NCBI RefSeq assembly: GCF_031458175.1
Contig: NZ_JAVDXX010000001.1
Location: forward strand, 1-64,000
Origin: Pseudoglutamicibacter albus
GTDB taxonomy: Bacteria > Actinomycetota > Actinomycetes > Actinomycetales > Micrococcaceae
Direction of reading: 5' to 3'
Length of the DNA: 64,000 nt
Below the pieces are notes generated by a model. The model did not search any database. It was not told the origin of the DNA and saw nothing but the letters and a program-made list of their open reading frames with translations. Shown here one piece after another: positions 1 to 64,000 of the stretch. Both the position numbers and the translations under genes were made by a program. The number at the start of each line of letters is the position of its first letter. Position 1 is the stretch's first letter.

Positions 1-1
1 C

Positions 2-451
2 GATGGGGTTGTTGCGGTGACGCCGGTGTTCACCGCGAGCATGTCGGGGCTGTTCAAGATGCTGTTTGATTCGCTCGATGTGGATTCGTTGCGGGGCGTG
101 CCGGTGCTGGCGGCGGCGACGGCGGGGACGCCGCGGCATCAGCTGGTGATCGACCACGCGATGCGCCCGATGTTCGCCTACCTGCACGCCACAGTGGTCC
201 CGACCGGTGTGTTCGCGGCGACCGAAGACTTCGGGACGGAAGCGGGGAAGGGCCTTGCCGGACGTATTGCGCAGGCAGCGGATGAGCTCACCCAAGCGAT
301 GCCGAGTTTCGGCAACACAGTTGCTGGTTTCACGGCAATGCAACAGCCAGCTGGGAAGCGCGGACGTCAACGGACATCCGGGAATGAGCTGACCCACGTG
401 GTGGACTTCGCGACCCTGCTCGAGGGGCACGACGGTAACCCCAACGTCTAA
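2..451 (+). CDS. NADPH-dependent FMN reductase family protein (5' partial)
   Basis: The gene is cut by the window edge. The frame is open from base 2 and reads DGVVAVTPVFTASMSGLFK, the flavodoxin-fold loop that holds the isoalloxazine ring in NADPH-dependent FMN reductases. The GTG at 17 is therefore probably internal. The C-terminal half (GVFAATEDFG, then a helix and a polar tail) fits the actinobacterial CE1759-type FMN reductases, which supply reduced flavin to two-component oxygenases. The last 50 or so residues are polar and probably disordered. The physiological partner cannot be seen here, although an FMN-dependent monooxygenase lies at 20.5 kb. Confidence 0.75.
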   Translation, partial: DGVVAVTPVFTASMSGLFKMLFDSLDVDSLRGVPVLAAATAGTPRHQLVIDHAMRPMFAYLHATVVPTGVFAATEDFGTEAGKGLAGRIAQAADELTQAMPSFGNTVAGFTAMQQPAGKRGRQRTSGNELTHVVDFATLLEGHDGNPNV

Positions 452-491
452 GGCGTAACGGACGAACATCTAAGGCTTAACGACCGAGAGA

Positions 492-523
492 TTAACCTTC
501 GGCACAAAAATTGTAGTTATTTC
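492..523 (-). repeat. 32-nt intergenic repeat, copy A (inverted)
   Basis: Read on the minus strand it begins GAAATAAC and ends GCCGAAGGTTAA. It has the same length and the same two conserved ends as the copies at 682-713 and 734-765, but lies in the opposite orientation. Confidence 0.6.
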
Positions 524-681
524 GCCAGACGGTGTGTGCCAGCCGGCGCCGGAAGGGTGGCGGCTGGGGCGGCCACCACGGCCGCTGGTGGCAGCGGTGC
601 CGGAGGGCAGCGGTAGCGGAGGGCAGGGCGGCGCAACCGTGGGGGAGCGGGACGGGCGCACCGCAATGGAAACGGCCGCGA

Positions 682-850
682 GAAATAACAGCACTAGTGA
701 TGCCGAAGGTTAAACCGTGCGGGCAGGGGCATCGAAATAGCAACACTGGTGTTGCCGAAGATGCAAATAGCAGCACTCACGTTGCTAAAGGTTATGTCAG
801 TAGCTGCGCCGGGGGAACGTTATTTCAGCAATTACGTTGCCCAAGATTAA
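682..850 (+). repeat. Cluster of four direct copies of the 32-nt repeat (B-E)
   Basis: The copies lie at 682-713, 734-765, 764-795 and 819-850. The loose consensus is AAATA-R-CA-R-CACT followed by TTGCC-R-AAG-R-TTAA, with a variable centre. Spacing is irregular (52, 30 and 55 nt), so this is not a CRISPR array. Copy E ends just before the ribosome binding site of the downstream methylase gene. The element also appears as an inverted pair at 3159-3239. Confidence 0.6.
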
Positions 851-866
851 AACTGGGGACGTACAG

Positions 867-1553
867 TTGTGTTTCGTGAGCGAGAACCAAACCCCGAGCG
901 AAAACAGCACCCCGAGCCAGAACAACAGCCCCGAAACACCTGAGCACGTCGTCGGTGTCGGCCCATGGGAAGGTCCCCACCCTAAAGGCGCCCACTGGGA
1001 CCCCGAACTCCTCGCTCACGGCGACCGCCGCAACGTTCTCGACCAATACCGGTACTGGAAGCACGACGCGATCGTCGCCGACCTCAATTCTCGCCGCCAC
1101 CCACTCCACATCGCCATCGAAAACTGGCAGCACGACTTCAATATCGGCACCGTGGTACGCAACGCCAACGCATTCAACGCGGCCGCCGTGCACATCGTAG
1201 GCCGCCGCCGCTGGAACCGCCGCGGCGCCATGGTCACCGACCGCTACATGACCGTCATGCACCACCCCACTGTTGAAGACTTCGTGACCTGGACCCGTCA
1301 AGAAAACATTCCGATCCTCGGGATCGACATCTTCCCCGACTCCGTCCAACTCGAAACCTACAGCCTCCCAGAACGATGCGTGCTCGTGTTCGGGCAAGAA
1401 GGACCCGGCCTCTCCGAAGAGATGCGCACCGCCGCGGTCGACACCCTCTCCATCGAACAATTCGGTTCAACCCGCTCCATCAACGCCGGAGTCGCCAGCG
1501 GTATCGCGATGCACGCCTGGATCCGCCAACACGTCTTCAACCAACATCCCTAA
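867..1553 (+). CDS. TrmH/SpoU family RNA 2'-O-methyltransferase
   Basis: SPOUT-class SAM-dependent methylase that modifies a ribose 2'-OH in tRNA or rRNA. The three family motifs are visible: motif 1 with NIGTVVRNANAFNA (the invariant N and R), motif 2 with LVFGQEGPGLSEE, and motif 3 with STRSINAGVASGIAMH. These form the knotted SAM site. The N-terminal 30 residues are polar and low in complexity. The start is uncertain. GGGGA at 855-859 is 7 nt from TTG 867 and 16 nt from GTG 876, so I chose 867. A TTG at 837 is in frame but lies inside repeat copy E. The RNA target cannot be told from sequence. Confidence 0.85.
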   Translation: MCFVSENQTPSENSTPSQNNSPETPEHVVGVGPWEGPHPKGAHWDPELLAHGDRRNVLDQYRYWKHDAIVADLNSRRHPLHIAIENWQHDFNIGTVVRNANAFNAAAVHIVGRRRWNRRGAMVTDRYMTVMHHPTVEDFVTWTRQENIPILGIDIFPDSVQLETYSLPERCVLVFGQEGPGLSEEMRTAAVDTLSIEQFGSTRSINAGVASGIAMHAWIRQHVFNQHP

Positions 1554-1714
1554 CCGCCAACAACACCGCGGGTCGGTAGCATAGAGGAAGACGGCGGCAC
1601 CGCCTACCAGCGGAACCGTTGCGTGCGCGCACGCTAGCCGGCACGCAAGACCACGCTGGCCTGCGCATCGCACGCCGAACCAGCCGCGCCAGCCCCTATA
1701 TAGAAGGAGCCCAC

Positions 1715-2736
<1,022 letters not shown>

Positions 2737-2737
<1 letters not shown>

Positions 2738-3150
2738 TGATCGGCCGTAACTTGCTGGGGATCCCGGAGACGCGGATCCCTGAAAACCCTGAGCTGGTTG
2801 CCCGCTACGATGCCGGCGATGAGGCCGAGGATTTGGTGCGTCAGTTCCCTGCCGAGCAGCTTCCGTGGGCTTTGCTCGCTGAGGATGCTGCCGCCGATGG
2901 CCGCGATATTGAGGCGTATGCGTTCGCCCGGGTGGGTTATCACCGTGGCTTGGATGCGTTGCGTCGCGCTGGCTGGAAGGGGCAAGGCCCGGTTCCTTAT
3001 GAGCATGAACCGAATCGTGGTTTCTTGCGCTGCTTGTACCAGTTGAAGCTCGCTGCCGAGCGGATCGGTGAGGTGGACGAGGTTCAGCGTATCGGCGACT
3101 TCTTGCGGGATGCCGACCCCGAAGCGGAAGCGAAACTCGCGGCCAAATAG
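2737..3150 (+). CDS. DUF3151 family protein
   Basis: A 137-residue soluble, helix-rich acidic protein matching actinobacterial DUF3151. Recognisable family features are the N-terminal NLLGIPETRIP and the central WALLAEDAAADGRDIEAYAFARVGYHRGLD segment, and RRAGWKG before the C-terminal helices. The function is not known. In mycobacteria and relatives this family also sits beside fba and purA, and that arrangement is kept here (purA is 4.5 kb downstream). The ATG overlaps the aldolase stop (TAATG), which implies translational coupling. A 20-bp inverted repeat follows the gene. Confidence 0.88.
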
Positions 3151-3158
3151 CCGCCTTT

Positions 3159-3239
3159 CTCACCTTCGGCACCGAAATTGCTGCAAATTTATGCGATGGC
3201 ATTAATTTTTTTTACAGCAATTTCGGTGCCGAAGATGCT
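3159..3239. repeat. Inverted pair of the 32-nt repeat; perfect 20-bp stem
   Basis: The arms 3164-3183 and 3215-3234 (CTTCGGCACCGAAATTGCTG and its exact complement) enclose a 31-nt AT-rich loop. Each arm is the core of one copy of the repeat found at 492-850 (copies F and G). It lies between the DUF3151 gene and the convergent acyl-CoA dehydrogenase gene, so it could act as a bidirectional terminator, but the T-run is in the loop and not after the stem. Confidence 0.7.
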
Positions 3240-3354
3240 TAAACCAGGTGGGGCGGCGCCGTACAGCGCCGCCCCGCCGGCTACTGGCCCGGCCGCCCCG
3301 ACCAAGTCGCGTCCTGCCCAGACCAAGCCGCTACCCGCCGCCCCGCTCAGCTCG

Positions 3355-4581
3355 CTAGTTCGCGAATGCGCTGATTCCGGTGAGCTTTTGACCGATGATG
3401 AGCGTGTGCACCTCGTCGGTGCCTTCATAGGTGCGCACTGATTCGAGGTTGTTCGCGTGGCGCAGCGGCGAATAGTCGAGCGTGATCCCGTTGCCGCCAC
3501 ACACGGTGCGGGCCTCGCGTGCGATCTCGATCGCGGTCTTGACGTTAGCGAGCTTCGCAACCGAAATCTGGTGGAACTCCAACGTCCCCTCATCCTTCGC
3601 CCGCCCCAACTGCAACGCCAGCAACTGGCCCTTATTCAGCTCGACCGTCATCCGGGCGAGCTTCTCCTGCGTCAACTGGAACGCCGCGAGCGGCCGCCCG
3701 AACTGTTCACGCTCCAACGCATACCCCAGCGCAGCCTCAATCGAATCCCTTGCGGCCCCCATCGCGCCCCACGCGATCCCGTACCTCGCCTCGTTCAGGC
3801 ACGCGAGCGGGCCACTCAACCCCTGAGCGCCAGGCAGCAAAGCATCCGCGCCAACCCGCACCCCATCCAGGGTAATGTCGCACTGAAGTGAGGCGCGCAT
3901 CGAAAGCTTCTGCGTGATCGGGGTCGCCACAAACCCATCGGAATCAGTCGGCACAATGAATCCGCGCACCATCGAGTCCACGCCCGGCTTCACGCGGGCC
4001 TCATCCAAAACGCCAGCGGCCGCGGCGTCCTCGTTGCTCACGTGCGCCCAAATCACTGCAACCTGCGCTAGGGATGCCAAACCGATCCATCGCTTAGCGC
4101 CATCCAGAACCCACTCGCCATCAACCCAGCGGGCACGGGTGAGCATCGAAACCGGATCAGACCCCGCGGTTGGCTCCGTCAACCCAAAGCAGCCGATCAC
4201 CTCGCCCGCGGCCATTCGCGGTAGCCACTCCTGTTTCTGTTCTTCGGAGCCGTGCTTATAGATCGCGGACATCGCAAGCGAACCCTGCACCGAAACCACA
4301 GTGCGCAAACCAGAATCCCCGGCCTCTAGCTCCTGCATCGCAAGCCCGTACTCGACCGCGGACCTCCCCGCGCACCCGTAACCGTTCAAGTGCATCCCGA
4401 ACAGGCCTTCCGCCGCCATCTTCGGCAACAACTCCACCGGAAGCGTAGCCGAATCGAACCACTCAGCAATGTTCGGCCGGATCTCGGCGTCCACAAAAGC
4501 TGCCACACGGTCGCGGGTTTCACGTTCGGTTTCACTCAGCATCCCGTCAATATTCATGAGGTCTGTCTGGTTGCGTGGCAT
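3355..4581 (-). CDS. gcdH: Acyl-CoA dehydrogenase, glutaryl-CoA dehydrogenase type
   Basis: FAD flavoenzyme of 408 residues. Domains run in family order: N-terminal helical domain, beta-barrel with CFGLTEPTAGSDP (flavin contact), then the C-terminal helical domain. The catalytic Glu386 lies in RTYEGTDEVHTLIIGQ, close to the glutaryl-CoA dehydrogenase version of this motif. Those enzymes oxidise and decarboxylate glutaryl-CoA to crotonyl-CoA. The substrate call rests on this motif and on the divergent CoA-transferase and transporter genes. Start ATG 4581 has GGAAGGAAA upstream; an earlier in-frame ATG (4614) encodes a His-rich stretch and is less likely. Start and end regions look intact. Confidence 0.85.
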   Translation of the reverse strand: MPRNQTDLMNIDGMLSETERETRDRVAAFVDAEIRPNIAEWFDSATLPVELLPKMAAEGLFGMHLNGYGCAGRSAVEYGLAMQELEAGDSGLRTVVSVQGSLAMSAIYKHGSEEQKQEWLPRMAAGEVIGCFGLTEPTAGSDPVSMLTRARWVDGEWVLDGAKRWIGLASLAQVAVIWAHVSNEDAAAAGVLDEARVKPGVDSMVRGFIVPTDSDGFVATPITQKLSMRASLQCDITLDGVRVGADALLPGAQGLSGPLACLNEARYGIAWGAMGAARDSIEAALGYALEREQFGRPLAAFQLTQEKLARMTVELNKGQLLALQLGRAKDEGTLEFHQISVAKLANVKTAIEIAREARTVCGGNGITLDYSPLRHANNLESVRTYEGTDEVHTLIIGQKLTGISAFAN

Positions 4582-4904
4582 GGGTTTCCTTCCGTGATGA
4601 TGCTGATGCGGCACTTGCTGCGCCGCGGCGGTTGCGTTGATGGTTGGTTGCGTTGGTGGTCAGCGCACGATGCGCCCCACGCATGCGGTGCTGTTGCGTG
4701 GGTCACACCCTAGGTTCCATCTTGCCACCGGATGCCGTGCGGCCGAAAGCCGGGGCTGGCTGTGCGCGGGTGCGGCTCGCCGCGCCGGTCGCGCTCTGCC
4801 GCCCCCGCGCTCCGCCGCCGCGCTGACTGCCGCGCGCTCCACCGCCGCGCGGGCGACGGCTAGATTCTGGACAGCCTGGTTTCGCCCGTGATAGTCATGT
4901 GACT
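4582..4904. other. Divergent promoter region of the glutarate-type genes
   Basis: No gene is visible. It separates gcdH (minus) from the CoA-transferase gene (plus). The first part has repeated GTTGCGTTG-like runs and the middle is extremely GC-rich. A TAGATT box at 4861-4866 could be a -10 for the rightward gene, and the palindrome at 4891-4906 a control site. Confidence 0.5.
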
Positions 4905-4906
4905 AT
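4891..4906. promoter_or_regulatory. Candidate operator ATAGTCA-TG-TGACTAT
   Basis: Perfect 7-bp inverted repeat with a 2-bp centre that overlaps the start codon region of the CoA-transferase gene. A second, weaker inverted repeat (GTGAC-TATG-GTCAC, 4899-4912) overlaps it. Size and symmetry fit a dimeric one-component regulator of GntR type. No regulator gene is present beside it. Confidence 0.5.
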
Positions 4907-6065
4907 GGTCACAGCAGATGCGGGTAGGGTGAGCGGCCCCTTGGAGGGCTTGGTTGTCGCGGATTTCACGCGGATTCTTGCGGGTCCGTACGCGACGATG
5001 CTGCTCGCTGACCTCGGCGCCACCGTCATCAAGGTTGAGTCTCCCAGTGGGGATGACACCCGTACGTGGCAGCCGCCGGCACGCGACGGGGAAGCGACCT
5101 ACTACCTGGGCGTCAACCGCAATAAGCATGCGATCGCCCTGAACCTCAAAGACCCACAGGACCGCGAAACTGCCCACCGCATCGTGGCCAAGGCCGATGT
5201 TTTCATGGAGAACTTCCGCCCTGGCGGGCTCAAGCAGTTCGGTTTGGACCCGGAAAACGTCGGGGAGACGTACCCGCACGTAGTCCACGCGAGCATCACG
5301 GGTTTCGGCTCCCGCGGCGGCGCGGACATGCCCGGCTACGACCTGCTAGCTCAAGCGACCTCTGGGTTCATGTCTCTGACCGGGGAGCCGGATGGCGATC
5401 CGCAGCGCGGTGGCGTCGCGATCTTCGACATTATGGCTGGCCTTCACGTCGCCGTCGGCGTCCTCGCCGCCCTCCGCCAGCGCGAACAGACCGGCCGCGG
5501 CCAGCACATCGAAGTCAACCTGCTGAGTTCTGCGCTGTCCGGCCTCGCGAATCAAACCTCCGGCTTCGTCGGCGCGGGCGCGGTCCCGTTCCGGATGGGC
5601 AACGACCACCCGAGCCTCTTCCCGTACGGTCCGTTCATGTGCTCGGACCGGCACGTTGTGATTTGCGTTGGTAATGACCGCCAGTTCGCGCTCCTTGCCA
5701 CAGCGCTCGGTGTGCCTGAGCTTGCGGACAACGAGGACTACGCGACGATGCCTGCCCGCAACCGCAACCGGGATGCGTTGCGGCCGCTGATCGAGCAGCA
5801 GCTCGCACGTGCCACGGCCGATGAGTGGGCCACACGACTGCGCGAGGTGGGGCTTCCGGCTTCGCCGATCCTCGGGGTCGATGAAGGTGTCGCTTTCGCT
5901 GAATCGCTGGGATTGGAGCCGGTCATGACGCCGGTGGGGAAGCCCGATGGGGTGCCTACGGTGCGCACGCCGTTGTGGCTTTCGGACGCGGAACCTGCGT
6001 ATCGCAAGGAGCCGCCGGGTGTAGATGAGGACCGTGATGCAATCTTGGCGTGGCTCGAAGACTAA
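4905..6065 (+). CDS. CaiB/BaiF (class III) CoA-transferase, probable dicarboxylate/glutarate type
   Basis: Class III CoA-transferase of 386 residues. The N-terminal VVADFTRILAGPYATMLLADLGA segment and the ENFRPG motif are diagnostic. The nucleophilic Asp that forms the acyl anhydride is in MPGYDLLAQA (residue 146 from this start). A GTG at 4899 is an alternative start; neither has a clear Shine-Dalgarno sequence, and the palindrome overlaps both. Divergent from gcdH and overlapping the transporter gene, it would supply glutaryl-CoA (compare human SUGCT). That substrate is inferred from context, since the family also handles other acids. Confidence 0.82.
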   Translation: MVTADAGRVSGPLEGLVVADFTRILAGPYATMLLADLGATVIKVESPSGDDTRTWQPPARDGEATYYLGVNRNKHAIALNLKDPQDRETAHRIVAKADVFMENFRPGGLKQFGLDPENVGETYPHVVHASITGFGSRGGADMPGYDLLAQATSGFMSLTGEPDGDPQRGGVAIFDIMAGLHVAVGVLAALRQREQTGRGQHIEVNLLSSALSGLANQTSGFVGAGAVPFRMGNDHPSLFPYGPFMCSDRHVVICVGNDRQFALLATALGVPELADNEDYATMPARNRNRDALRPLIEQQLARATADEWATRLREVGLPASPILGVDEGVAFAESLGLEPVMTPVGKPDGVPTVRTPLWLSDAEPAYRKEPPGVDEDRDAILAWLED

Positions 6066-7458
6066 CCGCCCCACTGACAAGCCGGCGCTCCACCGTACGC
6101 GGCAGGCCCGTAAAGCAGGGTTCGCGGCGTTCATCGGCACGACCATCGAATGGTATGACTTCTATACGTATTCGACAGCCGCCGCGCTGGTTTTAGGGCC
6201 GCTGTTCTTCCCTGGCGAGCTCGGGGTCCTGGCCTCGTTCGCAACGTTCTGGGCTGGCTTCCTCGCCCGCCCGATCGGCGGGGTGATCTTCGGCCACTGG
6301 GGCGACACGTTCGGCCGCAAGAGCGCCCTCATCACCACCCTTTTGCTCATGGGCGGGTGCACCACCGCGGTCGGTTTGCTCCCCACCTACGATGTGGCTG
6401 GCTGGTGGGCGCCCGCCGCCCTGGTCGTCTTGCGGCTGGTGCAAGGCATTGCGATGGGCGGGGAATGGGGTGGGGCCGTGGTGCTCGCCGCAGAGCACGC
6501 CCCAAGCAACCGCGGGATCCTGTACGCCGCCTTCGCCCAACAAGGCTCCCCGGCCGGTAACTTGTGCGCCTCCGGCATGTGGTTGCTCGTCGCGATGCTG
6601 CCGGATGACGCGTTCTTCACGTGGGGTTGGCGCGTTCCGTTCCTGATCTCTGCGGCACTCGTAGCGATCGGGTTGTGGATCAGGGTCTCGGTCGAAGAGT
6701 CCCCGGAGATGATGCGTGGGAACCTCCACCGCCACGACGTCGCCACCCTCGCAACCGGCAACATCCCCGCCGCTAACCCAGCTACTGCCAACAGCAACAC
6801 CCCCGCCACCGGCAGCGGCCGCGCTCGCCGTGAGGCTCCCATCGTGACTTTGTTCCGTGAACATAAGGCGATGGTTTTGTGGGGTGTGGGCGCGAGTGTT
6901 TTGGCGACCACGGTCACGTATTTCAAGGCCACGCTCGCGTTGTCCTGGGCCACGGACGCTGGCTTGTTCACGCGGCAGGGTTTCCTCGCGATGGTTACGG
7001 CGGCTTTGGTGGTGCAGTTCTGTGTTCAGCCGTTGGGTGCGTTGCTGGTGCACCGCGCGAAGGAGAGGGGCCGGGTGCGGCGCGCGGTCGCCGGGATGCT
7101 GATCCCTGAGATCGTGTTGCTTCCGCTCATGTTCGTTCTGATCAGCACGGGCAACCCTGTGCTCGCAACCGCGGGGATTTTTGCGGTCACGATCCCGCAC
7201 GCCCTGTATTTCTCAGCGCTCGCGGGCTTGCTCTCTGAGTCCTTCCCGCCCGAGGTCCGCTACACGGGTATTTCGCTGAGCTACCAGGTCGCTTCCTCGG
7301 TGTTCTCTGGTTCGGCACCGCTGGTGGGTTCCGCGATGATCACGATGGCCGGCGGGCACGTGTGGCCCGTTGCGGTGATGGGTTCACTATTTGCTGTGCT
7401 GACGTTGGTCTCCGCGCTCAAGCTGTGTGGGGGCCGGATTGATAGAATCAGCAAGTAA
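6037..7458 (+). CDS. MFS transporter, metabolite:H+ symporter (MHS) family
   Basis: Inner-membrane proton symporter with about 12 hydrophobic segments. The family marks GTTIEWYDFYTY, RPIGGVIFGHWGDTFGRK and QGIAMGGEWGGAV are present; the MHS family carries citrate, 2-oxoglutarate, proline, shikimate and similar compounds. The start is uncertain. ATG 6037 has GATGAGG 6 nt upstream, while ATG 6025 is also in frame. Both lie inside the end of the CoA-transferase gene, so translation is probably coupled. The central cytoplasmic loop (about residues 240-265) is a long Ala/Thr/Asn-rich insert. By context it may import glutarate or a related dicarboxylate. Confidence 0.85.
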   Translation: MQSWRGSKTNRPTDKPALHRTRQARKAGFAAFIGTTIEWYDFYTYSTAAALVLGPLFFPGELGVLASFATFWAGFLARPIGGVIFGHWGDTFGRKSALITTLLLMGGCTTAVGLLPTYDVAGWWAPAALVVLRLVQGIAMGGEWGGAVVLAAEHAPSNRGILYAAFAQQGSPAGNLCASGMWLLVAMLPDDAFFTWGWRVPFLISAALVAIGLWIRVSVEESPEMMRGNLHRHDVATLATGNIPAANPATANSNTPATGSGRARREAPIVTLFREHKAMVLWGVGASVLATTVTYFKATLALSWATDAGLFTRQGFLAMVTAALVVQFCVQPLGALLVHRAKERGRVRRAVAGMLIPEIVLLPLMFVLISTGNPVLATAGIFAVTIPHALYFSALAGLLSESFPPEVRYTGISLSYQVASSVFSGSAPLVGSAMITMAGGHVWPVAVMGSLFAVLTLVSALKLCGGRIDRISK

Positions 7459-7617
7459 GGCCCTCATCGCGGGAAAGCACGCGCCACAAAGCCGGATTGC
7501 TTGCGGCATCGTGCCTTGAGATGGCGGGTTCGCTTGAAGCGGGCCCCGGTGATGGGGGTGTTTCCCTGCCAACGCACTAGAGCACGCACTAGGAGACAGT
7601 GCGCGAGGAGTAGATGC

Positions 7618-8919
7618 ATGCCGGCCGTCGTTATTGTTGGCGCCCAGTGGGGCGATGAAGGCAAGGGCAAAGCAACCGACCTTCTTGGTGGTCGTGTTGA
7701 TTACGTTGTGAAACCGAATGGCGGTAACAACGCGGGCCACACTGTTGTGGTGGGTGGTGAAAAGTATGAGCTCAAGCTCATCCCGGCCGGTATTTTGGCC
7801 CCGAATGTGATCCCTGTTCTGGGGAACGGTTGTGTTGTGAACCTTGAGGCCCTCTTCGAGGAGATCGACGCGCTTGAGGCTCGCGGCGCTGACACGTCCC
7901 GGCTGCGTGTTTCTGCGAACGCTCACTTGGTGGCCCCGTATCACCAGACACTCGATAAGGTCACCGAACGTTTCTTGGGTAAGCGCGCGATCGGCACCAC
8001 CGGCCGCGGCATCGGCCCGACCTACATGGATAAGATCGGCCGCCTCGGCATCCGTGTCCAGGACATTTTCGACGAATCGATCCTGCGCCAGAAGATCGAG
8101 GGCTCACTGCGGCAGAAGAACGAACTCTTAGTCAAGGTCTATAACCGCCGTGCCGTGACAGTCGAAGAGGTTGTTGACTACTTCTTGAGCTTCGCTGACC
8201 GTTTGCGCCCGATGGTGATCGACGCTGAGCTGGAAGTCAACAAGGCGCTCGATGAGGGCAAGGTCGTGCTCATGGAGGGCGGGCAGGCCACCTTCTTGGA
8301 TGTGGACCACGGGACCTACCCGTTCGTGACCTCATCGAACCCGACCGCCGGCGGCGCATCGGTGGGTGCGGGCATCGGCCCGACCCGCATCCAGCGCTCG
8401 ATCGGCATCATCAAGGCCTACACCACCCGCGTGGGTGCTGGCCCGTTCCCGACCGAACTGTTCGACGATATGGGCGAGCGCCTACGCACTGTGGGTGGCG
8501 AGTTCGGCGTCAACACGGGCCGTCCGCGCCGCACCGGCTGGTATGACGCGGTTATGGCTCGCTACGCGTCCCGCGTCAACGGTTTCACCGACTACTTCTT
8601 GACCAAGCTTGACGTTCTGACGGGCATCGAGAAGATCCCGGTGTGCGTCGCCTACGACGTGGACGGGGTGCGCCACGACGAGGTCCCGATGACGCAGTCC
8701 GAGTTCCACCACGCCAAGCCGATCTATGAATACTTTGACGGCTGGACCGAAGACATCTCAGGGGCCCGGAGCCTCGATGACCTGCCGGAAAACGCCCGCA
8801 AATACGTTGAAGCGCTCGAAGCGATGTCGGGTTGCCGCTTCTCCGCGATCGGGGTGGGCCCGGACCGTGACGCGAGCATCGTGGTGCGGGATCTGATCGG
8901 CCCGGTTGAAGACAACTGA
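7618..8919 (+). CDS. purA: Adenylosuccinate synthetase
   Basis: Joins IMP and aspartate with GTP to form adenylosuccinate, the first committed step to AMP. At 433 residues it has normal length. The N-terminal GTP loop GDEGKGK is at residues 12-18, with catalytic Asp13 and His41 (NAGHTV). [13 protein letters not shown] (IMP contact), [12 protein letters not shown] and the C-terminal GPDRDASI segment are all present. Start ATG 7618 has GAGGAG 7 nt upstream; upstream in-frame codons have no family sequence. A strong hairpin follows at 8966-8999. Aspartase at 30.4 kb and aspartate kinase at 34 kb compete for the same aspartate pool. Confidence 0.97.
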
Positions 8920-8965
8920 GCTCACTCATCCGGCCTTGAAAGAGACCGCTAGTAGCATCTGAAGC

Positions 8966-8999
8966 CAGCGTGCATAGAACCTTGTTTCTATGCACGCTG
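8966..8999. terminator. Hairpin terminator after purA
   Basis: A perfect 14-bp stem (CAGCGTGCATAGAA and its complement) encloses a 6-nt loop and is followed by TGCTTTAT. The T-run is weak. The next gene's apparent upstream ATG at 8990 falls inside this hairpin, one reason for preferring its start at 9065. Confidence 0.7.
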
Positions 9000-9064
9000 T
9001 GCTTTATCCGAAGGTGTGTAGAGTAGGGCTCACACCGCTTGTTGCAGACAGCAAGGAGAACGCG

Positions 9065-9865
9065 ATGAAGATTTCCCTTGGCCAGTTCAGCCCGACCGCC
9101 GATGTCTTCGAAAACCTCGAAACGTTGGATAAGTTGGCGCGGCAGGCCGCCTCTGAGAAGGCGGACATGATCGTGTTCCCTGAGGAATCGATGCTTTCGC
9201 TGGTCCAGGCTGGCGATGATTTCGCTGGGCTTGTTGAGAAGGGGTGGGAGCGTTTCGCCCGCCAGGTCGGTTTGATTGCGGCGAGCCACAGCATCGCGGT
9301 TGTGGTGGGCGGCTATGAGCCGAACGAAACCGGCAAGCCGTACAACACGGTCCTTGCAGTGGATGCGAATGGCCAGGAGCTTGAGACGTACCGCAAGATC
9401 CACTTATATGACGCATTCACGTTCAAGGAATCGAACCGTATTTCTGCAGGCGACCCCAACCAGGTCGCTACGTTCACGTACGGGAACCTGACGTTCGGGA
9501 TGATGACGTGCTACGACGTGCGTTTCCCCGAGCTCGCGCGCAACCTTGCGTTGGCTGGCGCTGATGTCCTGTTGGTTCCAGCGGCTTGGTATAAGGGCGA
9601 GAACAAGATCGACCACTGGCAGACGCTACTGAAGGCCCGCGCTGTGGAGAACACGGTATGGGTTGCGGCTGCCGGTACGGCCTCGAACCAGACGATCGGC
9701 TACTCGGTCATCCTGGATCCGCTGGCCCAGCCTGTCGCTTATCTTGAGGACGAGCCATTCGGTTTGGTCACAGGCAAAGTGGGCCGCAAGAAGGTCAAGA
9801 GCGTGCGAGAATACCTGCCGGTTCTTCAGAACCGCCGCGTAGGGGTCGAGGCGCCAAAGGCTTGA
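9065..9865 (+). CDS. Carbon-nitrogen hydrolase (nitrilase superfamily, Nit-like amidase)
   Basis: Cytosolic amidase of 266 residues with the nitrilase triad: Glu40 in FPEE, Lys111 in YRKIHLYDAF and Cys149 in MMTCYDVRFPE. KIHLYD and CYDVRFPELAR fit the Nit1/Nit2 branch (deaminated-glutathione amidase or omega-amidase, both metabolite repair), not nitrile hydrolysis. The C-terminal GYSVILDPLAQPVA strand is typical. Start ATG 9065 has AAGGAG well placed. TAGAGT near 9018 could be its -10 box. The exact substrate is not determined by sequence. Confidence 0.85.
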   Translation: MKISLGQFSPTADVFENLETLDKLARQAASEKADMIVFPEESMLSLVQAGDDFAGLVEKGWERFARQVGLIAASHSIAVVVGGYEPNETGKPYNTVLAVDANGQELETYRKIHLYDAFTFKESNRISAGDPNQVATFTYGNLTFGMMTCYDVRFPELARNLALAGADVLLVPAAWYKGENKIDHWQTLLKARAVENTVWVAAAGTASNQTIGYSVILDPLAQPVAYLEDEPFGLVTGKVGRKKVKSVREYLPVLQNRRVGVEAPKA

Positions 9866-9907
9866 TCGCTGACCGCGGGCTAGCCGCGGCAGGGCTAGCC
9901 AGCGCCG

Positions 9908-11014
9908 CTACATCCAGTCTTTCTTTTTGAAGACGATGAACAGGAACAGAGCGAATCCGAACATAGCCGCGAGCGCGAGCGGGTAGCCGTAGGTCCATTC
10001 GAGTTCGGGCATGTTGGTGAAGTTCATGCCGTAGATCGCACCGATGAGCGTGGGCGCAAAGATGATAGCCGCCCACCCGGAGATCTTCTTCATGTCTTCG
10101 TTTTGCCGTTGAGAGACGAGCGTCGCGTTGACCTGCAGGATCTGATTCAGCGCATCCCGTAGTTCGGCGATGTCGGGGATGATCTGGGAGAGATGATCAG
10201 AGACGTCATCGAGGTACATACGCAACTCGGTGTCGGTCCCGTAGCGGGTGGTTCCGATCAACAGGCGGCGGATCACGGTCGCTAACCCGTTGGACATTTG
10301 GCGCAGCTCGATGATCTCGCGCGACAAACGGTAAATACGCTCGGCAGCCGCCGGGTCACCCGAGAACACCTGGCGTTCAATCTCTTCTTTGTCAGTCTCG
10401 AGGCCACGCAGCACGGGGCCGTATCCGTCCACGACCGCATCGAGCACTGCATGCAGCACGGCTTCCGGGCCGTGCTTGAGTAGCTCGTTCTGTTCGCCGA
10501 AGCGGTGTTCGAGCCGGAAACCTTTCGCCTGCCAGGCTCGCACCGCGGCCTGATCCTGGCACAAAACCGCTACCTGGTTCCCTCGCATCAACAGGTTGAA
10601 TTCGCCGAAGACGACCTCTTCGATGTCATCTTGATAGGCAACAGAGTGAGTCACGACGAATAGGGTGTCGCCTTGACGTTCGGCTTTAGCGCGCCGCGAT
10701 GGGGCCTGCAGGTCCTCGAGCAGCAGCGGGTGAAGATCCCAGGCTTCTGCGAGGTCTTCAATCTGCTGATCAGTCGGCTTATCCATCGAGATCACGACGA
10801 CCTGGTCAGGGTGTTCTTCCGAATACCTGCCAGCTGTTTCGATGGTGTGGCCGCCGGTGAGCGGAAACGCGCCTTCGTTATCGAATGAGACTGCGCGGAT
10901 GTTGTCTTTCACCACGTGCGGGGTCGGCGGCGCAACGGGGGTTCGCTTATGACTGGCACGTCCCGAAACGAGGGGGAGGCCGAGTTTGGAGCGGATCTTG
11001 TTGCGAGCAGACAT
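9908..11014 (-). CDS. corA: CorA family magnesium/cobalt transporter
   Basis: Divalent-cation channel. A long acidic and charged cytoplasmic funnel domain with extended helices (about residues 30-300) leads to two C-terminal transmembrane helices. The pore signature YGMNFTNMPE lies at the end of the first helix, and the basic end FKKKDWM follows the second. Length (368 residues) is normal. Start ATG 11014 is preceded by CAGAAT six bases upstream and no spaced Shine-Dalgarno sequence, so the message may be leaderless. An in-frame ATG at 11074 has no family sequence behind it. It converges with the nitrilase gene. Confidence 0.92.
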   Translation of the reverse strand: MSARNKIRSKLGLPLVSGRASHKRTPVAPPTPHVVKDNIRAVSFDNEGAFPLTGGHTIETAGRYSEEHPDQVVVISMDKPTDQQIEDLAEAWDLHPLLLEDLQAPSRRAKAERQGDTLFVVTHSVAYQDDIEEVVFGEFNLLMRGNQVAVLCQDQAAVRAWQAKGFRLEHRFGEQNELLKHGPEAVLHAVLDAVVDGYGPVLRGLETDKEEIERQVFSGDPAAAERIYRLSREIIELRQMSNGLATVIRRLLIGTTRYGTDTELRMYLDDVSDHLSQIIPDIAELRDALNQILQVNATLVSQRQNEDMKKISGWAAIIFAPTLIGAIYGMNFTNMPELEWTYGYPLALAAMFGFALFLFIVFKKKDWM

Positions 11015-11178
11015 GCCTCTATTCTGGCACCAGTTCCGCCCGTTCCCGGCCACCGCGACGCGCAGGATATTCAACCCCGCGGCGCCGCGGTGAGACGGTC
11101 ACGCGGTAGCCACCGCGCCGCGCAGGCGCCTCAAGCATCGGTGCGCGATCGTGCTGTGCAGCGACGCAACAGCAACCG

Positions 11179-11691
11179 TTATGCGCGCAGTTGGCGTTTG
11201 GAGGAGATGACTCCGGTGTCGAAGCCTGCAAGGTGGAGACCGCCGTGGAAGCGTGCGTGCTCGATTTTGACGCAACGGTTCATGACCGCGGCGAGCCCGC
11301 CGGCTTCAGCGATGCGCGCGGCTTCTTCGTTCCACAGGCCCAACTGTGCCCAGAACACCTTCGCGCCCACACGCACGGCGTCCTCAGCGACGCTCGGGAG
11401 GTCTTCGTTACGGCGGAATGCAACCACGATGTCGGGCGCTTCTGGCAGGTCATCGAGGCTCGGGTACACGGGCTCCCCGAGCAGCTCAGTGGCTCGCGGG
11501 TTGATGAAGTACAGCTTGTAGGGGGCGGAGGACTGCAGGTAGGTCGCCACGAAATACGCGGCACGCGCGGGGTTGGTGGAGGCGCCGACGATCGCGATGC
11601 TCTTGGCGGCACGCAGCAGGTTCAACCGTTGCGGGGCTGATGGGCCAACCCACGTGCTGTTGGCCTCTGTTGTGGTGGTTTCGTTGCTCAT
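11179..11691 (-). CDS. CoA-binding domain protein (YccU type)
   Basis: A 170-residue single-domain Rossmann-fold protein. SIAIVGASTNPARAAYFVATYL is the nucleotide-binding start of the CoA_binding family. FINPRATELLGEPVYPSLDDLP and VFWAQLGLWNEEAA, with the conserved NRC near the end, match the stand-alone family represented by E. coli YccU. The function is not firmly known. Its ATG overlaps the metY stop (TAATG), so it is co-transcribed behind the SAM-I riboswitch. This hints at a role linked to acyl-CoA or acetyl-homoserine metabolism, which is inference. Confidence 0.88.
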   Translation of the reverse strand: MSNETTTTEANSTWVGPSAPQRLNLLRAAKSIAIVGASTNPARAAYFVATYLQSSAPYKLYFINPRATELLGEPVYPSLDDLPEAPDIVVAFRRNEDLPSVAEDAVRVGAKVFWAQLGLWNEEAARIAEAGGLAAVMNRCVKIEHARFHGGLHLAGFDTGVISSKRQLRA

Positions 11692-13019
11692 TACGCTTCC
11701 TCCCCGTTCGCAGCACCGTCACTAGCACCGTTCACGGCGGCTTCCAGGGCCTGGTCGAGGTCCCAGATGATGTCCTCAACATCCTCAAGGCCCACCGAAA
11801 TACGGATCAGGTCTTCGCCGATCCCGCCGGCAATCAGCTGTTCTTTACTTAGCTGCTGATGCGTTGTGGATGCCGGATGCAACACGAGGGTCTTCGCGTC
11901 ACCAATGTTGGCTAGGTGGCTGGCCAGCTGCAGGTTCGCGATGAACTCAGCCCCGACGTCGCGCCCACCCTTGAGACCAAAGCTGAACACGGAGCCCACG
12001 CCGTTCGGCAAGAGCTGCTTGCCGCGTTCGTGGTAGGCGTGGTCTTCCAGGCCGGCGTAGGAGACCCACTCGATGCGGTCATCGTTAGCCAGCCAACGCG
12101 CGACCTCACGGGCGTTGGCGATGTGCGCATCCATACGCTGCGGCAGGGTTTCGATGCCGATGAGCAACTGCCACGCGGACTGAGGGGCGAGCGATGCGCC
12201 GATGTCACGCAACTGTTCGTTGCGTAGCTTGGTGAGGAAACCGTACTCGCCGAAGTTGCCCCACCACGACAAGTCGCCGTAGGAAGGCACCGGTTCCGTC
12301 ATGGACGGGAAGTTGCCGTTGCCCCAGTTGAAACGGCCTGATTCAACGACCACGCCGCCCAGGGTGGTTCCGTGGCCGCCCAGGAACTTGGTCGCCGAGT
12401 GGATCACGATGTCCGCGCCGTGTTCCAGCGGACGGAAAATATATGGCGGGGTCAGGGTCGAATCCACAACCAGTGGGATCCCGTGTTCGTGGGCGAGAGC
12501 GCCGAGACCTTCGATGTCGGTGATCACACCGGACGGGTTGGCGACCACCTCGGTGTAGAGGACCTTGGTGTTCGGTTGGATCGCGGCCGCGAAGTCCTCG
12601 ACCTCGGTTGAGTCGATGAACGTGGTCTCCACGCCGAATCGGCGCAGCGTGACATCCAGCTGCGTCACGGTCCCGCCATAGAGCTTCGAGGAAGCGACCA
12701 CGTGATCGCCCGCCTGGCATAGCGCGGCGAACGTGATGAACTCAGCGGCCATACCCGAAGACGTCGCGACCGCGCCGATACCGCCCTCAAGGGACGCGAC
12801 GCGTTCCTCGAACGCCGCAACCGTAGGGTTAGCGATACGCGAATACACGTTCCCGTACTTCTGCAGCGCGAACAGCGTTGCCGCATCGTCCGCGTTTTCA
12901 AACACGAAAGACGTCGTGTTATACAGCGGGACGGCACGCGAACCGTGCTCCGAATCAGGGGTGGCACCCGCATGCAGGGCACGGGTACGGAAACCGAATT
13001 GACGGTCGGCAGAAGACAT
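11691..13019 (-). CDS. metY: O-acetylhomoserine sulfhydrylase (aminocarboxypropyltransferase)
   Basis: PLP enzyme of the Cys/Met metabolism family that makes homocysteine from O-acetylhomoserine and sulfide, releasing acetate. It has 442 residues. The PLP lysine is Lys211 in HSATKFLGGHGT, and the family marks SRIANPT and ATSSGMAAEF are present. Length and the long C-terminal part with LQLASHLANIGDAKTLVLHPASTTH favour MetY over MetB or MetC. GAAGGAG lies 5 nt before ATG 13019, a few bases beyond the 3' strand of a SAM-I riboswitch. High SAM should therefore shut it off. The CoA-binding gene follows with a one-base overlap. Confidence 0.94.
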   Translation of the reverse strand: MSSADRQFGFRTRALHAGATPDSEHGSRAVPLYNTTSFVFENADDAATLFALQKYGNVYSRIANPTVAAFEERVASLEGGIGAVATSSGMAAEFITFAALCQAGDHVVASSKLYGGTVTQLDVTLRRFGVETTFIDSTEVEDFAAAIQPNTKVLYTEVVANPSGVITDIEGLGALAHEHGIPLVVDSTLTPPYIFRPLEHGADIVIHSATKFLGGHGTTLGGVVVESGRFNWGNGNFPSMTEPVPSYGDLSWWGNFGEYGFLTKLRNEQLRDIGASLAPQSAWQLLIGIETLPQRMDAHIANAREVARWLANDDRIEWVSYAGLEDHAYHERGKQLLPNGVGSVFSFGLKGGRDVGAEFIANLQLASHLANIGDAKTLVLHPASTTHQQLSKEQLIAGGIGEDLIRISVGLEDVEDIIWDLDQALEAAVNGASDGAANGEEA

Positions 13020-13034
13020 GGAACTCCTTCAACT

Positions 13035-13133
13035 CCATCGATCCCGGCATGAGCACCATTCGCTGCAGCGGTGGTGCTGCGTCGATGGTTGCTGCGGCGT
13101 CACAGGGCCAGGTCCCTCGACCGCTCTAGATGG
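13035..13133 (-). ncRNA. SAM-I (S-box) riboswitch, metY leader
   Basis: Read on the minus strand it has the S-box core in order: AGAGCGG, GAGGGACCTGGCCC, TGACGCCGCAGCAACC, a variable stem-loop, then GGTGCTC and the closing strand. P1 pairs CCATC at 13129-13133 with GATGG at 13035-13039. The metY ribosome binding site begins a few bases after P1, which suggests control of translation. Two more copies lie at 19945 and 20384. Confidence 0.9.
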
Positions 13134-13142
13134 TCAGCCACC

Positions 13143-13172
13143 ATTATGCGCACTCGACTCGAGCCAGGGCAA
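13143..13172 (-). promoter_or_regulatory. Probable metY promoter
   Basis: On the minus strand TTGCCC (-35) and CATAAT (-10) are separated by 18 bp. The predicted start site falls a few bases before the first base of the SAM-I aptamer, which supports both calls. Confidence 0.6.
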
Positions 13173-13229
13173 ACGCATGTGACGTACTAAGGCGCGCCGG
13201 GAACAGTGCGGCCGGCATAAGCTGGGGAT

Positions 13230-13889
13230 ATGAGCACCAGCCCTCACCACGTCCCGTCTCTCGCTTTGGTCCGCCACGGGCAAACAGACTGGAATAAAGA
13301 ACGCCGCTTCCAAGGAAGCGCGGACGTCCCCCTCAACGCGACCGGCATCGAACAAGCCCGCGCCGCGGCGGAAACCCTGGCGGCTGACGCGACATCACGA
13401 TGGGGTAGCCCGTGGGACGTCATTCTCACCTCCCCGCAGCTCAGGGCACGCGAAACCGCCGAGATCATCGCTGAACACCTCGGACTTGAGGCGCCGCGCG
13501 TCATCGCCGGGCTCAAAGAACGCTCCTACGGCCCCTACGAAGGTCGTGCCTACGTCGACATCGACCAAGACACCTTCACCTACCTCTTCCCGGCGCACCT
13601 CCCCAACGTCGAAGAGGTCGAAGCCCGCGGTAAAGAGCTCGGGATCCTCGAAGGAGTCGAAAGCTCCAAAGACGCCGGCCGCCGTAGTGCTACAGCGCTC
13701 GCCGAAGCACTCCAGCGCAACCCGGGCAAGCGGATCATCGCCGTATCCCACGGCTCAACCACTCGCTGCCTGCTCAACACCTTGGACGAGTGGAACATCA
13801 GCAACCCGGGCTTGCGCAACTGCGACATCCGCTACCTCACCCCAGCCCAAGAAGCGCACCTGCACCACATCCGCAGCGCACTTTCCTAA
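13230..13889 (+). CDS. Histidine phosphatase superfamily protein
   Basis: Phosphoglycerate-mutase-like phosphatase of 219 residues. The catalytic phosphohistidine is in LVRHGQTDWN, followed by RFQGSADVPLN. The second Arg is in SPQLRARETAEI, the acid is in LKERSYGPYEG, and the second His is in IIAVSHGSTTR. These show an active phosphatase. YGPYEG and the length are closer to broad phosphatases or a cofactor-dependent mutase relative than to glycolytic GpmA. The substrate is unknown. It diverges from metY across about 100 bp that holds the metY promoter. Confidence 0.87.
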   Translation: MSTSPHHVPSLALVRHGQTDWNKERRFQGSADVPLNATGIEQARAAAETLAADATSRWGSPWDVILTSPQLRARETAEIIAEHLGLEAPRVIAGLKERSYGPYEGRAYVDIDQDTFTYLFPAHLPNVEEVEARGKELGILEGVESSKDAGRRSATALAEALQRNPGKRIIAVSHGSTTRCLLNTLDEWNISNPGLRNCDIRYLTPAQEAHLHHIRSALS

Positions 13890-13965
13890 CCCGGCGCTGC
13901 ATCACAGCCACCCACTACACTGACTGTGACGCCGTTCACGGACACCAGCTAAGCCAAGGACACCC

Positions 13966-15255
13966 ATGATGAGCACCGCCAGTACATCAGCGAGAAACAC
14001 GTCAACACCGGGGCAACAGCTTCCGGCGGTACATCCGGCGGCGCAAGAACCGATCCCGGCGGAACTCAACGGGCACATCGTCCGGTTGCGCCGCTATCTG
14101 CACGCGAATCCCGAGCTGGACCGGCACCTACCCACCACTCAGGCGGCGGTGCTGGATGCGCTCGAGGGAACCGAGGGGATCGAGCTGCACACCGGGAAGG
14201 CGCAGTCCTCTGTGACCGCTGTTCTGCGTGGTGCTGCTCCGCTACCTGAAGGTACGCGCCGCCCCGTAGTCCTGTTGCGTGGAGACATGGACGCGCTACC
14301 GGTCACCGAAGAAACCGGGCTTGAATATTCGCCCACCGAAACCGGGAAGATGCATGCGTGCGGCCACGACATGCACACCGCCGGCCTGGTGGGCGCGCTG
14401 CTGTATCTCGCACAGCGCCGCGATGAACTCACCGCCGATGTTGTGGGCATGTTTCAGCCTGCCGAAGAAACCGCTGGCGGCGCGAAAATCATAATCGAAG
14501 AAGGCCTTCTCGAAGCCGCAGGCCAGCCGGTCGACGAAGCGTACGCGATCCACGTGTACGCCGACCGCTACCCGCACGCAACGTTCGTCTCCAAACCGGG
14601 AACCATACAGTCCGGATGTGACGACCTCGTCATCACCGTCCACGGCCAAGGCGGCCACGGATCCGCCCCGCACCAAGCCGCGGACCCGGTGCCAGTCGCG
14701 GCAGAGATCGTGCTCGGCCTACAGACCATGGTGACTCGCCAATTCGACCCGTTTGACCCCGTCGTGGTGACCGTCGGCTCGATCAAGGCGGGCTCTGCGC
14801 CGAACATCATCCCGTCCACCGCAACCATCCAGGTCACGCTGCGTTCCTTCAGCCCGGCGTCACGTGAAAAGCTCGTGCCGGCCGTGCAGCGCGTCGCCAA
14901 AGGCATCGCGGAAGCACACGGGATGAGTGCAAGCTACAGGGTCGAATGTGACTTCCCTGTAACCGTGAACTCGGCCGAACACGTGGACTACGTGGCCGAC
15001 ACCGTGCGGGACCTGTTCGGGGATACCGCCTACCGAGAGCTGCCGCGCACCGAAGCCGGTTCAGAAGACTTCTCCGAAGTGCTCCAGCGCGTACCGGGCG
15101 CCTACATTTTCCTCGGTGCCGTCCCGGAAGGTGAAGACCCCACGAAAGTTGCGGGCAACCACTCGCCACACGCGATCTTCGACGATCGCGTGCTGGGCCG
15201 TAGCGTGCGGCTTTTCGCGGAACTTGCGCTACGCCGCGGGCCTCTCGCACATTAA
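13966..15255 (+). CDS. M20 family amidohydrolase (N-acyl amino acid hydrolase type)
   Basis: Zinc peptidase-fold amidohydrolase of 429 residues. The metal ligands lie in GDMDALPV, HACGHDMHTA (with Cys and His) and PAEETAGGA (the catalytic Glu). The His of the lid domain is in HGQGGHGSAPHQAADP, and the last ligand is the final His in VAGNHSPHAIFDD. The pattern matches the hippurate/IAA-amino-acid hydrolase branch, which releases amino acids from N-acyl conjugates. The first 35 residues are Ser/Thr-rich and probably disordered. ATG 13966 is followed at once by a second ATG, so the start may be one codon later. Confidence 0.9.
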   Translation: MMSTASTSARNTSTPGQQLPAVHPAAQEPIPAELNGHIVRLRRYLHANPELDRHLPTTQAAVLDALEGTEGIELHTGKAQSSVTAVLRGAAPLPEGTRRPVVLLRGDMDALPVTEETGLEYSPTETGKMHACGHDMHTAGLVGALLYLAQRRDELTADVVGMFQPAEETAGGAKIIIEEGLLEAAGQPVDEAYAIHVYADRYPHATFVSKPGTIQSGCDDLVITVHGQGGHGSAPHQAADPVPVAAEIVLGLQTMVTRQFDPFDPVVVTVGSIKAGSAPNIIPSTATIQVTLRSFSPASREKLVPAVQRVAKGIAEAHGMSASYRVECDFPVTVNSAEHVDYVADTVRDLFGDTAYRELPRTEAGSEDFSEVLQRVPGAYIFLGAVPEGEDPTKVAGNHSPHAIFDDRVLGRSVRLFAELALRRGPLAH

Positions 15256-15295
15256 CGATCAGCCCGCAACGACAAGCCGGCGGCGGCTACGCGTG

Positions 15296-16237
15296 TCAGT
15301 AGTGGTAGGTGTCCGATGGCGCAGGGGCCGGGTCGGATGCCTTGCGCCATTGCACGTTGTAGGCCTTCGCAAGGGCGAGGATCTTGTTCGCGCGGGAGAG
15401 GCGCGGCAGGTCGGAGCCGTTGCGGATCTCTCCGCCGGCTTCCTCGAATTCTGTGAGGAACTCGTGTGCCCACGCGACGTCCTCGCTGGAAGGGGAGAGG
15501 CCTTCGTTGACGGTTGCGGTCTGTTCTGGAACTAGGCACAGTTTGCCGGTCATACCGAACTCGCTCGTGACCGCGGCGGCTTCGGCGAGTTTGACGCCCG
15601 TGGTACCCACGGTCGGGCCGTCGATCGCGCCCGGCAGGCCTGTTGCGCGGGATGCGATCGTGAACTGTGAGCGGGCATAAGCCAACGCCATCGGGCCGTC
15701 CCCCATCCCGGTGTCGCGGCGGAAGTCACCGATACCGAACGCCAAACGGTAGGTTCCCTTCGCCGCGGCGATCGAATCGATGCGCTGCAAACCGCGCGCG
15801 GTCTCAACGAGTGCAATCACGGGAATCCCAGGCAAGCGGCGTGCGGTCTCGTTGACGTGGTCGGTGGATTCGACCATCGCAAGGATCACACCGGCCAAAC
15901 CACCCTCAGCCACAGGCCCACCCACAGCGGAAGGCAACGCGGCAGCTAAAGCCTCAACGTCGTCTTCCCAATACTTGGTCGCATAACCGTTCATACGAAC
16001 CCACGCGGTGTGGCCGCTAGTCATCCACTCAACCGCGGCTTCACGGGCAGCAACCTTGTCTTTCGGCGCCACCGCATCTTCGATATCCAAAACCACCACA
16101 TCGGCGGCGGAATCCTCGGCTTCAGCGAAACGGTCAGGATGCGCCGCGTTCGTCAAAAGCCACGAACGCGCAAGGTCTGGGCCGATCTTCTGACCGGCCG
16201 CCGTAGGGATCTGTGCAGGGTAAAACGTAGGAGCCAT
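15296..16237 (-). CDS. HpcH/HpaI aldolase / citrate lyase beta-like (CitE-like) protein
   Basis: TIM-barrel lyase of 313 residues. SWLLTNAAHPDRFAEA, VVVLDIEDAVAP (the Asp-Glu-Asp metal region), WVRMNGYATKYWEDD and VIALVETARGL (the metal-binding Glu) are CitE/malyl-CoA lyase family marks. No citrate lyase alpha or gamma subunits are present. It is therefore probably a stand-alone CoA-ester lyase, such as citramalyl-CoA or malyl-CoA type. ATG 16237 starts 9 bp after the permease stop, so the two genes form an operon. I preferred this ATG over the GTG two codons upstream. Confidence 0.85.
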   Translation of the reverse strand: MAPTFYPAQIPTAAGQKIGPDLARSWLLTNAAHPDRFAEAEDSAADVVVLDIEDAVAPKDKVAAREAAVEWMTSGHTAWVRMNGYATKYWEDDVEALAAALPSAVGGPVAEGGLAGVILAMVESTDHVNETARRLPGIPVIALVETARGLQRIDSIAAAKGTYRLAFGIGDFRRDTGMGDGPMALAYARSQFTIASRATGLPGAIDGPTVGTTGVKLAEAAAVTSEFGMTGKLCLVPEQTATVNEGLSPSSEDVAWAHEFLTEFEEAGGEIRNGSDLPRLSRANKILALAKAYNVQWRKASDPAPAPSDTYHY

Positions 16238-16246
16238 GACCACACG

Positions 16247-17704
16247 TTACTGACTCTGGCGGCGCTTGAGCCACGTTGTGACAACATATATCACCGAAAT
16301 CAGGGCGATCCACACGGCACCCGCGATGAGTGAGACGCGCGTGTTCGGGAACCACGCCATCAACACGATCACCAGAACCAGGAAGGAACCCGCGAAGATC
16401 GGGGTGATGGGCCACAACGGCACCGGGAACTCAAGCCCTTCCTTAGGCACGCCTTCGCGGCGTAGTTTGATGCGCATCGCGGTGTGGGACAGCAAAACCA
16501 TGCACCACAGCCACGTGATCGCAAACGCACCGACCGAGGCAACCACGGCGAATGCGGACTCCGGCATCAGGAAGTTCAACACCACACCCACCGTGAGCGC
16601 GCACATCATGAGCAGTGCCGCAGCCCACGGCACGCCCTTGCCCGTGGTCCGGGTGAACGCGCGTGGGGATTGCCCCAGGTGTGCCATCCCGAACAGCATG
16701 CGGCCGGCACCGTACGAGTTCGCGTTGATCGCAGAGATCGCGGCCGTGAGCACCACGATATTCAAAATATGTTGCGCCGCCGGGATTCCTAGCGTCGCGA
16801 AAATCTGGACGAACGGGGAAGTGTCCGAGCTCATGTGGTTCCACGGAACCAGCGTCATGATCACACCCAAAGCCAGAACATAGAACAGCAGGATGCGGAT
16901 CGGAACCGAGTTCACGGCGCGCGGGATCGCGGTGTGCGGATCGTTAGCCTCGCCCGCGGTCACGGCGATGGTCTCGATGCCACCGAAGCTGAACACGACC
17001 ATCGTCAAGCACGCCAGAATGCCCATCCAGCCGTTAGGTGCCAAGCCGCCGTGATCGAAAAGATTATGAAGGCCCGGGGTCGCCTCACCCGGCACGCTCA
17101 TACCGAAAATCAGGATCGCGATGCCGCCGAGGATCATCGCGATTACGGCGCCGACCTTGATGATCGACATCCAGAACTCCATCTCACCGAATACCTTGAC
17201 ATGCCGGGTGTTGATGCCCGCGATGAGCAAAACGACCGCTGCCGCCCAGACCCACTGCGGCGCGTTAGGGAACCATAACCCCATATACACGGACACCGCG
17301 GTCACGTCCGCGATCGAGACGACGAGCATGCAGAACACGTACGTCCAGCCGGTCGTGAACCCCAGGTAGCGGCCCAGATAGCGGGTCGCGTAGTCAGAGA
17401 ACGCGCCAGCAACCGGGTTGCGCACCGCCATCTCACCCAGTGAACGCATCACGATGAACACCGCGGCACCGGCCACGATGTAGGCGAGCAGAACGATGGG
17501 TCCGGCTGCCTTGATCGCATCCGCTGACCCATAGAAAAGCCCGGTCCCGATTGCCGAACCCAGCGCCATGAACTGGATGTGGCGCCCGGTCAAGCCTTTA
17601 TCGAGGGACTCCTTCTCAACCCGGGGCGAGGCGTCGGCGCTGGAACCCGTGCCGCTACTGGAACCCGTGCCGCTGCCGGAAGCCGTGTCTTTGCTAGAAC
17701 GCAT
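16247..17704 (-). CDS. APC-family amino acid permease
   Basis: Polytopic membrane carrier of 485 residues with about 12 hydrophobic segments. GLTGRHIQFMALGSAIGTGLFYGSADAIKAAGP is the family N-terminal signature (AnsP/GabP/ProY/AroP branch of the amino acid transporter family). SFGGIETIAVTAGEA marks the unwound substrate helix. The first 35 residues are Ser/Gly/Thr-rich and cytoplasmic. A specific amino acid cannot be assigned. It is the first gene of an operon with the CitE-like gene. Confidence 0.9.
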   Translation of the reverse strand: MRSSKDTASGSGTGSSSGTGSSADASPRVEKESLDKGLTGRHIQFMALGSAIGTGLFYGSADAIKAAGPIVLLAYIVAGAAVFIVMRSLGEMAVRNPVAGAFSDYATRYLGRYLGFTTGWTYVFCMLVVSIADVTAVSVYMGLWFPNAPQWVWAAAVVLLIAGINTRHVKVFGEMEFWMSIIKVGAVIAMILGGIAILIFGMSVPGEATPGLHNLFDHGGLAPNGWMGILACLTMVVFSFGGIETIAVTAGEANDPHTAIPRAVNSVPIRILLFYVLALGVIMTLVPWNHMSSDTSPFVQIFATLGIPAAQHILNIVVLTAAISAINANSYGAGRMLFGMAHLGQSPRAFTRTTGKGVPWAAALLMMCALTVGVVLNFLMPESAFAVVASVGAFAITWLWCMVLLSHTAMRIKLRREGVPKEGLEFPVPLWPITPIFAGSFLVLVIVLMAWFPNTRVSLIAGAVWIALISVIYVVTTWLKRRQSQ

Positions 17705-17890
17705 GCATCGAGACTAGGACGATGCGTGACCCAATGCACATTCGCGATAAGGCTTGGGCGAGCCGGCCGCCTAAGCCTGGACGAACTGACTTCAAATCAA
17801 CTCAAAGTACGCATTTTCTCTTGCGGGCACGGCCTCCTGCTGTAGCCGCGGGTAAGTTCCCCGGTTGGTACGGCCTAGCTGCGGATACAG

Positions 17891-19933
17891 CTAGCCGCGG
17901 GCGGCGGCGAGCACGTCCGGGATGCATTCTTCGTTGCGCAGGCTCGTGGTGTCGCCGAGTGTTTCGCCGGTGTAGGCCTGGGTGAGGATGCGGCGCATGA
18001 TCTTGCCGGAGCGGGTTTTCGGTACGTCGGGCACGAGGATGATGCGGGCCGGTTTCGCGATGGGCCCGATCTCCTTGGTCACGGTGGCGCGTAGCCGCTG
18101 CGCGAACTCGGCGACGGCCTCCTCGCTCGCGTCAGCGCCGAGCAGGGCCTGATCGCCGGGGACCACGAACGCAACCGCGGCGTGGCCGGTCTTCGCATCA
18201 GGTACCGGGCATACGCCGGCTTCCACAACGCCCGGGTCGGTCACGAGCGCAGACTCGATTTCGATGGTTGAGAGCCTGTGGCCCGAAATGTTGATGACGT
18301 CATCGGTACGGCCGAGGATCCAGGTGTCGCCGTCGGCATCGACTTTCGCGCCGTCGCCTGCGCTGAACCAACCGTATGTGGCGTAGGCCTTCCAATAAGA
18401 GGTGTACCAGCGTTCCGGGTTGCCCCACACGGTGCGCGCCATCGAGGGCGGGAACTGGGTGAGCACGATGTTGCCTTGGGTTCCAGCCGGTGTCGGGTTG
18501 CCCTCGTCGTCGACAACCGCGGTCGCTACCCCTGGCATGTCGCGGCCTACGCTGCCGGGCTTGACGGTGGTTGCCCCGGGTAGGGGAGTGAGGATGGTGG
18601 AGCCAGTTTCTGACTGCCACCAGGTATCGACCATGCTGATGCCGCGCTCGGGTTCCCCGGTTTCGGGGTTGGCGGGCTGGTAGGTGTCGCGGCCGATCTG
18701 TTCGCGTAGCCACCGCGCTGCTTCAGGGTTGACGGCTTCACCTACGGTTCCGCCGAGGCGGATGCTCGAGAGATCGTATTCGTCGGGGATCCCTTCAGGG
18801 AACCAGCCCATGAGCGAACGCACGAGCGTTGGCGCGGTGTAGTAGGAGGTCACACCATAACGCTGGATGACTTCGAAGTGCCGGCCCGGGTGCGGGGCGT
18901 TGGGTACGCCTTCGTAGATGACTTGGGTCGCGCCGGCCCCGAGCGGCCCATAGATCTCGTAGGTGTGGGCGGTGACCCACGCGAGATCTGCAGTGCACCA
19001 ATGCACATCGCCCGCGCGTTGAGCTGGGTCCGGGTGGGCGAAAATCTGGTTATAGGTCGCTACAGCACCGGTGAGGTAGCCGCCGGTCGTGTGCACCAGG
19101 CCCTTCGGTTTCCCGGTGGTCCCGGAGGTGTACATGATGAACAGCGGATTTTCCGCATCGAACGCTTCCGGTGTGTGCTGCCGTGGCTGGCGGGGCACAA
19201 TCTGGTCCCACCAGATGTCACGGCCTTCGGTCCACGGGATGTCGCGGTGGCCGGTGCGGTCGATCACGAGCACATGCTCGAGCTGGTTCTCCCCGGATGC
19301 GGCCTCGTCCGCGATGTCCTTGACGGGCACGGCCTTGCCGCGGCGGTACTGGCCGTCGCTGGTGACCAGCAGCTTGGCGCGGGTGTCTTCAACACGGAAA
19401 CGCAACGCTTCTGCGCTGAATCCGCCGAAAACAAGCGAGTGGATCGCGCCGATGCGTGCGCAAGCCAGCGTGATGATGATCGTCTCAACGAGCACCGGAA
19501 GATAGATCACGACGCGGTCGCCGCGGGCGATGCCCAGTTCCGTGAGCGCGTGGGCGGCTTGCGAGATTTCCTCGGTGAGTTCGCGGTAGGTGACGGTGCG
19601 ACGGTCGCCGGGTTCACCTTCGAAGTAGAGCGCTACTTTGTCCCCGTTGCCTGCCGCTACGTGGCGGTCTGCGCAGTTGACAGCGGCGTTGAGCGTGCCT
19701 CCCGCGAACCAGGTTTGCTGCAGACCTTCCTGAGTTTCAGGGTTAGGCGGGGTTAGCGTGTGCACCGTATCCCACGGGGTCTCCCACGTGAGCTGGGCGG
19801 CCTGTTTGGCCCAGTACGCGCTGTGCTCTTCATCGCTAAGCAGCGCGTCATCGCTAGGCTGCGCGCTGCTGAGGTTTGCGTTGCTGAGCTGAGCCTGGGC
19901 GGCCTGGTGCGCGGGTGCGGACGTTGCGGTCAT
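17891..19933 (-). CDS. acs: Acetyl-CoA synthetase
   Basis: Activates acetate with ATP to acetyl-AMP and then acetyl-CoA; 680 residues, a little long because of a 40-residue Ala/Gln-rich N-terminus. The AMP-binding loop YTSGTTGKPKG, GDVHWCTADLAWVTAHTY, WWQSETGS, and the C-terminal PKTRSGKIMRR with the acetylatable Lys644 are diagnostic of Acs. Its ATG is only 11 nt from a SAM-I riboswitch. The GGAG ribosome binding site is continuous with the P1 3' strand, so SAM binding should hide it. SAM control of acs is unusual and suggests a role in recycling the acetate released by MetY. Confidence 0.95.
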   Translation of the reverse strand: MTATSAPAHQAAQAQLSNANLSSAQPSDDALLSDEEHSAYWAKQAAQLTWETPWDTVHTLTPPNPETQEGLQQTWFAGGTLNAAVNCADRHVAAGNGDKVALYFEGEPGDRRTVTYRELTEEISQAAHALTELGIARGDRVVIYLPVLVETIIITLACARIGAIHSLVFGGFSAEALRFRVEDTRAKLLVTSDGQYRRGKAVPVKDIADEAASGENQLEHVLVIDRTGHRDIPWTEGRDIWWDQIVPRQPRQHTPEAFDAENPLFIMYTSGTTGKPKGLVHTTGGYLTGAVATYNQIFAHPDPAQRAGDVHWCTADLAWVTAHTYEIYGPLGAGATQVIYEGVPNAPHPGRHFEVIQRYGVTSYYTAPTLVRSLMGWFPEGIPDEYDLSSIRLGGTVGEAVNPEAARWLREQIGRDTYQPANPETGEPERGISMVDTWWQSETGSTILTPLPGATTVKPGSVGRDMPGVATAVVDDEGNPTPAGTQGNIVLTQFPPSMARTVWGNPERWYTSYWKAYATYGWFSAGDGAKVDADGDTWILGRTDDVINISGHRLSTIEIESALVTDPGVVEAGVCPVPDAKTGHAAVAFVVPGDQALLGADASEEAVAEFAQRLRATVTKEIGPIAKPARIILVPDVPKTRSGKIMRRILTQAYTGETLGDTTSLRNEECIPDVLAAARG

Positions 19934-19944
19934 GCGTTGTCACT

Positions 19945-20036
19945 CCATCGATCCTGGCGTGAGCACCATGCCCGGTAAAAACCCGGGGTGGTTGCTGCGG
20001 CGTCATCGAGCCAGATCTCTCAGCCGCTCTGGATGG
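19945..20036 (-). ncRNA. SAM-I (S-box) riboswitch, acs leader
   Basis: Same core as the metY leader: AGAGCGG, GAGAGATCTGGCTC, GATGACGCCGCAGCAACC, a variable GC hairpin, then GGTGCTC and the closing strand. P1 pairs CCATCC with GGATCGATGG. The bases GG of the ribosome binding site GGAG are part of the P1 3' strand, giving a direct way to block translation. No intrinsic terminator is visible between aptamer and start codon. Confidence 0.9.
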
Positions 20037-20129
20037 TTGTGCTGTCCATAGTGGGTGACGAAGGTGGTTGCACGCAAATCGGGTCAGCGTGTGTGTCATG
20101 TTGCTCAACACGCGCCACGCTTGAGGTAG

Positions 20130-20231
20130 CTGGCGTCTGATGCGGCGGGCGATCACCCCACCCATGATCCCGTTGATGATCAGCGCGATGATATCGACGG
20201 TAAAGAACACTTCTGGCCGCGCAAATTCCAC
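20130..20231 (-). pseudogene. Remnant of a TRIC-family cation channel gene (N-terminus only)
   Basis: GTG 20231, with GAAAGG upstream, opens a frame reading MEFARPEVFFTVDIIALIINGIMGGV-A-R for 34 codons. This is the N-terminal helix of actinobacterial trimeric intracellular cation channel (YicG-like) proteins. The following family sequence is missing. The frame instead runs on through unrelated bases into the acs riboswitch. A functional protein would be about 200 residues, so I read this as a decayed fragment left by a deletion. Confidence 0.6.
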
Positions 20232-20342
20232 GTCGCTGTAGCCCTTTCACCTGCAGAAACCCGTGTTATGGCATGGGGTAATACTTTCGCAGGTGTAGCC
20301 GCCGATGCGTGCCGTCATTCTTTGTCATCGGTCACGAGCGAT

Positions 20343-20373
20343 TTGCGTGATGCCCATGGTGTGCCTCTATGCT
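20343..20373 (+). promoter_or_regulatory. Probable promoter of the flavin monooxygenase gene
   Basis: TTGCGT (20343-20348) and TATGCT (20368-20373) are 19 bp apart. A start site about 8 bases downstream would place transcription just before the SAM-I aptamer at 20384. Confidence 0.45.
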
Positions 20374-20383
20374 GAATCCGTAT

Positions 20384-20491
20384 CCATCCAGAGCGGCCGA
20401 GAGATCTGGCTCGATGACGCCGCAGCAACCATCCTGAAGGGTTCCGTAGCAGGAATCGTGAGGGAAAGGTGCTCCCGCCAGAAGACGATGG
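20384..20491 (+). ncRNA. SAM-I (S-box) riboswitch, monooxygenase leader
   Basis: Core motifs AGAGCGG, GAGAGATCTGGCTC, GATGACGCCGCAGCAACC and GGTGCTC appear in order. P1 pairs CCATC (20384-20388) with GATGG (20487-20491). The core is almost identical to that of the acs leader, which suggests duplication or shared origin of the two leaders. The gene starts 33 nt later, so the expression platform differs from those of acs and metY. Confidence 0.9.
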
Positions 20492-20524
20492 CGCAGCGTT
20501 TGAGGGCTGCGGGAAAGGGTTAAC

Positions 20525-21955
20525 ATGTCGTCTGAAAAACCGATTCTTCTCAACGCTTTCGCGATGAACACGATTGGCCACCAGTCCCCGGGTTTGTGGA
20601 AGCATCCGGAAGATACCTCGCGGGATTACAACAAGCTTTCGCACTGGGTTGAGCTTGCCAGGATCCTGGAGGAGGGCCGTTTTTCCGCCCTGTTTTTGGC
20701 GGACGTGATGGGTGTGTATGACGCCTATGCGAACTCCCCGGAGACCGCGTTGCGTTCCGGTGCGCAGATCCCGTTGGCTGACCCTGCAGTGATCGTGGCG
20801 GGGATGGCTGCGGCGACGAAGAACCTCGGTTTCGGTGTCACGGCGGGCACGGCATATGAGCATCCGGTGGGGCTTGCGCGCCGCATGGCGACCCTGGACC
20901 ACATCACCGGCGGTCGAGTCGGCTGGAACGTTGTGACCGGCTACCTCGAGTCCGCGGCGAAGAACTTTGGCCAGACCCGCCAGATGGAGCACGACGAACG
21001 CTACGATCACGCGGATGAATATCTCGAGGTCGTGTATAAGCTGCTTGAGGGTTCGTGGGAGGACGATGCGGTTGTAGCTGACCGCGAATCTGGTTTGTTT
21101 GTTGACCCGGCTAAGGTGCACCCGATTGAACACGAGGGCAAGTGGTTCAACGTTCCAGGTATTGCGATCACGGAGCCTTCCCGTCAACGCACCCCGGTGA
21201 TCTTCCAGGCTGGCGCGTCTTCGCGCGGTATGGCTTTCGCGGGGAAGCATGCTGAGGCTGTGTTCGTTTCGCAGGCAACCAAGGAAGGCCTCGCGAAGAC
21301 CGTGAAGAAAATCCGCGAAGCAACCGTGGCGGCGGGCCGTAACGCTGATGACGTCAAGATTTTCGCGATGATCACCCCGGTCGTTGGCAAGACGAACGAG
21401 GAAGCGTGGGAGAAATTCCGCGAATACCAGTCTTATGCCGATGAACAGGGAGCGTTGGCGTTGCTCGCAGGCTGGACGGGCATCGACTTGTCCGAATACC
21501 CGCTTGATGCGGTGATCGGTGAAGACGTGGAGTCCAACGCGATCCAGTCCGCGGTGAACATGTTCCAGGCGGCTTCAGGTGATTCTGATAAGCCGTGGAA
21601 CGTGGGCCAGTTGGCGCGCTACATCGGCGTGGGTGGTTTCGGTCCGGTTGCCGTGGGCACCGGCCGTGAAGTTGCCGAACAGTTCCATGAATGGGTGCGT
21701 GACACCGGGGTGGATGGCTTCAACGTCGCCTACGCGGTCAAGCCTGGCACGTTCCGTGACGTGGTGGACTATGTGATTCCAGAACTCGAAGCGCTCGGCG
21801 TGTACCCGAGCGCTGAGGAAGCCGCCGACGCCACAGTTGCGTGGGATGCCGACCGCCCAGTGGAGGACCAGACGGGTTCCTCCTTGCGCCACGCACTGTT
21901 TGGTCGCGGCGACCGGCTGCCGGAGAACCATCCGGGCGCGGCTGTGCGCCGCTAG
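20525..21955 (+). CDS. LLM-class FMNH2-dependent monooxygenase (NtaA/SnaA/DszA family)
   Basis: Bacterial luciferase-like TIM-barrel oxygenase of 476 residues that uses reduced FMN from a separate reductase. LNAFAMNTIGHQSPGLWKHP at the N-terminus, TLDHITGGRVGWNVVTGYLESAAKNFG and FQAGASSRGMAFAGKHAEAVF are typical of the nitrilotriacetate / sulfur-compound monooxygenase branch. The SAM-I riboswitch in its leader points to release of sulfur from an organosulfur compound when methionine is short. That use is inferred, and the true substrate is unknown. AAAGGG lies close before ATG 20525. Confidence 0.9.
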   Translation: MSSEKPILLNAFAMNTIGHQSPGLWKHPEDTSRDYNKLSHWVELARILEEGRFSALFLADVMGVYDAYANSPETALRSGAQIPLADPAVIVAGMAAATKNLGFGVTAGTAYEHPVGLARRMATLDHITGGRVGWNVVTGYLESAAKNFGQTRQMEHDERYDHADEYLEVVYKLLEGSWEDDAVVADRESGLFVDPAKVHPIEHEGKWFNVPGIAITEPSRQRTPVIFQAGASSRGMAFAGKHAEAVFVSQATKEGLAKTVKKIREATVAAGRNADDVKIFAMITPVVGKTNEEAWEKFREYQSYADEQGALALLAGWTGIDLSEYPLDAVIGEDVESNAIQSAVNMFQAASGDSDKPWNVGQLARYIGVGGFGPVAVGTGREVAEQFHEWVRDTGVDGFNVAYAVKPGTFRDVVDYVIPELEALGVYPSAEEAADATVAWDADRPVEDQTGSSLRHALFGRGDRLPENHPGAAVRR

Positions 21956-22030
21956 GTTGCCACGCTGGCGGGCAGGAGACAGCGCCCGCTAGCCGGGGCA
22001 GGCCGTACATTTCACGGCCGCGAATACGAC

Positions 22031-22071
22031 ATGGCTGTGGGCGCCAGGATGAACCTGGCGCCCACAGCCAT
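22031..22071. terminator. Bidirectional hairpin terminator
   Basis: Perfect 18-bp stem (ATGGCTGTGGGCGCCAGG and its complement) with a 5-nt loop, then TCTCTTGTT. It lies between the rightward monooxygenase gene and the leftward purL gene and probably serves the former. Confidence 0.75.
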
Positions 22072-22091
22072 CTCTTGTTATCGAAGGTGCC

Positions 22092-22131
22092 TGCTAGCGG
22101 TGTGCTGTAGCCGTACGGCACACCGCTAGCA
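22092..22131. terminator. Hairpin downstream of purL
   Basis: The 14-bp stem TGCTAGCGGTGTGC and its complement enclose a 12-nt loop, and it ends 7 bp from the purL stop codon. It is the likely end of the purSQL transcript, paired with the convergent terminator at 22031. The T-run is weak. Confidence 0.6.
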
Positions 22132-22138
22132 ACAGGCG

Positions 22139-24445
22139 TTAGCCGAAGTGGCGTTGCATGGTTGTGCCCCAGCCTTCGCGGATTTCGTCGAGGGTTGCAC
22201 AGAACTCGCCTTGAACTTCGATCGCGTGCGAGGAAGCGTCCACGACACCCAGGCGGACGTGGGCGAAGCCGCGTGCCGCGGCCATCGCGGTGAAACGTTC
22301 CTCCTCGGAACGCGGCAGGCACACCAGCGCGCGGGCCTGCGATTCTGAGAACAGAGCGGTGAAAGCGTCAATGCCGTCACGCTGTTTGAGCTCATCCAGG
22401 TTCACGCGCACACCGACGCCGTAGCGCATCGACATCTCGACCAGCCCGGCTGCGAGGCCGCCTTCGGAGAGGTCGTGGGCGGCATCGAACATGCCGTCGC
22501 GGGAACCAGAGACCAGAAGCTGGCCCAGGGTGCGTTCCGCATCGAGGTCGACCTTCGGCGGGATACCGCCGAGGTGGTCACGCATCGCGGCGAGCTCGGA
22601 GCCATCCAGCTCATCGCGGGTCACACCAAGCAAGTAGACCGCGTTGCCGTCGTGCTCTTCACGCCAACCCGAAACCGTGCGCGCGGTGACGTCATCGAAG
22701 CGACCCATCACGCCCACAACCGGGGTCGGGTGGATCGGGGTCTCGCCGGTCTGGTTGTAGAGCGAAACGTTACCGCCGGTCACCGGAACCTGGAGTGCAA
22801 GGCAGGCATCCGAAAGCCCCTCGATCGCCTGGACCAGCTGCCACATCACATTCGGGTCCTCAGGGGAACCGAAGTTCAAGCAGTCAGTCACAGCCATCGG
22901 GGTAGCGCCGGAGGTCGCGACGTTGCGGTACGCCTCGGCCAAAGCCAGCTGAGCGCCAGCGTAGGGGTCGAGGTAGGCGTAACGGCCGTTCGCATCCGTC
23001 GCGAAACCGACACCCATACCGGTGTTCTCGTCGACGCGGATCACGCCGGCGTCGTCAGGGGAAGCCAACGCTGTGTTGCCTCCAACGTTGGAATCGAACT
23101 GCTGGGTGACCCACGTCTTATCGCACAGGTTAGGCCGCGCCATGAGCTCCAGCATCGCCTGCTTGAGGTCCTCGCCCTGCTCCGGCAGGTTCTTAGCGGC
23201 CTCGGAGCCGCGGAACGAGTCAGCCTGCAACGCATCCTGGTAGTCAGGGCGGGCGTATGGGCGGTCGTATTCAGGTCCCTCTTCAGCGGCGGTCTGCGGA
23301 TCGATGTCCACAATGACCTCGCCGTTCCACGTGATGATCAGACGGGGATCCTCGGTGATCTCACCGATCCAGGAGTATTCGACACCGTAGTGCTCCAGGA
23401 CCTTCTCGAACGCCTCAGCGTTCTCAGGGGTTACCACGGCCATCATGCGTTCCTGAGATTCGGACATCAGGATTTCGGATGGGTTGAGGCTCGGATCACG
23501 CAACAGCACGTCCCTGAGCTCAACGTTCATGCCCACGCCACCGTTGGAGGCGAGCTCGCTGGTCGCACACGAAATACCGGCCGCGCCGAGGTCCTGGATC
23601 GCCACAACAAGCTCGTCACGGAATAAGTCGAGGCAGCATTCGATCAGGACCTTCTCAGCGAACGGGTCACCCACCTGGACCGCTGGGCGCTTGGATGGCT
23701 TGTCTTCCTCGAAGGACGCCGAAGCCAGAACGGAGGTTCCGCCGATGCCGTCGCCGCCGGTGCGCGCACCGAACAGGACCACACGGTTGCCTTCGCCTTT
23801 CGCGTTGGCGAGGTGGATGTCCTCGTGACGCATCACGCCCACAGCGAGTGCGTTGACGAGCGGATTGCCCTGATAGACGGGATCAAACACGGTTTCGCCG
23901 CCGATGTTCGGCAGACCAAGCGAGTTACCGTAGCCGCCGATGCCCGCGACAGCCCCGTGCACCACGCGGGCAGTGTCCGGATGATCGATCGCGCCGAAAC
24001 GCAGCGGGTCCATGACCGCTACAGGGCGGGCACCCATCGAGATGATGTCGCGGACGATACCGCCGATGCCGGTTGCGGCACCCTGATACGGCTCAACATA
24101 GGAAGGTGAGTTGTGGGATTCGATCTTGAACGTCACAGCCCAGCCGTCACCGAGGTCGGTCACGCCAGCGTTCTGGCCCATACCAACCAGAGTGTGCTTC
24201 TTCATCTCATCGTCAACCTTCTTACCGAAGGAGCGGAGGTGAATCTTGGAGGACTTATAGGAGGCGTGCTCGGACCACATCACGGAATAGATCGCGAGCT
24301 CGGAATCCGTGGGGCGGCGGCCCAGGATCTTCTTGATGTCCTCGTATTCGTTTTCCTTCAGCCCCAGTTCAGCCCACGGCTGCTCAACGTCTGGGGTGGA
24401 TTCGGCATCAGCGACGGTATCAAGGGTGAAATCTTGGGTGGTCAC
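22139..24445 (-). CDS. purL: Phosphoribosylformylglycinamidine synthase subunit PurL
   Basis: ATP-dependent large subunit of the three-part FGAM synthase (small PurL type, 768 residues). Visible are the N-terminal [18 protein letters not shown], the ATP and Mg region [25 protein letters not shown] and [10 protein letters not shown], and the repeated second half with [25 protein letters not shown] and DLSEGGLA. It works with PurQ (ammonia supply) and PurS, both encoded directly upstream. ATGA overlap with purQ shows coupling. It catalyses FGAR plus glutamine to FGAM in purine synthesis. Confidence 0.97.
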
Positions 24446-25203
24446 TTGGCGTCCTCCACAAAGTTGCTGATCAAGGAAGTGAACACGGTCAGGCCGTCAC
24501 GGCCGCGGCCATCGTCTGGTCCGAAGCCCAGCTCGACTGCGTGCTCTGGGTGAGGCATCAGACCAACCACGTTCCCGGCCTCGTTCGTGATGCCGGCGAT
24601 GCCGCGGCGGGAACCGTTCGGGTTCCAGCCCTCGTAACGGAACACCACGCGGCCCTCGGCTTCGAGCATGTCGAGGGTCGCCTCGTCTGCGACGTACTGG
24701 CCGTCCTGGTTCTTCAACGGATAGACCACGCTCTGGTTCTTCTCATACAGGCGGGTCCACTTGGTTTCGTTGTTCTCAATCGTCAACGGCTGATCGCGGC
24801 GAATGAACTTGAGGTGATCGTTCTTGATCATCGAACCGGGAAGCAGGTGCGCTTCGGTGAGGATCTGGAAACCGTTACAGATACCCAGTACCGGCAGCTT
24901 CTCATCCGAGTTCGCGGCAGCGATGATGCTGTCCATCACGGGCGCGAAACGAGCGATGGCGCCCGGGCGCAGGTAGTCGCCGTAGGAGAAACCGCCAGCG
25001 ATTACAACAGCCTGAACATCCTTCAGATCAGCGTCGGCGTGCCACAGGTTCACCGGCCCGCCGCCAGCCAAACGCACCGCACGGCACGCATCGCGGTCAT
25101 CAAGGGTTCCGGGGAACGTGACAACACCGATCTTGACACCCGAATCCGGGTAGGTGTCCACGGAATTATCAACCAAGAAAGGGAAATCAGTGGTGCGCGG
25201 CAT
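24442..25203 (-). CDS. purQ: Phosphoribosylformylglycinamidine synthase subunit PurQ
   Basis: Class I glutamine amidotransferase of 253 residues that delivers ammonia to PurL. The nucleophile elbow is [17 protein letters not shown] with the catalytic Cys, and the His and Glu are in MPHPEHAVE near the C-terminus. [17 protein letters not shown] and [15 protein letters not shown] are family marks. The N-terminal 20 residues (to SGVKIGVV) are a little longer than usual, but the ATG overlaps the purS stop by one base, supporting this start. Confidence 0.96.
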
Positions 25204-25460
25204 TACTGACCGTCCTCAACCACAGCCACGTTGACAACGTCTTCGATGACCGGGTTGGACAGCAGGGTCTCAGCGGCTTCGCGAGCTGCTGCCAAAGTAT
25301 CTTCTGTCACTTCACCGTCCACGGTCAGTTCAAAACGCTTGCCCTGACGGACTTCGCTGAACTGGGTGAAACCGAGGCGAGGGAACGCACCGAGAATAGC
25401 TTTACCCTGCGGGTCCAGAATCTCGGGCTTGGGCATGACGTCAACGACGATCCGGGCCAT
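25203..25460 (-). CDS. purS: Phosphoribosylformylglycinamidine synthase subunit PurS
   Basis: Small 85-residue subunit that bridges PurQ and PurL. ARIVVDVMPKPEILDPQGKAI, RLGFTQFSEVRQGKRFEL and the C-terminal LLSNPVIEDV are characteristic. Start ATG 25460 is preceded by AGGAGA at good spacing; the in-frame ATG at 25523 lies upstream of this signal and has no family sequence. It is the first gene of purS-purQ-purL, with one-base and four-base overlaps between genes. No purine riboswitch or PurR-like box was evident upstream. Confidence 0.95.
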   Translation of the reverse strand: MARIVVDVMPKPEILDPQGKAILGAFPRLGFTQFSEVRQGKRFELTVDGEVTEDTLAAAREAAETLLSNPVIEDVVNVAVVEDGQ

Positions 25461-25572
25461 GATGTGGGATCTCCTGAGATGGCAGTTTCTTGCCGCGAGC
25501 ACACAGAAATGGTGCTTGCGCACTTGCCTCTCTATCTTATCCGTTTAGGAACACGCGTGGGGTGGGCTCCCG

Positions 25573-26976
<1,404 letters not shown>

Positions 26977-27006
26977 TTATTTCTTAACGTCTGGGAATGT
27001 GAAGGC

Positions 27007-27783
27007 TCAGGACAAACCGTCTGGAAATCGTGTATAGGGCTGCGGTGAGGCGTCGGTTTCTGGCTCGGTTCTGGTGCTGTTTCGCGGCTCAGATTGTCCC
27101 GTGTTCTCTTCCGCGGTTTGTCCAGGGTGCGCAACTTGTGGGTGGCGGATTCCGGGGTGGGTTTTCGGGATGGATCCGAACAGCATCCAGCCGGATGCGA
27201 TGAGGCTGAGCGCGAAGAGCGGGTAGCTCAGCAGGATGTGGGCCACCGAGAGCCCGATGACGTGGCCGGTAGCCCAGAAGTAGCCGAGCACGATGACGCG
27301 GACACCGTATTGGGCGACCCAGAACCATGATGCGCGGTTGTAGGCGCGTAGGATCACGGGGTCCTTACGCCACGTGGTTTTGGTTCCGAGCAGTGCCCCG
27401 AGCACGATCCCAAGGAACGGCCAACGGACCATGATGGAGGCTATCCAGGCCAGCATCGAGGCCGCGTTGGAAAGCAGCCGCAACAGGAAGAAGTCCACGG
27501 CGTTGCCGGTATAGACCGCAACCGCGGCGGATGCGACCACGGCGAGCAACCCGAAAATGACGGAGGTCAGTCTGCGGCGTTGATAGAGCGCGAAGCCAGC
27601 GATGATGAGGCCGGACAGGGTCGCCGCCGCGCCCCCGATGACGATGTCGTTGCCGCTGAGCATCCACGCGAGCACGAACACAACCGGCGGGATGGTCGCC
27701 TCGATCGCAGGGCGCGCACCACCGAGCAGCTGAAGCAGGGACTCTGAGTTGGCGTGTTCGGCGCGCTCTGGTGGGGTGGGCAT
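27007..27783 (-). CDS. DUF3159 family membrane protein
   Basis: Integral membrane protein of 258 residues of unknown function found in actinobacteria. About six hydrophobic segments run from TIPPVVFVLAWML to FALSLIASGWMLFG. The family marks are LLGGARPAIEATIPPVVFV, LFALYQRRRL-type basic loop and WPFLGIVLG with WRKDPVILRAYNRASWFW. The C-terminal 45 residues are polar and hydrophilic. Start ATG 27783 sits directly before the conserved domain. TAGACT about 8 bp upstream and no Shine-Dalgarno sequence suggest a leaderless message. An alternative ATG at 27825 is possible. It is divergent from the FAD oxidase gene. Confidence 0.82.
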   Translation of the reverse strand: MPTPPERAEHANSESLLQLLGGARPAIEATIPPVVFVLAWMLSGNDIVIGGAAATLSGLIIAGFALYQRRRLTSVIFGLLAVVASAAVAVYTGNAVDFFLLRLLSNAASMLAWIASIMVRWPFLGIVLGALLGTKTTWRKDPVILRAYNRASWFWVAQYGVRVIVLGYFWATGHVIGLSVAHILLSYPLFALSLIASGWMLFGSIPKTHPGIRHPQVAHPGQTAEENTGQSEPRNSTRTEPETDASPQPYTRFPDGLS

Positions 27784-27853
27784 AAGCGCTAGTCTAGTTT
27801 CCGACCAGTGTGTGTCCTGGCTCATACCCAAGTTGTAGGGAAGGTGAGGTTTC

Positions 27854-29329
27854 ATGGGCGAGGTGGCTCCGGCATCGGAGGCAACTGTTTCTGCATCTGC
27901 AGCTGTTTCGCAGGCGCCGTCGATTTCACAGACGGCCCTGGATTCTCTGCGGGAGGCGATGTGCGGCGGCATCGCGACGGATGAGCCGACCTTGCGTGCG
28001 TACTCGATTGACCGTTCGGGTGTTGAGCCGGATGGTGTTCCGGTTGCGGTGGTGTGGCCGGAAACGACAGAGCAGGTTCAGTCGGCGTTGCGCTGGGCTT
28101 CCGAGCATGGTGTAAGTGTGGTTCCGCGGGGTGCTGGCACGGGTCTGGCGGGGTCTGCGACGGCAGGCGCAGGCTCGCTTGTGGTGTGCCTGGAGCGCAT
28201 GAATAAGGTCCTTGAAGTTTCGGCGGATGACCGTTTGGCGGTGGTTCAGCCGGGCATCTTGAACGATGAGCTCAACGCGGTGCTACACAAGGATGGTTTG
28301 TGGTGGCCGCCGGATCCGGCGTCGAAAGCGATCTCCACGGTGGGCGGGAACATCGCGGCGAATGCTGGCGGGTTTTTGTGCGCTAAATATGGCGTGACGC
28401 AGCAGTGGGTTTTGGGGCTCACGGTGGTTTTGGCGGATGGCCGTGTGGTGTCGATGGGGCGGCGCACCGTCAAGGGTGTTTCAGGATATGACGTCACCTC
28501 GATGCTGATCGGTTCCGAGGGCACGCTGGGGATCATCGTCGAGTGTGTTCTGAAGGTGCGGCCGCTACAGTCCGCTGAGGTTGCCACGCTGGTTGCGGTG
28601 TGTGATTCGGCGGTGGATGCCGCAGCTGCCGCGAGCGCTGTGACGGCGGCGCATCTTCAACCGGCGATGATGGAGCTACTCGATGAGGTGACCTCGGCCG
28701 CGGTGGTGGGGCACTTGGTTGCTACGGATGAGGCGTTCGTGGACCCTACCGAGGGCAGGCCGGCGTCGCTGCTTTTGGTACAGACCGATGGCTTGGGTGC
28801 CGAAGCAGAGTTGGCTCAGGTGCACGATGCGGTGGCTGGTTTCGCCCGTCACGTGCGGGTTGCGCAGAGCGATGCCGAGACCGAAGCGCTGATCGGTATG
28901 CGGCGGGCCGTGTTCCCTGCGATTGAACGCATGGGCGGTAGCGTCTTGGTTGAGGACATCGCTGTTCCGCGGACCAGGATGGCGGAGGCGTTCACTCGGA
29001 TGCGTGAGATTGAACGGAAGTATGGGGTTGCGTTGCCGAGCGCGGCCCACGCCGGTGATGGCAATATGCATCCGGTGTTCGTGTTTGAACCGGTTGCGGG
29101 TGAGACGGGGCTGGACGCAGTTCCGACTCACGTGTGGGAAGCCGCCGACGAAGTGTTCAGTGTTGCCCTCGAGATGGGCGGAACGCTCACCGGCGAACAC
29201 GGTGTGGGCTTGCTGAAGAAACGCTTCCTGCCCGAGGAGCTCGGCGCAGATCAGACGGAACTGCAGCAACAGTTGCGGAAGGTCTTCGACCCGCAAGGGA
29301 TCATGAACCCCGGCAAGGTCCTCGACTAG
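27854..29329 (+). CDS. FAD-binding oxidoreductase, GlcD / D-lactate dehydrogenase type
   Basis: PCMH-type flavoprotein of 491 residues. The FAD domain has VVPRGAGTGLAGSATAG, WWPPDPASKAISTVGGNIAANAGG and VKGVSGYDVTSMLIGSEGTLGI. The C-terminal cap has PSAAHAGDGNMHPVFVF and LTGEHGVGLLKKRFLPEE, with the metal and substrate His. This is the pattern of glycolate oxidase GlcD and D-lactate dehydrogenases. No GlcE or GlcF subunits follow, so a stand-alone 2-hydroxyacid dehydrogenase that passes electrons to the respiratory chain is likeliest. ATG 27854 has AAGGTGAGG. Confidence 0.9.
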   Translation: MGEVAPASEATVSASAAVSQAPSISQTALDSLREAMCGGIATDEPTLRAYSIDRSGVEPDGVPVAVVWPETTEQVQSALRWASEHGVSVVPRGAGTGLAGSATAGAGSLVVCLERMNKVLEVSADDRLAVVQPGILNDELNAVLHKDGLWWPPDPASKAISTVGGNIAANAGGFLCAKYGVTQQWVLGLTVVLADGRVVSMGRRTVKGVSGYDVTSMLIGSEGTLGIIVECVLKVRPLQSAEVATLVAVCDSAVDAAAAASAVTAAHLQPAMMELLDEVTSAAVVGHLVATDEAFVDPTEGRPASLLLVQTDGLGAEAELAQVHDAVAGFARHVRVAQSDAETEALIGMRRAVFPAIERMGGSVLVEDIAVPRTRMAEAFTRMREIERKYGVALPSAAHAGDGNMHPVFVFEPVAGETGLDAVPTHVWEAADEVFSVALEMGGTLTGEHGVGLLKKRFLPEELGADQTELQQQLRKVFDPQGIMNPGKVLD

Positions 29330-29338
29330 GCAGCTCGA

Positions 29339-30238
29339 CTAGGCGGCACTTGCGCGGATCGTGGCGACCGCATCGAGCCCTCGCTGACGTAGCTGCTGGG
29401 AGCGTTCAGAGAATGCGCGTTGCCGTTCAACATATTCGGCCTTGCCATGCGGGGTTTCGATCCGGATGGGTTCGAAGCCCCATTCGCTCAAGTCATAGGG
29501 TGAGGCCTGCATGTCCATGATGCGGGTCTGCCACGCGAGCTCGAAAGCGTCCATGATGAGCCCCGAATCCACGAGTGGCGCGAGCTTATACAGCCACTTA
29601 TAAACGTCCATCCCGGCGTGCAAACATCCGGGCTGTTCAAGCTCAACCTGCCGCTCCCGCGTGGGGGTGAGCTGGTTCAGCCCGCGAGCTTGCGGGGCAT
29701 AAAACCGGAACGCATCAAAATGCGTGCACCGGATCTGGTGAGCCTCAACCACCCCATCCGTGCCGGTGGAACCTAGCCGCAGGGGAACATAGTCGTGACG
29801 AACACCGTTCTCTTCCGACTTATACGCCATAGCCCACTCGTGCAAACCAAAACACGAAAAACTCCCCGGACGCCCCGCTACCGCACTGAAGATCGTGTCC
29901 GCGAAGTCCACCATCCGGCCCCGTGTCGCCACGAATTCCGCGGCATCCACCGTAACGCCCGGTCGCCCGCTGCCATCAGCATCCTCAATCACCGTATAAA
30001 AACGCCACCCAGACCGCTCAGCAACCGCATCGTCCCCTAACAGCACCACGCCGGGGCCGGGATGCCAACGTTCCAGCTGTGCCGGCGGGAACGAGTAATA
30101 CGTGAACAAGAAGTCATAAACCGGGTGGGTCTGCTGCCGCGCTCGCCGTTGCCGGAACGGCTCGGTGTATGCGCGGGCGCGTTCGGCGTGAGCGTGCTCG
30201 CGGGCACGCCACTGGTCAGGATAGAGCAAGGTGGGCAT
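29339..30238 (-). CDS. Protein of the family annotated as 3-methyladenine DNA glycosylase
   Basis: Soluble protein of 299 residues. HPVYDFLFTYYSFPPAQLERWHPG and CFGLHEWAMAYK, FRFYAPQARGLNQLTPTR and LEQPGCLHAGMDVYKWLYKLAPLVDSGL match an actinobacterial family that databases call 3-methyladenine DNA glycosylase. I see neither the helix-hairpin-helix nor other motifs of AlkA, Tag or AAG enzymes, so the assigned activity is doubtful. Conserved His, Cys and Tyr residues in these blocks may bind a metal or substrate. Start ATG 30238 has CACAAT six bases upstream and may be leaderless; an earlier ATG (30388) leads through an Ala/Arg-rich stretch with no family sequence. Confidence 0.72.
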   Translation of the reverse strand: MPTLLYPDQWRAREHAHAERARAYTEPFRQRRARQQTHPVYDFLFTYYSFPPAQLERWHPGPGVVLLGDDAVAERSGWRFYTVIEDADGSGRPGVTVDAAEFVATRGRMVDFADTIFSAVAGRPGSFSCFGLHEWAMAYKSEENGVRHDYVPLRLGSTGTDGVVEAHQIRCTHFDAFRFYAPQARGLNQLTPTRERQVELEQPGCLHAGMDVYKWLYKLAPLVDSGLIMDAFELAWQTRIMDMQASPYDLSEWGFEPIRIETPHGKAEYVERQRAFSERSQQLRQRGLDAVATIRASAA

Positions 30239-30439
30239 ACATCCATTGTGGACGATGCGGCCCCGGCCAGCGCTCGCGGCAACTGCCAGCGGATGCGAGG
30301 AGGCCAGCGGGTGCCACGAAGCCGGCGCTTGCAGGTGTAGCCAGCGGGTGCGGATGCGGTCGATTGCGTGGTGTCTGCGTAGACTCATCAGTTGGTATCA
30401 GTTGTTGCAAACCGTTGGTTTGCGGTTCTCAGGAGCACC

Positions 30440-31882
30440 ATGTCGTTTTTGCCTCTGACGGCCCCTGCCGAGTTGCGGGCCGCGCTTGAATCCACCGAAA
30501 CCCGCACCGAGAAGGATTCGCTGGGGACACGTGAAGTCCCGGCGGAGGTTTTGTGGGGTATTTCCACGTTGCGGGCGGTCGAGAACTTCCCGATCACGGG
30601 CCGCACCGTGGGGCAGATCCGGGAGCTTGTGTGGGCTTTGGGTGCTGTGAAGCTCGCGGCTGCCCGGGCTAATCACGAGTTGGGTCGGCTTGATGATGCC
30701 CGTTGCGAGGCGATCGAGGCCGCGGCCCAAGAGGTCATGGACGGTAAGTGGGATTCGCAGTTTGTGATCGACCGTGTCCAGGGTGGTGCGGGAACCTCAA
30801 CGAACATGAACGCGAACGAGGTTATTGCGCACCGTGCCCAGCAGATCATCGGGGATGATTCGATTGTGATCAACCCGATCGATCACGTCAACGCCGCCCA
30901 GTCCACTAACGATGTGTACCCGTCCGCGCTGAAACTTGCGCTGCATTGGGCGATGCGTGGGCTCATCGAAGAGGTTGGGTTGCTCGCCGAATCCTTCGGG
31001 AAGAAGGCTCAAGAGTTCGCGGAGATCACCAAGATCGGCCGCACCCAGCTCCAGGATGCCGTCCCGATGACGTTGGGCCAGGAGTTCGGTGCGTTCGCGG
31101 ATGCGATGCGTGAAGACGTCGTGATGCTCACTAACTTCATTCCGCATCTGCTGGAACTCAACCTGGGTGCCACCGCGATCGGTACCGGGATTACGGCGCC
31201 GGTGGGGTATCGCGAGCTTGTGCTTAAGCACCTGCAGCAGATCACTAAGAACAACGTGATCGGTGCTCGTAACCTGGTTGAGGCGACCTCGGATACGGGT
31301 GTTTTCGTGCTCGTATCCGGTGGGTTGAAGCGTACCGCGATCAAGCTTTCCAAGATCTGTAATGACCTGCGTTTGCTTTCATCCGGCCCGCAGGCTGGCT
31401 TGAATGAGATCAACTTGCCGCCAGCGCAGGCGGGTTCTTCGATCATGCCGGGCAAGGTCAACCCGGTGATCCCGGAGGTCGTGAACCAGGTTGCGTTCCG
31501 CGTGGTCGGTGCTGATACCACGGTTGCGATGGCGGTTGAGGCGGGTCAGATGCAGCTCAACGCTTTCGAACCCGTGATGGCTGATGTGTTGTTCGATGCG
31601 ATCGATTCCCTGCGTGCAGCATGTGCGACGTTGCGGTTGCGTTGCGTGGACGGGATCGAGGCGAACGAGGACGTGCTTTCGCGGCGTGTGGCTGAGTCCG
31701 TGTCCGTGGTGACTGCGCTTTCGCCGCTGATCGGCTACGAACGCTCCGCTGACCTCATGAAACAGGCGCTCGAAGAGAACGCGTCCATCATTGACCTCGC
31801 GGTTCAAGAAGGCGTGCTCGATGAAGCCACCATTCGCCGCGCGATTGCCGATGCGACGGGCCACACCCAAACCGTGGAATAA
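30440..31882 (+). CDS. aspA: Aspartate ammonia-lyase (aspartase)
   Basis: Deaminates aspartate to fumarate and ammonia; 480 residues, fumarase/aspartase superfamily. The signature loop GSSIMPGKVNP with the catalytic serine is at residues 332-342, GAGTSTNMNANEV at about 117-128 and HVNAAQSTNDVYP at 149-161. The KDSLGTREVPAEVLWGI N-terminus with Thr and the Q-T-rich KIGRTQLQDAVPM segment match aspartase better than class II fumarase. Start ATG 30440 has CAGGAG 5 nt upstream, and the open frame from 30392 lies before it. A GC-rich hairpin (31884-31915) follows the stop. Confidence 0.92.
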   Translation: MSFLPLTAPAELRAALESTETRTEKDSLGTREVPAEVLWGISTLRAVENFPITGRTVGQIRELVWALGAVKLAAARANHELGRLDDARCEAIEAAAQEVMDGKWDSQFVIDRVQGGAGTSTNMNANEVIAHRAQQIIGDDSIVINPIDHVNAAQSTNDVYPSALKLALHWAMRGLIEEVGLLAESFGKKAQEFAEITKIGRTQLQDAVPMTLGQEFGAFADAMREDVVMLTNFIPHLLELNLGATAIGTGITAPVGYRELVLKHLQQITKNNVIGARNLVEATSDTGVFVLVSGGLKRTAIKLSKICNDLRLLSSGPQAGLNEINLPPAQAGSSIMPGKVNPVIPEVVNQVAFRVVGADTTVAMAVEAGQMQLNAFEPVMADVLFDAIDSLRAACATLRLRCVDGIEANEDVLSRRVAESVSVVTALSPLIGYERSADLMKQALEENASIIDLAVQEGVLDEATIRRAIADATGHTQTVE

Positions 31883-31883
31883 A

Positions 31884-31915
31884 GCGCGCCCTCAACGACG
31901 ATGCGGTGGGCGCGT
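31884..31915. terminator. GC-rich hairpin after aspA
   Basis: GCGCGCCC pairs with GGGCGCGT over a 16-nt loop, starting one base after the aspA stop. There is no T-run, so it may slow rather than end transcription. Confidence 0.4.
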
Positions 31916-31988
31916 TCACGGATCGCGCCGAGGCTACGTTCACGGAGGGCTGAGGCTACGTGGAGCAACGCTAGCGGGCTCATGCTTG

Positions 31989-32055
31989 AGCTTCCCACTA
32001 ACTTCCCACTCAACATAACACTGTGGGAAGTTAGTGGGAAGTTAAGTGGGAAGCT
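31989..32055. repeat. Palindromic repeat, left copy flanking the AlbA_2 gene
   Basis: Inverted 19-bp arms (31991-32009 and 32023-32041) are built from tandem units of CTTCCCACT(T)AA and enclose the 13-nt loop TCAACATAACACT. An extra half unit extends to 32055. The same loop and nearly the same arms recur at 33541-33612 in the same orientation. Confidence 0.85.
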
Positions 32056-32085
32056 CGGTAATGCCGGGCCTTCTTGGCTGAATGA

Positions 32086-33531
32086 CTATGTTTTGATCCG
32101 GTAGCGTTGGCGCGGGCTTCGCAGCGGTTCAGTGCGCTCGACGGCACCCTCGGCGATGAGTTCGTTCACTGCTTTTTGGACTGCTGTACGGCTTAGTTTT
32201 GTGCTCTTGACGAGCTCAGCTGTGGAGGCAGAGACTTGGCTCTTGAGAGCGGTGAGCACTTGGTCAAAGGCGCTTGCATACCGCTCTTTCTCCGCGACTC
32301 TTCGCCGGTGGAAAATAATGGTGAAGCTGTCTAGCCGGTTGATGTACTCAGGTGGCGGCATGAGAGCATCAGCGAGTGAGCGTTGAATGACTGCGATTCC
32401 CGTGCCCCTGTTTTCAGCAACGACACCTGCCGCGCCATCATCGTCGTGAAACTTCACGTCTTCGAGGAATGCAGAGAGCCGTTGGTTTCTAGTCGAGCTC
32501 ACTCCTGGTTTCCCTAAGTTTCTAACGGTAACGCCTCCATATAGTCCTCCTGGACTGGTGATTTCGAGGCGATCAACGAACATGTTGATCTGTACCTGGC
32601 TACCTTGCGCGAGCGGTGAGTAATCGCGATGCATGAGTGCATTCACAAGAGCTTCGCGTACCGCGACAGGCGGATAGTCTGGCAAATCTGAGCGGTACTT
32701 TTCGCCGATGAGCGCGGCAGTGCGCATGTTTTTTCTGACGACTTCAATTCCTTCATCAACGAGCTCCGGAATGGTGCCGGTGAAAGTCTTGCTGTCTAGG
32801 AGACGGATCCCCTCGGTAACAGAGCCCTTGGTTGTTCCAGGGAAGTTAGCAAATGTCACCGTAAGGCGCGGATAAAATTCCTGCGGATATTCGCCCATGA
32901 CAAGCAATGACGCCAGGGTTGGGTGTCCGTCTTTGAGGATACGCAAGCGTTTCATCGCGGTTTCGATGCCATCGTTGAAGGTTTTGGGACGACGCTTGCG
33001 TTGAACGCTCAGGTAGGCGTTCACGGTGCCCGAATGCAGGTCTTCAGGTTGCGCATCTGTGACTGACTGTTCGTCCCATTTAGGTTGGGTTCGCTCCTCA
33101 ACGAGGCGGTCGACTTCGTATTGCGTAAGCCGTATGTCACCGTCGCCAACCCGTATATAGCTACCGCCATATTTTCCCTGGTCAGTTACGTAGCAAGGTT
33201 TGTCTTCGGAGGTCATTTCACTGACTTCCGCTACAACAACTAAGGAGTTCTCAAAGGGCACTGTGTCGATGAGCGGACGCACTGGGGGTGTGGTTTGGGC
33301 GCATCGGGTTTCTAGCGCGTCCTGAGCTTTTGCGGCATCGAAGCCCTCCACCGGCAAGAAGCCGTTTGACTCATCGAGCCCCAGGATGATGAGGCCGCCG
33401 TTTGCGTTCGCGAACGCGCTGAGAGTTTCGCGAATTGACTTGCCCACACTGCTCTTGACCTCGGTTGGCTGGTTGTCTGTTCCAACCAACCGCAGTGTGT
33501 GGACGATTGTCTCTAAGTGTTCGGTGTCCAT
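32086..33531 (-). CDS. AlbA_2 (Schlafen-like) / GHKL ATPase / winged-helix regulator-like protein
   Basis: A 481-residue protein of the COG2865 type. N-terminal AlbA_2 domain about residues 15-135, with EVKSSVGKSIRETLSAFANANGGLIILGLDE. The GHKL-type ATPase fold is about 285-375, with the N-box REALVNALMHRDYS (292-305) and an NRGTGIAVI glycine box. The C-terminal winged helix is at 418-481, with SASTAELVKSTKLSRTAVQKAVNEL. DNA binding is likely, while the ATP role is unknown. Base composition is clearly lower in GC than that of aspA and lysC. The gene is bracketed by two palindromic repeats, which suggests an acquired cassette or autoregulation. No other cassette gene is present. Confidence 0.88.
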   Translation of the reverse strand: MDTEHLETIVHTLRLVGTDNQPTEVKSSVGKSIRETLSAFANANGGLIILGLDESNGFLPVEGFDAAKAQDALETRCAQTTPPVRPLIDTVPFENSLVVVAEVSEMTSEDKPCYVTDQGKYGGSYIRVGDGDIRLTQYEVDRLVEERTQPKWDEQSVTDAQPEDLHSGTVNAYLSVQRKRRPKTFNDGIETAMKRLRILKDGHPTLASLLVMGEYPQEFYPRLTVTFANFPGTTKGSVTEGIRLLDSKTFTGTIPELVDEGIEVVRKNMRTAALIGEKYRSDLPDYPPVAVREALVNALMHRDYSPLAQGSQVQINMFVDRLEITSPGGLYGGVTVRNLGKPGVSSTRNQRLSAFLEDVKFHDDDGAAGVVAENRGTGIAVIQRSLADALMPPPEYINRLDSFTIIFHRRRVAEKERYASAFDQVLTALKSQVSASTAELVKSTKLSRTAVQKAVNELIAEGAVERTEPLRSPRQRYRIKT

Positions 33532-33540
33532 CGAGTGCTC

Positions 33541-33612
33541 ACTAACTTCCCACTTAACTTCCCACTCAACATAACACTGTGGGAAGTTAAGTGGGAAGCT
33601 TCTGGGAAGTTC
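33541..33612. repeat. Palindromic repeat, right copy flanking the AlbA_2 gene
   Basis: Perfect 20-bp arms (33546-33565 and 33579-33598) enclose the same 13-nt loop as the left copy, with additional half units on both sides. It lies 10 bp before the start codon of the AlbA_2 gene, where a promoter and operator would be expected. Confidence 0.85.
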
Positions 33613-33657
33613 TTAAGAGCGCGCGAGAACCGAACCGCGCGGCGAGCGGCAGGGAGC

Positions 33658-34944
33658 TTAGCGGCCTGTGCCGCCGTAGACCGTGGCTTCCTGTTCGGTG
33701 TCGAGTCCGAATGCGGTGTGGATCGCCTCGACAGCTTTGGTGAGTTTGTCTTCGTGGGTCACGATCGAGATGCGGATCTCCGAAGTGGAGATCAGGTCAA
33801 CGTTGATGCCGGCCTCGTGCAGGGCGCGGAAGAACGTCGCGGAGACGCCCGCGTTGGAGCGCATCGCTGCGCCAACCAGGGAGACCTTACCGATCTTGTT
33901 GTCTTGTTCGATGTCCTCAAAACCGATCTCGGTCTGGGCTTCACGCAACGCGGTCACCACGCGGTCGCCTTGAGTCTTCGGTACGGTGAACGTGATGTCA
34001 GTCTTGCCGGAGCCTGCGGTGGAGACGTTCTGGACGATCATGTCCACGTTCGTATCCGCCTGGGCGATGACCTCAAAAATGTGGGCGGCCTTACCCGGGA
34101 TGTCTGGGACGCCGATCACGGTGACTTTCTCCTCGGAGAGGTCATGAGCTACGCCGGCAACAATCGGTTGTTCCAATGGTTCCCCCTCCGGGAGTTGGAT
34201 CTTGTCAGAAGCGTCAGGGACAATCCAGGTCCCCTCATTGTGGCTAAAGGACGAACGCACGTGAATCGGGATACCGAAACGCCGCGCATACTCAACGCAG
34301 CGCAAATGCAGGATCTTCGAGCCGTGCGCGGCAAGCTCCAGCATCTCCTCGCTCGAGAGCGTATCGAGCTTCCGCGCATGGTGAACCACGCGCGGATCAG
34401 CAGTGAAGACGCCGTCCACATCCGTGTAAATCTCGCACACATCGGCATCAAGGGCCGCAGCGAGCGCAACCGCGGTCGTGTCAGAACCGCCGCGGCCCAT
34501 CGTCGTAATGTTCTTCGATTCCTTCGACATGCCCTGGAAGCCAGCCACGATCGCGACTGAACCGAGCTCAACCGCGCGGCGGACACGCGCAGGGGAGACC
34601 TCGACGATGCGGGCCGAACCGTGCAGTGCGTCAGTGATCATCCCGGCCTGCGAACCGGTGAAGGAGACAGCTTTGCCGCCTGCCGCTTCGATCGCCATAG
34701 CGAGCAGAGCCATGGACATGCGTTCGCCAGCGGACAGCAACATGTCCATTTCGCGGGCGGGTGCCTTGTCAGTGATTTCGGCGGCCAGATCCAACAGCTC
34801 ATCAGTCGTGTCACCCATCGCGGAAACAACAACGACAACATCGTTGCCGGCTTCGCGGGTTTCCAACACACGGGCGGCGACTCGCTTAATACCTGCGGCA
34901 TCCGCAACGGAAGAGCCGCCGTATTTCTGCACGATCAGAGCCAT
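33658..34944 (-). CDS. lysC: Aspartate kinase
   Basis: First step of lysine, threonine and methionine synthesis; 428 residues. [10 protein letters not shown] starts the kinase domain, and [38 protein letters not shown] is the catalytic core. Two C-terminal ACT domains (about residues 265-410) carry feedback control, as in the alpha2beta2-type actinobacterial enzyme. An internal start for a beta subunit may exist but was not resolved. The gene lies next to recR and dnaX as usual. The expected partner asd is not directly downstream; the AlbA_2 cassette and aspA are found there. Confidence 0.95.
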
Positions 34945-35322
34945 GAGCGCCTTTCGCTAGTCGATGGGTGCGCCTAAGCCATGCCGGCACCCCAGGGAAG
35001 TGTTGTGTTTCAGCCTACGGTGCGCAGGCATGGCACACACAATAAGTGACGCGCGTTGCAGCGGGTATCGTAAGAACATCAAGTGTGACGCATGCAACAG
35101 AGGTTAAATGGGTGACGAGTCAAATATTTCGTGCCAGAGACTCTCAGATCCCAGGATTTACCCTATCTTTGACTATTATCTTTACCGGGGGACGCTTCAA
35201 AGGTGATTTGTTCCCGTGGATTAGGATTGGTTACGTCTTAGTTGCGGCCGATCTGTACTTCATTCGACACGACACGATCGACACCAGCAGGATCGACACA
35301 ACAGGACAGGGGCGTAAACGCG
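34945..35322. other. Intergenic region upstream of lysC
   Basis: No convincing gene is present; a plus-strand open frame of 94 codons has no recognisable features. The stretch from about 35100 to 35330 is poorer in GC than its surroundings and includes TTGACT followed by an AT-rich run near 35167, which could be a promoter for the small gene at 35323. Two GTGACGC-centred motifs lie near 35046 and 35085. Confidence 0.5.
35046..35099. promoter_or_regulatory. Two related motifs GTGACGC(G/A) ... GCAAC
   Basis: GTGACGCGCGTTGCA at 35046 and GTGACGCATGCAACA at 35085 share GTGACGC and a GC-rich tail. They lie about 39 bp apart in the region upstream of lysC. They may be operator half sites, but evidence is limited to the repeat itself. 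Confidence 0.3.
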
Positions 35323-35619
35323 ATGGGTAGCAGGGAAGACCTTCCTCAGCCATTCGGTCTAGAAATCACGGCTAGCCGGCTCGACGGGCGAAACGTTGCG
35401 GGGCAACTCACGTTCGATCAACCCGCAGAACGCGTCTCAATCCAGGTAGCAAGCCTGCGCCACCGCAAAGACCACGTCTTAGTCACAGACACCGTGGGCC
35501 AAAGCTACATGTTGGATCCCGAGCAGATCGTGTACGCAACCCGACTGCAAGCGGACCAGCACCTGTTCCACATCCTGGCCGCTCTCAACAATATTCAAGA
35601 CGAGCTCGAGCGCGGCTAG
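35323..35619 (+). CDS. Small hypothetical protein
   Basis: A 98-residue soluble protein with no family that I recognise. It has a beta-rich centre (GLEITASRLDGRNVAGQLTF, then SIQVASLRHRKDHVLVTDTVGQSYMLD) and a C-terminal helix LFHILAALNNIQDELERG. Codon use resembles the core genes, which supports it being real. ATG 35323 is preceded by GGGG at somewhat long spacing, and the frame is open further upstream to 35242. It converges with recR across a hairpin. Confidence 0.6.
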   Translation: MGSREDLPQPFGLEITASRLDGRNVAGQLTFDQPAERVSIQVASLRHRKDHVLVTDTVGQSYMLDPEQIVYATRLQADQHLFHILAALNNIQDELERG

Positions 35620-35628
35620 GCCGTCTCG

Positions 35629-35664
35629 CCGTGCGACCGGCCGGCTCGAGACCGGGCCGCACGG
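35629..35664. terminator. GC-rich hairpin between convergent genes
   Basis: CCGTGCG pairs with CGCACGG, with an inner CCGG/CCGG pairing. It lies between the small hypothetical gene and recR. No T-run is seen. Confidence 0.4.
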
Positions 35665-35714
35665 TGCTGGCTACCCGCTGGGCCCCATCGGCCGGTTAGT
35701 TGATCGTCGCCCGC

Positions 35715-36314
35715 TTAGTTGATCAGTGAGCGGCGGCCTTCAAGTGCTCGCCCGAGCGTGACTTCGTCCGCGTATTCCAGATCCCCGCCCACCGGTAGTC
35801 CGGATGCGAGCCGGGACACTTTGACGCCGATGCTTTTGAGGATCCTCACCAGGTACGTTGCGGTGGCTTCGCCTTCAAGGTTCGGGTCCGTTGCGATGAT
35901 GAGTTCCTGGATCGCATCATCCGAGAGCCTGGTGAGTAGCTCCTTGATGTGCAGCTGATCCGGGCCAATACCGGCCATCGGGTCGATCGCGCCACCCAGT
36001 ACGTGATACCGGCCGCGGAATGCGCGCGTCCGTTCGATCACCATGACGTCCTTCGATTCCTCGACAACACAAATGGTGCTGTCGTCCCGGTTAGGGTCGC
36101 GGCAGATCGCGCACTTTTCGTCTTCGGTGATGTTGAAGCACACTTCGCAGAAAGACACTTTGTCTTTGACAACCTTGATCGCGTCCGCGAGCCGCCGCAT
36201 ATCCTCTTTGTCTGCTTCCAGGATGTGGAACGCGATGCGTTGAGCAGACTTAGGGCCAATGCCGGGTAGACGCCCGAGCTCGTCGATGAGGTCTTGGACG
36301 GCGCCTTCGTACAC
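35715..36314 (-). CDS. recR: Recombination mediator RecR
   Basis: Works with RecO and RecF to load RecA on gapped DNA; 199 residues, full length. Helix-hairpin-helix [20 protein letters not shown] lies at the N-terminus, followed by the four-cysteine zinc finger ([16 protein letters not shown]), the TOPRIM domain ([15 protein letters not shown]) and the C-terminal Walker-B-like [15 protein letters not shown]. The bases GATCAACTAA around the stop are repeated 17 nt further on, a small duplication. It follows dnaX by 33 bp without the ybaB/ebfC gene that commonly lies between them. Confidence 0.96.
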
Positions 36315-36347
36315 GGTGCACTCTCCTGACGGTTGCGGTGAGGCGAA

Positions 36348-39047
36348 TCAGCGACGGTGGGGTAGCGGATTGCCTTCGAGGTCTGTTTCTTCGATGAGCT
36401 TCGCGTTGAGGATGTTCTCGAACGCGGCACGCCCGAACGAGACCGAGTTCTCGAGCTGTTCATCATCCTCGCTCGGAACAAAGTTATGCTCTTCAACGGG
36501 CGCCGGCGCTTGCGGCGGTGGGGCACCCCAGCCTGGAGCTGGAGCCTGGCTGTTGTTCTTGCTTTGCGCGAGCAACTGTTGATAGCGACTGAGCTTCCCG
36601 CCCGATGGCGGCGTTGGGGGCGCAGGCGCAGGTGCTGATGGGGCAACAGACGATGGTTTTGTTGGGGCCGCAGGCGCTGCCGGTTGTGGTGGCGCTACGG
36701 CAGGCGGAGCCGGTGCCGCTGGCGCCGCCGATGGTGCAGGCGCGGATGATGGTGTTGGCGCAGCGGGCGCCGCCGCAGGTGATGAGGCAGCCGGCGTGGG
36801 AGCGGTGGGTGGCTCTGGAGCGGGAGTAGCCGGAGGTTCTGGCTGAGGCTTCGGCGCATCGGCCAGCTCCTTATCGTGCCGCGGCGACTCTTCGTAGGGC
36901 GGCTCTTCGTAGGACGGGTCGTCGTGCCGTGGTGCGTTCGCGTACTGTGCTTCTCCGTAGGCCGGCTCTTCGTGCGGTGCTTCGTGGTGCTGTGGTTCTT
37001 CCGCGGCCGGAAGGTTGTTCCGGCCGTCAGCTTTTGGGCCGGCATCGCCGCCTTCAGCGACGTCGATGTCCGGTGTCACTCCTATCACTGCACTGATGGA
37101 AGCCTTGAGTGTTTCGGCGGCATCGGCACGGTTGCGGAACGCGTTCATCGGGCCAGGATTGCTGAACCCGAGGGTGAGAGTCTTCCCGTCATAGCCGGCG
37201 ACCGAGACGTCTTGCTGCAGGATCGACCACACGAACCTGCGGTTCTGTTTGACGTTCTCGAGGATCTGCGGCCACGCCCTGCGGAACATCTCAACGGAAC
37301 CCTCGGAACCTGCCGCGGGCCGTTCGGGTTGCTGTGCAGGTTCAGGCTCGGTTGCCGGTGGAGTCTCCGGAGCAGGTTCAGGAGTATAAGCGGGCTCGGA
37401 GGCAGAGGCAGGTGCCGGCGTGGCAGCAGGTTCGGGAGTAGGCGCAGCTTCCGGTTCGCGTGCCGGGGCTTGTGCGGGCGTGGGCTCCGGCGTTGCTTCA
37501 GGTGCCTGCGCAGGCTCGGGTGCCGATTCCGGTGCTGGTGCGGCTGGTTCTGTTTCCTCTGTAGGCGCAGGTTTCTGCGCAGGTTCAGCCGAAGCTGGCG
37601 CGGGTGCGGCTGGGCGGGGTGCAGCCGGTGTAGCCTGTGCAGCCGGTGCCGCTGGCTCTTGCATCTGGCGAGGCTCAGGATTTTGTGATGGCTGAGGCGC
37701 GGCCGGAGCCGAGTCCCGCAGTGCGGCGCGCGCGGCGGCAGCACCACGTCCCGCAGCCGGTGCCGCATCATTGGGTGCCGTTGCGGGTGCCGGTGAAGAT
37801 GGGCCGGCTTGCGCATCGGACTGTGTGGTTTTCTTATCTGGTGCGGGTGCAGGGGAGGCGCTGCCAGCTTCCATGGGGCCGCCGCTGAAGCTCAAGTGGC
37901 GTTCCACACGGTCCATGCGGGCGGCGAGGCCACGCTCGGTGTCATCGGTGGACGGCAACAATAGGCGTGCGCACAGGAGCTCAAGATGCAGGCGAGGGCT
38001 TGTTGCGCCGGTCATTTCGGTGAGCGCGGCGTTGGTGATGTCGCCCCACCGAGACAGCTCTGCCGGGCCTAGGCCGGAGGCTTGGGTTGCCATCCGCTGG
38101 ATCTGGTCTTCGGGCACGCCGTGCAGAACATCGGAGGCGTTCTCGGGGACGGCGCGCACCAGAATGAGGTCGCGGAAGCGTTCCAGAAGGTCCTCAACAA
38201 AACGGCGAGGGTCCTGGCCAGACTGGATCACGCGGTCCACGGCCGCGAACACGGAAGCGGAATCGTGCGCGGCCAACGCATCCACCACATCGTCCAGAAG
38301 CTCACCGTGGGTGAAACCCAACAGTGCGACAGCGAGGTCGTATGAGATGCCGTCATCACCGGAGCCGGCCATGAGCTGATCGAGGACGGAGAGTGTGTCG
38401 CGGGCGGAACCGCCGCCGGCACGCACCACGAGAGGCACTACCCCGGGTGCGATCGCTACATGCTCAACATCAGCAAGATGCTGCACATATTCAGTCATGG
38501 GTTCCGGCGGGATGAGCCGGAAAGGGTAGTGGTGGGTGCGCGAACGGATGGTGCCAATGACCTTCTCAGGTTCGGTTGTCGCGAAAATGAACTTGATGTG
38601 CTCCGGCGGCTCTTCCACGATTTTCAGCAACGCGTTGAAGCCGGCCGAGGTCACCATGTGGGCTTCATCGATGATGAAGATCTTGTAGCGGTCGCGTGCA
38701 GGAGCGAAGGATGCACGCTCGCGTAGCTCGCGGGCGTCATCCACACCGCCGTGGGAGGCGGCGTCGATTTCGATTACGTCAAGGGAGCCCGAGCCGCCCG
38801 TCGCAAGATCGCGGCAGGACGGGCATTCGCCACATGGATGCGAGGTGGGGCCGTTCTCGCAGTTGAGGCAACGGGCGAGGATGCGTGCCGAGGTCGTCTT
38901 ACCGCAGCCGCGGGGCCCAGAGAACAGGTACGCGTGGTTGACACGGTTCTTATCCAAAGCCACTTGGAGCGGTTTGGTCACGTGATCTTGCCCGATGACG
39001 TCTTCGAACGTGTCGGGTCTAAACCGGCGGTATAGCGCTGTGCTCAC
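36348..39047 (-). CDS. dnaX: DNA polymerase III subunits gamma and tau
   Basis: Clamp-loader ATPase of 899 residues. AAA+ module: Walker A GPRGCGKT (44-51), zinc ligands Cys63, Cys72, Cys75 and Cys78, Walker B with IIDEAHM, and the arginine-finger SRC-type region. After about residue 370 comes a very long Pro/Ala/Glu-rich linker, a folded DnaE-binding-like domain (FRRAWPQILENVKQNRRFVWSILQQDVSV), then a second low-complexity tail rich in Pro, Ala and acidic repeats. The linker and tail make it far longer than E. coli tau (643). ATG 39047 starts the conserved MSTALYRRFRP. Confidence 0.96.
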   Translation of the reverse strand: MSTALYRRFRPDTFEDVIGQDHVTKPLQVALDKNRVNHAYLFSGPRGCGKTTSARILARCLNCENGPTSHPCGECPSCRDLATGGSGSLDVIEIDAASHGGVDDARELRERASFAPARDRYKIFIIDEAHMVTSAGFNALLKIVEEPPEHIKFIFATTEPEKVIGTIRSRTHHYPFRLIPPEPMTEYVQHLADVEHVAIAPGVVPLVVRAGGGSARDTLSVLDQLMAGSGDDGISYDLAVALLGFTHGELLDDVVDALAAHDSASVFAAVDRVIQSGQDPRRFVEDLLERFRDLILVRAVPENASDVLHGVPEDQIQRMATQASGLGPAELSRWGDITNAALTEMTGATSPRLHLELLCARLLLPSTDDTERGLAARMDRVERHLSFSGGPMEAGSASPAPAPDKKTTQSDAQAGPSSPAPATAPNDAAPAAGRGAAAARAALRDSAPAAPQPSQNPEPRQMQEPAAPAAQATPAAPRPAAPAPASAEPAQKPAPTEETEPAAPAPESAPEPAQAPEATPEPTPAQAPAREPEAAPTPEPAATPAPASASEPAYTPEPAPETPPATEPEPAQQPERPAAGSEGSVEMFRRAWPQILENVKQNRRFVWSILQQDVSVAGYDGKTLTLGFSNPGPMNAFRNRADAAETLKASISAVIGVTPDIDVAEGGDAGPKADGRNNLPAAEEPQHHEAPHEEPAYGEAQYANAPRHDDPSYEEPPYEESPRHDKELADAPKPQPEPPATPAPEPPTAPTPAASSPAAAPAAPTPSSAPAPSAAPAAPAPPAVAPPQPAAPAAPTKPSSVAPSAPAPAPPTPPSGGKLSRYQQLLAQSKNNSQAPAPGWGAPPPQAPAPVEEHNFVPSEDDEQLENSVSFGRAAFENILNAKLIEETDLEGNPLPHRR

Positions 39048-39226
39048 CCCACCAGACTACCCAGAGACCACAGCAGACCCCTAGCAAAGGGTGCACGATG
39101 GTGGCTGAATATTCGTTCTAAGCAAACAAAGTGGCGGATGCCTAGACATGGGCGGGTGAGTGTGGAAGTGTCACACATAGAAGACCTCGGGGAGCTACCC
39201 CGGTCTCAGCGTGAAAGGAGTATCCC

Positions 39227-39397
39227 ATGAGCTTGGGAGACAAGTTGGAAAACGCTAAGGACAAGGTAGTCGGCGCCGCTAAGGATAAGCTTGGCGATCT
39301 GCGCGATGACAAGGGCCAGCAGGCTGAAGGCAAGGCCCAGAACGCTAAGGGCAAGGCCGGCGACGCTGCAGAGGACGTCAAGGACAACCTCAAGTAA
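39227..39397 (+). CDS. CsbD family small protein
   Basis: A 56-residue hydrophilic protein, almost all Lys, Asp, Ala and Gly, with repeated KDK and GKA motifs (LGDKLENAKDKVVGAA; AEGKAQNAKGKAGDAAEDVKDNLK). These features match CsbD-like stress proteins, which are of unknown mechanism. AAAGGAG lies 6 nt before the ATG. It is transcribed opposite to dnaX and lies between dnaX and the SRP RNA. A hairpin with a CACGGCG stem at 39482-39500 may end its transcript. Confidence 0.8.
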   Translation: MSLGDKLENAKDKVVGAAKDKLGDLRDDKGQQAEGKAQNAKGKAGDAAEDVKDNLK

Positions 39398-39601
39398 GCC
39401 TCGCGCTACACAAGTTTGAACGGTAGTTGCGGGCTTCGAATATTCGGCTAGCTGACTACTGGAATATACGGACGAGGGGTTCACGGCGATGACCGCCGTG
39501 GGCCCTTCGCTCGTTTAAGTCATCGAGTGTATGCCTGGGCTGTAAGCGAGTGTGTGCGGAGGACGGTGGTTCGTTCGGGCGGAGGGAAGAGTTAAAAGTA
39601 A

Positions 39602-39691
39602 CGACCCCTCACGCACCTGCCAGAGCCCACTTACCCTTGCTGCCTTCCGGCCCTGGGGGAGTTCAGCGAGATAACACCACGTGAGGGGTCG
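39602..39691 (-). ncRNA. ffs: Small signal recognition particle RNA (4.5S type)
   Basis: On the minus strand the strongly conserved SRP domain IV appears as CAGGGCCGGAAGGCAGCAAGG, with the GGAA tetraloop and symmetrical internal loop. It is enclosed by a 12-bp terminal stem (CGACCCCTCACG with CGTGAGGGGTCG). The length of about 90 nt fits the bacterial small type. It lies upstream of dnaX, its usual place in actinobacteria. Confidence 0.93.
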
Positions 39692-39823
39692 CGTATCAGT
39701 CTAACTGAGAGGCTAATAGGACGCGAATCAGCCGTGTAGGTGGTCTCGATTGGCTCTTAGCTGTTTAGTTCGCTAAAGTATGTAAAGCCTTGTTCAGGCC
39801 TGGGGTCTGAAGTGGGTATCCGA

Positions 39824-39908
39824 GGAGGATTCGCCTAGCGGCCTATGGCGCACGCCTGGAACGCGTGTTGGGTTCACGCCCTCGGGGGTTCAAATCCCCC
39901 ATCCTCCG
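39824..39908 (+). tRNA. tRNA-Ser (anticodon GGA)
   Basis: The acceptor stem GGAGGAT pairs with ATCCTCC, G is the discriminator and CCA is not encoded. The anticodon arm CACGC-CTGGAAC-GCGTG gives anticodon GGA, a long variable arm (TTGGGTTCACGCCC region) follows, and the T arm has GGTTCAAAT. The long variable arm identifies a class II tRNA, consistent with serine. A perfect terminator follows. Confidence 0.96.
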
Positions 39909-39917
39909 CGTTTGTTA

Positions 39918-39960
39918 AGTCTCGGGACATCGGTTCATACGGTGTCCCGAGACTTTTTTA
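39918..39960 (+). terminator. Intrinsic terminator of tRNA-Ser
   Basis: 12-bp stem AGTCTCGGGACA with its complement, a 13-nt loop, followed by TTTTTA. The best intrinsic terminator in the window. Confidence 0.9.
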
Positions 39961-40076
39961 TCTCCTCTCGCGTTGAGGTGGCTGTACTGGTGCCGCTGTG
40001 TGAGTAGCGTTGCGGGACGGTTTCATCCTCGTAGCGGGACACGCTTCATTCATTCGCTACTTCGCCTTGCTGTGAA

Positions 40077-40084
40077 ACAAATTA
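40077..40084. repeat. Target-site duplication, left (ACAAATTA)
   Basis: The same 8 bp occur at 41471-41478, directly outside the two ends of the insertion sequence. Confidence 0.9.
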
Positions 40085-41470
40085 GGGTTAAGGGTCAAAA
40101 TGTGTGTCTGGTTTGGGTGTGTTGCGGGGGTTAGATGTGGCCTTTTTGGATGCCGATTGAGTGTGTGTAGGTGGTGTCGATAGCGTTGTCGTAGAGGGCT
40201 GGTCGTCCTGTTTGGTGGTCGGCTTGGTTCTTGTTGTGGGTCAGGGCTGGTACTTTGGCGAGTTGGTTTTGGCCCCAGTTGGACTGCCTGGCGATTTCTG
40301 TTGGATCGTCAGGCAGTTCTGTTTTCTGGTAGAGCCACCATTCCAGCATTTTTCGTTGGTGTTCTCCGGTTCTGCCGCGGTGGGTGCGGGTGAGCAGTTT
40401 CAGTTCGGCGTTGATCGCGCCTTCAAGGCTGTTGGTGGTGGATTTGATGCGGTGCCGGTGCTGTAGTTCGGTCGGTGGGTTGAGGTAGGTGAACAGGAGG
40501 TTGTTACGCCATAGGTGTAGCAGGCTGTTGTAGGCCTTACGGGTGTTCGGGTGTGTCCAGGCCCAGTGGCGTTGTTGGGTGATTGGGTCTGTGGTGAAGG
40601 TTTTCTGGTTGAGCCATCTCCGGTAGAAGGTGCCGTATTCATGGAGTTGCCTCGCCCAGGTGGCTGCTTCATCCAGGGTGGTGATCCGGGTCAGGTTCCG
40701 TGCTAGTTGATAGATCGCTTTGCCCGCATCGGTACGCGGGTGTGAGGTGGTGTAGCGTCGTACAACTCGTTGTGCATGCACCAGGCAGCGTTGGATCACG
40801 GTGGCAGGCCAGCATTTCTTGATAGCGCTGGCGGCTCCTTGTCCTCCATCGATGACAGCGATCACTGGTGCGGGGATACGTTGAAGTAGTCGTTGGTAGT
40901 CCAGGCTGGTTTCACGCTTGCACCAGTGCCAGGCCAGGACATGATCGAAGGTGGCTGCCACGATAAGACACCCGGCACCGGTGTAGGTTCCATCGATAAA
41001 GATCTGGTCATAGATCGTCCCGGCGTGTTTGATCATCGGGTCGGGTACTTCAACCAGCCAGCACCAGCTAAACCGTCGCTTCAACGTCGAAGGGCTCACC
41101 CCGGCCTGTTGTGCGGTGTCTTTCAAGCTACGGGTCGAGGTGCAGTGAGCGATGAACTGCTTGAACACTGCTGCTTTGGTGATGTCAGTCCGGGTTTTGG
41201 TGCTTGAGGCTCCGCAGAGTTTGCACCGCCACCTTGTCCTACCTTGTGTGGTGGTGCCATTGCGTTTCATATCGCCACCGCAGTGGCATCGTGGTCTGTT
41301 CTTCGGCATCCAGCCACCACACCACTAGCCGGTAGCACATCAAGGGCACCACACCGAGGAATGAACGCTCACACCACCGATATATGCCCAGCAGCCATAT
41401 ATATCCGCTGAAACCCGCGCCAACACAGCCGAAAACACCAACCCCAGACACACATTCTGACCCTTAACCC
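40085..41470. mobile_element. IS1249-like insertion sequence (IS256 family), 1386 bp, intact
   Basis: The ends carry 27-bp inverted repeats (40085-40111 and 41444-41470) starting GGGTTAAGGGTCA and differing at one position. The element has an 8-bp direct duplication of the target on both sides and one full-length transposase gene. With a single mismatch between the ends and perfect duplications, insertion looks recent. Confidence 0.93.
40131..41309 (-). CDS. IS1249/IS256-type transposase
   Basis: Transposase of 392 residues. The N-terminal zinc ribbon has CHCGG and RWRCKLCGA (Cys pairs), followed by a helix-turn-helix (TARSLKDTAQQAGVSPSTLKRRF-like). The RNase-H-fold catalytic core has Asp in IFIDGTYTGAG, Asp in AVIDGGQGAASAIKKCWP with the downstream C/H pair in IQRCLVHAQRVVRRY, and Glu in STTNSLEGAINAELK. 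This DDE triad with the Cys-His pair is typical of the IS256 (mutator-like) superfamily. The frame is unbroken, so it is probably active. Confidence 0.93.
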   Translation of the reverse strand: MPKNRPRCHCGGDMKRNGTTTQGRTRWRCKLCGASSTKTRTDITKAAVFKQFIAHCTSTRSLKDTAQQAGVSPSTLKRRFSWCWLVEVPDPMIKHAGTIYDQIFIDGTYTGAGCLIVAATFDHVLAWHWCKRETSLDYQRLLQRIPAPVIAVIDGGQGAASAIKKCWPATVIQRCLVHAQRVVRRYTTSHPRTDAGKAIYQLARNLTRITTLDEAATWARQLHEYGTFYRRWLNQKTFTTDPITQQRHWAWTHPNTRKAYNSLLHLWRNNLLFTYLNPPTELQHRHRIKSTTNSLEGAINAELKLLTRTHRGRTGEHQRKMLEWWLYQKTELPDDPTEIARQSNWGQNQLAKVPALTHNKNQADHQTGRPALYDNAIDTTYTHSIGIQKGHI

Positions 41471-41478
41471 ACAAATTA
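41471..41478. repeat. Target-site duplication, right (ACAAATTA)
   Basis: Identical to the left duplication at 40077-40084. Confidence 0.9.
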
Positions 41479-41731
41479 CACTTTCAGCTTTGTGTGTGTC
41501 TTACGCCCCTAGGTGGCTTCACATCTAACGCTTTCCGGGGTACCGGACAGAGAAACCTGTACACAAACGGTTCATCAGCATTCAGCTTCCGCGGATTTAT
41601 AAGGAAGTTTGGCCCTTCGGGCTGTAATCGGGTTATGAAAGATAATTTTTCTTTTGTTCTTCTATGGTGCTTTTGGATGCGCTTGGCTACTTTAGGTTCT
41701 AAACAGAAACACATGCCTAAGGGGCGCCATC

Positions 41732-42439
41732 ATGACAAATCTAAAACGAAGCGCTATCGCCACAGCCCTGACGCTCGCGCTTGTTTCCGGGCTAGCCGCC
41801 TGCGGATCCAGCGACGATGCGACGCCCGCCGACGCGGCAAGTTCAGTCTCGCCGTCTGTCAGCCCGAGCGATAAGGAAGCGAAAGACGAAAACGTTTCCG
41901 GTAGCGGCAAAGAATCTGCGAGTGCGAAGCCTTCCGCGAGCCCGTCACCAGAGGGGCCATATAAACCTGCAACCTCTAAACATAGAGCTCAGAACGTGCC
42001 GCCTCCTGGCCCGCTACCCAAAGTGGCGAGAGAAGACAGCAAGGCTGGACAAATTGCCTTCGTTGAGCATTGGCTGAAAGAGCTCAACTATGCGTGGGAA
42101 GTCGGCTCGTTCCGTAAAGAGTTCTGGGACATTACCTCACGTAAGTGTGAATACTGCCAGGCCGCTAACAGGGTGTTCGAACGCATGAAGAAAGACAATG
42201 CATGGGCTGTCGGCGGGAAGATTCGTTATGAAAATATCCAAGCGCCAAATAAGAAGCTCGACAGTGGGAAGTTTTTTGTTACGTTCATCGCGCACGAAGG
42301 GAAACGGTCCTATTTCAGGCCGGGGAAGTCGACAGCTGTAGAAACGACACCTGCCAATTCAACTAAGAACGGAACGTTCATATTGGAACGTAAAGCTAAC
42401 GGCTGGGAAGCACGAGGAGTCTACGGTGCCGAGCGTTAA
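41732..42439 (+). CDS. DUF6318 family lipoprotein
   Basis: Exported lipoprotein of 235 residues with a signal peptide and the lipobox SGLAAC, so Cys24 would be lipidated. A Ser/Pro/Lys-rich spacer (about 25-90) leads to the conserved domain. In it, AGQIAFVEHWLKELNYAWEVGSFRKEFWDITSRKCEYCQAANRVFERMKKDN contains a Cys-x-x-Cys pair. This is the DUF6318 pattern of Micrococcales, of unknown function. AAGGGG precedes the ATG. It overlaps the following secreted protein gene by 14 bases and starts 253 bp from the IS. Confidence 0.85.
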   Translation: MTNLKRSAIATALTLALVSGLAACGSSDDATPADAASSVSPSVSPSDKEAKDENVSGSGKESASAKPSASPSPEGPYKPATSKHRAQNVPPPGPLPKVAREDSKAGQIAFVEHWLKELNYAWEVGSFRKEFWDITSRKCEYCQAANRVFERMKKDNAWAVGGKIRYENIQAPNKKLDSGKFFVTFIAHEGKRSYFRPGKSTAVETTPANSTKNGTFILERKANGWEARGVYGAER

Positions 42440-43535
42440 AAATAATCAAAAACTCCTTGTCAATACTGCACTAATTGCAATTCTGTTTACATTCCTACCG
42501 GGAAGCAACGCGAATGCCCAGGACGTTTCATACAAGGGCGATGGAGTGGCCTTAGAAGGATTCAAAACTCAAGAACAAGAGGAAATCAACAACGTCAGCG
42601 GTTCATCCGCGCCGGGGGCGCCCTCTCATGCGCCGGCGGCTGCTCCTAAGTTTTTTGGGAAGCGTTTGTTGTGGGATCCAGCTTGTACCCCGGGCGCGTT
42701 GGATCGCTCCGGCGCGGTGACCGGTTCCACCAAGGTTGCAGGTAGTGACCTGCACGTGGCTGAGATGGTGGACTCTAAAGCTCGTAACGCGGCTAAAACC
42801 CAAGCCTGCACCCGACGGGCTGTGGATGAGTGCGGTCAACGTGACGACCTGCTCTACACCACCAACACCGCCACCACACAACTCGCCTGCCGCGCCAAGA
42901 ACAAACCATCTAAGAACGATGCCCCGGCTCAGCAGGCCCCGCTGACCATCACCGAAATCCGGACCCTGATCGAGACCGAAACCAAACGCATCCACATCCA
43001 CCCTGGAGCAGTCACCACGGATGCGATCAAACCCAACACCCTCACCACCGCCTGGACCAACTTCTACCTCACCAAAAACAACAAAACCGGCAACAGCTCT
43101 GGTGCTGTTGATGGTGTGGTGCGAGAAACCATCGAAGTCCTCGATGAAAACGTCACAGTGGAACTCACACCTGTGAAGTATCGGTGGAAATACGGCGACG
43201 GCGAAGCCCGCACTTCCAGAACCGCAGGAAAGATGCTGCCCACACGTGCGGATGTGTGGGAGAAAGAAACCCCGACCTCCCACATGTACCAGAAACGAGG
43301 AACCTACCGGGTGGAAGCCACCGTCACCTACACCGGGAAATACTCCCTGGATAACGGTGAAACCTGGGACACCATCCCAGGCACCTTAGAAACCCAAGCC
43401 ACACCCCTAGACATACGGGTGTGGAGCATGCGGTCCGTCAATGTCTCTGGTCCCTGCCAACCAGGCAACTCGAGCAACGATCCGACCTGCAAAATACAAG
43501 ACTTCACCATCTTCAAACCCCGCCAAACACGCTAA
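42426..43535 (+). CDS. Secreted protein with PKD-like domain
   Basis: A 369-residue exported protein. The signal peptide is about residues 8-31 (LLVNTALIAILFTFLPGSNANA). The mature part has a disordered segment, two Cys pairs and, near the C-terminus, a beta-sandwich with YRWKYGDGEA and TPTSHMYQKRGTYRVEATVTYTGKYS, the pattern of a PKD fold. GTG 42426 has GAGGAG 7 nt upstream and overlaps the DUF6318 gene, so both are made together and may interact on the cell surface. From about 42600 on, GC content rises sharply compared with the first 170 bases. Confidence 0.75.
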   Translation: MPSVKNNQKLLVNTALIAILFTFLPGSNANAQDVSYKGDGVALEGFKTQEQEEINNVSGSSAPGAPSHAPAAAPKFFGKRLLWDPACTPGALDRSGAVTGSTKVAGSDLHVAEMVDSKARNAAKTQACTRRAVDECGQRDDLLYTTNTATTQLACRAKNKPSKNDAPAQQAPLTITEIRTLIETETKRIHIHPGAVTTDAIKPNTLTTAWTNFYLTKNNKTGNSSGAVDGVVRETIEVLDENVTVELTPVKYRWKYGDGEARTSRTAGKMLPTRADVWEKETPTSHMYQKRGTYRVEATVTYTGKYSLDNGETWDTIPGTLETQATPLDIRVWSMRSVNVSGPCQPGNSSNDPTCKIQDFTIFKPRQTR

Positions 43536-43771
43536 CCCCACACAACGGCACACACCCACCAAAGCGCGAGCCCCGCAAAACCGGCCGACTGTCGCCTGTT
43601 GGTTCTGGCCTGCCTAGTCATCTGCGGTGCCCGTGAGACGGGTAAGGGACGGGATATTTGTAGCAATTTGGCGAAATCTTGTTACTAGCGGCTTCTTTAC
43701 GCAGGTTTTGGCATATCGTGGGTGCAGTAGTAATACGGTTCATCCTTCACGAAATTCTTGAGGAGTGCACT

Positions 43772-45613
43772 ATGGCGGATCAGAGTATTCCGCAACCGCC
43801 GCAACAGCCCGGCGGCGGGCAGCAGCCGCAGAACAATCAATACGGCGGCTACCCGCAACAAGGTGGACACCCACAACAGGGCGGATCCCCACAGCACAAC
43901 GGCTACCCGCAACAGGGCGGTTACCCGCAGCAAGGTAACTACCCGCAGCAACCTGGTTTTCAGGGTGGTCCGCAGGCACCTAAACCGAACCCGTTCCAGG
44001 GCATCGGTAAAGACGTTTACATCAAGCTCGGCACCGTGCTCGGTATCGGTGTTGGCGCAGCGGTTGTCTCCTCACTGATTTTCGGTTTCCTCTACTGGGC
44101 CGTATATGAGAAGAAGTCGTGGGCCGGCATGTCAGCGTTCATGCATGAAAACTTCTTCTCGTTCATGCATTTGCCGGCTGCCGGTTTCCGTAACGTCCTC
44201 CACTATCACGGCGACAGCGCGACTTTCTCTCCTCTGACGATCTCGGTTCTCACCTTGATCGCGATATGGTTCTTCGGCCGCAAGCTGCGTTCCACCACGT
44301 TGGTCTCTAACTGGATCGCAAAGCTCGTGATCGCTGCCGCATCCGGCCTGGCGTTCTGGGGCGCACTGGTGATTCTCTCCGCGATCTTCGCGTGGGCTCC
44401 CGGCGGCGGAAGCGGTGCCTGGGCCGGCTCGTTCGGCGGCGCCGTCTACACCCTTGTGACGGTTGGCGGTCTGGTCTGGTACCTGCTCTCCCCGAAGGGC
44501 ATCCCGGACAAACTCAACATCGGTGCCGCTGTGCGTTTGCTCCTGGAACACCTTGCCGTTGTCGGTGTTTTCGGGTTCCTCTTCAGCCTCCTGAGCATCC
44601 TGACCGCTGGTGGCTACGCCCCTAAGGGTGAGATGTTCATCAGTGTCCTCGCGGGCATCCCGCACGTCGTCTTCAGCTGGTTTAACGCGATCTACTTGGG
44701 CTCCTTCTCGACCGGCTACGGCAGCTCATTCGGCTACGGCGGCTACGATTGGTGGGCTGTACTCGTCGGCGTCATCGTCGCGCTTCTCGCGCTGGCTATT
44801 TTCGCGTTGCGCTGGGCAGCACGCGGCCAGGCCGCCGCTCCACTGAGCGCAAGCTGGCGCCTGCCAGCGGTCTACGCCGCAGGTGGCTTGTTCATGCTCT
44901 TCGCCCTGTTCTCCGGGACGGATGCTGACTTCTCCGCTGGCGCTAGCCTTGCAGGCTGGAACTTCATCCTGTTGGCGCTCGTCGGTGCCGCCATCGAAGC
45001 GTTGGCGCGCTACGTTGTCCCGGCATCCATGGGCTTCCTGCCTGGCACGCTACTCAGCTGGATCAACGTGGGTATCCCGGAAGGTCCACAGAACTTCCAG
45101 CAGCTGGGACAAGTTGCGCACCAGCGCCGCCAAGAGTCCCAGGCACGCATGCAGCACATGCAACAGCAGATGCAGCAACAAGGCCAGCAGTACCCTCAGC
45201 AGAACCCGTACGGTTACGGTCAGCAGGGTGGAGCTCCGACGCCACCAGAGCAGGGCCAGTCAGGCCAACCAGGTCCTTATGGTCAGCCAGGCCAGCAGGG
45301 CGGGGCTCCGATGCCTCCGCAGCCAGGCCAGTCAGCCCAGCCAGGGCCATATGGCCAGTCGGGCCCGTACGGTCAGGCACCTCAGCAGGGTGGCGCGCCG
45401 ATGCCTCCGCAGCCAGGCCAGCCACCTCAGCAAGGCCAACCGGGCGCTTACGGCCAGCAGGCTCAGCAGGGTGGTCAGCAGGGTCAACAGGGCGGTCAGG
45501 CTCCACTTCCACCACAGCCAGGCGGTCAGAACGGCCAGGGCAGCCAAGGTGACCAGGGCGGTCAGAACAACCAGGGTGGTCAGCCGCAGAACCCTAACGG
45601 CCAGAACCAGTAA
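43772..45613 (+). CDS. Polytopic membrane protein with Q/G/P-rich tails
   Basis: A 613-residue protein. The N-terminal 75 residues are repeats of GYPQQGG type. Roughly eight hydrophobic segments follow between about residues 85 and 450, starting with GTVLGIGVGAAVVSSLIFGFLYWAVY. The C-terminal 150 residues are again low in complexity with QQGGAPMPPQPGQ repeats. I do not recognise a function for the membrane core. Low-complexity tails of this kind are frequent in actinobacterial envelope proteins. GAGGAG precedes ATG 43772; in-frame codons from 43679 lie upstream of this signal. A hairpin terminator follows. Confidence 0.75.
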   Translation: MADQSIPQPPQQPGGGQQPQNNQYGGYPQQGGHPQQGGSPQHNGYPQQGGYPQQGNYPQQPGFQGGPQAPKPNPFQGIGKDVYIKLGTVLGIGVGAAVVSSLIFGFLYWAVYEKKSWAGMSAFMHENFFSFMHLPAAGFRNVLHYHGDSATFSPLTISVLTLIAIWFFGRKLRSTTLVSNWIAKLVIAAASGLAFWGALVILSAIFAWAPGGGSGAWAGSFGGAVYTLVTVGGLVWYLLSPKGIPDKLNIGAAVRLLLEHLAVVGVFGFLFSLLSILTAGGYAPKGEMFISVLAGIPHVVFSWFNAIYLGSFSTGYGSSFGYGGYDWWAVLVGVIVALLALAIFALRWAARGQAAAPLSASWRLPAVYAAGGLFMLFALFSGTDADFSAGASLAGWNFILLALVGAAIEALARYVVPASMGFLPGTLLSWINVGIPEGPQNFQQLGQVAHQRRQESQARMQHMQQQMQQQGQQYPQQNPYGYGQQGGAPTPPEQGQSGQPGPYGQPGQQGGAPMPPQPGQSAQPGPYGQSGPYGQAPQQGGAPMPPQPGQPPQQGQPGAYGQQAQQGGQQGQQGGQAPLPPQPGGQNGQGSQGDQGGQNNQGGQPQNPNGQNQ

Positions 45614-45633
45614 CGGTTGAATCACGGTTCGCG

Positions 45634-45666
45634 TGGGCCTCAGCATCGATAAGGTGCTGAGGCCCA
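45634..45666 (+). terminator. Hairpin terminator
   Basis: TGGGCCTCAGCA pairs with TGCTGAGGCCCA (12 bp) over a 9-nt loop, followed by CCGTTCGTTT. It lies 21 bp after the stop of the membrane protein gene. Confidence 0.7.
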
Positions 45667-45825
45667 CCGTTCGTTTAACGGCGCCGTTCGTTTAAATGCA
45701 CCGCTGTAACCGCTCCGTTCGAGCTGTTGTGTGGCCGGCATCGGACGTGTTTTTAACCGCTTCGCTCAATCTGGCGGAGTTCGGCTGAGGTTTTGCGCGA
45801 GTTCTCGCGTAATGTGTGAGGCACA

Positions 45826-46164
45826 ATGATTTTCAAGGCTGTCGGCAGTTCTCGTCCCTATCCAGATCACGGGTACAACACGTCCCGTGACTGGGCAGGC
45901 GTGTCTCCGCGGCAGGTTCGCTTGGCGGACCTGATCACAACCAAAGACACGCTGGACCTCACCCAGTTGCTGAGTGAGGACTCGACGTTCTTCGGGGACC
46001 TCTTCCCGCACGTCATCAAATACAGAGGTGAAATGTACCTCGAGGATGGCCTGCATCGTGCGCTACGCACGGCGCTGTATCGCCGCGAAGTCATGCACGC
46101 TCGTGTACTGGACCTGGATGCCTTGAATTCTGGTGGTGCCCAGACGAGGAGGCACGGCGCATGA
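45826..46164 (+). CDS. Small ParB-fold-like protein (family labelled VapB antitoxin)
   Basis: A 112-residue protein. RQVRLADLITTKDTLDLTQLL and FPHVIKYRGEMYLEDGLHRALRTALYRREVMHARVL resemble ParB/sulfiredoxin-fold domains. In those, a V-x-L-x-L strand precedes and an E-D-G-x-H-R motif forms the nucleotide pocket. Databases often name this actinobacterial family a VapB antitoxin, but no PIN-domain toxin lies near. GAGG lies before the ATG. ATGA overlap with the LytR_C gene downstream implies a shared role in the cell envelope or regulation. Confidence 0.78.
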   Translation: MIFKAVGSSRPYPDHGYNTSRDWAGVSPRQVRLADLITTKDTLDLTQLLSEDSTFFGDLFPHVIKYRGEMYLEDGLHRALRTALYRREVMHARVLDLDALNSGGAQTRRHGA

Positions 46165-46847
46165 GCGTCAAGAACTCTGACTCGATGCCCGCCTCCACAC
46201 CGCCAGAAGATCACGACGCAGAAACCCGCAACACAGACGAGCACAGCACGGGCGAGCGCAACATCGGCGAGGACCGGGTGGTGGCTTCTGAACCGTTGCC
46301 GCTGTTGATCACGGAACAAGACCAGGTGGTAGCTAAACGGGCGCGCGCCTGGGTTATGGCTGGCCTGATTGCGCTCAGTGTTGCCGGTGCCACGTTGGGG
46401 TATGTGTGGTGGCAACGTGGAACGTGGTCACCGGATTTCCGTGCACCGAACCCCGCGGTTGTGTGCCCGGTATGGTCTCTGACGCCAGCGGAGCCACGTG
46501 AGGTCACGTTGAATGTTTTCAACGCTTCACAGCGCGAAGGCATCGCGACCGATGCGGCGAATCACCTGCGTGAGCGCGGCTTTGACGTCAAGACGGTCCG
46601 TAACGCGACGCTGGATCCCGAAACCGCGGAGTCCGTCGCGATGATTTATGCAGGCCCGGAAGATACCGGGAAGGCCCTGGCCGTGCAGAAGCAGATCCCG
46701 GGATCCCAGGTCGTGTTACAGCCGGACCGGACTAACGGGATTCTGGATCTCGCGTTGGGTGTCAAATACAAGGGTGTTGCCTCGGTCGAGAAGATCCGTC
46801 ACGGCAACGGGATGCTCAACTGCACCAAGCCGTGGTTCGAACGCTGA
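46161..46847 (+). CDS. LytR C-terminal domain membrane protein
   Basis: A 228-residue protein. The acidic polar N-terminus is followed by one transmembrane helix (about residues 65-85, WVMAGLIALSVAGATLGYVWW). An extracellular LytR_C domain follows, with EVTLNVFNASQREGIATDAANHLRERGFDVKTV and a closing strand. These stand-alone LytR_C proteins accompany cell-wall glycopolymer ligases, but no LCP catalytic domain is present here. The 4-base overlap with the preceding gene suggests co-translation. Confidence 0.87.
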   Translation: MSVKNSDSMPASTPPEDHDAETRNTDEHSTGERNIGEDRVVASEPLPLLITEQDQVVAKRARAWVMAGLIALSVAGATLGYVWWQRGTWSPDFRAPNPAVVCPVWSLTPAEPREVTLNVFNASQREGIATDAANHLRERGFDVKTVRNATLDPETAESVAMIYAGPEDTGKALAVQKQIPGSQVVLQPDRTNGILDLALGVKYKGVASVEKIRHGNGMLNCTKPWFER

Positions 46848-47009
46848 ACCATGAACCCCTTCTTATTCACCCTGGCGGTCGGTTGCTCCTCGGTTCGTCA
46901 TAATTCATATACGATTTATTGTGATCCGGCGCACGGGGACTACGATGACGGCAACGGCCTCTACCGGCCAGTAACTTTCGGCCCGTGAATCATGTAAGGG
47001 GATTCAGCG

Positions 47010-48350
47010 ATGCCTAACGCCGCAGTACGCGCCAATCGGACTCGTGTTGCTTTTGCGACGCTCGTGGGAACCACTGTTGAGTGGTATGACTTCTTTATTT
47101 ATGCCAACGCTGTTGCGCTCGTGTTCGCGCACCAGTTCTTTGCCCCGCTAGGCGATACGGGTGCGCAGCTGGTTGCTTTCGCATCGGTCGGTTTGTCTTT
47201 CTTGTTCCGGCCGCTTGGTGCGTTCCTTGCTGGCCACTATGGCGATAAGCTGGGGCGGCGCAAGATGCTCGTGATCACGTTGCTGTTGATGGGTGGCGCG
47301 ACCACGGCGATCGGTTTGATCCCAACCTATGCCGCGATCGGTGTCACGGCTCCGCTGCTGCTGTTGGCGATGCGCATTCTGCAGGGTATTTCCGCAGGTG
47401 GTGAATGGGGCGGCGCCGTCCTGATGGCGGTCGAACACGCTGGCCGTGAACGTCGCGGTCTTGCAGGTGCAGTCCCGCAGCTGGGTGTCCCGCTGGGTAT
47501 GTTGCTGGCTTCGGGCACGATGGCGCTCATGACGGGCGTGATCGCCCCGACTGAAGAGGCGTTCAACTCGTGGGGTTGGCGTGTCCCGTTCCTGCTGTCC
47601 TTCCTGTTGGTGTTCTTGGGCTACTGGGTCCGCCGTTCGGTTGATGAGTCGCCTGTGTTCCAGGAGATCGCTGAACGTAAGGAGCAGATCCACATGCCGT
47701 TGGTTCAGTTGTTCAAGAAGTACTGGTACCTCGTGGTTTTGGGTGCGCTCGTGTTCGCGGGTAACAACGCCTCCGGCTACATGACTACTGGCGGGTTCAT
47801 CACCAACTACACAACCAAGTCGCTGGGCATGAACCCTACGGATGTGCTACTCGCGGTGACGGCGGGTTCGTTCTTCTGGTTCGTGTTCACGCTCCTTTCG
47901 GGTTTTATGGCTGACGCGATCGGGCGTGTGCGCACCTACCAGATCGGGTTCATCATTCTGGGTATCTCTGTGTTCTTGGTGTTCCCGATGATTTCGACGA
48001 AGTCGCTGGGGATGCTCTACCTCGCGCTGTTGCTGTTCTCGGTTGGTTTGGGCCTCACGTATGGCCCGCAGTCGGCCCTGTATTCGGAGATGTTCCCGGC
48101 TTCGGTCCGGTTCTCGGGTGTCTCGGTTTCGTACGCGATCGGTGCGATCATCGGTGGCGCGTTCTCCCCGATGATCGCGAAGGCGATCTTCGATGCGACC
48201 GGCTCCACGGAAATGATTTCGCTGTACCTGTTGATCTTTGTGGTGATCGCTTTGGTTGCGGTCTCGTTGATCCGTGATCGTAAGGGTATTGACCTCTCGA
48301 TTAGCAACGAGGCCGAGCAGGCTCACGGTGCTCTGGTTTTCCATAAATAG
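47010..48350 (+). CDS. MFS transporter, metabolite:H+ symporter (MHS) family
   Basis: 446 residues with about 12 hydrophobic segments. GTTVEWYDFFIYANAVALVF, RPLGAFLAGHYGDKLGRRK, RILQGISAGGEWGGAVLMAVEHA and TYGPQSALYSEMFPASVRFSGVSVSYAIG are family hallmarks. Unlike the protein at 6037, the central loop is short, as is usual. The substrate is unknown. AGGGGA lies 8 nt before ATG 47010. Downstream genes encode nucleoside-related uptake, but a hairpin-free 170-bp gap separates them. Confidence 0.9.
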   Translation: MPNAAVRANRTRVAFATLVGTTVEWYDFFIYANAVALVFAHQFFAPLGDTGAQLVAFASVGLSFLFRPLGAFLAGHYGDKLGRRKMLVITLLLMGGATTAIGLIPTYAAIGVTAPLLLLAMRILQGISAGGEWGGAVLMAVEHAGRERRGLAGAVPQLGVPLGMLLASGTMALMTGVIAPTEEAFNSWGWRVPFLLSFLLVFLGYWVRRSVDESPVFQEIAERKEQIHMPLVQLFKKYWYLVVLGALVFAGNNASGYMTTGGFITNYTTKSLGMNPTDVLLAVTAGSFFWFVFTLLSGFMADAIGRVRTYQIGFIILGISVFLVFPMISTKSLGMLYLALLLFSVGLGLTYGPQSALYSEMFPASVRFSGVSVSYAIGAIIGGAFSPMIAKAIFDATGSTEMISLYLLIFVVIALVAVSLIRDRKGIDLSISNEAEQAHGALVFHK

Positions 48351-48520
48351 AATTGCTGACTAGGATCCGTCACTAGGAGGCATCGTGGGACATTCGGCGG
48401 TAAGGATTGTTGCATCGGCGCTTCCCGCGTAACTTAGTGAGTCAGGGGCCCTAGGTAAACGGGGCCTAACTGAAAGGGAACTACGAGCGTGATGCGACGC
48501 AGTTGGAGCGAGGTCATCTG

Positions 48521-49189
48521 ATGCCCGCTATGCAAAAGTTCGCTGCACATGGCAGCAAGTATGGGCAGCTGACGCTGTTCATGGTCCCGTTGGGGATCGC
48601 GATCAACTTCATTGCTGGGCAGATTGTTCTTCTGCTCAAGCTGCCTGTGTATATGGATGCGATTGGAACCATCCTGGTGGGTGCGGTGTGTGGCCCGCTG
48701 CCGGGTGCCTTGGTTGGTTTGCTGACCAACCTGATCAATGCGATCACGTTGCCGACGCTGGTGCCGTACGCGATCGTTTCGGTGCTGATCGGTTTGGTCG
48801 CCGGTTGGCTTTCCCGTGTCGGCTGGTTCCGTAACGTGTTTCATGTGACGTTCGCTGCGTTCATTTTCGCGCTCATCGGTGGTTTCATCGGTTCGCTCAT
48901 CACCATCTGGGTTTTCGGTGGCTTGTCCGCCTCCGGTGTTGGCTGGGTGACCGGTATTCTCCGATCGCTTGGCGTGGGTGAAACCGCGGCTGTGTTCTTG
49001 GCCTCGATGCCGCTGGACTTCATCGACAAGGTCCCGTCTGCGTTCATCGCGTGGCTGATTATTCTGCGGATGCCTACCCGTGTGCTGGTCAAGCTGCCGC
49101 TGGGAGACAGGTATTTGAAGCCGCAAAAGACTCACGATGCGCTGGCTGATGAACAGAAGCATCCGGGCGAATTGACGTTGGGTCGGTGA
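48521..49189 (+). CDS. ECF transporter S (substrate-binding) component
   Basis: A 222-residue integral membrane protein with about six helices. It carries the small-xxx-small pattern of S components, beginning LTLFMVPLGIAINFIAGQIVLLLKLPVYMDAIGTILVGAVCGPLPGALVGLLTNLINAI. The sequence does not match thiamine, biotin, riboflavin, folate or cobalt types that I can recognise. GAGG precedes ATG 48521. It is the first gene of an S-T-A1-A2-hydrolase run and overlaps the T gene by 4 bases. By neighbourhood it may bind a nucleoside or nucleobase. The leader (48351-48520) has some GC-rich pairing but I could not identify a riboswitch. Confidence 0.85.
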   Translation: MPAMQKFAAHGSKYGQLTLFMVPLGIAINFIAGQIVLLLKLPVYMDAIGTILVGAVCGPLPGALVGLLTNLINAITLPTLVPYAIVSVLIGLVAGWLSRVGWFRNVFHVTFAAFIFALIGGFIGSLITIWVFGGLSASGVGWVTGILRSLGVGETAAVFLASMPLDFIDKVPSAFIAWLIILRMPTRVLVKLPLGDRYLKPQKTHDALADEQKHPGELTLGR

Positions 49190-50037
49190 TTGGAATGGCT
49201 CAGAAAGCTCAGACTCAAGTCGCGCAGATCGAGGATCTGCGTGCCTACTATGTGGATCGCTATTCCCAGCCGTACCGGCTAGGGAACCCGATCCGGGACT
49301 TGAACCCGCTGGTTCTGTTCGTGTTCCTGTTGGCGATTGCGATTGCTTCAGTCGCGTTGCCGTGGCCTGTTCTGGCGCCCACCATCGGCTGTGTTGTGTT
49401 CGTGGTGATCGCGATTCTTGCTGGCCGCGCTAAACAGTTCATCCCTCTGTATCTCAAGTTGTTCCTCGGAGTGGGGTCGGTCCTGTTTATCCTGCGTGTG
49501 TTCTTGATCGCGCCGGAAGAAGACGCGACCGTCTATTGGAGCTGGGGCGATAACCTGGCGCTGTCTAGCACCTCGATCGCTGCGGCCGCCCGCTTCACGC
49601 TCGTCGTGATGTCTTTGTGCGGCGCTTTGGCGTTGTTCTTCCAGCTGGTCCCAGCTAAGAACCTGATGCTCGCGTTGCAGGGCGTTGGGTTGTCTTCCCG
49701 CTCGACCTACGTTGTGCTCTCTTCCTTCCAGTCGATCACTGATCTTCAGAAGATGTCGAAGGTTGTGGTGGATGCGCAGAAGGCTCGCGGTATTGAGATG
49801 GAGGGCGGTTTCTTCCGCCGCGTTGCAGCGTTCTTCCCGATCATCACCCCGGTGTTCCTCGCGGCGATCGGTCAGACCGAGGAACGTGCGCTCGCTTTGG
49901 ATGCGCGTGCGTTCAACGTTCCAGAGAAACCTTCACAGTTGTCGTTCCTGCCTAAAGTTGGCGTGGGACAGTGGCTACTGGTTTTGGTCTCGTTGGTGAT
50001 TGCTGTGGGCTCCATCGTCCTGGCCGTGGTCCTGTAG
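49186..50037 (+). CDS. ecfT: ECF transporter T component (EcfT)
   Basis: Transmembrane coupling protein of 283 residues. The membrane helices are followed by the two coupling helices with the Ala-Arg-Gly motifs: AQKARGIEMEGG and LDARAFN (Ala-Arg-Ala in the second). These contact the two ATPases. GTG 49186 overlaps the S gene stop; an ATG at 49195 is an alternative. The 35-residue polar N-terminus is a little longer than usual. Confidence 0.9.
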   Translation: MIGMAQKAQTQVAQIEDLRAYYVDRYSQPYRLGNPIRDLNPLVLFVFLLAIAIASVALPWPVLAPTIGCVVFVVIAILAGRAKQFIPLYLKLFLGVGSVLFILRVFLIAPEEDATVYWSWGDNLALSSTSIAAAARFTLVVMSLCGALALFFQLVPAKNLMLALQGVGLSSRSTYVVLSSFQSITDLQKMSKVVVDAQKARGIEMEGGFFRRVAAFFPIITPVFLAAIGQTEERALALDARAFNVPEKPSQLSFLPKVGVGQWLLVLVSLVIAVGSIVLAVVL

Positions 50038-50046
50038 GGGGTTCTT

Positions 50047-50997
50047 GTGAACATTGTTGAGCTGAAGAACGTTTCGTTTTCGTACACGCATCAGCAGGAG
50101 CGCGCGCTGGATGGCGTGAACCTTGAGCTGGCCCCTGGGAAGCTGTATGGCGTGGTGGGCAGCAACGCCGCAGGTAAGTCCACGCTGGCTTCCCTGATGC
50201 GTGGTTTGATCCCGTACTTCCACTCGGGTGATCTGGAAGGTGAGGTCTTCTTGTGGGGCCGCGCGCTTGAAGAGTGGTCGCCTGCAGAGTTGTCTCGCCG
50301 GATCGGTTATGTGTTCCAGAACCCGTTCACGCAGATCTCCGGTGTGCGTGAGACGGTGTTTGAGGAGATCGCTTTCGGTTTGGAGAACCTGGGGCTCACG
50401 CGCGAAGAGATCGTTGATCGCGTGCTGCAGGTCGCTGAGCGGATGGACCTGCTCCCGTTGCTGGAGAAGGATCCTAACGGTTTGTCGGGTGGTCAGCGTC
50501 AGAAGGTCGCGTTCGCTGCGGTGATTGCGATGGACGCTGACTTCATTGTGATCGATGAGCCGACCTCGCAGCTTGACCCGGAATCCTCGGAAGAGGTTTT
50601 CCGGATCATCGCCCAGTTGAAGGAGCGGGGTAAGACGCTGGTTCTGGTTGAACACAAAGTGGACTTGCTCGCCGAATACGCTGATGAGCTGATCGTGATC
50701 GATAAGGGCCGTGTCACGGCCGCTGGTCCTGCGCGTGAAGTGTTTGCTTCGCAACAGCTGGTCGATGCGGATGTTCCGCGCCCGGAGGTCACGCAGCTTG
50801 CGTTCGCGTTGCGTGAGGCCGGTGTTGCTGTTGATCCGTTGCCGATCACGTGCGCGCAGGCGCTGGAGGCGTTCGCTTTCGTTGGTGGCGGCACAGCTAC
50901 TGGTAGCACGGTTGCTGGCGGTGGCGTTGTGAACGGCACCGCGCTGGGTAACAACACGTCTGTTGATGGTGGTTTGAAGGGTGAAGGTGGCAACTGA
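50047..50997 (+). CDS. ecfA1: ECF transporter ATPase A1
   Basis: ABC-type ATPase of 316 residues. Walker A is GSNAAGKST, with Asn-Ala-Ala replacing the usual Gly-x-Gly start. The Q loop is VFQNPFTQ, the signature GLSGGQRQKVAFAAVIAM is canonical, Walker B is FIVIDEPTSQLDP and the switch His is in LVEHKVD. A Gly/Ala/Val-rich C-terminal extension (about residues 270-316) is unusual. GTG start with GGGGG upstream; stop overlaps the next ATG (TGATG). Confidence 0.93.
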   Translation: MNIVELKNVSFSYTHQQERALDGVNLELAPGKLYGVVGSNAAGKSTLASLMRGLIPYFHSGDLEGEVFLWGRALEEWSPAELSRRIGYVFQNPFTQISGVRETVFEEIAFGLENLGLTREEIVDRVLQVAERMDLLPLLEKDPNGLSGGQRQKVAFAAVIAMDADFIVIDEPTSQLDPESSEEVFRIIAQLKERGKTLVLVEHKVDLLAEYADELIVIDKGRVTAAGPAREVFASQQLVDADVPRPEVTQLAFALREAGVAVDPLPITCAQALEAFAFVGGGTATGSTVAGGGVVNGTALGNNTSVDGGLKGEGGN

Positions 50998-51797
50998 TGT
51001 CGATTGAATTGAAGGATGTCGCCTTCGAATATGACGAGCTCTCCCCGGTTCTGGCTGGGTTGAACATGTCGATCGCCGCGGGTGAGCGCGTTGCGATTGT
51101 GGGTCAGAACGGTGCTGGTAAAACCACCACGGTTAAGCTCATGAACGGCCTGCTGAAGCCTACGCGCGGTAGCGTTTTGGTCAACGGCACGGATACGGCG
51201 AAGATGACGAACGCGAAGATGGCGCAGACGGTTGCCTACGTGTTCCAGAACCCGGATGATCAGCTGTTCCAGTCGGACGTGTATTCCGAGCTCGCCTACA
51301 TCCCGAAGTATCTGAAGTGGGGTAAGCAGGACACGGAGCAGCGTCTTGAACGCGCGATCTCGATGACGGGTATCCGCCCGTTCGTTGACGATAACCCGGC
51401 GGACCTGCCGTTCGCGATCAAGAAGTTCGTTGCGATCGCTGCCGTGTTGGTTCCGCGCGTTGATTTCGTGATTCTGGATGAGCCAACCGCGGGCCTTGAC
51501 GGCCGTGGCCTCGAGATCCTGCAACGCATGCTGGACCGGCTGCATGCCGACGGCATCGGGGTCATCACCATCACCCACGACATGCGTTTCGTGGCTGACT
51601 CGTTTGACCGGGTGATCGCGATGGCGCACGGCAAGATCCAAGCGGACGGCACCCCATCGGAGGTTTTCTCCCGCGACGATGTCCTGGCTGAGTGCCGCCT
51701 ACAGCGGCCAACTGCGGCCCGCATCGCACGGGAACTTGGCTTGGGCGATCACTTGGGTATCGAAGAGATCGCAGCCGCTATGACCGCTAAGAAATAG
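50997..51797 (+). CDS. ecfA2: ECF transporter ATPase A2
   Basis: ABC ATPase of 266 residues. Walker A GQNGAGKTT, Q loop VFQNPDDQLF, Walker B FVILDEPTAGLD and switch His in TITHDMRF are intact. The signature motif is degenerate: DLPFAIKKFVAIAAV stands in place of LSGGQ. This gives an asymmetric heterodimer with A1, whose signature is canonical, as in several ECF and exporter pairs. Overlaps the A1 stop codon by one base. Confidence 0.93.
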   Translation: MSIELKDVAFEYDELSPVLAGLNMSIAAGERVAIVGQNGAGKTTTVKLMNGLLKPTRGSVLVNGTDTAKMTNAKMAQTVAYVFQNPDDQLFQSDVYSELAYIPKYLKWGKQDTEQRLERAISMTGIRPFVDDNPADLPFAIKKFVAIAAVLVPRVDFVILDEPTAGLDGRGLEILQRMLDRLHADGIGVITITHDMRFVADSFDRVIAMAHGKIQADGTPSEVFSRDDVLAECRLQRPTAARIARELGLGDHLGIEEIAAAMTAKK

Positions 51798-51881
51798 CCC
51801 CGGTAAGCAATAGACCGAGCAAGCAGTAGCCCTAGCAAGAATTACTCCTAACCTATTGACGGCGTTGAGCTGAGGAGGATC

Positions 51882-52865
51882 ATGTCTACTTTTCCTGTTG
51901 TGATGGATGTTGATACCGGCATCGATGATGCGATGGCGTTGATGTATGCGGTGCGTAACCCGCATATGGATGTGCGTGCGGTGTCCACGGTGGCTGGCAA
52001 TGTGTCGCTCAAGCAGGTTGTTGAGAACACGTTGAAGATCCTGGATCTGATGGGTGCCAGTGACATCCCGGTTGCCGCGGGTGCTGTGGCTCCACTGAAT
52101 TCGCCGGCTCGTGACGCCTCCTACGTGCACGGCGCCGATGGCTTGGGTGGTGTCGAGTTGCCTGCGCCAACGCGTGAGCCTGTGGCTGAGCACGCGGTTG
52201 AGCTGATGCGCCGGACCATCATGGAGTCGGAGCAGAAGGTCACACTGATCGCGTGCGCCCCGCAAACCAACCTCGCGTTGCTGTTGCGGATGCACCCGGA
52301 GGTCACGGAGAACCTTGAACGGATTGTGTTCATGGGTGGTTCCGCGAGCGTGGGTAACGCAACCCCAGTCGCTGAGTTCAACATCTGGCATGACCCTGAG
52401 GCCGCGGACATCGTCGTGAAATCTGGCGTGCCGCTGGTCATGTATGGCCTGGATGTTTTCAACCACGTAGCTATCCCGGACGATGTGGTGGCTGGGTTGA
52501 AGGCCTCTGACCATCCGGTGGCGCGTGCCTTGGGTGGCATCGCGGGCTTCACATACGGCGATGATGAGGATGAACCGCAGGCTTATTCGTTGATCGGTGA
52601 CGCTGGCGCTGTTGTGGCCGCAGTGCATCCGGAGATGTTCGTGTCTTCCGAGCACCGCATCGAGATCTCGTTGGCTGATGAGATCACGCGCGGGCAGACC
52701 GTGGTGGATCAGCGAGCCCAGGTGGGCGAGGACCGCCTGCACGGTAAGAAGATCGACGATATCCCGGTAGCTGAGGTCGTGTTCTCGGCGAAGGATGAGA
52801 TGGAAGTGATCCGCGAATTCCTCGACGTAGTGCTCGAAGGCGAGCTCAAGGAACTCTACTCATAG
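51882..52865 (+). CDS. Nucleoside hydrolase (inosine-uridine preferring family)
   Basis: A 327-residue N-ribohydrolase that splits nucleosides to ribose and base. VVMDVDTGIDDAMALMYAVRNP carries the calcium-binding DxDxxxDD motif of the family. AGNVSLKQVVENTLKILDL, ITLIACAPQTNLALLLR-type segment (VTLIACAPQTN), FMGGSASVGNATPVAEFNIWHDPEAADIV with the Asn-His-Asp block, and the active-site MYGLDVFN are in order. GGAGGA precedes ATG 51882. The 84-bp gap after ecfA2 has no terminator, so it probably belongs to the same operon. Confidence 0.93.
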   Translation: MSTFPVVMDVDTGIDDAMALMYAVRNPHMDVRAVSTVAGNVSLKQVVENTLKILDLMGASDIPVAAGAVAPLNSPARDASYVHGADGLGGVELPAPTREPVAEHAVELMRRTIMESEQKVTLIACAPQTNLALLLRMHPEVTENLERIVFMGGSASVGNATPVAEFNIWHDPEAADIVVKSGVPLVMYGLDVFNHVAIPDDVVAGLKASDHPVARALGGIAGFTYGDDEDEPQAYSLIGDAGAVVAAVHPEMFVSSEHRIEISLADEITRGQTVVDQRAQVGEDRLHGKKIDDIPVAEVVFSAKDEMEVIREFLDVVLEGELKELYS

Positions 52866-52923
52866 ACAGCGGTTCCTAGACAATGGAGCCTAGGCAACGA
52901 GTCTCAGTCCGCGAGCGCTAGTT

Positions 52924-52963
52924 CACTGGCCGGTCAGCTAAGTGGTTAGCTGACCGGCCAGTG
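52924..52963. terminator. Bidirectional hairpin terminator
   Basis: A perfect 18-bp stem (CACTGGCCGGTCAGCTAA with its complement) with a 4-nt loop lies between the convergent hydrolase and coiled-coil protein genes. The T-run is weak. Confidence 0.7.
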
Positions 52964-53014
52964 TGCTGGTTATGTAGTTACTTGGTCGTGCGGAACCCAC
53001 TGGGGTTGCGGAAC

Positions 53015-54175
53015 TTATTTCGATTTCTTTGACCAGGTGCCGCAGCCCATCGAGGTGAAGTAGTCGCCTTCGCGCAGGTCAACGGTGGGGGTGCCCTTAT
53101 CGATGGAGCGGGAGAACTTCACATTCGAATAGCTGGAGTCTGAATAGACCGCGTAGATGCAGCGTTGTTTCACACCGGATTTGGTGCGGTAGGTGCCGGA
53201 TGGGATGTCGTCGCCGACTTTCCAGCGGCCGCTACTGCTTGCCGGGCGGGACGTGATCTTGATGTCTTTGTCGAGCTTCTTGCGATCCTTTTTGAGTTTC
53301 TCTTGGTCCTTCTTGAGCTTCGCGCGATCTTTCTTCAGCTTCCGCTGATCACTTTTCAGCTTGTCGTGTTCTTTTTCTTGGTCTTTCTGTTGCGCGTTGA
53401 GTCCGCTCTCTTCGTCTTCGTAGGACGAGATGGTTTGCTCGAGCTCTTCGCGTTCCTGCTCACCCTTGGCCGCGCGGGAATCAACCTGGGACTTCTCGGA
53501 GGCGAGCTTCAAGTATTCCTCGGAGCGGGTCGGGTCTGGTGCGAGCGCAGTTTTGCTCAAGATCACACCGCCACCGATGCCCAATAGCGCCGCCAGCACA
53601 GTTGCGATCACCATGTTCTTGCTCGGCTTGCCCGACGTGCGGGTTGAGGAAGCCTCTGCCTCCTCTGTTGAGGCGGAGGCCATGAGCCCTGCCGCGGTCA
53701 CGCCGGCGGCAACACTGGTGGCGCGGGCGGCATCGTTATCGTCTTCGTCGCTGAGGTAGTCGTTAGAGGCAGGCGCGGTGACCGCGGCGTAGTTCGCGGT
53801 GTCGAAGGTCGCGGGGGAGTCTGAATACCACATCTCGGAGTCGAGGCCCTGGTATTCGTTGGTCGGCTCTGCCTCATCGAGTGCGGCTTGGCCCTTGAAC
53901 GCGTCTAACGGCAAAGGAGCAGGCGGCGTTGAGTCGGCCGGGGCGGATTCCGTTGGCTCAGAATCAGCGGGCTTGGATGCTGAGTCTTCCGGTGCGGAGT
54001 CCTGGGCGGCGGAATCCTTGTCGACATCGGGTGTGGACCCTGCCGGAGCTTCGGGTGCGGGGTCCTTAGGGGTTGGAGGCAATGCTTGGGTAGCGTCGTC
54101 CTCAGGGCCAGGCGGAGGTGGGAAGGCCGGCTGGTTCGGCTTTGCCGCCTCGTCAGGACGTGAAGAATCAGACAT
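53015..54175 (-). CDS. Membrane-anchored coiled-coil protein with extracellular C-terminal domain
   Basis: A 386-residue protein. The N-terminal 140 residues are Pro/Ala/Ser/Glu-rich and cytoplasmic. One transmembrane helix (about 182-202, MVIATVLAALLGIGGGVILS) follows. Next is a long charged coiled coil with near-periodic KLKKDRAKLKKDQEKLKKDRKKL repeats. The extracellular end has WKVGDDIPSGTYRT, two Cys and MGCGTW, a beta-rich module repeated in many actinobacterial surface proteins. The function is unknown. ATG 54175 was chosen; ATG 54193 is also in frame, and neither has a strong ribosome binding site. Confidence 0.75.
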   Translation of the reverse strand: MSDSSRPDEAAKPNQPAFPPPPGPEDDATQALPPTPKDPAPEAPAGSTPDVDKDSAAQDSAPEDSASKPADSEPTESAPADSTPPAPLPLDAFKGQAALDEAEPTNEYQGLDSEMWYSDSPATFDTANYAAVTAPASNDYLSDEDDNDAARATSVAAGVTAAGLMASASTEEAEASSTRTSGKPSKNMVIATVLAALLGIGGGVILSKTALAPDPTRSEEYLKLASEKSQVDSRAAKGEQEREELEQTISSYEDEESGLNAQQKDQEKEHDKLKSDQRKLKKDRAKLKKDQEKLKKDRKKLDKDIKITSRPASSSGRWKVGDDIPSGTYRTKSGVKQRCIYAVYSDSSYSNVKFSRSIDKGTPTVDLREGDYFTSMGCGTWSKKSK

Positions 54176-54266
54176 TGTTCCATCCACATTCATAACGATG
54201 ACACATTACTAACTCTCCATTGTGGCCTGTTGACAGCGATATTGCATAGCCGGGTAAAGTTCCGGC

Positions 54267-55199
54267 ATGACGTACATCACATCGCCACAGAAGAAAAAGA
54301 TCATCCCCGCAGTCCTCGCTGCCCCGGCTATTTTGGCGCTCGTCGGTGCACTGAGCGGATGCGGCAGTACAGGCCCGGCAAAAGACACAACCGAGCAGAG
54401 CAGCACTGAGCAGAGCGGGCAGGCACAGAACACAGGGGAACAGGGCAGTGGGGAGCATGAAGAGCCGGAATCGCGGCTGGCTTCCATCAAGAAAGACGGC
54501 GTCATCACGGTCTGCACAACGGGGGACTATGCACCGTTCACGGTTGAAAAGGATGGAAAATTCAGCGGGATTGATGTGAATTTGGCTGAGAAATTCGCCG
54601 AAAACTTAGACGTCAAGGTTGAGTTCGTTGGGACTGAATGGAAGAACCTTATGCCGGACTTCCTCAGCAAATGCGATATGGCGGTCGGCGGTATCTCCGT
54701 GAATGATGAGCGCGCAAAGAAAGTTGATTTCAGTACGTCGCTACTCAAGGACGGCAAGACGCCGATCGCACGCTGCGAAGACAAAGACAAAGACAAATAC
54801 AAAAGCATCGAACAGATCAACAAGCCCGGCGTGGTGAGCATCATGCCGGAAGGCGGAACCAACCAGGAATTCGCGAAGAAAAACTACCCGAAAGGCACGC
54901 TGAAAACTCACGACAACAAAACGATCTTCGACGAGATCGTCAAAGGCAACGCTGACGTCATGACGACCGACCGCGCCGAAGTTCTCTACATCGACGAGAA
55001 ATACCCGGAGCTGTGCGCGACTAACCCGGATCGTCCATTCGACCAGTTTGATAAGGCATTCATGTTGCCCAAGGGCGACACTGAATTCAAGAAAGCCGTG
55101 GACGATTGGCTCGAAACGAGCTTCAAGGACGGAACCTACCGCAAGATCGAAGAACCGTGGGTAGGCGACCAGGAACTCAGTTACCGTACAGAGAAGTAG
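54267..55199 (+). CDS. Cyclohexadienyl/arogenate dehydratase-like secreted lipoprotein (SBP3 fold)
   Basis: A 310-residue lipoprotein with lipobox LSGC (Cys32). The fold is that of periplasmic amino-acid-binding proteins. However, GDYAPF, FVGTEWKNLMPDFLSKCDMAVGGISVNDERAKKVDFS, LLKDGKTPIARC, INKPGVVSIMPEGGTNQEFA and DVMTTDRAEVLYIDEKYPELCATNPDRPF match the PheC branch closely. PheC converts prephenate or arogenate to phenylpyruvate or phenylalanine outside the cytoplasm. No ABC permease or ATPase lies nearby, which fits a stand-alone enzyme better than a transporter subunit. It is divergent from the coiled-coil membrane protein. Confidence 0.8.
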   Translation: MTYITSPQKKKIIPAVLAAPAILALVGALSGCGSTGPAKDTTEQSSTEQSGQAQNTGEQGSGEHEEPESRLASIKKDGVITVCTTGDYAPFTVEKDGKFSGIDVNLAEKFAENLDVKVEFVGTEWKNLMPDFLSKCDMAVGGISVNDERAKKVDFSTSLLKDGKTPIARCEDKDKDKYKSIEQINKPGVVSIMPEGGTNQEFAKKNYPKGTLKTHDNKTIFDEIVKGNADVMTTDRAEVLYIDEKYPELCATNPDRPFDQFDKAFMLPKGDTEFKKAVDDWLETSFKDGTYRKIEEPWVGDQELSYRTEK

Positions 55200-55297
55200 C
55201 CTCCGTGAAGCCACCCCGAGCAATAGCCTGTCACGTGGCCTTGGCAGTAGCTCCACGGTGCCTGCGGTGGGCCTCACCAGAGGCTGGGTTGTTCCGG

Positions 55298-56089
55298 CTA
55301 GGTTGCTGCGGCGATAAGGCAGGGGAGCACATCCTGGATCGGGTCGTTGACCACGGCGTCAGCGATCGAATCGAATGGGGTCGGTTCCGCGTTGATAATC
55401 ACGACCTTCGCACCGCACTCGGCAGCCAACGGAACCAGGCCAGCAACCGGGTACACCGTGAGGCTCGTACCGATCGCGAGCACCACATCGCACGCTCGGG
55501 CCAGTTCGATGCTCGCCTGCATCGTCTCCTGATCCAGGGTTTCCTCAAACAGGATCACCGTCGCGCGAGTAATGCCACCGCACTCAGGGCACCGCGGATC
55601 AGTATCGCCGGCATGAACACGAGCGATCATCTCCGCCATCGGGCCCTCAACGCCGCAGTCCTCGCACCGCCACCGCCGCTGATTCCCATGAACCTCATGC
55701 ACCAACTCCGGCGAGTTGCCGGCCACCAAATGCAACCCATCCGTGTTCTGCGTGACAATACCGGCCAACCGGCCCGAACGCTCCAACGCAACCAGCGCAT
55801 CGTGCCCAGGGTTAGGTTTCGCCTTCAACGCGACCGAATCGGCACGCGCCTGCCACGCCTTACGCCGCACCCCCTCATCACCTAAATACCACGACAACGT
55901 AGAGATACGTTCCGCCTCCGGGTCCTGAGTCCAACGGCCCTGTGGGCCACGGAAATCCGGGATGCCCGATGCGGTCGAGACACCCGCGCCCGTCAACGCA
56001 AGCACACGCTTCGCCCCCGCGAGCACGCCGACCGCGGCATCGAAAGCATCAACATCGAAGTTTTCAGAGCCAGATTCTGGAGGGATCAT
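55298..56089 (-). CDS. Sir2 family NAD-dependent protein deacylase
   Basis: Sirtuin of 263 residues. GAGVSTASGIPDFRG is the NAD site, TQNTDGLHLVAGN and VHEVHGN carry the catalytic His. Zinc ligands are in CEDCG and CPECGG, and GTSLTVYPVAGLV is the second NAD loop. The Trp after DFRGPQGRW is typical of class II-like bacterial sirtuins. Acs is a common sirtuin substrate (here at 17.9 kb), so one target may be predicted, which is inference. ATG 56089 overlaps the patatin stop by 3 bases (ATGA). An upstream in-frame ATG (56128) lies within patatin. Confidence 0.92.
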   Translation of the reverse strand: MIPPESGSENFDVDAFDAAVGVLAGAKRVLALTGAGVSTASGIPDFRGPQGRWTQDPEAERISTLSWYLGDEGVRRKAWQARADSVALKAKPNPGHDALVALERSGRLAGIVTQNTDGLHLVAGNSPELVHEVHGNQRRWRCEDCGVEGPMAEMIARVHAGDTDPRCPECGGITRATVILFEETLDQETMQASIELARACDVVLAIGTSLTVYPVAGLVPLAAECGAKVVIINAEPTPFDSIADAVVNDPIQDVLPCLIAAAT

Positions 56090-57099
56090 TCGGGTACGGT
56101 TCCTGTCGCGTCGTCGCCTTTGAGCCATTCGCGCACGGCTTCGTGGCCGCGTTCGATGAGTTCTTCGTTGTCGTCGCTGTCGAGGTTGAAACTGATCGAC
56201 GTGTACGGTGCGGTGTCGATCACGATCACGTTCTGGCCGATCTCCTCATTGTCGAGGCGGCGGGTCTCCCGTCCCTCCAAAACGACCTGGCCCAACGCGC
56301 GCAACTGCGCCATCGGTTTACGTACCGACTCCAACTGTTCCTTGCCGGGGGTGCGCGGCGTTAAGTTGATGCCGATGGTCGGCCAGTCAGCTTCCTTCTC
56401 CTCGTTATTGGCCAACAGTTTGATTGGGAAGTTAGAAACCAGGCCGCCATCCGCGAACGTGACCGTTCCGCGTTCACCCGTGATCTCGACAGGCTGGAAC
56501 ACGCCAGGTAGAGCGGCGGAAGCGTGCACAGCATCGGCCACTGAAATCTCGTCCGGATCCAAGCCGTAGTCCTCGGCGTCCCACGGGAACACGGCCATCC
56601 GGCGCTGGCTGAGGTCGGTCGCGATCGTCACGAAACCGTAGCGGTGCGTGATGTCCTCATCAGCGTACGGGGAACCATCACGGCGGAAGTCGCCGAACTT
56701 CTCCGTCCCCAGATCCTTCATGACTCCGGCGACCCACGAGTTCATGTAACGGCCCGGGTGCATACCGCCGTAGCGCATCAACCGGTACGGGATCGCCAGC
56801 TTAGACAGCGGACCGAACTTGCTCGCGATCGGCCCCGCATCCAGGATCTTACTGAAATCGAAAGAGGTCACCAGGTCAGCGAACTTATCTAGGCCCTCAC
56901 CCGAATGCTTCAACGCGGCAAGCAACGCGCCCGCAAGTGAACCGGACGAGCAACCGATAATCCGCTCAAACGTATAGCCCGCCGCACGCAACTCATCCAC
57001 CGCGCCCGCCAACGCGACAGCTTTCGCCCCGCCACCTTCAATCACCAGGTCGACCGGCTGCGGGGCTAGCCGCGCCTCCCTGAACGTTGCTTCAGACAC
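56086..57099 (-). CDS. Patatin-like phospholipase family protein
   Basis: Serine lipase-fold protein of 337 residues. The oxyanion-hole loop IEGGGAKAVALAG, the nucleophile elbow GCSSGSLAG and the catalytic dyad Asp in FADGGLVSNFP are all present, so it should be catalytically active. HASAALPGVFQPVEI is a family block. The lipid substrate is unknown. The start is GTG 57099 with GGGGAC close before it. It lies 8 bp downstream of the aldehyde dehydrogenase gene and overlaps sir2, so the three genes form one transcription unit. Confidence 0.9.
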   Translation of the reverse strand: MSEATFREARLAPQPVDLVIEGGGAKAVALAGAVDELRAAGYTFERIIGCSSGSLAGALLAALKHSGEGLDKFADLVTSFDFSKILDAGPIASKFGPLSKLAIPYRLMRYGGMHPGRYMNSWVAGVMKDLGTEKFGDFRRDGSPYADEDITHRYGFVTIATDLSQRRMAVFPWDAEDYGLDPDEISVADAVHASAALPGVFQPVEITGERGTVTFADGGLVSNFPIKLLANNEEKEADWPTIGINLTPRTPGKEQLESVRKPMAQLRALGQVVLEGRETRRLDNEEIGQNVIVIDTAPYTSISFNLDSDDNEELIERGHEAVREWLKGDDATGTVPE

Positions 57100-57107
57100 G
57101 TCCCCGG

Positions 57108-58577
57108 TTACACCGCCATCGTGATGAGTTTTTCGATCTGGTATTCCTCAATGCCGTTGTGGCCGCCTTCCTTACCCAGCCCGGAAGCCTTCACACCACC
57201 GAACGGAGCGGCAGGGTCAGCCACGGCAGGGCGGTTCAGACCAACCATGCCCACCTCGAGCGCTTCAGCCGCGCGCATCGCCTGCATAATGTCCTGCGAA
57301 TACACGTAGGCGACCAAACCGAAACGGGTGTCGTTGGCGATCCGGATCGCTTCCTCATCAGAATCGGCGATATACAGCGACGCGACGGGCCCGAAGATCT
57401 CGGTTGTCGCGATATCGGAATCCAGTGGCGCGTTCTCAACCACGGTCGGGTTCAAGAAATAACCGTCACCCTCGGGGCAGTCGCCACCGGCCAGAACCGT
57501 GGCGCCATTCTCCTGCGCATCCGCAAGCAAGCCTTGCACGCGGTCGCGCTGCTGGTCTGAGACCAGCGGCCCCACCGTCGTGTCCGGATCTGTCCCAGCA
57601 CCCACGCGCAGGCGGGCGACCTCCTCGAGGAAGATCTGCTTGAACTCATCGGCAACATCCTTGTGCACGATGATGCGGTTGGCAGAAATACACACCTGGC
57701 CTGCGTTGCGGAACTTCAAGCCCGCGGCGCCTTTAGCGGCCCAACGCACGTTGGCCTTGGACAAGACGAGGAACGGTCCGTTGCCACCCAACTCCATCGA
57801 GGAGGCCATGACGTTATCGGCCGCCTGCTTCAAAAGCTGGGTACCCACCGGGGTCGAGCCCGTGAATGAGACCTTCCGCAGCCGCTCATCCTTCATGAGG
57901 TCAGCGGACTGAGCCGGGGCATCCACGGTTGGCACGAGGTTCACAACACCGGCCGGCACACCGGCTTCGTGGAGAATCTGAACGAACAGGGACATCGTCA
58001 ACGGCGTCAGATCAGACGGCTTGAGCACCACGGTGCAACCCGCGGCGAGCGCGGCGCCGGCTTTGCGGGCGCCCATCGAGACAGGGAAGTTCCACGGGGT
58101 CACCAGGTAGGAGGGGCCTACCGGTTGGTAGGTGGTGATGATGCGGTAGCCGCCTTTCGGGGCGGGGGCGAAGTTGCCGGTTTGGTGTTGGACTTGTTCG
58201 GAGAACCAGCGCAGCATGTCTGCGGCGTCGGTGGCTTCGGTCTTGGCTTCGCGTAGTGGCTTGCCCATCTCCGTGGCGATCACGTGGGCGATGTCATCGG
58301 CACGTTCCAGGATCAGTTCGTAGGCTGCGCGGAGGATGTCGGAGCGCTCCCGGGTTGTTGTGGCGCCCCATTCTTTCTGTGCCGCAACAGCGGCATCTAG
58401 GGCGCGGCGCGCGTCTTCGACTCCCGCATCGGCCACCTGCGTGATCTCCTTAGCTGTGGCCGGGTTCAGTACAGGAAACGATGCGCCACTGGCGGCCGCT
58501 GTCCACTCGCCGTCGATGAACAGGCCGGTCTGGACGTCGAAAGAACCATTCGGGCTGGTGAAGGATACAGAAGTCAT
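57108..58577 (-). CDS. gabD: NAD(P)-dependent succinate-semialdehyde dehydrogenase
   Basis: Aldehyde dehydrogenase of 489 residues. The cofactor loop VTPWNFPVSMGARKAGAALAAGC, the general base Glu in MELGGNGPF, and the nucleophile Cys in FRNAGQVCISANRI are present. KASGLGKEGGHNGIEEYQIEKL at the end is characteristic of the GabD branch, which makes succinate from succinate semialdehyde. This links to GABA or polyamine use. ATG 58577 with GGGAGA upstream was chosen; the frame is open to 58658. It leads a patatin-sir2 operon. Confidence 0.92.
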   Translation of the reverse strand: MTSVSFTSPNGSFDVQTGLFIDGEWTAAASGASFPVLNPATAKEITQVADAGVEDARRALDAAVAAQKEWGATTTRERSDILRAAYELILERADDIAHVIATEMGKPLREAKTEATDAADMLRWFSEQVQHQTGNFAPAPKGGYRIITTYQPVGPSYLVTPWNFPVSMGARKAGAALAAGCTVVLKPSDLTPLTMSLFVQILHEAGVPAGVVNLVPTVDAPAQSADLMKDERLRKVSFTGSTPVGTQLLKQAADNVMASSMELGGNGPFLVLSKANVRWAAKGAAGLKFRNAGQVCISANRIIVHKDVADEFKQIFLEEVARLRVGAGTDPDTTVGPLVSDQQRDRVQGLLADAQENGATVLAGGDCPEGDGYFLNPTVVENAPLDSDIATTEIFGPVASLYIADSDEEAIRIANDTRFGLVAYVYSQDIMQAMRAAEALEVGMVGLNRPAVADPAAPFGGVKASGLGKEGGHNGIEEYQIEKLITMAV

Positions 58578-58744
58578 ACATTGAGTCTCCCACGTCGCAG
58601 TCGCACACGTCACCCACGCGTCACACCTGCGGAACTGTATGTGAACTGTGGGTGTCATTGTGTACTTATTGCACGCGTTTCCGCGAATACACGGGGTTCA
58701 CCTGCCTACAATGGTCAACAGCAAAAACACAGCAGCACGGATAA

Positions 58745-58812
58745 CGGTGGCAGCCGGCGCTGGGTGACGGTGGTAGCCGTTGGGTAGCGGTGGCAGCCGT
58801 TGGGCAGTGGTG
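58745..58812. repeat. Short GC-rich tandem repeat
   Basis: Three imperfect units of about 20 bp with the pattern CGGTGG-YAGCCG-TTGGG-YAG occur in tandem upstream of the small membrane protein gene. Confidence 0.6.
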
Positions 58813-58857
58813 GTGGCGCAGTATCGTAAGCACGCAGCGAGGGAAGCGGGGAGAGGG

Positions 58858-59460
58858 ATGTCTCGTTCACCTATGGCCTCGACGTGGCGTACCGATTCCC
58901 GTGCCGTGCAGCTGCATAAGTCGGTGCGGGTGACGGTCGGTTCGATCGTTACTAACCTGATCCCTACCGCGATCGTTGCGTTCTTTGTCTATACCTCGGT
59001 TGCGGGCGCGGCCGTGGGTAAAGCCCTCATGTATATAGGTATCCCGTTGGGTGGCTTGATTTTCCTGATCGCGATCGGTGGGGCCGTGGTCGCGCTCGTC
59101 GTGGCTTATACTGAACGCCGCCGCATCCGGGGCGAATCGGGAACGCATGTGGCAAGCAACGGCTCCAGTACAGAGGTGACGGGGGCTCGGATCCCTATGC
59201 TGCGCCTCTGGATCCTGCTGGTGGTGACGGTAGCGGTGACGGTTTCCCGCATTATCGCTAACTGGTGGTTCTTCGAAACCAACGGGGCGGGTTCCGCGGC
59301 ACGCACCGAGGTAGGGCCAGGCCCTGTGGTTCTGACTTCGTGGATTCTCTATATCCTCGCCACGGTCGTAGCGTTCTGGACGTTCTTTGGGGTCCGCCGC
59401 TACGAAGACGCCGTAACGCTACCGGCTGATACGGCGGGATCAGAGCGGGGAGCCAGCTAA
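58858..59460 (+). CDS. Small hypothetical membrane protein
   Basis: A 200-residue protein with four hydrophobic segments in two pairs: TNLIPTAIVAFFVYTSV and GIPLGGLIFLIAIGGAVVALVVAY, then LRLWILLVVTVAVTVSRIIANWWF and VLTSWILYILATVVAFWTFFGV. A polar loop separates the pairs. No family is recognised. ATG 58858 has GAGAGGG close before it. The stop overlaps the convergent helicase gene's stop by 4 bases. Confidence 0.65.
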   Translation: MSRSPMASTWRTDSRAVQLHKSVRVTVGSIVTNLIPTAIVAFFVYTSVAGAAVGKALMYIGIPLGGLIFLIAIGGAVVALVVAYTERRRIRGESGTHVASNGSSTEVTGARIPMLRLWILLVVTVAVTVSRIIANWWFFETNGAGSAARTEVGPGPVVLTSWILYILATVVAFWTFFGVRRYEDAVTLPADTAGSERGAS

Positions 59461-61748
59461 CTTTCCATGGCGGCTAGGGCCGTGAGGAAGTCCGCGAGCG
59501 ATACCATCGGTGTTCCGTATTTGCGTGCGTTGCGTGCCTTGCCTGATTCGCTGTTGATGTCCGCGAGCACTAGAAGGTCGGTGCGGGTTTTCGTGACGTT
59601 CGCGCTCGTGACGAAACCGCGTGCCTCGATGAACTTCGCGAACACGTGCCTATCCCATGCCTTCCCCTCCAGCGTGATGCTGCCGGTGAACGCGATCCGC
59701 GCCCCAGGCTTCAGGATGTCTGCGAGCGCGGGGCCGGCAGCTGGCGGCTCATAGGGGATCACGACGCCGTACTCAGCTTCGATGCTGCGTTTCAGTTGCT
59801 CTGTGGCCGGCCCGAGCGTGCGGCCGGCAAGCCGCGCCGCCAAGTGCTCGGTGTGCGCCGGCGTCATCCTCCCGCCCGCCGGTATGAACGTCAGGGGTTC
59901 GGGGTTGCTGCTGGGTGCGGCGGCGTGGGAATCTGCGGCAGTGTTGGAGGCGGAGACCGTGTCAGACCGGGCGGTGCGGGTGAGGAGATAGCCCGAGGAT
60001 GTGGTGTGTTCCCATGCGGTCCACGGGTCCGGATCACCAGGCGCCTCGCTCGATTCGACGAAGAGCGGCATGCGTTCTAGAACGCCGAGGCGGCGGAGCT
60101 CGAAGTCGATCAGCCCACGCAGAGTATCCGCGTTTGTGGCCACGACTGTCCTGCCCTCAAGCAGTGGACCGAGCCCGGTCAACGCTTGCGCCGTATCCGG
60201 GGCGAGGGTCAGCATGTCCGCATCAATCCCGTGCGTTGCCGCCGCATTTCCTAAGTCACGGCCGGGGTTCACCAGGGTTGAAGCCTGGCCTCCATCCGAT
60301 GTGACTACCGAGACCTCGAGCGGCCGCGGACGCCAGCCTCGACCTGCGTCCCCCACCGTGAGGACCGTGAGGAAGGCAAGCCCACCATCGTAAGCAGTGT
60401 TGCCGGGCCCAGGGTTACTGTTGGGTCCAGTGTTGTCGCCTCGGTTCAGGACGCGTTGGCTGCGCAGGAAGCGACGTAGCGAGGGGGCTACTTGGATGTC
60501 TTTCGGGAGTACGGTTCGCCGCAAAACCAGCCCCTCCAGCGAACGCACGCGGGAGAGCGCGACATAGAGTTGACCGTCGGTGAACACGCCGCCGCGGATG
60601 TCGACGATCGCGCGTTCGAGGGTTTGGCCTTGGGCTTTGTGGATGGTGATGGCCCACGCGAGCCGCATGGGTAGCTGCCGGAACGTGCCCTGCACCGTGT
60701 TGGATAGCCGGCCGCTCTCGAGTGCGATAGGGGAGAGGACTTCCCACGTGTAGGGCCGGGCGATGAACATGTCCCCGCCGGGTGTCGCGACGGCGGCCCA
60801 CGGTTCGCCGTCTTTGTCCCAGCCGAGGTCTGTGATTTCGCCGAGGGTTCCGTTGACCCACCTGTCCAGCGGGTCGTTGACCACCATCATGACTTGCGCG
60901 CCGATCCGCAGCTGAAGTTCGTGCGGGACGGGCGGGTCGAAACCGGTGAGGTCGCCCACGGTGTCGGCATCGGAGGTGAGTGAGAACGTAGCGAGCTTTT
61001 CGAGTTCGCGCCGGTTTGCGGCATCGGCCATCCGGTTGGTGGTGGTCAGGGTCATCCACGGTTCGTCGGCGGGTGGTGTGAAGTGCGGGTCGACGCGTTC
61101 GTTGAGTTCCGCGAGCCCGCGTTGGGTTAGCGAGCCATCACGCACTCCGTTGAGTAGTTCCGTGAACCGGGAGCCGTGCTCTTGCCGGAACACGTGGCTG
61201 AGCTCGAAAACCGGGAAAGAATTCTCCGGGAAATGCCGCGCGGAAAAGAAATAGGGGCTGCCGTAGTCCCGCTCAAACTGTGCTTGTTCGGTCGGGGCGA
61301 CGACGGGCGGCAACTGATACACGTCCCCCACCAGAACCAGTTGAACCCCGCCGAACTGCTCGCCAGGCCTCGGCCCATACAGTTCCAGCGCCGCGGCGAG
61401 CGCATCGAACAGATCGGCCCGCACCATCGAGGCCTCATCAATCACCAGAACATCCAGTTGCTCAAGCACTTCACGATGCGCGGCCGGCGAATAGCGCGGC
61501 GAACGGACGAACTCCTCCGTCACCCCAGGCCGGAAACTGAACAGCCGATGCAGGGTCAGCCCGCCGACGTTCAACGCCGCCATCCCCGTGGGGGCGGCAA
61601 CCAGCACGTTGCGTGTGGTCTGCTCCATAAACAGCCGCACGAGCGTGGACTTGCCCGTGCCTGCTTTACCCGTGATGAATGCGTGATTGCCCACCTGAAG
61701 ATGGTTGAGCGCGGCCCTCAACTCCGGGGTCATCACGATGCCAGACAT
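59457..61748 (-). CDS. PIF1/RecD-like helicase fused to degenerate exonuclease-like and BRCT domains
   Basis: A 763-residue protein. Superfamily 1B helicase about 10-430: Walker A GKAGTGKST (27-35), GMAALNVGGLTLHRLF, Walker B VLVIDEASM, GDVYQLPPV, and IHKAQGQTLERAIVDI with YVALSRVRSLEGL. Residues 457-556 resemble a DEDDh exonuclease (TLVNPGRDLGNAAATHGIDADMLTLAP ... LLEGRTVVATNADTLRGLIDFELRRLGV). In this region DxE-T-G is replaced by VGDAG and HNxxFD by TNADTLR, so it should be inactive. Residues 682-763 are a BRCT domain (ARIAFTGSI ... VTKTRTDLLVLAD). It probably acts in DNA repair or replication restart. Confidence 0.85.
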   Translation of the reverse strand: MSGIVMTPELRAALNHLQVGNHAFITGKAGTGKSTLVRLFMEQTTRNVLVAAPTGMAALNVGGLTLHRLFSFRPGVTEEFVRSPRYSPAAHREVLEQLDVLVIDEASMVRADLFDALAAALELYGPRPGEQFGGVQLVLVGDVYQLPPVVAPTEQAQFERDYGSPYFFSARHFPENSFPVFELSHVFRQEHGSRFTELLNGVRDGSLTQRGLAELNERVDPHFTPPADEPWMTLTTTNRMADAANRRELEKLATFSLTSDADTVGDLTGFDPPVPHELQLRIGAQVMMVVNDPLDRWVNGTLGEITDLGWDKDGEPWAAVATPGGDMFIARPYTWEVLSPIALESGRLSNTVQGTFRQLPMRLAWAITIHKAQGQTLERAIVDIRGGVFTDGQLYVALSRVRSLEGLVLRRTVLPKDIQVAPSLRRFLRSQRVLNRGDNTGPNSNPGPGNTAYDGGLAFLTVLTVGDAGRGWRPRPLEVSVVTSDGGQASTLVNPGRDLGNAAATHGIDADMLTLAPDTAQALTGLGPLLEGRTVVATNADTLRGLIDFELRRLGVLERMPLFVESSEAPGDPDPWTAWEHTTSSGYLLTRTARSDTVSASNTAADSHAAAPSSNPEPLTFIPAGGRMTPAHTEHLAARLAGRTLGPATEQLKRSIEAEYGVVIPYEPPAAGPALADILKPGARIAFTGSITLEGKAWDRHVFAKFIEARGFVTSANVTKTRTDLLVLADINSESGKARNARKYGTPMVSLADFLTALAAMES

Positions 61749-61824
61749 GCCCCGATCCTATCCGTGCCAGTTGCGTGTGGGCGGAGGCCGGGTGTGCGAA
61801 GCCGGGGCGAGTGTGGTAGGAATG

Positions 61825-61857
61825 TATAGCTATTGCAAATGAGTCTCAATAGCAATA
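61825..61857 (+). promoter_or_regulatory. Promoter -10 box and Zur/Fur-like palindromic operator
   Basis: TATAGCT at 61825-61831 could be a -10 box. Directly after it, 61831-61857 is a 27-nt imperfect palindrome with the pattern TATTGC-n-A-n-TGAG-n-CTCA-n-T-n-GCAATA, symmetric about base 61844. Length and symmetry fit a Fur-family (Zur) dimer site. Binding here would block the promoter of the surface protein gene. Confidence 0.6.
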
Positions 61858-61889
61858 ACGGTATTCTTCTCACTAGAAAGCGCACAGCC

Positions 61890-64000
61890 ATGCCGCCACT
61901 AGGGACACCAGGGAATCAGCTTCCCGCCACCAACTCCGCTGAACGAGTCAGCGCTGACACACGTACCAGCGCCGATACCTTCAGTGCCGCCTCGCGTTCT
62001 GCTGACGTAGCTTCCAGCACCAAACAATTCGCCGCCAAGGGCGCGAAGGCCCGCATTGCCTCAACCACGGGTGTGTTGGCCCTGCTGTTGGCGGGAATCT
62101 CGCCGGTAGCGGCCGCGCACGCCAACACCGCGCCAGCCAACACGGCCGCGGCCCAGACCTCGGTTGCAGGTTTGGGTGCTCATAACGCAACGACGGGCTT
62201 GGCCGCCTATAACAGCGCTACGGTTCCGGCCGCGGACCATCTGATCTTGGAGGCGGGCCACGTTGATGCGTTCAATGTCACCGCATCGAACGGTGCTTTG
62301 AAGCTCAATCTCAAAGAAGACGTCACTGGCTCCCATGTACACCGCGACCCGTCCAAGGTTGAGCTGCACGTCAAGGATGCCGCTAAGCGGGACATCCCAG
62401 CAGGCTGGCCGGGTGCTGGGCAAAGCTATTTCTTGCCGCAAACCCAGGACCACAATCTGCTGTGGCCGGGCTGGGACACCCTCGGGACCCAGGGCGGCGG
62501 GGTCGGTAAGCACGTGGATCTCGTGTTCACCTCTGTCCAAGGACCGGGCAAGGTGTACTTGTTTGGGACTAACGGCTTCGGGCAGATGAGCCCACTTCTG
62601 AAGAACGGCGCAACCCAACTCACAGCGGGTGCGGTGCGCGAACAAACCTATCCGGCCCATACCCACGCGAACTGGGCCTTCACCAAACCGGGCCTGTACA
62701 AGATCACGCTCAAAGCACGTGGAACCCAAACCAGCTCCGGGGCGATCATCGAATCCCCGGCGCAGACCTACTACTTCACCGTAGGCTCCGCCCACAAGGG
62801 AACAGCGTTCACCAAACCGGCACCCGCACCAGCACCTGCGCCGACACCAACGCCGACGCCGAAGCCGGCTCCGGAGAAACCAAAACCGGCACCGAAGCCA
62901 AAACCAGCGCCGAAACCGACGCCTCAACCAACTCCGACGCCAGCTCCTGAGAAGCCAACGCCAGCGCCAGCGCCGTCTGAGTCAGCCAAGCCGACCCCAG
63001 CGCCAGCTCCGGAGAAACCAAAACCGGCACCGGAAAAGCCGAAGCCGAAGCCGGCGCCGAAACCGGAACCATCTGAGTCGGCCTCGCCTGAGAAGCCAGC
63101 ACCGAAGCCAAAGCCTGAGAAACCGGCGCCGAAGCCAGAGAAAACGGCCCCAGCGAAGCCAGCCCCTGAGAAGCCAGCGCCAGCGCCGGGCACCGGAGAA
63201 GCTCCAGCTGACACCTCACCGCAGGCGCCGGGTGATGCTGCGCCGCAGGCACCCGCTCCAGAAGCTCCGGCTCCAGGTGCGCAAGTTCCCGGCGCGCAGG
63301 CTCCAGACGTGCCGGCCGATGTGCCAGCACCGGGCGCGCCAGCTCCAGCACCGGGCGCGCCTGCTGCGCCGGTGACCCCGGAGTGCACCCCGGTCGAGGA
63401 ACCACGTGAGGCAACGCAGGCCGAAATCGATGCGGCCACATCGTCCGAAGATTCCACGGCAGAAGATTCCAAGACGGAAGACTCCACAGCCGAGAGCTCC
63501 AAGGGCTCGAAGGCCGATCGTTCCGCAACTACCGGCGGCGTCACCAGGGGCGGCACCAGCCTGTTCTCCGTGGCGGGTCTGCTGCCGACGTCACGGGTCA
63601 GCGGCAGTGTGACCATCCCAGCGAACTCGCACGTGCACCCGAACTGGGTGTTCTCCAAGCCGGGCTCCTACACGGTACAGATCCGGCAGAACGCAACCCT
63701 CAAGAGCGGTGGGACCGCGTCAGCACGCGCAACGCTGCGTTTCAACGTCGGCCCAGGTGCCGCCGGTGTGACGGGCGGACACTTCGACCTCGGTTCGCAA
63801 CTGAAAGGCTCCACCCTCAAGGCCTCCCTCAAAGACGACCGTAAACAGCCAGCCGCGTGGGTTGAGCCAGGTTCGCTCTCTTTCGCGCTCGGTGATGCCG
63901 CACGCACTTCCGCCCCGGCAGGCATCGACTTCGTGGCACCGCAAGGCTCCAACGTGTGGATGGTCCCGTCCACACAGATCCCAGGTGTGCCGTGGATCGG
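61890..64000 (+). CDS. Surface-anchored protein with choice-of-anchor M domains (3' partial)
   Basis: Open to the window edge, with 703 codons seen. A 50-residue polar N-extension precedes a signal peptide of about residues 53-76 ([18 protein letters not shown]). The first actinobacterial surface-anchored domain (about 100-300) has [21 protein letters not shown] long Pro/Ala/Lys-rich stalk (about 310-490) follows, then a second domain with [18 protein letters not shown]. The repeated His-x-His-x-Asn-Trp-x-Phe pattern is typical of the family associated with metal (zinc or manganese) ABC transporters. The Zur-like operator supports a zinc role. No strong ribosome binding site. The C-terminal anchor is outside the window. 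Confidence 0.85.

Follow-up and report, generated by a model that had tools for sequence, protein, structure and literature searches.

A predicted P4-less SAM-I riboswitch at a second acetyl-CoA synthetase gene linked to metY in Pseudoglutamicibacter albus and other Micrococcaceae

S-box or SAM-I riboswitches (RF00162) are characterized by their core, P1, P2 with its loop pseudoknot, and P3, and they occupy the leaders of sulfur and methionine genes. P4 is a further helix in the structurally known SAM-I RNAs. Their typical expression platform is a terminator or a separate hairpin that sequesters the Shine-Dalgarno (SD) sequence. The SAM-I met riboswitch of Xanthomonas campestris, for example, acts mainly on translation initiation and hides both SD and AUG in a separate hairpin (PMC7270179). 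SAM-IV (RF00634), common in Actinobacteria, shares the ligand core and differs from SAM-I in the P4 helix, which it lacks; it carries P5 and PK-2 after P1 (PMC6890682). In Actinobacteria, riboswitch base stems typically overlap the initiation site directly (PMC1262725, citing Vitreschak 2004), and the same study, which lists THI, RFN, and B12 elements, reports that the methionine operons of its Actinobacteria had no conserved RNA structures.

The window analyzed here is a stretch of 64,000 nucleotides from Pseudoglutamicibacter albus. It contains a type-1 AMP-forming acetate--CoA ligase gene (acs, 17891..19933, minus strand) whose leader combines traits of these systems. The leader shares the SAM-I core, P1, P2 with its loop pseudoknot, and P3, but departs from typical members in the missing P4, in the target gene, and in an SD fused to P1; neither a terminator nor a separate anti-SD hairpin is present. 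As in X. campestris, control would be translational by predicted design, although in the acs leader part of the SD belongs to P1, a direct overlap of the kind described for actinobacterial base stems. Like SAM-IV, the leader is without P4, but the start codon directly follows P1 in place of P5 and PK-2. The encoded protein is homologous over its full length to AcsA (TIGR02188; Salmonella Acs, 1PG4/2P2F), with which it shares the acetate pocket and the acetylatable Lys609 motif, whereas its gene is a dedicated paralogue tied to metY, with a general acs elsewhere in the genome.

The sequence-only reading had proposed a SAM-I riboswitch on acs at 19945-20036. A covariance-model search places the aptamer in this leader, so the position holds, and corrects its extent to 19942-20039 (minus strand). 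The element scores 57.1 bits against RF00162 (Rfam cmscan; gathering score 44.4, E 1.5e-10) and 101 bits against our own model R1. The gathering score is also exceeded by the acs leaders tested at loci L035, L036, L114, and L099. Both P. albus (ACRRA) and P. cumminsii, whose acs genes are 98% and 91% identical to that of the window, keep the window's aptamers (L035, L036).

The pairing expected of SAM-I is retained across acs leaders in P1, P2a/b, P3, and the loop pseudoknot. P1 is formed by CCAUC (20032..20036) and GAUGG (19945..19949), both on the minus strand; the former is placed by the Rfam alignment and, among 42 distinct acs leaders, keeps its pairing in 41-42, and the latter is placed by the Rfam and acs-leader alignments. 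The pseudoknot joins CUGG in the P2b loop (20011..20014, minus strand; 98.8% of pseudoknot cells paired) to CCAG (19954..19957, minus strand; Rfam and leader alignments). Because only 3-4 nt separate CCAG from P1, the aptamer has no P4. A SAM-IV-type P5 has no room either, since the start codon comes immediately after P1; within the clan, RF00162 is the match retained at this site. With P4 missing, the RNA is filed as a P4-less variant of SAM-I and a predicted SAM binder. One S-box among 26 (L023, G164:C1:133294-133404) contains about 16 extra nucleotides with a GGATC/GATCC hairpin at the P4 position; the P4-less form is the norm in the others.

Comparative evidence carries this assignment. 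In 43 aligned acs leaders (42 distinct), 98.8% of cells are paired, compared with 27-54% in slid controls. Double changes occur at four pairs, one of them in P1 (C-G to U-A, twice), and the pairing and covariation of the 43 leaders were reached in 0 of 500 shuffles. Single-sequence minimum-free-energy folding of the acs leader was no better than shuffles (z = 0.20) and did not form P1, which is the expected outcome for a ligand-dependent pseudoknotted RNA. The case for the aptamer thus draws on the covariance model and on conservation, without help from single-sequence folding.

The leader reads, on the minus strand, ...UCGAUGGAGUGACAACGC-AUG. The ATG lies 8 nt past the aptamer end, which leaves no space for a terminator. 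The SD, GGAG (19943..19946, minus strand), stands 9 nt before the ATG and has its first two G's in P1; the proposed continuity of GGAG with the P1 strand is therefore confirmed, these two G's being common to the SD and to GAUGG. No transcription terminator was found between aptamer and start codon, and termination was rejected as the platform on both grounds. An SD overlapping the base stem, with no terminator before the start codon, is the arrangement of a translational riboswitch. The geometry of the suggested off-switch recurs in 59 of 66 leaders that stand directly ahead of acs, in 20 genera: GAUGG runs into an SD (GGAG, GGGAG, GGAAG, or GGAAAG), and the start codon follows 3-16 nt past the aptamer. 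S-boxes at ssuB, sfnB, and sfnG in Micrococcaceae loci often have similar spacing, indicating a general platform of the family that is not specific to acs.

Additional features accompany this region. In many direct leaders (L090, L095, L102, and L104), the acs reading frame also contains the AUG of GAUGG, a possible additional start codon that P1 could conceal. A scan for sigma-70 sites returned no consensus promoter. Further upstream, at 20093-20110 (minus strand), every Pseudoglutamicibacter locus analyzed has the palindrome-containing TGTTGAGCAACATGACAC ahead of acs, and the other genera analyzed do not; it is possibly an operator.

The initial reading also described three S-box leaders within 7.5 kb, on metY, acs, and a monooxygenase gene, and the search recovers all three above the RF00162 gathering score over a span of 7.46 kb. 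The metY aptamer (13032..13136, minus strand) scores 53.8 bits and is followed by a separate SD, AAGGAG, downstream of P1. The monooxygenase aptamer (20381..20494, plus strand), divergent from acs, scores 52.4 bits. In both, the platform differs from that of acs in having a separate SD farther downstream. In the monooxygenase leader, at 20495-20524 (plus strand), a GCAGC/GCTGC hairpin separates P1 from the SD, GGGAAAGGG. The genome (2.22 Mb) contains four S-boxes in total, the fourth ahead of an SfnB-like gene. The genes behind the three leaders are as claimed, with scores above their model cutoffs: acs (TIGR02188, 738 against 725 bits), metY, a type A O-acetylhomoserine sulfhydrylase gene (11691..13019, minus strand; TIGR01326, 582 against 495), and an NtaA/DmoA-family FMN monooxygenase gene (20525..21955, plus strand; TIGR03860, 516 against 280). 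Adjoining metY is a gene for a CoA_binding_2 protein (11179..11691, minus strand; PF13380), which is present in 83 of 135 acs loci. An M20-type amidohydrolase gene (13966-15255, plus strand) lies between metY and acs.

P. albus has another metY as well, located just upstream of metX and led by a SAM-IV riboswitch (G000:C1:488243-491031). Two SAM-IV matches are reported in this genome, with C1:488243 among the matches listed. Two classes of SAM riboswitch therefore serve the two metY copies. The general Acs paralogue, distinct from the S-box acs, lies at C1:1715598, and AckA is also present, so acetate could take routes other than the dedicated Acs in this organism.

To place the locus in context, 197 genomes of Micrococcaceae, whose members live in soil and on skin, were searched, and about 19 kb around acs orthologues was analyzed. 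Model R1, built from 26 sites, recovered 302 S-box sites; gene layouts were assigned from tblastn gene maps. Among 135 type-1 acs loci from 26 genera, an S-box stands directly ahead of acs in 66. In another 45, the order is S-box-ssuB-ssuA-ssuC-acs, and in seven it is S-box-flavin reductase-acs. In these 52 operon-led loci, acs would be co-transcribed with the genes ahead of it, as their collinearity suggests. Together, the three layouts account for 118 loci and 24 genera; three loci show other layouts, and 14 have no S-box, two of these being cut by a contig end. The pairing thus recurs in related genomes, and its conservation at orthologous loci supports the proposed SAM-I control of acs. 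Parsimony on a rough acs tree requires 27 changes among direct, operon-led, and absent states and 11 for S-box presence versus absence. The wiring therefore appears to have turned over often while SAM control stayed. The literature agrees with the suggestion that acs is not an established S-box target: no paper pairing 'SAM riboswitch' with 'acetyl-CoA synthetase', and no earlier report of acs as a SAM-riboswitch target, was found in open-access full text, a scope outside of which most subscription journals fall. As far as found, acs is a target newly linked to SAM-I.

The partnership of acs with metY extends beyond the family. In a set of 119 Micrococcales genomes compared by coordinates only, this metY type occurs in all 28 genomes that have this acs (Fisher 1.8e-22, uncorrected for relatedness, and overstating the evidence because family members are related). 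In 16 of the 28, from seven families, metY lies downstream of acs at a distance of no more than 1.5 kb and in the same orientation, and in 10 the two are far apart. Six of these 16 genomes (four of family f11, one of f19, and one of f20) have no SAM-I or SAM-IV match genome-wide. The partnership is thus independent of the riboswitch, as acetate recycling predicts. Each of the five type-1 acs genes of family f7 is preceded, 0.7-3.5 kb away and on its own strand, by a SAM-I site. Among the Micrococcaceae loci, 90 have a linked metY, which at 87 of them is downstream of acs and collinear with it, in several genera with short gaps in the order acs-metY-CoA_binding or acs-sfnG-metY-CoA_binding. The S-box acs islands also contain metY, CoA_binding_2, ssuABC, ntaA, sfnB, and sfnG genes.

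The enzyme itself is predicted to be of the acetate-using type. The protein exceeds the TIGR02188 equivalog cutoff (738.0 versus 724.95 bits), and the residues aligned with Salmonella V310, T311, V386, and W414, which form the acetate pocket, are invariant in 138 of 138 acs orthologues. The active-site type suggests that the product is an acetate-using ligase. Two other assignments were rejected. PrpE models of propionate--CoA ligases score far below cutoff, and the pocket W414 is kept. A DddX-like organosulfur acyl-CoA lyase does not fit, DddX being an NDP-forming-type enzyme (PMC8163506).

These observations are consistent with a mechanism in which SAM, when abundant, would bind the acs aptamer and stabilize P1. 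The stabilized helix would hold the first two G's of GGAG and block ribosomes from the acs start; at low SAM, P1 would open and acs could be translated. MetY is expected to release acetate whenever it makes homocysteine from O-acetylhomoserine, or methionine if the thiol is methanethiol. A dedicated second Acs may re-activate this acetate and return acetyl-CoA for MetX. The link between MetY acetate and Acs, part of the original proposal, gains support from the adjacency and co-occurrence of acs and metY with and without S-boxes and from the invariant acetate pocket. The sequence comparisons establish the aptamer, the P1/SD geometry, its conservation across genera, the linkage of acs and metY, and the acetate-type active site; from these we infer that SAM binds and represses, and that selection favored acetate recycling. 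Overall, we regard it as probable that the leader is a P4-less SAM-I translational switch on a dedicated Acs that recycles MetY acetate when methionine or SAM is short.

The riboswitch could also control an Acs whose main substrate is acetate, or some comparable small acid, from the breakdown of organosulfur compounds (sulfonates, dimethylsulfone, or N-acetylated cysteine conjugates) under sulfur starvation. The ssuBAC and flavin reductase layouts speak for this scenario, as do the relatives of sfnB, sfnG, and ntaA in the same islands and the amidohydrolase close by in the window. The sulfonate ABC transporter tied to acs in 45 loci makes another acetate source possible, and N-acetylcysteine-type deacetylation by the M20-type enzyme would be a second one. 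Yet P. albus keeps the acs S-box with SsuA below cutoff (best 23.6 bits), which weakens the sulfonate explanation. Moreover, metY partners acs in the f11, f19, and f20 genomes where no S-box was found, it is collinear downstream at nearly all linked loci, and the invariant pocket argues against larger acids. We therefore consider an organosulfur role as the main function unlikely.

A different view would grant regulation but deny it consequence, acs having entered an S-box island when the region was rearranged locally, with incidental control. Some plausibility comes from the divergent aptamers of acs and ntaA, which are separated by only about 340 bp and resemble each other as the products of a local duplication would. 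Against it, 24 of 26 genera retain S-box control of acs despite many wiring changes, and the general paralogue did not undergo such capture: none of its five fetched loci has an S-box, and in order-level coordinate lists (E to ~1e-7) no listed S-box has a general paralogue in the 5 kb downstream of it. Incidental control is accordingly judged very improbable. The missing P4 and the uninformative folding could instead point to a degenerate aptamer that does not bind SAM, leaving acs constitutive. This is hardly credible for an element that scores above the RF00162 gathering threshold and whose core and pseudoknot are invariant in 43 leaders with compensatory changes. The P4-less form also precedes metY, ssuB, sfnB, and sfnG across Micrococcaceae, and its presence at so many gene types marks it as the norm of the family.

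Extending the recycling reading, acs, metY, and the CoA_binding_2 gene may constitute a dedicated, SAM-gated acetyl-recycling module, with the CoA-binding protein connecting Acs to MetX/MetY or regulating them. In addition, the S-box metY could be specialized for methanethiol, which the SfnG and DmoA-like monooxygenases under shared control would supply, and yield methionine directly, leaving sulfide to the SAM-IV metY-metX pair. Taken jointly, these proposals are speculative and rather doubtful.

If the recycling reading is correct, the SAM riboswitch regulon would gain a by-product-recovery enzyme, so that it covers both a pathway and the recovery of its carbon waste. The P4-less aptamer with an SD partly inside P1 would represent a compact natural on/off design that is directly testable. 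It is further predicted that many actinobacteria possess a second Acs that serves methionine synthesis and not growth on acetate. Such a division of labor would bear on genome annotation, flux models, and production strains for methionine or O-acetylhomoserine.
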